Of a stretch of DNA of 33,185 bases, positions 1-33,185 are shown one piece after another (the stretch's first letter is position 1; every line of letters starts with the position of its first letter). The translations under genes were made by a program, and so were the position numbers. Source of the stretch: Terriglobia bacterium (lineage in GTDB: Bacteria > Acidobacteriota > Terriglobia > Terriglobales > Acidobacteriaceae); NCBI GenBank assembly GCA_021324365.1, contig JAJPJE010000052.1, positions 1 to 33,185 on the forward strand, in the 5' to 3' direction. The notes below the pieces were generated by a model that saw only the letters and a list, made by a program, of their open reading frames with translations, was not told where the DNA came from and ran no database searches.

Positions 1-116
1 AAATAGCTGAACATCTGATCTTGCTGATGATCGTTTCCGCGCATGCTCTCTGGTAGCATGCCTGCGCTGTGGATTACGAGTAGTTTTTCAGCAGCCTGCT
101 AGGCATACATGTCGTA

Positions 117-156
117 TCAGCGACTTACGTTCTCTGCGGGGCTGCCAAGTCGCTGA
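117..156. repeat. 10-bp inverted repeat, 20-nt loop
   Basis: TCAGCGACTT at 117-126 is perfectly complementary to AAGTCGCTGA at 147-156. There is no T-tract after it on either strand, so it may be a weak terminator of an upstream gene or a recombination or protein-binding structure. Its function is not known. Confidence 0.5.
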
Positions 157-230
157 AAGGGACTCTAGGAACCGCTCGCTGTGGGTAGATTTGTGGGTAA
201 GAATCTTCAGACGAGAGTGCTTTTTGTGAT

Positions 231-259
231 TTGAGCGTCGCCTCACGCTGTCGTATACA
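231..259 (+). promoter_or_regulatory. Probable sigma-70 promoter of the aspartyl protease gene
   Basis: A -35 TTGAGC (231-236) and a -10 TATACA (254-259) are separated by exactly 17 bp. Transcription would start near 266 and give a leader of about 40 nt before the TTG start at 308. Confidence 0.5.
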
Positions 260-307
260 AAAGACCTGTTATAAGCTTGTAATGCAGTTGATGCTGGGCT
301 GGGTCAT

Positions 308-1528
308 TTGCGTAAACTGTCGGCAGTCGCATCGTGCTGGGCTATTCTCTCCTCTTCGTGCTTCGGTGCGAAGAAGGACGACACCAACCTAAAATCACTC
401 TACGACAGCCACCGCTGGTTCGAGCTTCGCGATACCGTCAGGAAAGGCGGTGCTTCACCGTTCTATCAGGGGGCTGTCGCGTGCGCCTTCAACCATGTGC
501 GTCCGTGCGAAAAGAAGTTCAGAGATGTCTTTAACTCCGCACCGAAGTCGGACGACGCGGTCAAAGCACATAGGATTCTGGCTTCTGCCTATCTCATCCA
601 TGGTGAATACAGGAAGGCGCTGGCGCAAGTGGACGCTATTCTTGTACTTAAGCCGACTGATGCTGACGCCTTAGGCGATCGTCCTGTGCTCGCAGCCCTC
701 GCAGACGCTCCCGACCAGCAGATCGCGGGAAGGCACACTAGCTTGCAACTCCAAGACGGAGGATTACCTTTCTCTATCAACGGTGTTCACGCAACATACT
801 GGTTCGACACGGGAGCGGAGCTTTCGGTTCTAACCGAGTCCGAAGCCAAACGCTTCGGACTACGAGTACGCCCGGAGTCTGTCCAAGTGGGAGACGTTAG
901 CGGAACTCAGGTCAACACACAGATTGCGGTCGCGGATGAACTTTCCATCGGCTCCATCCGACTAAAGCATGTGGCATTTCTGGTCTTGCCTGACAATCAA
1001 CCGCCGTTCAATGAGCAAAACCCCGGCTCTCGCGGACTCATCGGAGTACCCGTCTTGTTGGCGTTCAAGACATTTGTCTGGGGTGACGATAAGAGTTTCG
1101 AGATCAGGATAGAATCTTCGCAGAAAAGTGCGCCTCACGCAGCTCTCTGCTTTGACGGGAACCATCCAGTCGTGCAGGTCGCGTACGACAATCGACCGTT
1201 GGCATTCACTTTAGATACGGGAGCCACGAATACCGACCTCTACCCACCTTTTGCGTCGGCATTTCCCGAACTCATCCGTCTCGCGACAAAAACGGATGCG
1301 TACAAAATCGAAGGTGTTGGCGGTGCCAAATACATGGAGGCTACCATTCTGGAATCATTGAAGTTCAGCATCGGTGGATTCCCCACTACACTAAAGTCGG
1401 TGGGGGTGCTGCTCAAGCCAACTACTAACGCGAGCAGATTTTTCGAGGGAAATCTCGGGATAGACCTCTTACAACAGGCTCATAAGACTACTTTCGACTT
1501 CGGAAAAATGACTCTTACCCTTCAATAA
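308..1528 (+). CDS. Secreted double retropepsin-like aspartyl protease
   Basis: Predicted exported protein of 406 aa with a short signal segment ending in a Cys (residues 1-18, SSSC, a weak lipobox). Residues ~25-140 look helical and TPR-like. Two retropepsin-like modules follow, each with the catalytic Asp-Thr-Gly: DTGAELSVL from D167 and DTGATNTDL from D303. Established family knowledge: retropepsins need two such Asp, one per half. Here two copies sit in one chain, so it could act as an intramolecular pepsin-like pair; Asp_protease_2-type proteins of this kind are common in Acidobacteria. The start is TTG; an in-frame stop at 272-274 excludes an upstream start and no strong ribosome site is visible. 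It lies left of a dead integrase and is probably cargo of a tRNA-Asp island. The substrate is unknown. Confidence 0.8.
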   Translation: MRKLSAVASCWAILSSSCFGAKKDDTNLKSLYDSHRWFELRDTVRKGGASPFYQGAVACAFNHVRPCEKKFRDVFNSAPKSDDAVKAHRILASAYLIHGEYRKALAQVDAILVLKPTDADALGDRPVLAALADAPDQQIAGRHTSLQLQDGGLPFSINGVHATYWFDTGAELSVLTESEAKRFGLRVRPESVQVGDVSGTQVNTQIAVADELSIGSIRLKHVAFLVLPDNQPPFNEQNPGSRGLIGVPVLLAFKTFVWGDDKSFEIRIESSQKSAPHAALCFDGNHPVVQVAYDNRPLAFTLDTGATNTDLYPPFASAFPELIRLATKTDAYKIEGVGGAKYMEATILESLKFSIGGFPTTLKSVGVLLKPTTNASRFFEGNLGIDLLQQAHKTTFDFGKMTLTLQ

Positions 1529-1618
1529 TCCTAGAGGCTGCCTGACGCTAGCGACACCATCGCACATCAGTCGGTCGATGAGGAGAACTGCACTGCCAGC
1601 CCAAAGTCTGTGAACACC

Positions 1619-1858
1619 CAACCCATCCTTGAGCGCTACGTCCGCCACGTACTGCCCGAAGACGGCGCAAGGCACTTGGGTCATGCACGGATTCAGACGA
1701 CTCTCGACCTCTAAACCGACGAAGACCTTGATGAAATGCTAGCGGCGCATGAAAAGTTTCTTCATGCCGTGGGATTCGAGTCTAAGTTCGCGCAATTGAG
1801 GGCTGTGGGTGAAATGGTGGGTAAGCTGAAGTGGAGATACGATTCACTAACTGCTTAA
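1619..1858 (+). pseudogene. Tyrosine recombinase (integrase) C-terminal remnant, stop at catalytic Tyr
   Basis: The frame starting at 1619 reads as an integrase C-terminus containing LGHARIQTTLDL, the box with the conserved His, then TAA at 1712-1714, then TDEDLDEMLAAHEKFLHAVG and on to a second stop at 1856-1858. In related integrases the Tyr nucleophile stands exactly where this TAA is (10 residues after the box His), so TAC or TAT became TAA. The preceding ~30 codons look only loosely integrase-like and no Arg or HxxR box is visible upstream, so the rest of the gene is lost. The remnant ends 1 bp before the tRNA-Asp-derived repeat at 1860, the usual position of an integrase next to its attachment site. 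It must be inactive. Confidence 0.75.
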
Positions 1859-1859
1859 G

Positions 1860-1913
1860 AAAAAATGGCGGGGACGACGAGACTCGAACTCGCGACCTCT
1901 GCCGTGACAGGGC
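1860..1913. repeat. Attachment-site repeat: displaced 3' part of tRNA-Asp
   Basis: These 54 bp are identical to 4467-4520. They comprise the anticodon arm, variable loop, T arm, 3' acceptor strand and CCA of the minus-strand tRNA-Asp plus six flanking T (minus strand). Identity ends inside the anticodon stem, a typical crossover region for tyrosine integrases that use tRNA genes. The copy lacks the 5' half of the tRNA and cannot make a tRNA. It marks the left boundary of the 1914-4466 element. Confidence 0.9.
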
Positions 1914-1977
1914 CTCTTGATGCCGGAACTTATTGACTCTTAACGGCACCGACACCCGATCAAGAGGACTCTAAGGG
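1913..1977. repeat. 9-bp inverted repeat at the element junction
   Basis: CCTCTTGAT (1913-1921) and ATCAAGAGG (1969-1977) are perfect complements 47 bp apart, starting on the last base of the attachment repeat. It may be a binding site for integrase or an excision factor; this is only inferred from position. Confidence 0.4.
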
Positions 1978-1997
1978 AACCTTCGAACCGACCTCTT

Positions 1998-2015
1998 GGA
2001 CCCAGATCGGACCCA
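1998..2015 (+). repeat. Tandem GGACCCA repeats, possible integrase arm sites
   Basis: GGACCCA occurs at 1998-2004 and again at 2009-2015, spaced 11 bp (one helical turn). A matching pair in the same orientation lies near the other end of the element (4417-4433). Paired, helically phased short repeats flanking att cores are what integrase arm-binding sites look like. No experimental consensus is known to me for this one. Confidence 0.35.
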
Positions 2016-2091
2016 AATCCAAGACGATGCCCAGATTTGGCTCTTTGGCGCGGACCGAATGCCGCGCCGGAAACCGAATGTGCTCGAAACT

Positions 2092-2510
2092 TTATTCACG
2101 AGATTCGATCTGCCCCTCAGGCAACGCAAGCGCCAGACTACAATCAGACTGCGCTGCGCGAATCGTGTGAGACCGCGATTCCTGCCATACCGAATCGACA
2201 TTGGCGAACGGAACTGCTCGGTCATCGATTCGCAACAGAACGTCACCGATCCGTATTCCAGCAAGATATGCGGGTGAATTCGGCAGGACACCAGAAATCA
2301 CCATTTTCCCCGCTTCATACTCTGTGAAAAATCCTGGCATGAGACTCGATGTTTGTGCTCGGGTCGCATGAGCGCAGAAGAATTCACAACCTGTCTCCCA
2401 GCATCCACCGTTTGGCCTATCGTTTAGCGTCACGCAGAATTGTGCAACGGCAATCGGCGCGACGAAAGCAACTAGGCATGCCAATAGCAGAGTTTTCAGA
2501 TGGTCCTCAT
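2092..2510 (-). pseudogene. Secreted single-PDZ protein, frameshifted at the start
   Basis: The reading frame 2092-2484 encodes a hydrophobic signal-peptide-like segment (LLLACLVAFVAPIAVAQ), a Cys-containing linker and a PDZ-like core (SGVLPNSPAYLAGIRIGDVLLRI, shown here as two adjoining strands of the fold). Its only natural start is an ATG at 2508-2510 with a strong ribosome site GGGAGG (plus 2518-2523, 7-nt spacing). That ATG runs into TGA after four codons and is out of frame by one base with the signal peptide. One inserted base after the ATG would give a normal Lys-containing signal peptide. I therefore read it as a fresh one-base deletion; translation from the internal TTG (2484) or CTG codons is possible but unlikely. 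Confidence 0.55.
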
Positions 2511-2806
2511 GTCTTTACCTCCCAACGATTATCAACGCGTCCGTAGGCTACCTATCGGGACCGCAGGAGGGGAATAAGAAAGGAGGGGAATGCGATGCAA
2601 CGGAAGGAAACCATTCTTAACGAGCCAGAACTGATTCCCTACGCACAGTTTTTCAACTTCCGACTCACAGCTCCTTAATTTGAACGAGCACCCCAGCGAT
2701 GCGGATTCCCAAACAGATGAGTCCGCTTGAGGCAAATGATCCTACCCCCATTCGTTCTTTACGGTAAAAGTTTTTTTGGTTTGTTACAAAACACGAACGG
2801 AGTACC
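2511..2806. other. Divergent gap between the two PDZ genes
   Basis: No recognisable gene. A 27-codon plus-strand frame (2595-2678) starts with ATG behind AAAGGAGGGG but has no visible family features. The T-rich 2760-2800 stretch with a short TTTAC-G-GTAAA palindrome lies just past the end of the double-PDZ gene and may terminate it. Confidence 0.3.
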
Positions 2807-3775
2807 TTACTGACCTTTCCAACAGCGGAGGTACTTCTCTGGAATGACCGCCGGAATCATCTTTCCTTCATATCTCCGTTTCTGGTTCTCAGCCGCGATA
2901 TCAGCCGCTTTCTCTAAGGGAAAACCAAAAGTCTTTAGAACACCGTCGCGGTCAACCACTAGTTTCATATTACTGGGAGAACGGCTACTGAAGAGCTTTT
3001 CGAGTTCGGCGATAGATTTCCCGCCCGGACTGACTCCATTTACTGACACAACGGAGTCCCCATAGTGAATCCCGGCTTTCTTAGCAGGACCAACCTCAAT
3101 TCCTCCCACCATAACCGAATTCGGCGCATCCCAGACGAATAGTTCAAAGCCGGGATAGTAAAGATCCATGTCGTCGGGGTAGTGCCCTACGTTAAACACC
3201 TTCTTATCGCGAGGCGGCTCGGACTGGATTTTGCTCACGCGCTGCATTTCTTGGTCGGAAGCGTCTGAAGGAAAAAGCAAACCATCCGGACCCTCTTTCA
3301 ATCCTTGTTTCACATAAATTTCGGAAGCTTTGATTCGCCCGACCTCCACACTGTACGGACCTTTTTCGCCCTCTAATTCCACAGCGCTCGATTTCGCCTC
3401 CGTGGTGCGAAGCAGCGGCAGGGCTTGGCGTATATCGATATCCCGGTGACCGTCAATGCTCAGTAAAACATCGCCGGGCTTGATGCCGACTTTAGCAGCT
3501 GGAGTATCTGGTGCGACAGTCCAAACAATTGGCGGACAAGAGGTCCCCGCATTCGGCCGTCCTATCACCGTCATTCCAGTGACGTATTGATCCCAATTCG
3601 ATGTCTGAGCTAGGGCTTTCTGAGTGCTCTGAAGATTCCAAATAGTTAGGAACGCAACAAGTCCAATGAACGAGTTCCGAGCAAACTGGACTCGCACCTT
3701 GAAGTCGTCAAGTACGCGCAACCAGATCGCAATCTCTAGGGAGTCTTTCGAGATTTTGGAAGCTAGCGTGTACAT
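2807..3775 (-). CDS. Membrane-anchored protein with two PDZ domains
   Basis: The chosen ATG at 3775 has an AAAGGAG ribosome site 11 nt upstream; the frame stays open to 4012 but that extension has a shadow-like composition. The 322-aa product has one N-terminal hydrophobic segment (~32-49; NSFIGLVAFLTIW) followed by ALAQ, a possible signal-peptidase site, so it is exported or anchored. PDZ 1 (~84-136) contains TPAAKVGIKPGDVLLSIDG and PDZ 2 (~221-276) contains AKKAGIHYGDSVVSVNG. No protease domain is present, so this is not a DegP/HtrA enzyme. PDZ domains bind C-terminal peptides or exposed strands, so a scaffold or chaperone-like role in the envelope is plausible; the partner is unknown. It is cargo between the two attachment repeats. 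Confidence 0.75.
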   Translation of the reverse strand: MYTLASKISKDSLEIAIWLRVLDDFKVRVQFARNSFIGLVAFLTIWNLQSTQKALAQTSNWDQYVTGMTVIGRPNAGTSCPPIVWTVAPDTPAAKVGIKPGDVLLSIDGHRDIDIRQALPLLRTTEAKSSAVELEGEKGPYSVEVGRIKASEIYVKQGLKEGPDGLLFPSDASDQEMQRVSKIQSEPPRDKKVFNVGHYPDDMDLYYPGFELFVWDAPNSVMVGGIEVGPAKKAGIHYGDSVVSVNGVSPGGKSIAELEKLFSSRSPSNMKLVVDRDGVLKTFGFPLEKAADIAAENQKRRYEGKMIPAVIPEKYLRCWKGQ

Positions 3776-4098
3776 TTGCTGCACAACTCCTTTGAATGCC
3801 CCCATACTGCTGCATTTCGTGCCGAAGCTGTTTACATCATTTCGCTCGCACGTAAGAGCGCACGCCGGCCCCCATGCGGGACGCGGCCTGCTGGCGACCG
3901 TTTTATGACGCGAAGGCTTCGCTTGTCCGTGGTGAGGTCGCACCATCGCACTGGAAGACATACTGAAACCTGCCACGGAGCCAAAGCAGCGAGCCACCGA
4001 CCCGTCTAGCAACTGAGCAATCCACCTCTTGCCGATGCCTTTCGCGTATCAGCTGAAGGCCATAGGCAACCTCGACCTCAATGTGTTACGTTGGCTAA
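3776..4098. other. Gap between double-PDZ gene and integrase remnant
   Basis: No supported gene on either strand. It should contain the promoter of the leftward PDZ gene and may contain decayed integrase sequence, but I cannot read any conserved recombinase motif in it. The minus frame open from 3776 to 4012 is rejected as coding because the ribosome site is at 3775. Confidence 0.3.
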
Positions 4099-4368
4099 GC
4101 ATCCAGTCACATTCAGCCGGCGTTCGCAAAGATCGGCATCACGGGAGTTGGTTGGCACACGTTTCGCCATACAGTGGGAACGATGTTAGCCGAGATGGGC
4201 GAACACCAACTTACGATCCGCGACTATTTGCGTCACAGCAACCTTCACGTGACCAACCAGTATCTGCAAGCAACATCGCAGAGCAAACGGATCGCACAGG
4301 AGAAGTTGGTGGAAGCGATCTTGCCTGGCGGAATTCTTTCGGCATCCAAAACAACAACGGTCCAATGA
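4099..4368 (+). pseudogene. Tyrosine recombinase (integrase) C-terminal fragment
   Basis: Frame 4099-4368 follows a stop at 4096-4098 and encodes the last ~89 residues of a tyrosine integrase. It keeps the HxxR box (WHTFRHTVGTML, 4153-4188), the second box (LRHSNLHVT) and the Tyr nucleophile in NQYLQA, with the His-to-Tyr distance of 9 expected of the family. The first catalytic Arg and the whole N-terminal DNA-binding part are missing, so it cannot be active alone. A GTG at 4174 has no ribosome site. The sequence differs clearly from the other remnant at 1619-1858, so two different integrases used this tRNA-Asp site. Confidence 0.85.
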
Positions 4369-4378
4369 GCGGTCTAAA

Positions 4379-4396
4379 CGGAATTGCCCAATTCCG
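4379..4396. repeat. Short hairpin after the integrase fragment
   Basis: CGGAATT and AATTCCG pair around a 4-nt loop, 10 bp after the integrase stop. No T-tract follows. It could end transcription weakly or be an att-region structure. Confidence 0.35.
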
Positions 4397-4416
4397 GGAT
4401 GCTGCTCGCGCTGATT

Positions 4417-4433
4417 GGACCCAAACAGACCCA
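4417..4433 (+). repeat. Paired GACCCA repeats at the right element end
   Basis: GGACCCA at 4417-4423 and GACCCA at 4428-4433 (10-bp period) mirror the pair at 1998-2015 inside the left end. They have the same orientation and lie ~35 bp inside the right attachment repeat. Confidence 0.35.
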
Positions 4434-4466
4434 GATTCGGTTTCTGGGATTTTTGCAAGTGCTTGA

Positions 4467-4520
4467 AAAAAATGGCGGGGACGACGAGACTCGAACTCGC
4501 GACCTCTGCCGTGACAGGGC
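4467..4520. repeat. Attachment-site repeat inside tRNA-Asp
   Basis: Second copy of the 54-bp perfect repeat (see 1860-1913). Here it is part of the complete tRNA-Asp gene, as expected when an inserting element restores the 3' end of its target tRNA. Confidence 0.9.
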
Positions 4521-4549
4521 AGCGTTCTAACCAACTGAACTACGTCCCC
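4473..4549 (-). tRNA. tRNA-Asp (anticodon GTC)
   Basis: A full cloverleaf of 77 nt with encoded CCA can be drawn on the minus strand: acceptor GGGGACG/CGTCCCC, D stem GTTC/GAAC, anticodon stem CTGCC/GGCAG with loop CTGTCAC (anticodon GUC), and T stem GCGAG/CTCGT with a TTCGAGT loop. Seven T (minus strand) directly follow the CCA and may terminate transcription. It is the second tRNA of a Val-Asp pair and the integration target of the neighbouring island. Confidence 0.97.
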
Positions 4550-4567
4550 TTGCCTGGGTGACTACGA

Positions 4568-4644
4568 TGGTGGGCAGTGCAGGACTCGAACCTGCGACCT
4601 CCTGCTTGTAAGGCAGGCGCTCTAACCAGCTGAGCTAACCGCCC
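4568..4644 (-). tRNA. tRNA-Val (anticodon TAC)
   Basis: 77 nt with encoded CCA: acceptor GGGCGGT/ACTGCCC (one G-U pair), anticodon stem CCTGC/GCAGG with loop CTTACAA (anticodon UAC), and a T arm with GGTTCGAGTCC. It is 18 bp upstream of tRNA-Asp on the same strand and probably co-transcribed with it. Confidence 0.97.
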
Positions 4645-4677
4645 TTACGCATGAAAACAAGCGACTTGCTGACTCCG

Positions 4678-4707
4678 CAAGCAGGGGGTCGAGCTTCGAC
4701 CCGCTTG
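4678..4707 (-). terminator. Hairpin between rpiA and tRNA-Val, possible terminator
   Basis: GGGTCGA (4686-4692) pairs with TCGACCC (4696-4702) around a 3-nt loop. CAAGC and GCTTG extend the stem across a 3-nt bulge. A run of four T comes only ~20 nt later in the leftward direction, so termination of rpiA is plausible but not strong. Confidence 0.35.
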
Positions 4708-4742
4708 TCTACTGCACGAGGAAATTGTAACACACGCGCTTT

Positions 4743-5495
4743 TCACTCCTCGGCTGCGATCTCCGCAATCGCGGTTCCCTGCTGCTGCACATGCCGAATG
4801 CCTGACGAACTCGCAACAATGACATCGCTCGCCAACTGAACGAACATGCCGTGCTCGATAATTCCGGCACGTGCTGACAGCGTCGCCGCCAGCGCTGCCG
4901 GATCGGCAATTGGTCCGAACGTGCAATCCAGAATCATGTTGCCCGAGTCGGTAAGAAATTGCGATCCTTCGGCGACTCTTCGAATACTCACCCGTGCGCC
5001 TAGCGATTCCAGAAATCTCTGCTGCGAACGCCATCCAAAGGAAGAGACTTCCACCGGAAGAAAATGGTTCGTGCCCAGCGTCGGCGAGAGCTTTGAGTCA
5101 TCCACGGCGATGATCTCGCGCCTGGTAGCCTGGGCCACAATCTTTTCGCGGAAGAGCGCGCCGCCTCCTCCCTTAATAAGGTTCAATTTCGGATCGATTT
5201 CATCGGCGCCATCGATGGTCAGGTCAAGATCGTTTGGCATGGAATCGTCCATCAAGGGAATTCCGAGCTTTTCCGCAAGTGCTCTCGCCTCCCGGGAAGT
5301 CGGAAATCCGACAATGTCCTTGAGCACGCCTTCGCGGATCAGTTCTCCGATGCGGCAGGTCGCGAAATACGCGGTGGAGCCGCTACCCAGTCCCACACGC
5401 ATTCCGGAATGGATAAACCGCACAGCGTATTCCGCGGCAACCCGTTTCAGGTGATCGCGGCTGTTCTCCTGCGCAGATGAAATAGGCGATGTCAT
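4743..5495 (-). CDS. rpiA: Ribose-5-phosphate isomerase A
   Basis: Cytoplasmic enzyme of the non-oxidative pentose phosphate pathway that interconverts ribose 5-phosphate and ribulose 5-phosphate. The 250-aa length is near the family norm (219 aa in E. coli), with short extensions at both ends. Family signatures are intact: phosphate loop GLGSGSTA (35-42), DGADEID (95-101, active-site D95 and D98) and KGGGGALFREK (108-118, K108 and catalytic E117). The ATG at 5495 fits the alignment start; the ribosome site is weak. It lies 42 bp downstream of the GAF-domain gene and upstream of two tRNAs on the same strand. Confidence 0.96.
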   Translation of the reverse strand: MTSPISSAQENSRDHLKRVAAEYAVRFIHSGMRVGLGSGSTAYFATCRIGELIREGVLKDIVGFPTSREARALAEKLGIPLMDDSMPNDLDLTIDGADEIDPKLNLIKGGGGALFREKIVAQATRREIIAVDDSKLSPTLGTNHFLPVEVSSFGWRSQQRFLESLGARVSIRRVAEGSQFLTDSGNMILDCTFGPIADPAALAATLSARAGIIEHGMFVQLASDVIVASSSGIRHVQQQGTAIAEIAAEE

Positions 5496-5537
5496 CGCTC
5501 GCTTGACGAATCGAGTATCAGTGTAATTGGTGCGGTG

Positions 5538-6062
5538 CTAGCTGCGGTCGGACGGAACCGGGGCAAAGAAGTTCACGAGAATCTCGGCGCAGAGTTCCAG
5601 GGTCGTAAGATCCGCCGGAGTAAAATCAGGTCCGGCCACGCGCGGCGTACGGCCTTTGCGCGAGATTTGCACTACGCCCACGCTCTTGCCGTCCGCAACG
5701 ATGGGAGCAGACATCAGCTTTTGAATCACTTGATCAGAGAGATCCGCCTGCTCTCCCAGCTTAACTACTTCGAAGATGCTGGCGTGCTTTACACGGGTAA
5801 ACGTGTTAAAGATTTCGGGTTTCTTTTCGCGAGCGGTTTGCGCTGCCACCGCCGAACTGGAAAGCGGAATCGAGCCACCGGTCTTGAGTTCGGGAGGATA
5901 AACAAACTCCAGAAAGCTGCGCTTCACCTGCAGCATAGCCACTTCCGTTTCACGAACGCTGAACAGGCGCGCCAATTCACTGCAGACCTCTGCCGGGTTC
6001 GCATTATGCGAAACCAGACTTTTTAGTGGCGCTAGATCCGTGGCGTTTTGCGATGAATGCAC
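5538..6062 (-). CDS. GAF-domain protein
   Basis: A 174-aa protein that looks like a single GAF fold: an N-terminal helix (NPAEVCSELARLF), strands VAMLQVKRSFLEFVYP, and the characteristic end SAPIVADGKSVGVVQISRKG followed by FTPADLTTLELCAEILVNFF. GAF domains bind small ligands or act as signalling modules. No output domain (HTH, kinase, GGDEF) is attached, so it would sense and pass information to a partner. I chose the GTG at 6062, which has AGG 8 nt upstream; a TTG at 6077 is an alternative with no ribosome site. It probably shares a transcript with rpiA. The ligand is unknown. Confidence 0.75.
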   Translation of the reverse strand: MHSSQNATDLAPLKSLVSHNANPAEVCSELARLFSVRETEVAMLQVKRSFLEFVYPPELKTGGSIPLSSSAVAAQTAREKKPEIFNTFTRVKHASIFEVVKLGEQADLSDQVIQKLMSAPIVADGKSVGVVQISRKGRTPRVAGPDFTPADLTTLELCAEILVNFFAPVPSDRS

Positions 6063-6322
6063 GATAAGGGCCTGCAAAGAAGAAGTTTAGTCAACTTTGA
6101 GGCGGAAAGCTATGATTTCGCGGGTACTTTGGTCACGAAGTAAAAGACGCAGGCTGGGCGGCGTTCCGCGCAAAAGGTCGCCCTATAAGAGGGCTCAGCC
6201 AGATAACTGTGGAAAAAGTGGCAATACTACAAGCGTGGAAGCACGGCCCACTCGTCCCGGGTAACTTACTTCAAGATCAGCGACGCTTTAGTGAACTACT
6301 ACACTCGGTTTCTTTCCAATCA

Positions 6323-6733
6323 TCAGCAAGTAGCTTCGGAGCCGGGATCGGGTTCCACCGGGCTAGACGGATCCCCCTCCTGCTCTTCCACTGTCCCGCT
6401 TGTCCCCAGGAATGCATCCCACTCTTCCTCGGTCAATTCTACCTGGAACATGTCATGAAGCTGCATCCACGCTTGCAACATTTCGAGGCGATCTTCGAAC
6501 ACCATAGGCGGATCGTATGTGTCTACTTCGATGATGGCGCCGCGGACCTTACGCAGGGCTACGCGCTCCCAGAGGGCAGGGACGTGTCCGCGGGCCTGAA
6601 TCCGGAAAAGGATGGAGTTAATACTGTCGTCAATACACGCGAATACACGGCCGTCGTGGGTGGCGAATTGGAACTCTGGCCACGCCGTCGCGATCTCGCG
6701 GAGATAACGGGAAACGATATTGCTGAGACGCAT
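6323..6733 (-). CDS. Hypothetical acidic protein
   Basis: I do not recognise the family. The 136-aa product has no signal peptide or membrane segment. It reads as a globular N-terminal part with regularly spaced aromatics (FATHDGRVFACIDDSI, VDTYDPPMVFEDRLEMLQAW) and ends in a low-complexity acidic tail (residues ~111-136, many Glu, Pro, Ser). ATG at 6733 follows GGCGGGA. The overlapping plus-strand frame has typical antisense composition and is rejected. It could be an adaptor or immunity-like small protein; nothing in the context decides this. Confidence 0.6.
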   Translation of the reverse strand: MRLSNIVSRYLREIATAWPEFQFATHDGRVFACIDDSINSILFRIQARGHVPALWERVALRKVRGAIIEVDTYDPPMVFEDRLEMLQAWMQLHDMFQVELTEEEWDAFLGTSGTVEEQEGDPSSPVEPDPGSEATC

Positions 6734-7106
6734 GGGTCCCGCCTGGGGTCGGGTTTTTACACATGACGCGCGGCTCGGGGGAGTGCCACAGCAGTCGTGA
6801 TATCCATATAGTGCACTTTTCTCTCCACCGCAAGCGCTTTCGATTCAGCACGCTAACTTCGTTTCTTACTACCAGGTTGCAAATTTATGCACAGCAATTA
6901 GGTGGATTTTCATCTCTCCCGACCAGTGCGGAATTACACGCTGCTGGCTGTTTTCGCACAGTCATGAAATGGACGCCCGTTTCCAGAAATTTGAAGTGAC
7001 ACGAAACGCTTTGGGGTTCCTATTCACTATTTAGCAGATTAGGTTTGACTCTCGTCCCGTTTTGGACGGGCGAGGGATGGGCAAGCGTCAGACGGGAGGG
7101 CCAGCA
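6734..7106. other. Divergent intergenic region
   Basis: This 373-bp region lies between the leftward 136-aa gene and the rightward 150-aa gene. No further gene is supported. It should carry the promoters of both; I see no clear -35/-10 pair. A stable hairpin lies at 7051-7074 in the leader of the rightward gene. Confidence 0.35.
7051..7074 (+). promoter_or_regulatory. Leader hairpin before the 150-aa gene
   Basis: CTCG-T-CCCGT (7051-7060) pairs with ACGGGCGAG (7066-7074): nine base pairs, one bulged T and a 5-nt loop, ending ~20 nt before the ribosome site. It may stabilise or attenuate the message. Confidence 0.3.
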
Positions 7107-7559
7107 ATGCCGTTGTCGTTCCTGGTAGCCACAGACCAAGAGATGCTCATTGTCGATGCGGAAACCACTCCACAGGTCCCAGTAAGCGCCGATAGTCTCA
7201 AACCAACCCACGCTTACAACATCTTCGCGTTCCTCCAGAATACGGACCCTATCGATCATCGCGATATCGAGGTCACGGCATGGCACGACACGTTCGGCAT
7301 CGGCATTAGAGAGCAGGCCCTGGCAATCGTTCAGCCGGAAGCGATCACGGTACCAGCCCGGCGCGGGGATACTCCAGGCGTGGCCGCCGTGAATTTTTCG
7401 CTGGTTACGCCGCCCTCAGGACGAGGCCGCGTGGCACTGAAAGTTGTTCCGTATGGTCCAGCCTTGGTACAGCCCGTAAAGATTGTGGCTCCCGAAGCGC
7501 ATGCCTGTAACCCGCAGGAGGACGGCTATCGCAGGGCAGCCATTGCAGCCGGAGAGTAA
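7107..7559 (+). CDS. Hypothetical beta-rich (Ig-like) protein
   Basis: The ATG at 7107 has a strong GGGAGGG ribosome site 7-8 nt upstream, which decides against the longer frame from 7062. The 150-aa product has no signal peptide. Alternating hydrophobic stretches (HAYNIFAFLQNTD, DIEVTAWHDTFGIGI, GVAAVNFSLVTPPSGRGRVALKVV) suggest an immunoglobulin-like beta sandwich over residues ~30-130. I do not recognise a named family. It converges with the TPR-CHAT gene (79-bp gap), so a functional link to that cassette is possible but unproven. Confidence 0.6.
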   Translation: MPLSFLVATDQEMLIVDAETTPQVPVSADSLKPTHAYNIFAFLQNTDPIDHRDIEVTAWHDTFGIGIREQALAIVQPEAITVPARRGDTPGVAAVNFSLVTPPSGRGRVALKVVPYGPALVQPVKIVAPEAHACNPQEDGYRRAAIAAGE

Positions 7560-7638
7560 AAGACAGCGGTTGGTTCTGTTGCCTTTGTTCGTGACAACTT
7601 AGCAACCGGCTACTACTTGCCTTTCCGTATACGGTCTC

Positions 7639-10170
7639 TCAGTCGCCACCGGACGGAGGACGCGGGGTGGGTAGCTTAGGGTCCACCCGGCTTGAACCTT
7701 GATAGAGCTGAAATGGCGCCCAGTAGAACGGCCGGTGGTAGACGCTATCGGAATGCGCCATCGTTAGCTTGGCGGCTCGTAAGGCCACGGCTGGATCTTT
7801 TCCTGCGTCGATTCCCGCATAGAGCTTGTCCATGAGTTGCGCCGTGGAGTTGTCATTTACTTCCCACAGCGCTGCGATGGTGTTGTGCGCGCCCGCACGC
7901 AGAAACGCCCAGGAAAGCCCTACCAGTCCTTCGCCGGTGTAAGCGCGGCTGCCAGCGCCATAGCAGGTGGAGATGGTCACCAGGTCGGCATGCAGGGGTT
8001 TGCTGATGATGTCGCGGGCGTAGAGCTTGTAGGCGTCTCCCTGGGGCGACAGGATCACCGCCGACTCCAAGGGCGTGGTGCGACTGGCGGTGCCGTGCGC
8101 CACGAAATGGATGTAGGAGAACTGGCTGGTATTGCTGGAAAGATAGGCTTGCGGCGTGGCCTGCGCACCTTCAAGTATGACACGAACTTTGGCAGGGAAG
8201 TGTTGCTCAACGCGATCGATTTCTGTCGCTGCTTCTGGCAGGCGTGGATACTCAGGAGAAGCGGATATGGGATCGCCAACCAGCAGCAGTTTTCTGTTTT
8301 TCAGCATGACCTGATGCCGCGACCCGGCCAGCAGGGCGAGAGAACTGGCGTCGCTGAGAACGACGTCCTCGATCCAGTAGTGCGGCTTGGGATCTGGCGC
8401 GATGAGGGTCTCGAAGTTCAGGTTGTTGAGAGAGCCATCGGCGATGATGACGACGCGTGCGCCGGGCTTGATCAGCGTCTGGGCAGGCGCGACCAGCATT
8501 TGATACAGCTTCTGTCCGGCGGGATTGCCGGTTTCGAGCGGATCAAGCGGCCCAAGCAGCGCCTTGCGATAGTCCTGCACAGCGTTGTTGATTTCCGTGT
8601 CGGCGGGAAGTTTGTACAGCGCGACTCTGTTTGGCGTGATCGCCCACAGATACGACTGCTGTGGCTTCAGCCAATATTCGAGGATGACGGCTCCGGTCTG
8701 ACGCGATATCTGTTCGGGGGCGAGCTTTGAGCTGAGCGAGACAGGTTGCAGTCCTAGTCCTTCAGCAAGCGTGCGCGCACGGCTGTGTTCGACAATACGG
8801 AGCGCGTCCTCGGTTCGGCCATGCTGAACCAGGAAATCGATATAGCTGTTGTAAAAGCGGCTGGCGCTGGTAAGGAACGAGAGGCGATGTTCTTCCACGC
8901 TTAGAGACGAGCGCGCCTCATCGATCGTGGCGAGACCCTTCTGGAACTCCCGGTTCGCCTCACTATCGCGCTGTTGAAGAGCACAGACCTGCGCGAGATC
9001 GGATTCCGCCGTCCATCGCAGCCATGGTTCTCTCGCTGACTGGATAACACGATTTAGCTTCTTTTCAGCGGGCTGGTAATCTTTCCGCGCCGCGTCAACC
9101 TGGGCGTCTGTGGTAAGCGCCTCGAGTTCACGCTCTGGGTCACCACTACTCCGGCTGAGCGCGAGAGCTTCAGACGTGTAAGTTGCCGCAATATCGACCT
9201 GAGCATTGTGTAGGGCCAAGTCAGCGAGGTTTCCGAGAGCATCAATTATGACATCTCTATTTTGAATGCTTCTCGAAATTGATAATGCCTGTTGAAGATA
9301 ATTTGCGGAATTAGCGAATTCCCCCCGGTCGAAGCTGACGAGTCCGAGAGAATTCAGAAACTCTCCTTGTTGTTTCGGCATCCCGAGCTTCTGGAAAGCA
9401 GTTGCAGCCTGCTGGAGCAGTTCTTTGGCCCGATCCAGATCGCCAAGCCTGTAATAACACCATCCGAGGTTTCCAAGCGTTACTGCCTGTAGAACATTGT
9501 TTCCGATTCGATTTGCCACAGCTAAACTTTTACTAAACCAATCAATCGCCTCGTCATAATGAGCCTGCTGCATACTCGCAAAGCCAATACCGCCCAAGGC
9601 ATTCGATTGAAGATAGTTATCGTTTGAGGCTTCCGCCCATTGAATGCTGCGGCGGTATTCGGCCTTAGACTTGTGAAATTCGTGTCGTGACGCGAAGAAA
9701 GTTCCTCGATTGATCGCCACCTCAGCTCTCAACTGTGGAGACTTATCCGTCGCAACTTTTTCCGCTTCATCAAGGTCTTCTTGGGCCTTCACGAAATTTT
9801 GCAGTCGAGAATAAGCCACAGCTTGAGCGATTAAACGTCTCACTGCTACATCATCGTGTGCCAAGGAAGACGGAAGAGGATTGTCGAGGATAGCGAGAGC
9901 CTGTTTGCTCTCTCCCCGTCGAAGTGCTATTTCACCTTTTAGTACAGAGAAGCGAGCAGCCCACTCAGGAGATCGGCCGCGGAAACGTTGGAGTGCGTCA
10001 TTAGCAATTTGATCAGCATACGCCCAATCGGCGCGTTGCATATGCTGGCGTGCATCATTGTATAGAACCTCCGGTGGCCGCGGTTTTGCGCATCCACCGG
10101 AGATTAACAAAACAAGTACTATCCTCCAGCAGGCGGATAGCCGCTTCCATTTCCTCCGCCCCCGTCGCAA
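7639..10170 (-). CDS. TPR-CHAT caspase-like protein, probable lipoprotein
   Basis: Large 843-aa protein. A charged n-region and hydrophobic segment (~1-26) end in SGGC (C27), a plausible lipobox, then TPR-like helical pairs cover ~30-420. The C-terminal third (~560-843) is a CHAT domain, a caspase-related cysteine peptidase fold, with the catalytic dyad visible: H692 in HFVAHG and C736 in ISTCYG, followed by GEGLVGLSWAFLRAGA. CHAT-TPR proteins are known regulated proteases; the target here is unknown. The frame is open to 10344, but the upstream part overlaps the preceding gene and is Arg-rich shadow. I chose the TTG at 10170 because it starts the signal segment; the ribosome site is weak, so coupling to the upstream gene (52-bp overlap) is likely. 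It is the last gene of the sigma/anti-sigma cassette. Confidence 0.88.
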   Translation of the reverse strand: MRRGRRKWKRLSACWRIVLVLLISGGCAKPRPPEVLYNDARQHMQRADWAYADQIANDALQRFRGRSPEWAARFSVLKGEIALRRGESKQALAILDNPLPSSLAHDDVAVRRLIAQAVAYSRLQNFVKAQEDLDEAEKVATDKSPQLRAEVAINRGTFFASRHEFHKSKAEYRRSIQWAEASNDNYLQSNALGGIGFASMQQAHYDEAIDWFSKSLAVANRIGNNVLQAVTLGNLGWCYYRLGDLDRAKELLQQAATAFQKLGMPKQQGEFLNSLGLVSFDRGEFANSANYLQQALSISRSIQNRDVIIDALGNLADLALHNAQVDIAATYTSEALALSRSSGDPERELEALTTDAQVDAARKDYQPAEKKLNRVIQSAREPWLRWTAESDLAQVCALQQRDSEANREFQKGLATIDEARSSLSVEEHRLSFLTSASRFYNSYIDFLVQHGRTEDALRIVEHSRARTLAEGLGLQPVSLSSKLAPEQISRQTGAVILEYWLKPQQSYLWAITPNRVALYKLPADTEINNAVQDYRKALLGPLDPLETGNPAGQKLYQMLVAPAQTLIKPGARVVIIADGSLNNLNFETLIAPDPKPHYWIEDVVLSDASSLALLAGSRHQVMLKNRKLLLVGDPISASPEYPRLPEAATEIDRVEQHFPAKVRVILEGAQATPQAYLSSNTSQFSYIHFVAHGTASRTTPLESAVILSPQGDAYKLYARDIISKPLHADLVTISTCYGAGSRAYTGEGLVGLSWAFLRAGAHNTIAALWEVNDNSTAQLMDKLYAGIDAGKDPAVALRAAKLTMAHSDSVYHRPFYWAPFQLYQGSSRVDPKLPTPRPPSGGD

Positions 10171-10973
10171 ATCATGCCGTAGAACGGTTTCGCGATTTCC
10201 ACTCTCACCATCTCCAGGCGAGCTGCATGTTTGTCCACGAAGTAGTCGCCGAGATAAATAGCTCCAAAGTCGGGCAATACGATCATGTTGCCGAAGATGT
10301 AGTCGCCCAGATTGGGGCTCTGGATTTCGTCGACGAGGCTGCACAGGATATGCCCGTGTTCGGGAAGCTTCTTCCTTAACCGTTCAGCCCATTTATATCT
10401 TGTCTGGACCGGCGGTGGAATCTTTCGTTTCGTTTTGCCCGGAATCCAATGGAATCGCTGCTGTACCTCATCGCGGAAAGAAGCCTTCTTGTAGGCCTCT
10501 CGCAGGCGGGTATAGTTCGAGTACCTCTTAAGGAGATTCTTGTTGTCGAGGTTTACCGTGAGAGGCTCGTCGTCGACCTTTGCGCCGATGATCTCGCTGT
10601 CGCCAGGAACAATCTCCGACCGGTCGCGGTTCTCTTTGCCGAAGTCACCGAGCGTGTGCGTGCAACGTATGTGAGTAACGACTTTGTCGGCGGTGAACCT
10701 GTTCATGATGTTCAGGCCCTCGATCGTCACTTTCATGTCAGTCACATGAAGGTTCTTTTTGGGCGAAGTGCCTGTGATGACCGTGTCGGAACGTTTGAAG
10801 GAAACGATATCTTTGTATGAGAAAGGTTCATCAACCGTCGCCGTAGCGGTTCCCCCGGTAGTTGCCAATGTCGCCATGCCCTGTGTGGGGATGTGTTCCT
10901 CGTCGGGGCGGAAGATCACGCCGCTGATGGCAAAGCCATGGGCTTGATACAGAAACGTTCTGGGGGTTTTCAT
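10119..10973 (-). CDS. Beta-rich protein with Gly-rich tail, choice-of-anchor-like
   Basis: 284 aa, no signal peptide or membrane helix seen. The N-terminal part (SGVIFRPDEEHIPTQG, TTGGTATATVDEPFSYKDI, then DMKVTIEGLNIMNRFTADKV and a later IIGAKVDDEPLTVNL) resembles the strand pattern of choice-of-anchor-P-type extracellular proteins, including the GGTAxATVD and FTADxVxxH stretches; this is pattern recognition, not a confirmed match. The middle (~150-215) is basic and helical. The end (FGAIYLGDYFVDKHAARLEMVRVEI) leads into a Gly-rich tail, DGGGGNGSGYPPAGG. It sits between the anti-sigma gene (31 bp) and the CHAT gene (52-bp overlap), so it is most likely the partner or substrate of the CHAT protease. 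Confidence 0.7.
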   Translation of the reverse strand: MKTPRTFLYQAHGFAISGVIFRPDEEHIPTQGMATLATTGGTATATVDEPFSYKDIVSFKRSDTVITGTSPKKNLHVTDMKVTIEGLNIMNRFTADKVVTHIRCTHTLGDFGKENRDRSEIVPGDSEIIGAKVDDEPLTVNLDNKNLLKRYSNYTRLREAYKKASFRDEVQQRFHWIPGKTKRKIPPPVQTRYKWAERLRKKLPEHGHILCSLVDEIQSPNLGDYIFGNMIVLPDFGAIYLGDYFVDKHAARLEMVRVEIAKPFYGMICDGGGGNGSGYPPAGG

Positions 10974-11004
10974 TTCATCACCTTGTAAACACGAGATACC
11001 GCGC

Positions 11005-11709
11005 TTACTGCTGATGCTGAACTGCGAAAGGATAACGTGCTAATTCCCTGCCTTGTCCGCCAGCCTGCGTCGCGGGTTGTGCTACACCGCGAATCACCAG
11101 GACATAATTTCCAGCGGGCAGCGCCGACGCGGACAGCAGGATCTGCACCGGATCCTTCGCCTGCTCACTCGACACTGGCACGGCGAACTTGCGCTCGCCG
11201 GATTCGGTTTCAACCGCGGCACTATAGTATGCGAAGGAATCGCTGGCGGGAATATCTACGTAAAAACTAAATGGCTTGTTGGCAGGAATAACAAATCGAG
11301 GAGCGCCTCCGCCGCGCGTTCCGGCAGAAGTGAAGCTGAACGAAGTGAGCGCCTGCGGGGCCGTTACCGTGGCGATCTCGGTCTTGAGATGTGGAATGGT
11401 TACGAAGTTCTGATAACCAATTACGACGAGCACCATCGCGGCTGCTGCGATTCCCCATGCTGGGCGCAGCCACGCCCAGCCGAGCCAGCCTGTGGATTGG
11501 CGAGCAGGTTTCAATTGGCGGGCGGGAACTGGTGATTGGCGCAGGACAGAGCGAGCATTGTCAAGGAGAGCGGCCGTCATGCGAACATCTTGAGCGCATT
11601 CGGTGCACTCGAAGAAGTGGGCCTCGAAGGCCTCCCGCTGCTCCCTGTCGAAGTCGCCCAGCAGGTATTTTTCAGTCGCCTTCATTTGTACGGCCTCGGA
11701 ATGGTTCAT
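11005..11709 (-). CDS. Zinc-finger anti-sigma factor
   Basis: Single-pass membrane anti-sigma factor of the zf-HC2 (ZAS) type, 234 aa. The cytoplasmic N-terminus carries the zinc motif H-x3-C-x2-C (HFFECTEC, residues ~31-38). One membrane helix (WGIAAAAMVLVVIGY, ~85-101) follows, then a beta-rich outer domain (~110-234) of sensor type. ATG at 11709 is preferred because it yields the usual MNHSEAV... start; a GTG at 11724 is also in frame. It lies 205 bp downstream of the ECF sigma gene on the same strand, so it presumably binds that sigma factor and releases it on an envelope signal. Confidence 0.9.
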   Translation of the reverse strand: MNHSEAVQMKATEKYLLGDFDREQREAFEAHFFECTECAQDVRMTAALLDNARSVLRQSPVPARQLKPARQSTGWLGWAWLRPAWGIAAAAMVLVVIGYQNFVTIPHLKTEIATVTAPQALTSFSFTSAGTRGGGAPRFVIPANKPFSFYVDIPASDSFAYYSAAVETESGERKFAVPVSSEQAKDPVQILLSASALPAGNYVLVIRGVAQPATQAGGQGRELARYPFAVQHQQ

Positions 11710-11821
11710 TTTTAGAACGCTCACTCGCTCTGTCGGAATCGATCACAGGTTAGCGTCCAGAAAGAAGGATGCAAACCTGGGACTTACACAGCGCCCTTTT
11801 AAAGACATCTGCGCATCAATC

Positions 11822-11869
11822 GGTCCCGGATGCCGCCGTCCTCCCCAGAAGCAGTCGCCACCCGGGACC
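11822..11869. repeat. Inverted repeat between sigma and anti-sigma genes
   Basis: GGTCCCGG (11822-11829) and CCGGGACC (11862-11869) are perfect complements 32 nt apart. A leader or attenuator structure that reduces read-through from sigma into anti-sigma is possible. Confidence 0.35.
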
Positions 11870-11914
11870 AACTGGGTACTTCATCCGAATAGTGCAGGGG
11901 ACGAGCAGACCGTT

Positions 11915-12505
11915 TCATCCCATTTTTGCCTTTTTGGAACTCTCGGCCATCATGCTCTCGTATAGGGACTTGAAGTTCTTCTTGGCCCGGTGCAGCAGCA
12001 CCCGCAGATAGTCGCGATCGATGCCCAGACGTTCGCAAAGCTGATCACGGTCGCCGATCTCGTCTTCCAGGAATACCTCGCGCAAGACCTCCCGATCCCG
12101 TTCCGGGAGCTGCTCTAAGACCCTCCGGACGTGGGACTTAGCCTGTTGCGAGACGAGCACGCTGTCGAGATCGGCACGATGGTCGGGAGGATCAAGGAAA
12201 CTGCCTTCCAACTGATCGTGGCGCGAATTCGAACGGAAGTGCTCGCGCATCACGTTGTTACAAACCGAGTTTACGAAAGCACCGAGGCGATCCGGCTTCT
12301 GCAGACCTGCGTCCTTGCGCAGCGCGACAAGCACGCGAGCAAACGTCTCCTGCTGGATTTCCTGGATTGTGTCGGAAGGAAGCAGGCGGGAGCGCAGCTT
12401 GATCAGGATCAGATCGCTGAAATAGCAGACGAAGTGGTGTTCCGTCTCAGGATCACCGTTCCTAAGGCGTTGATAATATGCCTCGTCAAATGCATAGAAC
12501 TCCAC
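11915..12505 (-). CDS. ECF-type RNA polymerase sigma factor
   Basis: 196-aa sigma-70 family protein with only region 2 and region 4. Region 2 (~1-100) includes DTIQEIQQETFARVLVAL and LGAFVNSVCNNVMREHFR; region 4 (~130-190) has the helix-turn-helix in LPERDREVLREVFLE... QLCERLGIDRDYLRVLLHRAKKNF. The GTG at 12505 is chosen because AGAGG lies 6 nt upstream and the family starts here; the frame stays open to 12661. A sigma-70-like promoter precedes it. It heads the cassette that includes its probable anti-sigma factor and the TPR-CHAT gene, and divergent transcription of the sugar operon begins 165 bp away. Confidence 0.9.
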   Translation of the reverse strand: MEFYAFDEAYYQRLRNGDPETEHHFVCYFSDLILIKLRSRLLPSDTIQEIQQETFARVLVALRKDAGLQKPDRLGAFVNSVCNNVMREHFRSNSRHDQLEGSFLDPPDHRADLDSVLVSQQAKSHVRRVLEQLPERDREVLREVFLEDEIGDRDQLCERLGIDRDYLRVLLHRAKKNFKSLYESMMAESSKKAKMG

Positions 12506-12524
12506 GTCTGCCTCTGGGGGTGCC

Positions 12525-12554
12525 AGTATAGCTACCGCGACACGGTCAAAGCAA
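12525..12554 (-). promoter_or_regulatory. Probable promoter of the ECF sigma cassette
   Basis: On the minus strand a -35-like TTGCTT (12549-12554) and a -10 TATACT (12525-12530) are separated by 18 bp. The -10 ends 19 bp before the GTG start at 12505. It resembles a housekeeping rather than an ECF promoter. Confidence 0.45.
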
Positions 12555-12645
12555 TGGAACTGAAGAACTGGTGCATTCTTCGCGCAATGAACTACGAAGA
12601 AAGCGCGCGGGGACTGTTTTCGATACAATCGCTGGCCGGGCCATT

Positions 12646-12661
12646 TTGTACGCGTGCACAA
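12646..12661. promoter_or_regulatory. Imperfect palindrome, possible operator of the sugar operon
   Basis: The 16-bp sequence TTGTACGCGTGCACAA is symmetric at 12 of 16 positions and ends 9 bp before the GTG start of the transporter gene. Its size fits a GntR- or LacI-type operator, but I recognise no specific consensus. Confidence 0.3.
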
Positions 12662-12670
12662 CTATTCTTC

Positions 12671-14011
12671 GTGAAGACTCCTGCCGATAAACCGCCGAAA
12701 CAAAACAGCACAAGCGCATCAGCAGTGGTGGCGAACGCAAATTCCGTAATGCCCGAGCGCGTCGGACGTTTGCGATGGTCGATTTGCGGGCTGCTGTTCC
12801 TGGCGATGACCGTTAACTACGTCGATCGCCAGGTGATCGGGATTCTCAAGCCCACATTGCAGCACCAGTTGCACTGGAGCGAGATCGACTACAGCAACAT
12901 CATTTTCGCTTTCCAACTCGCCTATGCGATGGGGTATCTGTTCGTCGGGCGACTGATCGACCGGTTAGGTACACGCAAAGGTTTTTCGCTCTCAGTCCTG
13001 CTATGGAGTTGCGCGTCGATGGCGCACGCCGCAGTCAGTTCCGTGCTTGGATTCGCGACCGTGCGCTTCGTCTTGGGACTCGGCGAAGGTGGCAGCTTTC
13101 CTGCGGCCGTGAAAACGGTCTCAGAATGGTTCCCGAAGAAAGAGCGCGCCCTCGCGATCGGCCTTTTCAACGCCGGAACCAACGTCGGGGCGATCGTCAC
13201 TCCGCTGATCCTGCCGTGGATCGTAATCCATTTCGGATGGCGGCGAGCCTTCATCGCCACGGGTTCGTTGAGCATGTCGTGGCTGATCCTGTGGCTATGG
13301 CTTTACCGGCCGCCGCGCCAGCATAAACGCCTTTCTAGGGCGGAGTTGGCATACATCGAAGCCGATGGAGGAGAGCCGACCCTTCGTGTTCCATGGGGCA
13401 CGCTGTTGAAGTATCGGCAGATGTGGGCGATCGCTCTCGGGAAGTTCATGACCGATCCATTCTGGTGGCTTTACCTGTTCTGGATTCCGGATTTCCTCAA
13501 CAAAGCTCACGGCGTAACACTTCTTAACATCGGATTGCCGCTGGTAGCGATTTATCTTGCTGCAGACGTCGGCAGCATTGCCGGAGGCTGGTTGTCGTCG
13601 ACCTTCATTGCGCACGGCTGGAGTGTCAACCGAGCTAGAAAAACAGCGATGTTCATTTGCGCTTTGGGGGTGGTGCCGATCTTTTTCGCGTCGCGCGTCT
13701 CTGGACTCTGGTCGGCCGTTGCACTTGTCGGACTGGCAGCGGCTTCCCATCAGGGATGGTCGGCCAATATGTATACACTAGCGTCCGATCTGTTTCCGCG
13801 CCGCACAGTAGCGTCGGTTGTTGGAGTGGGCGGGATGGCAGGATCCGTCGCAGGAATGCTTATTGCGGAGGCGGTGGGCCGAGTTCTCCAGTGGACCGGT
13901 TCCTATTCGCTGATCTTTGCCGCTGCCTCGGGAGCTTATTTGACCGCGTTGCTGGTGATACATCTCTTAGTTCCTAAGTTGAAGCCGGCGCCCATCGACG
14001 AAACAGCATAA
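12671..14011 (+). CDS. MFS transporter, hexuronate (ExuT/ACS) type
   Basis: 446-aa inner-membrane permease with 12 predicted helices. The first helix region, SICGLLFLAMTVNYVDRQVIGILKP, continues the pattern typical of anion:cation symporters of the ExuT/GudP group (here given in two overlapping hallmarks, NYVDRQ and IGILKP). The inter-helix motif GRLIDRLGTRKG (residues ~95-106) is the MFS motif A, and RFVLGLGEGGSFPAA follows. These transporters take up hexuronates or aldonates with protons. I chose the GTG at 12671; the ATG at 12749 is an alternative, neither with a clear ribosome site. First gene of a six-gene operon (13 bp to the next gene). Confidence 0.85.
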   Translation: MKTPADKPPKQNSTSASAVVANANSVMPERVGRLRWSICGLLFLAMTVNYVDRQVIGILKPTLQHQLHWSEIDYSNIIFAFQLAYAMGYLFVGRLIDRLGTRKGFSLSVLLWSCASMAHAAVSSVLGFATVRFVLGLGEGGSFPAAVKTVSEWFPKKERALAIGLFNAGTNVGAIVTPLILPWIVIHFGWRRAFIATGSLSMSWLILWLWLYRPPRQHKRLSRAELAYIEADGGEPTLRVPWGTLLKYRQMWAIALGKFMTDPFWWLYLFWIPDFLNKAHGVTLLNIGLPLVAIYLAADVGSIAGGWLSSTFIAHGWSVNRARKTAMFICALGVVPIFFASRVSGLWSAVALVGLAAASHQGWSANMYTLASDLFPRRTVASVVGVGGMAGSVAGMLIAEAVGRVLQWTGSYSLIFAAASGAYLTALLVIHLLVPKLKPAPIDETA

Positions 14012-14024
14012 GCGAGAAGACTTT

Positions 14025-14981
14025 ATGACGATTTCTCGACGTAAATTTCTTGCCAGTGCAGGTGTTGTAGGCGGTGCTGCTCTGATAGAAGCGATTCCGC
14101 CTGCGAATGCATTGCTTCAGCAGCCGCTCTATCCGGCGATTAACCTTGCATATTTTCAGAAGCCAATTACGCCGGTTCCTGAGCTGCGCATAGGCTATGC
14201 GGCAATCACCTGGGGCGGACGCGATCGGGAGGCGATAAAGGATATTTCGGCGGTCGGCTACAAGGGCATACAGTTGCGCTCGAACTGTATTGCGGAATTC
14301 AGTAGTCCGCAAGCAGTTCACGATCTGTTGGCCGCGCATTCCTTGAGATTCGTAGCTCTTTCCAGCGGTGATCTCCAGGTCGATCCACCAGATCCGAAAG
14401 CGGCTGTCGGACATCACGTAGAGAATGCCAAGTTCCTGCGGGATGCCGGCGGCATGTATCTCCAGATCATCGATCGCAAGCCGAAGCATCAGCCCACTGC
14501 TGCCGATTACAAGCGCCTCGGGCAGTTGCTGACCGAATTAGGCAAACAGACGGCTGACATTGGCATTCCACTCGGCTACCACAATCACATGGGAGCTTTG
14601 GGACAAACTCCCGAAGCCGTGGACCGTATTATGGCTGCTTGCGACCCGCGATACGTGAAGCTCGAGCTCGACATTGCACACTACTTCGAAGGTGGCGATC
14701 CCGCCCACGCAATCCGCAAGTATCGCGATCGCTTGCTGTTCCTCCACATCAAGGATGTGAAGCAGTTCACGCCCGAAAGCAATCCGAAGCCTTTGTACGA
14801 GTTCGCCGAACTGGGGCAAGGCAAGGTCGACCTTCCCGCAGTGCTTGCCGCTCTGCGTGAGATCAACTTTCGAGGCTGGGGTATCGTCGAACTCGATGGC
14901 GAAACGGAAAGCAAGCACACGCCGAAAGAATCCGCCGAGGTGAGCAAGTCGTACTTGCAGAAAGCAGGTATCGCCCTATGA
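14025..14981 (+). CDS. Tat-exported sugar isomerase/epimerase, TIM barrel
   Basis: 318-aa AP-endonuclease-2/xylose-isomerase-like barrel. The twin-arginine signal SRRKFLASAGVVGGAAL (4-20) points to export as a folded, metal-loaded enzyme. Metal and active-site residues of the fold are visible: H186/H188 (GYHNHMG), D216 and H219 (LELDIAHY), H241 and D244 (LHIKDVK), and E289 (GIVELDGE). The family includes sugar-phosphate isomerases, epimerases and IolE/Hyi relatives. ATG follows GAGAAG. Its stop overlaps the next start by 4 bp (ATGA), so translation is coupled with a second, cytoplasmic relative. The substrate is not known. Confidence 0.88.
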   Translation: MTISRRKFLASAGVVGGAALIEAIPPANALLQQPLYPAINLAYFQKPITPVPELRIGYAAITWGGRDREAIKDISAVGYKGIQLRSNCIAEFSSPQAVHDLLAAHSLRFVALSSGDLQVDPPDPKAAVGHHVENAKFLRDAGGMYLQIIDRKPKHQPTAADYKRLGQLLTELGKQTADIGIPLGYHNHMGALGQTPEAVDRIMAACDPRYVKLELDIAHYFEGGDPAHAIRKYRDRLLFLHIKDVKQFTPESNPKPLYEFAELGQGKVDLPAVLAALREINFRGWGIVELDGETESKHTPKESAEVSKSYLQKAGIAL

Positions 14982-15862
14982 ACTCGCCTTTCCGCGTAGC
15001 TGTCATCAATGACGAAATCGGCCAGGACTTCGGCAGGGTATGCGAGATCGTGGCGCGTGACTTCGGCATGCAGTGGATCGAAATTCGCGGCATGTGGAAC
15101 AAGAACGTTCTGAATCTCGACGCCAAAGAGGTCGCCGAGTCTCGAAAGATCCTCGAGAAATATAAGCTGCGCGTGACCGATATTGGCAGTCCCCTATTCA
15201 AAGTCGATTGGCCGGGAGCACCGCAATCAAAGTTCAGCCCGAAGCGCGACCGGTTCCATGCGGACTTCACCTTCGATCAGCAGGACGAGGTGCTGGAACG
15301 CAGTATGGCGTTAGCGAAGGCATTTCAGACTGATCGCGTCCGTTGCTTCGATTTCTGGCGTCTCGAGGACCAGAAGTCGTATCGTGCCGCGATCAATGAG
15401 AAGTTGCGCCACGCTGCCGCAAAAGCTGCACGCGAAGGGATCATCCTTGTTCTTGAAAACGAGATGACCTGCAACACCGCAAATGCCGCTGAAGCGGCCA
15501 AAGTATTGAGTGAGGTGAGGGATGCCAATCTGATGTTGAATTGGGATCCCGGGAATGCCGCGACCACGGGAGAAGTTCCGTATCCGGACGGCTACAATCT
15601 GTTGCCGAAGGCTCGCATTGGCCATTGTCACTGCAAAGATGTGTCAAAAAAACCGGCTGGCAGTCATGAATGGGCGGCAATGGGAACCGGCATTATCGAT
15701 TGGACGGGCCAGTTCAGGGCATTGAAGCGCGATGGATACCGTTATGCAGTGAGCCTGGAAACCCACTGGCGTGGCGCCGGAACTCCCGAGACTTCCACAC
15801 GTCAAAGCTGGGCAGGGATGAAACAAGAATTGCAAAAAGCCGGAGCGTTACTTCCGGCATAA
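14978..15862 (+). CDS. Cytoplasmic sugar isomerase/epimerase, TIM barrel
   Basis: 294-aa relative of the preceding gene but without a signal peptide. The barrel motifs are FGMQWIEIRGMW near the N-terminus, the metal ligand Glu in LVLENEMTC, Asp in LNWDPGN, His in GHCHCKD and the final Glu in SLETHW. This set fits the xylose-isomerase-like superfamily (IolE, Hyi, DTE-like). Two paralogues side by side suggest successive or compartment-split isomerisation of one sugar. Start ATG overlaps the previous stop; the next gene begins 17 bp downstream. Confidence 0.88.
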   Translation: MNSPFRVAVINDEIGQDFGRVCEIVARDFGMQWIEIRGMWNKNVLNLDAKEVAESRKILEKYKLRVTDIGSPLFKVDWPGAPQSKFSPKRDRFHADFTFDQQDEVLERSMALAKAFQTDRVRCFDFWRLEDQKSYRAAINEKLRHAAAKAAREGIILVLENEMTCNTANAAEAAKVLSEVRDANLMLNWDPGNAATTGEVPYPDGYNLLPKARIGHCHCKDVSKKPAGSHEWAAMGTGIIDWTGQFRALKRDGYRYAVSLETHWRGAGTPETSTRQSWAGMKQELQKAGALLPA

Positions 15863-15879
15863 GGAAGATAGAGACGAAA

Positions 15880-16656
15880 ATGGCATTTAAAGGACTCGAT
15901 CTCACTGGCAAAACGGCAGTAGTCGTTGGAGGCACATCGGGCATCGGACGGGCAATTTCTCTCGGATTAGCAGAAGCGGGAGCGAATGTCGTCGCCAGCT
16001 CTCGACGAAAAGAGCAGGTCGACGCCGTTGCCGCAGAAATTGAGCAGCGTGGACGAAAGACGTTACGCTTCACCAGCGACGTTGGCGATCGCTCATCGCT
16101 GGAGAAATTGTTGGACGCGACGGTAAAGGCCTTCGGCAAAGTCCATATCCTGGTGAACTGTGCCGGCACAACCAAACGCGCGCCGACGGTCGATTTCTCC
16201 GAGGAAGATTGGAACCGCATCATGGACACGAACCTGACGGGCACCTTACGAGCCTGCCAGATTTTTGGCAAACACATGATCGGCAATCAATACGGACGCA
16301 TTATCAATATTGCGTCGCTCTCCTCATTCGTTGCCCTGATGGAAGTTGCAGCGTACGGGGCAAGCAAGGCTGCAGTCGCATCGCTCACCAGGTCGCTTGC
16401 TGTCGAATGGGCGCAGCATGGCGTTTGCGTGAATGCCATTGCGCCCGGTGTGTTTCCCACCCCGCTGAATGAAAAGCTGCTAACTGGAAGCGCGCGCGGT
16501 CAGGAGTTCGTGTTGCGCACCCCCATGAAGCGGTTCGGCAAAGTCGATGAACTTGCCGGCGCCGCCGTGTTCCTGGCTTCCGATTCTGCATCGTTTGTGA
16601 CAGGAGAAGTCCTCTGCGTCGACGGCGGTTTCCTGGCTAGCGGCGTGAACCAGTAA
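15880..16656 (+). CDS. SDR dehydrogenase, gluconate/deoxygluconate type
   Basis: 258-aa classical short-chain dehydrogenase: nucleotide motif GGTSGIG (17-23), NCAG (N93), catalytic N118, S146, Y159 and K163 (YGASK). The end VTGEVLCVDGGFLASG is typical of KduD/gluconate 5-dehydrogenase and related sugar-acid dehydrogenases. It most likely oxidises or reduces a keto-sugar acid made by the neighbouring enzymes. ATG at 15880 is preceded by AAGGAAGATAGAG; an upstream open frame is ignored because it lies inside the previous gene. Confidence 0.9.
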   Translation: MAFKGLDLTGKTAVVVGGTSGIGRAISLGLAEAGANVVASSRRKEQVDAVAAEIEQRGRKTLRFTSDVGDRSSLEKLLDATVKAFGKVHILVNCAGTTKRAPTVDFSEEDWNRIMDTNLTGTLRACQIFGKHMIGNQYGRIINIASLSSFVALMEVAAYGASKAAVASLTRSLAVEWAQHGVCVNAIAPGVFPTPLNEKLLTGSARGQEFVLRTPMKRFGKVDELAGAAVFLASDSASFVTGEVLCVDGGFLASGVNQ

Positions 16657-16671
16657 TTCCGAGGAGATGAG

Positions 16672-17913
16672 ATGGCCGACAGCACTCGACGCGAATTCGT
16701 GAAACAAACTGCTCTTGGAACCGCTGCCCTGATGACTTTTTCGGCCAACATTCTTGGCGCTAACGATCGTGTGCGTGTCGGGATGATCGGCGTCGGCGGA
16801 CGCGGTCAGGAACTTCTCAAACAGGTGCAGCAAGTACCAAACACGCAACTTGTCGCCGTTGCTGACGTCTACACCCGCCGCCGAGACGAAGCGAAACAGT
16901 TGGCACCCGGCATCGATACGCTCGATGATTATCGACGCCTGCTCGATCGCAAAGACATCGATGCTGTCATCGTCGCTAGTCCTTTGCACATTCACAAGGT
17001 CCATTTCGTCGACGTGCTTGCAGCCGGCAAGGACCTTTACTCAGAGAAAACGATGACGTGGTCGATCCCCGAAGCGGAAGACTGCCTGGCTGCGGCAAGG
17101 AAATCGGACCGCGTGATCCAGATTGGCTTACAGCATGAGAGTTCCGGTTCGTTAGCCGACGCCCGCCAGTGGATCAATCGGGGAATTGTGGGTAGCGTCG
17201 CCCAGGTCGAATCCTGGATGAGTCGTAACACTCCCCATGGCAAAGGCCAATGGGTGCGGCCAGTCCCTGCCGATTGCGATGCGCAGCATGTTAACTGGCA
17301 AGCATTTCTAAATGGCCGTCCTGATCATGGCTTCGACGGCAACCAATTCATTAATTGGCGATTATTCTGGGAGTTTTCTGGTGGCAACATCACGGAAAAC
17401 ATGGTGCACCAGATCGCGTGGATCATGAGCGCGCTTGATCTTCCGTTGCCAACCGCTGCATACATGTCGGGTGGAATCTTCTCCGAAAAAGATGGACGCC
17501 AGGTGCCGGACACGATTGCTGTCACCTTCGATTTTCCAGAAAAAGTTGTGACTTGGCAGTCCACCTTCAGCAACAGCCACTTTGGATTGGGCGAACGCAT
17601 TCTCGGCACTGACGGCAGCATCGAGCACCTATGGGGAACCAACGATATGGTCACCGGACGCTCGGTACAGAGCTGGCACTACTACCCCGAAAAGGTAAAT
17701 CGTCCCGGCGGCTCCGCCATCACTGGTGAATCCAAAGATCAGGACCACATGGCAAATTGGATCGATTGCGTGCGAACTCGCAAAACTCCTAACGCGCCAG
17801 TCGAAATTGGCTACCGATCGGCAGTGGCTTGCCACATGGCGAATCTGTCGTATCGTCGCAGGCAACGCGTTACACTCGAACAGGCTCGCTCGATGCAACC
17901 GCAGTTCTCATAA
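16672..17913 (+). CDS. Tat-exported Gfo/Idh/MocA oxidoreductase
   Basis: 413-aa NAD(P)-dependent sugar oxidoreductase. The Tat motif TRREFVKQTALGTAA (5-19) indicates export with bound cofactor, as for glucose-fructose oxidoreductase. The Rossmann motif is GVGGRG (40-45). The conserved EKP motif appears as E125-K126-T, keeping the catalytic Lys but with Thr instead of Pro. HQIAWIMSAL, NSHFGLGERILGTDG and a C-terminal IEIGYRSAV-type stretch match the Acidobacteria/Planctomycetes subgroup. GAGGAG lies just before the start. Operon position suggests it acts on the same sugar as the Tat-exported isomerase. Confidence 0.9.
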   Translation: MADSTRREFVKQTALGTAALMTFSANILGANDRVRVGMIGVGGRGQELLKQVQQVPNTQLVAVADVYTRRRDEAKQLAPGIDTLDDYRRLLDRKDIDAVIVASPLHIHKVHFVDVLAAGKDLYSEKTMTWSIPEAEDCLAAARKSDRVIQIGLQHESSGSLADARQWINRGIVGSVAQVESWMSRNTPHGKGQWVRPVPADCDAQHVNWQAFLNGRPDHGFDGNQFINWRLFWEFSGGNITENMVHQIAWIMSALDLPLPTAAYMSGGIFSEKDGRQVPDTIAVTFDFPEKVVTWQSTFSNSHFGLGERILGTDGSIEHLWGTNDMVTGRSVQSWHYYPEKVNRPGGSAITGESKDQDHMANWIDCVRTRKTPNAPVEIGYRSAVACHMANLSYRRRQRVTLEQARSMQPQFS

Positions 17914-17946
17914 AAGTTCTGCAAGCGGGTCGCAAACTGCTGATCC

Positions 17947-19005
17947 ATGGACCTGGCTAAACTAGCAAGCACACCGCACCGCCGTTTGAATCCGCTCACC
18001 GGCGAGTGGGTTCTGGTTTCACCGCAGCGAACGCAACGCCCCTGGCAAGGAAAAGTTGAGCGCACCACCATTGGCACGCAACTCGCGTACGATCCAAATT
18101 GTTATTTGTGCCCTGGAAACGCTCGCGCGGGTGGCGAAAAAAATCCCCAGTACGACAGCACGTTTGCTTTCGACAACGACTATCCAGCGCTTCTGCCGGA
18201 TGTAACCGACAGCCACGCGCAAACCTCGGATCTGCTGGTGGCCGAAACAGAGCGCGGCGTCTGTCGGGTCATCTGTTTTTCGCCGCGGCATGATTTGACA
18301 ATTTCACGCATGACCGACTCCGAGATTGGGCGCGTCATAGACGTCTGGGCTGAGGAGTATTCCCGTCTCGGAGCGCAACCTTCGATCAACCACGTGGAGA
18401 TCTTCGAAAACCGTGGTGCGATGATGGGCGCCAGTAATCCGCACCCGCACTGCCAGATCTGGGCCAACGCTACCATCCCAAACCTGCCGGCGAAGGAACA
18501 GTTACGCCAGGAAGAATACAAACGAGAACACGACGGCGCCTGTCTGCTTTGCGATTACATTGCGCTCGAAGTTCATCTGCAGCAGCGAATCGTGTGCCAA
18601 AACAAAGCCTTCGTCGCCCTCGTGCCCTTCTGGGCGGTTTGGCCCTTTGAAATCATGCTCGCTTGTAAGCGGCATTTCGGTTCGATGAGCGAACTATCGG
18701 ACCGGGAACGAGCTTCGCTTGCCGATATGCTGCGCCAGATCACCACGCGCTACGACAATCTCTTTGAAGTTTCCTTTCCTTACACGATGGGATTTCATCA
18801 GACACCGACCGATAACAAAGCACATCCCGAATGGCATTTCCATGCGCACTATCTGCCGCCGCTGCTGCGATCTGCGACCGTGCAGAAATTCATGGTCGGA
18901 TACGAGCTATTGGCGACCCCGCAGCGCGACATCACTCCGGAATCAGCAGCGGAAAGACTGCGCACACTTCCCCGAGAACACTTCCTCGGCCCTGTTCAAT
19001 CGTAA
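17947..19005 (+). CDS. galT: Galactose-1-phosphate uridylyltransferase
   Basis: Leloir-pathway enzyme: UDP-glucose + galactose 1-phosphate to glucose 1-phosphate + UDP-galactose. The 352-aa length matches the family (348 in E. coli). The zinc-site CxxC is C52 and C55 (CYLCPGN), and the active-site triad is H166-P167-H168 (NPHPHCQIWA) with H168 the expected uridylylated His. The FHQTPTDNKAHPEWHFHAH segment near 286-304 carries the usual Gln and His ligands. It lies 33 bp after the oxidoreductase gene with no good ribosome site, so it is probably the last operon gene and suggests a galactose-related substrate for the whole operon. Confidence 0.94.
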   Translation: MDLAKLASTPHRRLNPLTGEWVLVSPQRTQRPWQGKVERTTIGTQLAYDPNCYLCPGNARAGGEKNPQYDSTFAFDNDYPALLPDVTDSHAQTSDLLVAETERGVCRVICFSPRHDLTISRMTDSEIGRVIDVWAEEYSRLGAQPSINHVEIFENRGAMMGASNPHPHCQIWANATIPNLPAKEQLRQEEYKREHDGACLLCDYIALEVHLQQRIVCQNKAFVALVPFWAVWPFEIMLACKRHFGSMSELSDRERASLADMLRQITTRYDNLFEVSFPYTMGFHQTPTDNKAHPEWHFHAHYLPPLLRSATVQKFMVGYELLATPQRDITPESAAERLRTLPREHFLGPVQS

Positions 19006-19062
19006 TCTTTGCTTTGTCATCACCGTGGGGACGCCAGTCCGCGAAGGATTTGCTAACGTTTC

Positions 19063-19794
19063 CTATGCCGCCGCCTTCTTCGTTGCGGGTGCCGGTTCCG
19101 CGTGTCCGAATATTGCAGCGTAAATGCCTGCCCCTACCGTTCCCCCCAGTATGGGTGCTACCCAGAACAGCCAGAGCTGCCGAAGTGCCCAACCGCCGAC
19201 AAACAAGGCAGGTCCGGTGCTACGCGCTGGATTCACCGAAGTGTTTGTTACAGGAATTGCAACCAGGTGAATGAGGGTGAGCGCCAAGCCGATCGCAATC
19301 GGACCGCCCACTCCCTTCGGAGCTCGGTCGTCGGTAACCCCCATAATAATGATCAGAAAGAATGCAGTCAGCACTACTTCAGCAACCAGGCACGACAGCA
19401 GCGGATACTGCCCCGGAGAATGAGCGCCGTACCCGTTGGATGCGAAGCCACCGGTGATATCGAAGTTCGGGCTGCCGCTGGCGATGACGTACAACACTCC
19501 CGCCGCCGCAATTGCACCTGCCACTTGTGCAATGACGTACGGAATTACTTCCGAACCCGGGAATCGCTTGCCCACCGCGAGCCCCACGGTTACTGCCGGA
19601 TTGATATGGCAACCTGAAATCGGCCCAATAGTGTAGGCCATCGTAAGCAGCGTTAAGCCAAACGCCAGTGCAACGCCCGCGAAACCAATTCCAAGCCCGG
19701 GAAATGCAGCGGCCAGCACTGCGCTGCCACACCCGCCAAAAACGAGCCAGAAGGTTCCGACAAATTCCGCAACAGATCGCTTTCCGATAGACAT
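19063..19794 (-). CDS. aqpZ: Aquaporin Z-type water channel
   Basis: 243-aa inner-membrane channel with six predicted helices and both NPA boxes (65-67 and 188-190). The aromatic/Arg filter positions can be aligned with E. coli AqpZ (F43, H174, T183, R189) at a constant offset of two: F45, H176, T185 and R191. This is the water-selective, not the glycerol, pattern. The ATG at 19794 has a clear GGAGGA ribosome site; the frame open to 19995 is non-coding. It converges with galT (57-bp gap) and lies downstream of smc on the same strand but behind a 263-bp gap, so it likely has its own promoter. Confidence 0.95.
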
Positions 19795-20057
19795 GCTTCC
19801 TCCGATCTTTAAATGCGCGTTGTGAACGGACTGCGACACCGGAATGCCCGGTGCCGCGATACAGAGGGCTGCCATTGTAGCTGGATATGATCCGTGAAGC
19901 GAATCAGGCAAATTGCTAATGTGGTAACGAAGTATTACTAGGGGATGGAACGCGGTTGCCAAAAAAATCAACTGAACTCGATTTACCAGGGGCACCGCGA
20001 AGCAACCTGCCGTGCTGCCTTTTCGACGGCTACCTACTACTCAATTGTTCGCTTCCC

Positions 20058-23000
20058 TTAAGCACTCATGGCCGAGGGTTGCGATTCAACTTCGTTGAAG
20101 CGCACCGAGACCAGTTTCGAGACGCCCGGTTCCTGCATGGTCACTCCGTACAGTGCCGGAGCTATGCTCATCGTCTTTTTGCTGTGTGTGATGATGATGA
20201 ATTGGGTCCCCGTACTCATCTCGCGCACCAGTTGTGTGAACCGCCCAATGTTCGCTTCATCCAGCGGCGCATCGACTTCATCGAGTATGCAGAACGGGCT
20301 CGGCGCGAATTGGAAGATGCCGACCAGCAACGACAATGCCGTGAGCGCCTTTTCGCCACCCGAGAGCAGCAGCACATTCTGCAACTTCTTGCCCGGAGGC
20401 GATGCCACCACGTCGATGCCGCTTTCGTACGCATTCTCCTCGTCGGTCAGGCGCATGAACGCCGTGCCGCCGCCGAAGAGCTTCGTGAATGTAGCAGTGA
20501 AGTTCGTGTTGATGGCTGCGAATGCTTCTTCGAACTTCTGCCGCGAAACGGTCTCGATTTCCTTGATCGTCTTCTGCGTGTTCTCGATTGAATCGAGCAG
20601 ATCTTTTCTCTGCGTATTCAGGAATTCATGGCGCTCGGCGGTTTCCTTGTACTCTTCCAGAGCCATCATGTTGACTGGCCCAATGGCCTCGAGCCGGGCA
20701 CGCATCTGACGATACTCTTCATCTTGAAGCGCGAGTTCTTCGCCTGTTATGACCTGCAGGGTTTCGTCTGCAACTAATTCCTCAGGCCGAAGTCCAAGTT
20801 CTGCGACCGAGCTTTCAGCCATGTGGACCGAGTCTGATTCTAGTTTGCCGGCTTGTGCACCAAGTTCGCCGCGGCGATCGCGGGCCTGATCCAGCAGTTG
20901 GCGTTCGCTCTTCAAACCTTCTTCGATTTCCGCGATTCGCGCCCGCACCATCTCCGACTCCCCCTGCAGTTCGGCGATGCGCACCTCCAGTTGCTCGCGC
21001 TCGGCGATTAAGGCGGTGATCTGCTCGGCGATCTGGATGTTTTCTGCAGCACGCTGTTGCGACTCCGCTAGAGCCGACTCTGACTGGGCTCCCAGTGCTT
21101 CAATACGTACGCTCACTTCCGTCAGCATCGACTCGATGCGCTGCAAGCTGCCTGCTGCTCCGCGCCGGCGTTCTTCGAGCGCGGCAACCTGCGCCATCAT
21201 TTCCGATGAAGCCTGCGCTGCCGCATCGCGGGCCGCACGCAAATTCGCTAGGCTTTCCTGGGCTTCGGCAATACTGTGCTCGAGTTCATCGCGCCGCATC
21301 TCGCAGGAAACCAGTACCTGCCGCCTTTCCGCAATGAAGCTTTCCTTCGCCGTACGAGCAAAGGCTACCTGCTGTAGTTCGCGCTCGTAGGTCGCCAGCC
21401 GCTCACGAGTGCGCCCCATCTCGGAATCCAGTTGCTTCAGCGAATGCCCTGATGTCATTGCCTGGCGGTCCGCATCGCGCTTGTCTGATTCAAGGCGTTC
21501 CAGCGTAGCCGTCAGCTCGCCGATTTCCTTGGTCAATAATGCTGCCCGGTGTTCTTCTTCTCGCAGCGTATTTTCCAGATCGGACACCTGGCGAGCGATG
21601 TCGCGCAACTCGCGCTTCATCGCCAGCGGGCCCTCGGCGCGCTGCTTGCCGCCTGTTACGGTCACGTTGTGGAAGCACTCGCCGCTTGATGCGAGGAAAA
21701 ACGCGTCCGGATTCTCCAGCGCCAGATCGCGCGCTACCTTCGGATCTTCCACGATGTAGCCGTCGCGCAGCTTGGGCAGAATCACCTCGAGTGACTTCCC
21801 GAAGCCGTCCAGCACGCGGATGCATTGTTTCAATGGAACAACGGCATCGCGTCGCATAGACTCTGACGTATTCGGTTCGCCGGGTACGAACGAAAATTTT
21901 GCCTGCGCATCTTCCGGATGCACCAGGAACGTTGCCCGTCCTTCTACGTCCGTCCGTAGTAGTTGCAGGCCGTTCTCGGCGGCGTCCCACGACTTCACAA
22001 CCACATAATTCAATTCATCGCGAAGGAAATCGTCGACCACATGCTCGTACCGATCTTCCACTTCCAGAAAATCGGCCAGCACACCCGCAGGTGTCGACGT
22101 TGCATTCATGGCACCCGACTGGAAGAGCCGCCGAACCGAGTCAGTGGAATATCCGTGCTCTGCAATGACCGCTTCGAGCGAAGCTTTCTTGCCTAGCATG
22201 GTTGCGAACTCGGCGCGGAGTCCGTCGAGGCGCTGTCTCGATTGGATCTCGGCCTGCCGCTTTTCAGCGAGCGTGCGCCGTGTGTTTTCAATCAGAGCCT
22301 GAAATGCGGTCACCTGTCCCGAGGCCGACTCGAACTCGAACGCAATCTGTCCGCGTTGTGCGCCGAAAGCCTCCACTTGCGTGTTCGCCGCCGTTAGTTC
22401 CATTGCCAACCGCGAGGACTCGCGCTCGTATCCGGCGATCTGCTCCGTAGCTTTGGCGATTTCGCTGCGCAGAGAAGATTCCTCCGCGACAGCCTGCATC
22501 ACCTGCACGCGCCGCTGTTCCTGCTGGCGCTCCACCTCGGTCAGATTGGCGGTCGCCGCACGCGCCTCTTCCTGCCGGAAGCGCGCCTGCTCCTGTGCAG
22601 CCGCAACTTCTGCCGCGGCGTTCTCCAACGTTTGTCGATTCGCCTCACACTCCTGCTGCAAGGCTGCCAGGCGTTCTTCCGCAGCCGAGATTTCCTGCGA
22701 CGAGGCCGCAACTCGCGCCGCCAGTTCCGCGCAACGCTCTTCGTTATTCCTCTGGCGACTGAACAGGCGGTCGTTTTCGCGGGTAATGTTGCTCAGACGT
22801 TCGCGGGTCTCGCGCGCCTCGTTTTCGATCGTGTAGCCGCGTTGCGTCTTTTCCGCGACTTCGGCTTCGAGCGTCTGCACCTGCTCGGACTTCCCGCGGA
22901 TTTCCTCGGCCAACTGGCTAAGCAGCGTTTCTATCTCGGCCCGTTCGTCCTGCAGTGCCGTCCACTTGCTTGCCAGCACGATGCGAAGTTTCGCGCGCAT

Positions 23001-24017
23001 CTCCTCACGGAGTTTTGCAAAACGTTCTGCTTTCGCAGCTTGCCGCTTAAGCGAGTTCATCTGCCGCGTGACTTCGTCGAAAATATCGTTCAGGCGTGAG
23101 AGGTTAAGCTTTGCTTCTTCCAAGCGTGCTTCCGCCAGCCGCTTCTTCGTCTTGAATTTCGTAATCCCGGCGGCTTCCTCGATGATCGCGCGACGATCCG
23201 TCGGTTTGCTGCTGAGAATCTGTCCGATACGCCCTTGCTCGATAATCGCGTAGGACTCCGGGCCTAACCCGGTGCCCATGAAGATGTCCTGGATGTCCCG
23301 CAGTCGACAAAGCTTTCCGTTCAGGAGATATTCGCTCTCGCCCGACCGGAACAGCCGGCGTGTGACAACAATCTCGCCTTTCTTAAACGTTGTGCGATTA
23401 AACTTGCGCCGTCGAATCTTCAAAACCACTGCAGGATGGTTTGTACCATCCGCACTGGTTCTTGCCTGGCTGTCCTCGGAAGCGGTTGTTGCCTCACCTG
23501 TGCCTCCCACGGTGGCTTCGCCTGGGCCGAGAGAAGTCGATGGGTTCCCTTCGGCTGTCACATTGCTGTCCTCGGCCGCACTCTTTATCTCGCCGGGAAC
23601 TTCCTCGGTCTGCCCGGGCCGTACTTCCTCGATGTATTCGTCCGTTTCCTGTTCGGACTTGGTTCGCAACTGGGCTTCATCCCAGTCGGCTGGCATTTCA
23701 TTGTGGATTTCGATCTCCGGCTCCGCCACTTGGGCGCCCTCGTACGCTTCGGGATCGATCATGGTCAGCGACACTTCGGCCATTCCAGTGGGCTTGCGAT
23801 CGCGTGTCCCGGCAAAGATCACATCTTCCATGCGCGAACCGCGAAGCGTTTTGGCAGACTGTTCGCCCAACACCCACGCGATCGCGTCGGCAATATTGGA
23901 TTTGCCACAGCCGTTCGGGCCAATGATTCCGGCAACTCCCTCGCCGTGGAACTTCAACTCGGTCCGGTCACAGAACGATTTGAAGCCAAGGATCTGTAAC
24001 TTCTTTAGTTTCAGCAA
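20058..24017 (-). CDS. smc: Chromosome segregation ATPase SMC
   Basis: 1319-aa condensin subunit that compacts and segregates chromosomes. Order: N-terminal head with Walker A GPNGCGKS (33-40), long coiled coil, hinge (~640-720, GVLADFLEVEDRYEHV), second coiled coil, then the C-terminal head with signature LLSGGEKALTALSLL (~1217) and Walker B CILDEVDAPLDE (~1245). The start is TTG at 24017 with AAGGAG 5 nt upstream. Typical bacterial SMC is ~1150-1200 aa. The excess lies mainly in a low-complexity, Glu/Ser/Thr/Gly-rich insertion (~88-213; 23379-23756) inside the N-terminal head, between the strands that in B. subtilis are joined by a short loop. ScpA and ScpB are not in the window. Confidence 0.97.
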   Translation of the reverse strand: MLKLKKLQILGFKSFCDRTELKFHGEGVAGIIGPNGCGKSNIADAIAWVLGEQSAKTLRGSRMEDVIFAGTRDRKPTGMAEVSLTMIDPEAYEGAQVAEPEIEIHNEMPADWDEAQLRTKSEQETDEYIEEVRPGQTEEVPGEIKSAAEDSNVTAEGNPSTSLGPGEATVGGTGEATTASEDSQARTSADGTNHPAVVLKIRRRKFNRTTFKKGEIVVTRRLFRSGESEYLLNGKLCRLRDIQDIFMGTGLGPESYAIIEQGRIGQILSSKPTDRRAIIEEAAGITKFKTKKRLAEARLEEAKLNLSRLNDIFDEVTRQMNSLKRQAAKAERFAKLREEMRAKLRIVLASKWTALQDERAEIETLLSQLAEEIRGKSEQVQTLEAEVAEKTQRGYTIENEARETRERLSNITRENDRLFSRQRNNEERCAELAARVAASSQEISAAEERLAALQQECEANRQTLENAAAEVAAAQEQARFRQEEARAATANLTEVERQQEQRRVQVMQAVAEESSLRSEIAKATEQIAGYERESSRLAMELTAANTQVEAFGAQRGQIAFEFESASGQVTAFQALIENTRRTLAEKRQAEIQSRQRLDGLRAEFATMLGKKASLEAVIAEHGYSTDSVRRLFQSGAMNATSTPAGVLADFLEVEDRYEHVVDDFLRDELNYVVVKSWDAAENGLQLLRTDVEGRATFLVHPEDAQAKFSFVPGEPNTSESMRRDAVVPLKQCIRVLDGFGKSLEVILPKLRDGYIVEDPKVARDLALENPDAFFLASSGECFHNVTVTGGKQRAEGPLAMKRELRDIARQVSDLENTLREEEHRAALLTKEIGELTATLERLESDKRDADRQAMTSGHSLKQLDSEMGRTRERLATYERELQQVAFARTAKESFIAERRQVLVSCEMRRDELEHSIAEAQESLANLRAARDAAAQASSEMMAQVAALEERRRGAAGSLQRIESMLTEVSVRIEALGAQSESALAESQQRAAENIQIAEQITALIAEREQLEVRIAELQGESEMVRARIAEIEEGLKSERQLLDQARDRRGELGAQAGKLESDSVHMAESSVAELGLRPEELVADETLQVITGEELALQDEEYRQMRARLEAIGPVNMMALEEYKETAERHEFLNTQRKDLLDSIENTQKTIKEIETVSRQKFEEAFAAINTNFTATFTKLFGGGTAFMRLTDEENAYESGIDVVASPPGKKLQNVLLLSGGEKALTALSLLVGIFQFAPSPFCILDEVDAPLDEANIGRFTQLVREMSTGTQFIIITHSKKTMSIAPALYGVTMQEPGVSKLVSVRFNEVESQPSAMSA

Positions 24018-24616
24018 TGTGACTCCTTAATTGCCACTGTCTTCACCGAGCCACGAGGGATGTCTCGGCAGAACCCGATGCATCTTGCCCCCATCCACAA
24101 CTGCGGAACAAGAACCCGGTCGCGCAGTGTGCGATATAGGAACGTCAACCCCACCTAGGCCAAAACATGCCTGGAGGGGCACCGTTTTTCTGCAAGCCCG
24201 CCAGAGCCTGCATCGTTGTTCGGATGACGGCCACCTGGGCTGGGAATGCTGTGGCTGCGTAACTCCGAAGTCTCGATAAATCTAGCGGGGGAGTGGGCGT
24301 GCGTCAACCCTATAAACACCACATATTGGGGCTTATCTGTGGAAACTACGGTATGTTGCACATCCAATGCAGCAACTTCGCAATACACGACAAACCACAC
24401 AATTCGCACCGGAGAAAAGGAAGAGGAAGGGAGAACCGCTAGAGCAAGTTCAACTGTAGCGCGAATGGTGCAGAGAAGCAAGAACGTAGGTCTCAACATC
24501 GCGTGAAGGAAGAAGTTAAGTAAACCTTAGACAAATCTGGCTCCAGGTGAATACCGAATCCTCAAACCGGACTTTTGTCATACCTGTGCGCCGCAAGCTA
24601 ATCTAAACATGTAGAT
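24018..24616. other. Divergent region between smc and hemerythrin gene
   Basis: 599 bp, AT-richer than the flanks. Contains the smc ribosome site and the hemerythrin promoter at its right end. A 114-codon minus frame (24155-24499) begins with a signal-like hydrophobic stretch but has no ribosome site and no recognisable domain; I do not call it. No RNA gene recognised. Confidence 0.35.
24575..24604 (+). promoter_or_regulatory. Probable sigma-70 promoter of the hemerythrin gene
   Basis: TTGTCA (24575-24580) and TAATCT (24599-24604) are 18 bp apart. Expected start of transcription is ~24611, only ~6 nt before the ATG at 24617. No ribosome site precedes that ATG, so the message may be almost leaderless. 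Confidence 0.45.
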
Positions 24617-25168
24617 ATGCCAGTCCAGATTGGCGCCACCGCCCACAATTTCTCGAATCCCACCGGGCTTCTTTCCGATTGCCATCGCCGCATCGAGATG
24701 TTCTTGCGGTCATTGCAGGCGGTTGCCAGTGGAGGAAGGCAACTGGATCCCGAACGCCGGTCGGCACTCGGTTTGGCCTTACGGTACTTCCGCGAATCCG
24801 CGCCCAAGCACACAGCAGACGAAGAGGAGTCGCTGTTTCCAAGGCTCCGGAGCCTCCACAGCGAACAGGTGAAATCGGCTTTGGCGGACGTTGAAAGACT
24901 GGAGCACGATCACCGGGAAGCCGATGCCTTACATCGGCGCGTCGACGAAATGGGAACTCTCTGGCTACATACCGGCGACCTGTCCGCAGCGGATCTCGCC
25001 CAGTTCCGGGAAGCAGTCGCGAGGCTGGCCGAAATCTATCCGCGTCATATTGAAGTGGAAGACAAAGTTCTGTTTCCCGCAGCCGATAGCGCCCTTTCGC
25101 CTCAGCAGAAGTCAGAAATCGCGGCTGAGATGGCTGGCCGCCGAAGTGTCAAGCTGACAACCCTCTAG
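24617..25168 (+). CDS. Hemerythrin-like HHE domain protein
   Basis: 183-aa cytoplasmic four-helix protein of the hemerythrin/HHE cation-binding family. Probable di-iron ligands are H23 (DCHRRIEMF), H65 with E69/E70 (KHTADEEESLFP), H97/H99 (LEHDHREAD), and H144 with E148 (YPRHIEVEDKVLFP). Such proteins bind O2 or NO or serve in iron-sulfur repair (YtfE/RIC-like). The chain lacks the N-terminal ScdA domain of RIC proteins. A promoter lies immediately upstream; the following acetyltransferase gene begins 137 bp later. Confidence 0.88.
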   Translation: MPVQIGATAHNFSNPTGLLSDCHRRIEMFLRSLQAVASGGRQLDPERRSALGLALRYFRESAPKHTADEEESLFPRLRSLHSEQVKSALADVERLEHDHREADALHRRVDEMGTLWLHTGDLSAADLAQFREAVARLAEIYPRHIEVEDKVLFPAADSALSPQQKSEIAAEMAGRRSVKLTTL

Positions 25169-25305
25169 GACTGTTGGCGCAGCATCGGAGTGTCGCGACC
25201 TGTTTAGGGTCTCTCGTGTTCGCTTGAAGCAACCAGCATCCACAGAGTGCAAACACGAACATCCTCCGATTCGTGCATTTTTGATTTTTCTGCTCAAATG
25301 AAATC

Positions 25306-25782
25306 GTGCCTATTACGATCCGCGACTTCCGGGAAGGCGAGTTTCGCTTGCTGTGGCAACTCGATCAGGAATGCTTTCCGCGCGGTATCGCCTACTCGCA
25401 ACGTGAGCTGAACACGTACATGAACATGCTCGGCACGTTTACCCTCGTTGCTGAAGCGGAAGCGGAAAACGGAAGCAAGCGGCTCGCTGGATTTCTTGTC
25501 GGCCAGCGCCACAAGCGTGGCATCGGACACGTGGTCACCATTGATGTGAGCCCGAGCTTTCGGCGCGAAGGTGTTGGTTCTTTGCTCATGAGCGAAGCCG
25601 AAACACGCCTGCATTTGCAGGGATGCCACTCAGTCTTTCTCGAAACGGCCGTCGATAACGCGACCGCCATCGCTTTCTACAAGCGGCTCGGATACACGAT
25701 TTTGAAGACTCTTCCGCGCTACTACCTGCGCGACCTGGATGCCTATCTGCTCGGCAAACGACTTGATGTTCCTGCCCCTTAG
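25306..25782 (+). CDS. GNAT-family N-acetyltransferase
   Basis: 158-aa acetyl-CoA-dependent acetyltransferase. Motif A is present: HVVTIDVSPSFRREGVGSLL with the R-x-x-G-x-G pyrophosphate loop (R86, G89, G91). Motif B is NATAIAFYKRLGY (118-130), as in RimI-like protein N-acetyltransferases. The substrate (ribosomal protein, another protein or small amine) cannot be read from sequence. The GTG at 25306 has no clear ribosome site; an ATG at 25298 is out of frame. Confidence 0.85.
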   Translation: MPITIRDFREGEFRLLWQLDQECFPRGIAYSQRELNTYMNMLGTFTLVAEAEAENGSKRLAGFLVGQRHKRGIGHVVTIDVSPSFRREGVGSLLMSEAETRLHLQGCHSVFLETAVDNATAIAFYKRLGYTILKTLPRYYLRDLDAYLLGKRLDVPAP

Positions 25783-25870
25783 AAAACAGCTGCAAGCAAC
25801 CCATGAACTCACACGAGGTAGTGTTCTGCGACCCGATTCCGTGCCCCACGATGCTACAATCCTTTACTGA

Positions 25871-26593
25871 ATGCTGATGTTACTCGCCATTTTCGGGGCT
25901 GGACTGTTACATGGCCTGGGTCCCGACCACTTGGCTGCGATAACGGCATTTGCCGTCGCGGTCGAGCACGATTTCCGGCGCGTGGTAGTATTCGCGGCGC
26001 GTTTCGCCGGCGGCCACGCTGTCGTAATTGGTATTGCCGGACTCCTTGGGCACTTTGGGCGCATGCTGCTCAGTCCTGAATGGGAGCGCCGATTCGATCT
26101 CAGCGCCGGATACCTTTTGGTATTCACGGGCATCCTGGCTGTCATAGGTCTGCTGACCGGCAAGTTGAAGATTCACCAACACCATCATTTTCACGGAACA
26201 GGACCTCACAAGCACTACCACCTGCACGTCCAACACGAGCAGGCGCCCCACCAGCATGTGGACCAGGAACACGAACACGTGCATGGCGGACTGGCTGCTT
26301 CTCTGGGTGTTCTCTTCGCTCTTGGCGGGACGCGCAGCCTTCTAGTGGTGGTTCCCATGGCGGTAGCCGCAACCCTGCCGATCACAATGTTGCGTGTGAG
26401 TGCTTTCGTAGTCGGGATCGTGCTGTCGATGGTGGGGTACGCATTCCTGACGCAGCGCGCCTTTGAGCGCCTTTCCGCCCGAGCCTCTGCGGCGGGCCGA
26501 GCGCCGGCATTCATGCTGGTTTCTTCGTACCTGCTCGCCGTCTTCTGTATTGTCGCTGGGCTTATGACCATCCGCGAACGCATGCTTGGCTGA
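25871..26593 (+). CDS. NicO-like nickel/cobalt permease with His-rich loop
   Basis: 240-aa membrane protein with about six helices. H14-x4-D19-H20 (HGLGPDH) matches the HX4DH signature of nickel/cobalt transporters. A hydrophilic loop at 102-138 has about 15 His in 37 residues (QHHHFHGTGPHKHYHLH and on), a probable metal-collecting or sensing loop as in RcnA-type exporters. Import versus export cannot be decided. The stop is 1 bp from the ATG of the HyuA gene, so the two are translationally coupled. ATG at 25871, with 25877 as an alternative. Confidence 0.78.
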   Translation: MLMLLAIFGAGLLHGLGPDHLAAITAFAVAVEHDFRRVVVFAARFAGGHAVVIGIAGLLGHFGRMLLSPEWERRFDLSAGYLLVFTGILAVIGLLTGKLKIHQHHHFHGTGPHKHYHLHVQHEQAPHQHVDQEHEHVHGGLAASLGVLFALGGTRSLLVVVPMAVAATLPITMLRVSAFVVGIVLSMVGYAFLTQRAFERLSARASAAGRAPAFMLVSSYLLAVFCIVAGLMTIRERMLG

Positions 26594-26594
26594 C

Positions 26595-28625
26595 ATGCCG
26601 GGCAAGAAAACTTCCACAACTCCAGTTGTGATTGCCGTCGATACCGGCGGCACCTTTACCGATTGTGTCTGGATCGAATCGGGTCAAGTACGCATGCTAA
26701 AGATTTTCTCCACACCGGAGGACCCATCGCGCGCCATCGCGGATGCTGTAAAGCAAATTCTGCAGCCCCGCCGACCTTTGCGCCTCTTACACGGCACCAC
26801 GGTCGGCACCAACGCCGTGCTGCAGCGAAAAGGTGCGCGAGTAGCGTTCGTAACGACTGCGGGCTTCGAAGACACCATCGAAATCGGACGGCAGGCACGG
26901 CCGAAGCTCTACGACTTGTTCTTCGATAGAGTCGAACCTCTTGTCCCAGCGGAATTGCGTTTCGGAGTCCGGGAGCGCGTAACCGCCGAAGGCACAATTC
27001 TTACGGCTACGAATGCCGGCGACCTGGCTCGATTGGCCGAGCGTATTGCCTTCACCAAGCCCGGCGCGATTGCCATCTCTCTTCTCTTCTCATTCGCGAA
27101 TTCTGCCAATGAGCGCAGTGTAGCTGAGGCGTTGAAGAGTTTGGGCGTGCCCCTCTCCGTCTCCCATCAGATCCTGCCGGAATTCCGCGAGTATGAGCGC
27201 GCCAGCACCATCACCGTCAACGCCTACCTGCAGCCATTGATGGAGACGTATCTCCGTGGCTTGCAGAACAAGCTAGCTTCGAGTGGGAAAGCCAACGTTT
27301 TCGTCATGCAATCATCTGGCGGAATCACCGCGCTCGACTCCGCTGCACGCGAACCGGTGCGCACGGTGCTGTCCGGACCTGCTGGCGGCGTTGTTGGAGC
27401 ATCCGCCATGGCACGATTGAGCGGATTCGACCGAATCATTTCCTTCGATATGGGAGGCACTTCCACCGATGTTGCTCTGGTTAATGGTGAAATCCACGCT
27501 ACGAACGAAGCCGAAATTGCCGGCCTGCCGGTGCGAGTTCCGATGCTCGATATTCATACAGTTGGCGCAGGTGGAGGATCGATAGCGCGCTTCGATGCGG
27601 GTGGCGCGTTGCGTGTCGGACCAGAATCCGCAGGAGCCGATCCCGGGCCAATCTGCTATGGCAAAGGGGAACAGCCAACAGTTACCGATGCCAACCTATT
27701 GCTAGGCCGGTTGCAACCCGACGCTTTTCTTGGCGGCAATTTTCGTCTGGACCTTGAGCACACCCGTACCGTGGTTGCGGCCTGGTTGCGCGATCACAAA
27801 TCAGATCTACGCATCGAAGAGTTCGCAACCGGAATGCTGCGCGTGGTGAATGCCACCATGGAAAAAGCCATCCGCGTGGTCTCGATTGAACGAGGTTATG
27901 ACCCGCGCGATTTCAGTCTGGTGGCGTTCGGTGGCGCCGGCGGCCTGCATGCTTGCGAATTAGCGGCAAGTTTAGGAATTCCGCGCGTGATTGTTCCCGC
28001 ATTTCCCGGTGCTCTCTCAGCCTTCGGGATTCTGGTCAGCGACGTGATCAAGGACTATTCACTCACAGTGTTGCGCCGGATCAGCGCTGAAGGAGAACTC
28101 CCAGCAAGTGCTGTGCAGCAGCTGGACCTGGAGTTTCGCAACCTACGAAATCAAGCTGAAGCTGATTTTTCCGCGGAAGGATGGCGCGGAAAACTCGACC
28201 TGTTTCTCTCGGTCGACGTTCGTTATCACGGCCAGGGCTTCGAGTTGAATGTGCCCTGGTCATCGAAGCTGCCGGCAAGTTTTGCGTCCGAGCACAAGCG
28301 CCGTTACGGATATGCGGATTCCTTGCGCGATATTGAACTGGTGACGTTGCGGCTGCGCGCTCGCTTAAAGTCGAAGCAAACTGTCATGGAAGCGCCCAAA
28401 GCGAAGCACAGCTTATCAACGCGCAGCAAGAAAGAAGAAGTCTGGCTCGAAGGAAAACCGGTCGGCACTCCGATCTATCATCGGGAATCTTTACCATTGG
28501 GGAGATGGTATCCCGGCCCCACAGTAATTACCGAGTACAGCGCAACGACATTAGTCCCCGTAAGTATGAGGTTTAAGGTTGATGCCGTTGGGAACTTGAT
28601 TATTGAGCGCAAGCACGCCAGATAG
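26595..28625 (+). CDS. hyuA: Hydantoinase/oxoprolinase A subunit
   Basis: 676-aa ATP-dependent amidohydrolase subunit. The two halves of the acetate/sugar-kinase-like ATPase core are visible: DTGGTFTD (16-23) and DMGGTSTDVAL (285-295), with GAGGGSIARFD nearby and GGAGGLHACELA (~440). The family opens hydantoins or 5-oxoproline, normally with a HyuB partner. No hyuB is found here: a terminator-like hairpin follows at once and the next genes run the other way. The upstream gene is a metal permease, and these enzymes are often metal-dependent, which could explain the coupling. ATG at 26595 is chosen over a TTG at 26586. Confidence 0.9.
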   Translation: MPGKKTSTTPVVIAVDTGGTFTDCVWIESGQVRMLKIFSTPEDPSRAIADAVKQILQPRRPLRLLHGTTVGTNAVLQRKGARVAFVTTAGFEDTIEIGRQARPKLYDLFFDRVEPLVPAELRFGVRERVTAEGTILTATNAGDLARLAERIAFTKPGAIAISLLFSFANSANERSVAEALKSLGVPLSVSHQILPEFREYERASTITVNAYLQPLMETYLRGLQNKLASSGKANVFVMQSSGGITALDSAAREPVRTVLSGPAGGVVGASAMARLSGFDRIISFDMGGTSTDVALVNGEIHATNEAEIAGLPVRVPMLDIHTVGAGGGSIARFDAGGALRVGPESAGADPGPICYGKGEQPTVTDANLLLGRLQPDAFLGGNFRLDLEHTRTVVAAWLRDHKSDLRIEEFATGMLRVVNATMEKAIRVVSIERGYDPRDFSLVAFGGAGGLHACELAASLGIPRVIVPAFPGALSAFGILVSDVIKDYSLTVLRRISAEGELPASAVQQLDLEFRNLRNQAEADFSAEGWRGKLDLFLSVDVRYHGQGFELNVPWSSKLPASFASEHKRRYGYADSLRDIELVTLRLRARLKSKQTVMEAPKAKHSLSTRSKKEEVWLEGKPVGTPIYHRESLPLGRWYPGPTVITEYSATTLVPVSMRFKVDAVGNLIIERKHAR

Positions 28626-28627
28626 AA

Positions 28628-28650
28628 TGGGCGCCCTTCCCGGGCGCCCA
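28628..28650. terminator. Bidirectional hairpin between hyuA and csbD
   Basis: TGGGCGCCC and GGGCGCCCA form a perfect 9-bp GC-rich stem around TTCCC, 3 bp after the hyuA stop. Only a weak T-rich stretch follows on either side. Its place between converging genes supports a terminator. Confidence 0.7.
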
Positions 28651-28670
28651 CGTTTGCTATTGTGTGATGT

Positions 28671-28910
28671 TCAGGCTACGTCTTCTTTATCTCTGTCCTC
28701 GCGCTCGCGGTCTGCCGTATCCCGGTCTGACTTGTTAGCGGCATCGCGAACGGCGTCTTTGGTTTTGCCCCAGGCGTTCTGGACTTTTCCTTCTACCTGT
28801 TTTGCTGCTCCCTTGGCTTGTGTGTCTTCGTCGCCAGTCCACTCGCCGGCTTGTCGTTGAATCCGTCCTGCGACGTCTTTTGCTTTACCTTTAATTTCGT
28901 CTTTGTCCAT
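28671..28910 (-). CDS. CsbD-like stress protein
   Basis: 79-aa hydrophilic, highly charged protein of the CsbD family: the core MDKDEIKGKAKDVAGRIQ and the repeat-like KGAAKQVEGKVQNAWGKTKD are typical, followed by an Asp/Arg/Glu-rich tail (~58-79) likely disordered. CsbD members are general-stress proteins of unknown biochemistry. The ATG at 28910 has GGAGG six nt upstream; the longer frame to 28973 is not needed. It follows the lmo0937-like gene by 64 bp on the same strand. Confidence 0.9.
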   Translation of the reverse strand: MDKDEIKGKAKDVAGRIQRQAGEWTGDEDTQAKGAAKQVEGKVQNAWGKTKDAVRDAANKSDRDTADREREDRDKEDVA

Positions 28911-28959
28911 TTGGTCCTCCAAACTACTGCGTCTTGTCCGAAGCCGAATAGCGACGCCG

Positions 28960-28975
28960 AGTTGCTTTCGCAACT
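28960..28975 (-). other. Tetraloop hairpin between lmo0937-like and csbD genes
   Basis: On the transcript AGTTGC and GCAACT pair around a GAAA tetraloop; the stem begins at the lmo0937-like stop codon. No T-run follows. It may tune the csbD share of a common message or stabilise processed ends. Confidence 0.4.
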
Positions 28976-29124
28976 TAGGCGCGGCTTCCGTTTGTCACCA
29001 ACTGGAATATGAGCGCCAACACTGCAAGCACCAGCAGAATGTGAATGAATCCGCCCAGTGTGTAGCTGCTCACCACGCCTACCAACCAGAGGACCAGTAA
29101 GACGATGAAGAGCGTCCAAAGCAT
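28975..29124 (-). CDS. lmo0937-family small membrane protein
   Basis: A 49-aa protein of two hydrophobic helices: MLWTLFIVLLVLWLVGVV, a short turn SSYTLGGF, then IHILLVLAVLALIFQLV. This matches the lmo0937/YqaE-like small membrane proteins common next to CsbD genes in Bacteria; function unknown, usually stress-linked. ATG at 29124 follows AAGGGGTGGGCG. It is shorter than the usual gene-calling cutoff but the match of length and pattern is convincing. Confidence 0.88.
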   Translation of the reverse strand: MLWTLFIVLLVLWLVGVVSSYTLGGFIHILLVLAVLALIFQLVTNGSRA

Positions 29125-29281
29125 CGCCCACCCCTTGGTATTTAAGTATGTTTTCGCTTTTGGCTTACTTACTCAGGTGCGGCCCGCGACGAGGAAGTTG
29201 CTAACATTCGTGAGCGCCTTCACAATCGAAAATGGCAGGACGGCATCACACACGCTTGTCACTGCAACGGACAATTAAATC

Positions 29282-30091
29282 ATGAAGATAGCTATCCAGG
29301 GCGAAGCTGGCTCATTTAGTGACGAAGCCGCGCGCACGTTTGTGCCGGATTCGCGAGTCGTTCCATGCAGCGTTTCTGCCGAAGTATTCGACGCTCTCGA
29401 GTCACGAAAAGTGACGGCCGCCATGATCCCTATCGAGAACTCTCTCGCGGGTTCCGTAGCAGAACACTACGATCTGCTGCTCTCTCGCGACGTATTCATC
29501 ATTCGTGAATTCCGGCTGCGTATTCGTCACAACCTGATCGCCCTGCCCGGAGTGTCACTGCGCGACATTAAACGCGTCCTCTCCCATCCGGTTGCGCTGG
29601 ATCAGTGCCGCGATTTTTTTCGCAAGCATTCGAAAGTCGCAGCTGTTCCGTTTTACGACACGGCTGGCAGCGTGAAGCACGTCATCTCGGAAGGCTTGCG
29701 CGACACTGCCTGTATCGCAAGCAAACAGGCTGCCCGGGAATATGGCGGGAAGATCCTGCAGTCGGGATTGGAAGACGATAAGAAAAATTTCACCCGGTTC
29801 TTTCTGGTCCAGAAGCGACGTCAGGTTCTGCCTTCCGCGAACAAGACGTCCGTCGCATTTTCTTTGCGAAATGCGCCCGGCGCACTTTTCAAGGCGCTTA
29901 GTGTATTTGCCCTGCGCGATCTCAATCTCTCCAAGATCGAATCTCGCCCTCGCCGCGGCCACCCTTGGGAATACGTTTTTTATGTCGACTTCTTATCGGG
30001 AGAAGACGAGCCTGCCCGGTTGGCGCTGCGTCACCTGGAGGAGATCTCCGAGTTTGTAAAAGTTCTCGGCATTTATCCCGCTGCCAGTTGA
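29282..30091 (+). CDS. pheA: Prephenate dehydratase
   Basis: Monofunctional enzyme converting prephenate to phenylpyruvate in phenylalanine synthesis, 269 aa, without a chorismate mutase domain. The catalytic domain (1-~180) has GEAGSFSDEA (7-16), IENSLAGS (51-58) and the essential T171-R172-F173. The regulatory ACT domain (~189-265) has GALF (200-203) and ESRP (220-223), the phenylalanine-binding motifs, so feedback inhibition by phenylalanine is expected. ATG at 29282 has no clear ribosome site. It stands alone: genes to the left run the other way and lon follows after 380 bp. Confidence 0.95.
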   Translation: MKIAIQGEAGSFSDEAARTFVPDSRVVPCSVSAEVFDALESRKVTAAMIPIENSLAGSVAEHYDLLLSRDVFIIREFRLRIRHNLIALPGVSLRDIKRVLSHPVALDQCRDFFRKHSKVAAVPFYDTAGSVKHVISEGLRDTACIASKQAAREYGGKILQSGLEDDKKNFTRFFLVQKRRQVLPSANKTSVAFSLRNAPGALFKALSVFALRDLNLSKIESRPRRGHPWEYVFYVDFLSGEDEPARLALRHLEEISEFVKVLGIYPAAS

Positions 30092-30471
30092 AAGACGTCT
30101 TTCGCGCAACGTCGGGGCACTGGCCGCAATCTGTATGGCAAAGCTTTTGAGCCGGAGTTGAGCGGAACCTGTACGGCGGCTGTCGACGACGAAAACAATC
30201 CCGAATAGGAAGTTACTTTGACGGTATCCGGCCCCGCACCTTTCCGCGTTGCCGCGGGTTAGTTGCGGGGTTACAATGCCGACTCCTTGCAAGTAGGCCA
30301 TTTGTTAGCGTTCTATTCTGGGTTCTTCTGTGGCCCTTTATTAGAATCTGTTGGTCCTTGGCAAAGTGATAGGAAAATAACAGGCTTACATAGGTTTTTT
30401 AGGTTCGATTTGCATCTTTTGGTGGTAAGCGTCATCAATATGCTTGAGTCTCATGCACTCAAGGGAGATAT
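30092..30471 (+). other. Intergenic region with the lon control site
   Basis: 380 bp without a supported gene. A TTGCAT at 30410-30415 could be a -35, but no well-spaced -10 is clear. The right end carries the HAIR operator and the AAGGGAG ribosome site of lon. Confidence 0.4.
30443..30463. promoter_or_regulatory. HAIR operator (HspR site) upstream of lon
   Basis: CTTGAGT (30443-30449), seven bases, then ACTCAAG (30457-30463): a perfect match to the HspR-associated inverted repeat CTTGAGT-N7-ACTCAAG known from Streptomyces, Mycobacterium and Helicobacter heat-shock promoters. It overlaps the start of the lon ribosome site and ends 8 bp before the ATG, so bound repressor would lie downstream of or over the promoter. 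HspR itself is not in the window. Confidence 0.85.
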
Positions 30472-32898
30472 ATGGCTAATACACCGCGCAATACAGAGCG
30501 CAAGGAACCGGAAGGAAGACAAGACCGGAGTTACCCGGTCCTCCCGGTTAGGGATACGGTACTGTTCCCGCATGCCGTCCTGCCCTTGACCGTCGGCCGC
30601 GAAAGTTCGGTTCAACTCATTAATTCGTTAGGCGAAGACAAAACCATCGTAGTAGTGGCCCAGCGCGAAGCGCGGGTGGATTCCCCCCAACCGCTGGACC
30701 TGTTCACCATTGGAACGCTGGCGGTGGTCCATAAAGTGGTGAAGATGCCTAACCAGAGCCTTTTTGTTTTTGCGGAAGGTCTGGATCGTGTACACGTGCA
30801 GGAATACACGCAGCTCGCGCCGTATATGATGGCGAAGGTTGCCACCATTGGTGAAATCACTCCGCCCAAAACGGCGGAGGAAGAAGCCCTGCAACGCAAC
30901 GTTCTTACATTGTTCCAGCAGATCGTTTCCGGATCGCCCACGCTCTCCGATGAACTGGCTACCGTGGCCATGAACATCGAAGAGTCAGGCCGGCTGGTCG
31001 ATTTCATCGCCTCCTCGCTGCCGACTCTTTCGACAAAGGATAAGCAGGAGGTGCTGGAGACGGCTGACGTCCGTATCCGTTTGGAAAAAATCAACCAGCA
31101 CTTGGCAAAGGAGCTGGAAGTTCAACAGTTGCGTAACAAGATCCAGTCCGAAGTACAGGACAAGGTTCAGCAGACGCAGCGTGAGTTTTATCTGCGCGAG
31201 CAGATGAAGGCGATCCAGAAGGAACTTGGCGAGCAGGATGAAGGTCAGCGGGATGTCGAGGATCTCAGACAGAAGATCGAGCAGGCTGGCATGCCCGAGG
31301 AAGTGAAGAAAGAGGCGCTGAAGGAACTCACGCGCCTGCAGCGCATGTCGCCGATGGCGGCTGACTACGGTGTAACCCGCAACTACATTGAGTGGCTGGC
31401 GGTGCTGCCGTGGGCAAAATCCTCAGGCGGAGAAGTCGATATTCCTAAAGCGAAGGTGATCCTTGACGAAGACCACTGGGATCTGCAGAAGGTGAAGGAC
31501 CGCATTCTCGATTACCTGAGCGTGCGCCGTCTGAAGCCCAATATGAAAGGTCCGATCCTGTGCTTCGTCGGACCTCCGGGTGTTGGCAAGACTTCGCTTG
31601 GCAAGTCGATCGCTCGCTCGCTCGGGCGCAAGTTTGTGCGCATCTCGCTCGGCGGCATGCACGACGAAGCCGAGATCCGCGGACATCGTCGCACGTATAT
31701 CGGCGCATTGCCGGGACAGATCATCCAGGGCATTCGCCGTGCGGAGACCAACGATCCGGTCTTCATGCTCGACGAAATCGACAAGGTTGGCCGCGACTGG
31801 CGGGGAGATCCGGGATCAGCGCTCCTCGAAACGCTCGATCCGGAACAGAATGCCACGTTCCGCGACAACTACCTCGATGTGCCGTTCGATCTGTCGAAGG
31901 TGCTGTTCATCACCACGGCGAACATGCTGGACACCATCAGCGAACCACTGCGCGACCGCATGGAGATTATCGAGCTGCAGGGTTATACCGAGGACGACAA
32001 GGTTCATATCGCGCAGCGATACCTGGTTCCGCGGCAGATCGACGAGAACGGCGTCAGCGCAGACCAGATCGAGTTCCCGGAGGAAGCGATTCGTTTCATC
32101 ATCCGGCACTACACACGCGAAGCAGGCGTTCGCAACCTCGAGCGCCTGATCGGAACGGTATGCCGCAAGCAGGTACGCCGCATCGCCGAAGGGAGTCAGG
32201 AGAAACTCATCGTGACTCCGGATATTCTGCAGCGCCGCGACTTCCTGGGCGGAATCAAGATCCGCACCGACAGCGAAATTGCTGAGCGGACGAAACGGCC
32301 CGGCGTAGTGGTCGGTCTGGCTTGGACGCCGGCTGGTGGCGACATTCTGTTTGTCGAAGCTACCAAGATGAAGGGCAAAGGCAATCTGAGCATCACCGGC
32401 CAGATTCAGGACGTCATGCGCGAATCGATGCAGGCGGCTCTCAGTTGGGTGCGGTCGAATGCCGAAAGGCTGGGTATCCCCGAGGATTTCTTTGCGAATC
32501 ATGATATCCACATCCACGTGCCTGCGGGAGCAATCCCGAAGGATGGACCATCGGCAGGCGTGACCATCGCTACCGCGCTGGTTTCGCTCCTGACCGGAAA
32601 GCAGGTTCGGCCGCTGCTCGCCATGACCGGTGAAATCACGTTGAGCGGAAATGTTCTTCCAATCGGCGGCGTGAAAGAAAAATTCCTCGCCGCAAAACGT
32701 GCGGGCGTGCACGACGTGATCTTTCCGGCGGAAAACAAGACGAACGTGGAAGAGGACCTGATGCCCGAGCAAATCGAAGGTGTCAACATCCACTACGTTA
32801 CAACTATCGACGAGGTGCTCGAGATCGCTCTGCCCTCGACACCCGCGGAAGCGAAGCGAGACGCCGAAGAGCGCGAGCACGTGCTCACCAGCGCGTAA
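30472..32898 (+). CDS. lon: ATP-dependent protease Lon
   Basis: 808-aa cytoplasmic AAA+ serine protease that degrades misfolded and regulatory proteins. LON N-domain begins at LPVRDTVLFPHAVLPLTVG (24-42), with coiled coil ~210-275. AAA+ module: Walker A GPPGVGKT (367-374), Walker B MLDEID (D434, E435). Protease domain: catalytic S694 (KDGPSAG) and K737 (second Lys of KEK), the Ser-Lys dyad of E. coli S679/K722. All key residues are present and the length is near normal (784 in E. coli). The ATG has AAGGGAG 4 nt upstream. Control by HspR is likely from the HAIR repeat; a strong terminator follows. Confidence 0.98.
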   Translation: MANTPRNTERKEPEGRQDRSYPVLPVRDTVLFPHAVLPLTVGRESSVQLINSLGEDKTIVVVAQREARVDSPQPLDLFTIGTLAVVHKVVKMPNQSLFVFAEGLDRVHVQEYTQLAPYMMAKVATIGEITPPKTAEEEALQRNVLTLFQQIVSGSPTLSDELATVAMNIEESGRLVDFIASSLPTLSTKDKQEVLETADVRIRLEKINQHLAKELEVQQLRNKIQSEVQDKVQQTQREFYLREQMKAIQKELGEQDEGQRDVEDLRQKIEQAGMPEEVKKEALKELTRLQRMSPMAADYGVTRNYIEWLAVLPWAKSSGGEVDIPKAKVILDEDHWDLQKVKDRILDYLSVRRLKPNMKGPILCFVGPPGVGKTSLGKSIARSLGRKFVRISLGGMHDEAEIRGHRRTYIGALPGQIIQGIRRAETNDPVFMLDEIDKVGRDWRGDPGSALLETLDPEQNATFRDNYLDVPFDLSKVLFITTANMLDTISEPLRDRMEIIELQGYTEDDKVHIAQRYLVPRQIDENGVSADQIEFPEEAIRFIIRHYTREAGVRNLERLIGTVCRKQVRRIAEGSQEKLIVTPDILQRRDFLGGIKIRTDSEIAERTKRPGVVVGLAWTPAGGDILFVEATKMKGKGNLSITGQIQDVMRESMQAALSWVRSNAERLGIPEDFFANHDIHIHVPAGAIPKDGPSAGVTIATALVSLLTGKQVRPLLAMTGEITLSGNVLPIGGVKEKFLAAKRAGVHDVIFPAENKTNVEEDLMPEQIEGVNIHYVTTIDEVLEIALPSTPAEAKRDAEEREHVLTSA

Positions 32899-32927
32899 GG
32901 CGTTTACCGTTTCGCGTTTCGTGTTTC

Positions 32928-32962
32928 AAACCCCACTCATATCGAGTGGGGTTTTCTTTTTG
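32928..32962 (+). terminator. Rho-independent terminator of lon
   Basis: AAACCCCACTC pairs with GAGTGGGGTTT around a 5-nt loop, followed by a T-rich tract (TTTTC then TTTTT). It begins 30 bp after the lon stop. Confidence 0.9.
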
Positions 32963-32967
32963 TAGCA

Positions 32968-33030
32968 CCGGCGTCTCGCCGGCTGTTCCGTGCGGGTGCC
33001 CCATCTCTGCCCGCTTTTGGCAGAGGTGGG
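32968..33030. repeat. REP-like double hairpin
   Basis: Two hairpins in a row: CCGGCG-TCT-CGCCGG (32968-32982) and CCCATCTCTGCC with GGCAGAGGTGGG around seven bases (33000-33030, one G-U). This combination resembles dispersed intergenic repeats I associate with Acidobacteria genomes; copy number cannot be seen from one window. Confidence 0.45.
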
Positions 33031-33185
33031 ATCGTGTCCCTCCAAAGCGAATATCACCCGAGTCGAGATCTTGCGTCACTGGCCTTGCCCCTGGAATGCG
33101 TATCCCATAGCTGAGCGTGGTTCAGGTAGTTCGTAGTCGTCGTGGTTGTGGGAAAGTTGGAAAGCGGTTCTTTGCTTTCCTGCTT

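Follow-up and report, generated by a model that had tools for sequence, protein, structure and literature searches.

Control of dnaK, clpB and lon by the repressor HspR is established in Streptomyces (PMC2687793, PMC9775585), in agreement with an initial annotation of the DNA described here, which had cited lon as an HspR target in that genus. HspR is also known from Deinococcus, Helicobacter, Campylobacter, Mycobacterium and other bacteria (PMC2687793, PMC6102357, PMC7464140, PMC6888292, PMC9775585), and its targets in Deinococcus radiodurans include dnaK, lonB, clpB and hsp20 (PMC2687793, PMC6888292). The published operator, the HspR-associated inverted repeat (HAIR), reads CTTGAGT-N7-ACTCAAG (PMC6102357, PMC7464140, PMC9775585), and the minimal HspR operator of Streptomyces coelicolor reads TTGAGY-N7-ACTCAA (PMC2687793). 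No report of HspR control in Acidobacteriota was found in the open-access papers searched, in which the passages on HspR that surfaced for this phylum were incidental. A second lon gene and a sigma factor are described in a Granulicella transcriptome study (PMC7074687), whose passages on heat shock, sigma factors, Lon and dnaK make no mention of HspR. The locus described here, from a member of the Acidobacteriaceae, carries in front of lon a site that matches both the published HAIR and the minimal operator.

The HAIR site upstream of lon

The window, that is, the whole analyzed stretch of 33,185 nucleotides, contains lon near its end (Table 1). The initial annotation had described a perfect HAIR before this gene that touches the ribosome site, and both parts of this description hold: the arms CTTGAGT and ACTCAAG, separated by ctcatgc (CTTGAGTctcatgcACTCAAG), show no mismatch to the published repeat, 8 nt lie between the repeat and the lon ATG, and the right arm shares its last three bases with the Shine-Dalgarno sequence. 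No exact copy of the repeat occurred in any of 100 dinucleotide shuffles of the window, and the copy at lon is the only exact one in the whole assembly (4.44 Mb, 125 contigs, 95% complete). When up to two mismatches were allowed, the assembly contained six places, namely, the exact site at lon and five others with two mismatches, compared with 32 matches per strand for a reversed control pattern; because the control is commoner, the two-mismatch places, taken together, are no more than chance.

Table 1. Features of the lon region, with positions in the window
Feature	Position	Strand	Basis
TGCATCTTT, predicted -35 element of an ECF-like (alternative-sigma) promoter	30411..30419	+	TG(C/A)A(T/A)C(C/T)TT at fixed spacing before the HAIR
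Predicted -10 element, CATCAA	30433..30438	+	Ends 4 nt before the HAIR; CATC(A/C/T)A conserved
Perfect HAIR	30443..30463	+	Left arm 30443-30449, right arm 30457-30463
Shine-Dalgarno sequence, AAGGGAG	30461..30467	+	Read from the sequence; AAG common to the HAIR right arm
lon, ATP-dependent protease La, 808 aa	30472..32898	+	NCBIfam family TIGR00763 at 958.5 bits (cut-off, 608)
Likely intrinsic terminator, GC-rich hairpin followed by a T run	32930..32960	+	By eye, just 3' of lon

The likely terminator suggests that lon is transcribed alone. On the same strand upstream lies a prephenate dehydratase gene with PDT and ACT domains (pheA, 29282-30091), separated from lon by a gap of 380 nt. Elsewhere in the window, the minus strand encodes a large TPR- and CHAT-domain protein (7639-10344; Pfam CHAT, 174 bits) and an SMC-type protein with a hinge domain (20058-24017; 1,319 aa counted from a TTG start). 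Relatives of lon are present in all 100 genomes of the family, paralogues counted in. The nearest relatives among 80 lon loci, labeled Granulicella, Edaphobacter, Silvibacterium, Acidobacteriaceae or Acidobacteria, are 71 to 81% identical, some of them over part of the protein. These labels place the window in Acidobacteriota and probably in Acidobacteriaceae.

Conservation of the site in the family

The regions upstream of lon were compared in 88 of the 100 family genomes (30 loci and 58 fetched stretches); of the remaining 12, two (G065 and G076) were inspected separately and both have a HAIR at lon, and ten for which lon1 was absent or truncated among the matches listed were left out. A HAIR with at most one mismatch (class A) is present in 39 of the 88 regions, the relaxed HAIR core alone in 31, and no HAIR in 18. 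Five controls (reversed, spacer of 6, spacer of 8, scrambled arms and the CIRCE element) gave no match with fewer than three mismatches in the same regions, and for CIRCE there was none under five.

Within class A, the right arm ACTCAAG is identical in all 39 sites, and the left arm is exact in 7, CTTGAGC in 18 and GTTGAGT in 14. The one-mismatch cut forces near-identity of these sites, but not where the changes fall, and all 32 single mismatches are at the first or the seventh base of the left arm. The Y position of the minimal operator is T in 21 sites and C in 18. The operator core reaches 2.0 bits, a value partly owed to the same cut, and all but one of the 11 positions between -20 and -10 have values of 0.05 to 0.25 bits. 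A G directly follows the HAIR in 36 of the 39 sites, and G is the third base in 34. The distance from the HAIR to the ATG is 7 to 8 nt in 37 of the 39.

The regions with the relaxed core mostly read T(T/C)GATA-N7-ACTCA(A)TG, with the start codon inside the right arm or at its end. In Granulicella-like lon upstream regions (e.g., L157, L162 and L171), a degenerate HAIR, TTGATA-N7-ACTCATG, overlaps the start codon itself, and a possible Shine-Dalgarno sequence lies within the spacer. A scan of the first 1,600 nt of the 80 lon loci, some of which end before the gene start, gave two matches with at most three mismatches, one at lon in a Granulicella locus (L024; three mismatches) and the other at an unrelated place (L064).

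A promoter-like sequence next to the HAIR

Directly before the class A sites lies a second conserved element of the form TGCA(T/A)C(C/T)TT-N13/14-CATC(A/C/T)AA. As matched by a regular expression, it ends 1 to 4 nt before the HAIR in 37 of the 39 regions; of the two exceptions, G055 misses by one base, and in G005 the element lies 17 nt from the HAIR. When up to three mismatches are allowed in the -35 part, the spacing is kept in 38 of 39. The element is also present in 17 of the 31 regions with the relaxed core and in 14 of the 18 without a HAIR; in these HAIR-less regions, the ATG can follow the -10 part after about 20 nt.

Across the 100 genomes, the strict form of the promoter pattern gave 24 matches compared with 1 for its reversed control. 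Of the 24, 19 precede lon, 2 precede dnaK, 1 precedes a thioredoxin-like gene and 2 are unassigned. The lon promoter of the genome under study, with a spacing of 13 and CATCAAT, falls outside this strict set. A looser form gave 13 matches in this genome against 2 for the control, including those at lon and dnaK, and several of the others are inside ORFs. The -10 part of the dnaK promoters is regular, CATC(T/A/C)A, and the -35 part is often poor, with 0 to 4 mismatches. In locus L359 (G080:C418:7747-7776), a promoter of the same type lies 54 nt before the thioredoxin-like gene, a reading of the protein made by inspection, hinting at a regulon for proteostasis and redox functions.

The shape and spacing of the two parts resemble those of ECF-type promoters, and the promoter is accordingly predicted to be of the alternative, ECF-like type. 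A sigma-70 reading, TTGCAT-N17-CATCAA, is a possible alternative. A sigma-70 promoter at lon that takes TTGAGT of the HAIR as its -35 was rejected; by eye, its -10 would coincide with the start codon and looked unconserved. With the usual distance from a -10 element to the start, lon transcription would begin at about 30444-30447, inside the left arm of the HAIR. Because the promoter-like sequence ends 1 to 4 nt before the HAIR, the operator would span about +1 to +20, and the right arm is part of the Shine-Dalgarno sequence because the predicted lon leader is only about 25 nt long.

The hspR gene and other HAIR sites

The genome has seven matches to MerR-type proteins, led by one of about 136 aa encoded on contig C118. 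This candidate HspR scores 72.9 bits against PF13411, above the cut-off, and 104.3 bits against NF047375, its best NCBIfam match, which leaves it 0.7 bit short of the curated cut-off (105); among NCBIfam families other than HspR, the highest score is 54.5 bits. The gene lies 5.3 kb behind the end of dnaK, and dnaK, dnaJ and hspR are on the same strand within 8 kb; a search for hspR near dnaK had been proposed in the initial annotation. Between dnaK and hspR are a 429-aa ORF, dnaJ, what was read by inspection as an acetyltransferase-like gene, and an amino-acid-transporter-like gene. The 429-aa ORF (L014:5825-7114), located between dnaK and dnaJ, has no NCBIfam match; in many genomes, grpE occupies this position.

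The protein has matches at E<1e-30 in 95 of 100 family genomes and relatives at E<=1e-15 in 164 of 199 genomes of the phylum. By hand count, hspR lies on the same contig as dnaK and at most 8 kb from it in 21 of the 30 genomes for which a dnaK locus was listed. It is also present in 17 of the 18 genomes whose lon upstream region has no HAIR, a distribution that counts against reading the HAIR as the HspR operator, as do the 31 regions with the relaxed core alone, the HspR score just under the cut-off and the degenerate sites at dnaK and hsp20 described below. A further contrary case is G008, a genome rated 100% complete that retains the relaxed lon site but in which no hspR was found at E<1e-15. 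In G082, of the same genus, hspR is present and the relaxed lon site is found, too.

Six places in the genome under study carry the relaxed HAIR TTGA(C/G)(A/C/T)-N7-ACTCA; three of them are at lon, dnaK and the hsp20-clpB unit, and the other three fall within long ORFs. The reversed control gave 7 and 5 matches on the two strands, so that the identity of the genes, rather than the number of sites, is telling. The dnaK site is CTTGACA-N7-ACTCAAG (two mismatches to the full HAIR) and the hsp20 site is GTTGACA-N7-ACTCATA (five mismatches); both are degenerate and far from the start codon, and in both TTGACA doubles as a good -35, followed 17 nt on by a -10 read by eye as TACGAT and TATGAT, respectively. 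With the patterns used, each of the three targets has one HAIR.

A pattern scan of the family found TTGACA-N7-ACTCA in 28 of 30 dnaK loci and, on the coding strand, in 21 of 30 hsp20 loci, compared with 0 of 30 on the opposite strand of the latter. In 27 of the 28 dnaK loci that have the motif, it is located at 1350-1417 (dnaK at 1501), and in the remaining one, L251, it is at 1023; the gene start was located by script in 21 of the 30 dnaK loci and 23 of the 30 hsp20 loci. The predicted set of lon, dnaK and hsp20-clpB is that of a classical HspR regulon. Thus, the view put forward in the initial annotation, that an HspR regulon extends to this lineage, is supported by the presence of hspR together with HAIR-type sites at dnaK and hsp20-clpB. 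The absence of hspR and of other HAIR sites, which the annotation had named as speaking against it, is not observed. Of the further sites that it proposed to look for at heat-shock genes, relaxed ones are present, and the exact repeat is confined to lon.

In the phylum at large, 33 of 396 genomes contain [CG]TTGAG[CT]-N7-ACTCAAG. Among 29 loci with this motif besides the lon site described here, compared by tblastn with six heat-shock proteins, four are at lon, all of them in the same family, and 25 are at none of the six genes; no strict motif at these genes was found outside the family among the 29. The 25 are probably chance matches.

A probable HspR operator on the predicted lon promoter and the alternatives

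Judged by its sequence, the site is a real HspR-type operator, conserved in the family and compact in layout, of an ordinary and known regulatory kind. The preferred interpretation (probability of about 0.85) is that HspR binds here and thereby represses the initiation of lon transcription. With the predicted start inside the left arm, where HspR would cover it, a block of initiation is the simplest reading. DnaK is the co-repressor of HspR in Streptomyces. By analogy, as long as protein folding is in order, HspR with DnaK would sit on the inverted repeat over the lon start and keep RNA polymerase from binding or opening the promoter. Once unfolded proteins occupy DnaK, HspR would be released, and lon, dnaK and hsp20-clpB would be transcribed. 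At dnaK, HspR would cover the end of a similar promoter and the -35 of a sigma-70 promoter.

The initial annotation had instead placed the operator in a far-downstream position, where transcription would come from well upstream and HspR bound near the start codon would halt the elongating polymerase. The 8 nt between the HAIR and the lon ATG, a distance nearly constant in class A, fit this road-block, as does the gap from the end of pheA (30091) to 30443, which could hold other promoters. The positional evidence divides: in G005, the HAIR keeps its 8 nt from the ATG with the promoter-like sequence 17 nt upstream, the opposite of G027, G091 and G092, in which the spacing between HAIR and promoter is kept and the distance to the ATG is 73, 51 and 88 nt, respectively (in G091, an in-frame TTG also lies 9 nt after the HAIR, and the ATG was taken as the start). 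The closeness of the HAIR to the lon ATG thus goes with a very short leader, as the three genomes with a distant ATG indicate and G005 contradicts. On balance, these three genomes argue against a road-block at the start codon and, equally, against an RNA hairpin over the ribosome site. Moreover, the predicted promoter abuts the HAIR in nearly all class A regions, at odds with a far-downstream position, and it persists in most upstream regions without a HAIR, where the ATG can follow after about 20 nt. A road-block is therefore considered unlikely.

The inverted repeat could also act in the mRNA, as a thermometer hairpin that hides the Shine-Dalgarno sequence until heat melts the stem. The arms CUUGAGU and ACUCAAG, the latter contributing AAG to the Shine-Dalgarno sequence, are able to pair, and a transcript beginning at 30443 folds in this way (-10.6 kcal/mol), but the fold is no better than that of shuffled sequences (z of -0.35), and a transcript beginning at 30446 loses the hairpin. 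All seven pairs are intact in 7 of the 39 class A sites, and one end pair is broken in the other 32, which makes a thermometer unlikely, although a two-sided change would exceed the one-mismatch limit of this set and G027 is the only one of the 88 with exactly two mismatches. In G027, both ends of the outermost pair are altered with pairing kept, as a thermometer would require; there, however, the ATG is 73 nt away and the ribosome site is elsewhere, so that a two-sided change off the ribosome site is what a palindromic operator would predict. Nor does a thermometer fit the related motifs of dnaK and hsp20, which are remote from the start codon. Given the pairing, the fold z-score and the predicted start, this candidate was rejected as very improbable. 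Even less credit is given to the HAIR at lon being a chance palindrome or the operator of another regulator. The genome does encode seven MerR-type matches, HspR among them, but the repeat is the published HAIR, it occupies the same place in 39 genomes with empty controls, and it is accompanied by related sites at dnaK and hsp20-clpB and by hspR beside dnaK.

Repression of initiation by HspR may be part of a broader arrangement, proposed here tentatively and at slightly less than even odds: a two-key promoter for the proteostasis genes of Acidobacteriaceae, of a kind absent from the papers searched, in which an alternative sigma factor is combined with an HspR operator on the transcription start. 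The sigma factor would read TGCA(T/A)CYTT-N14-CATCHAA at lon, dnaK and apparently trxA; HspR would override it at lon, where promoter, operator and ribosome site would fit within about 60 bp; and in the Granulicella-like genomes the operator would have slid over the start codon.

Comparison with known systems

These findings suggest that a heat-shock circuit described in Streptomyces, in which HspR acts at HAIR sites, operates in Acidobacteriota as well. They extend the circuit to this major phylum of soil bacteria, with its genes named and its sites given base by base. The predicted stress promoter common to lon and dnaK is directly testable, and the natural series of intact, degenerate and lost operators, with the promoter largely kept, lends itself to the study of operator gain and loss.

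The closest parallel is Streptomyces (S. lividans and S. coelicolor), with the same operator, the same repressor family and the same targets dnaK, clpB and lon (PMC2687793, PMC9775585). The differences lie in the phylum, in the presence of hsp20 before clpB, and possibly in the position of the operator, which here overlaps the predicted start of an alternative-sigma-type promoter and extends into the Shine-Dalgarno sequence. In Deinococcus radiodurans, the stress sigma factor Sig1 and HspR both act on heat-shock genes (PMC2687793, PMC6888292); the likeness concerns the scheme of a sigma factor plus HspR, with the sigma factor predicted in the present case. In Helicobacter and Campylobacter, as proposed here, HAIRs are located at heat-shock promoters and HspR is the repressor (PMC6102357, PMC7464140). 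There, however, binding spreads over 70 to 80 bp or involves several HAIRs, and HrcA takes part (PMC6102357, PMC7464140), whereas a single HAIR was found at each of the three targets in the genome described here with the patterns used.
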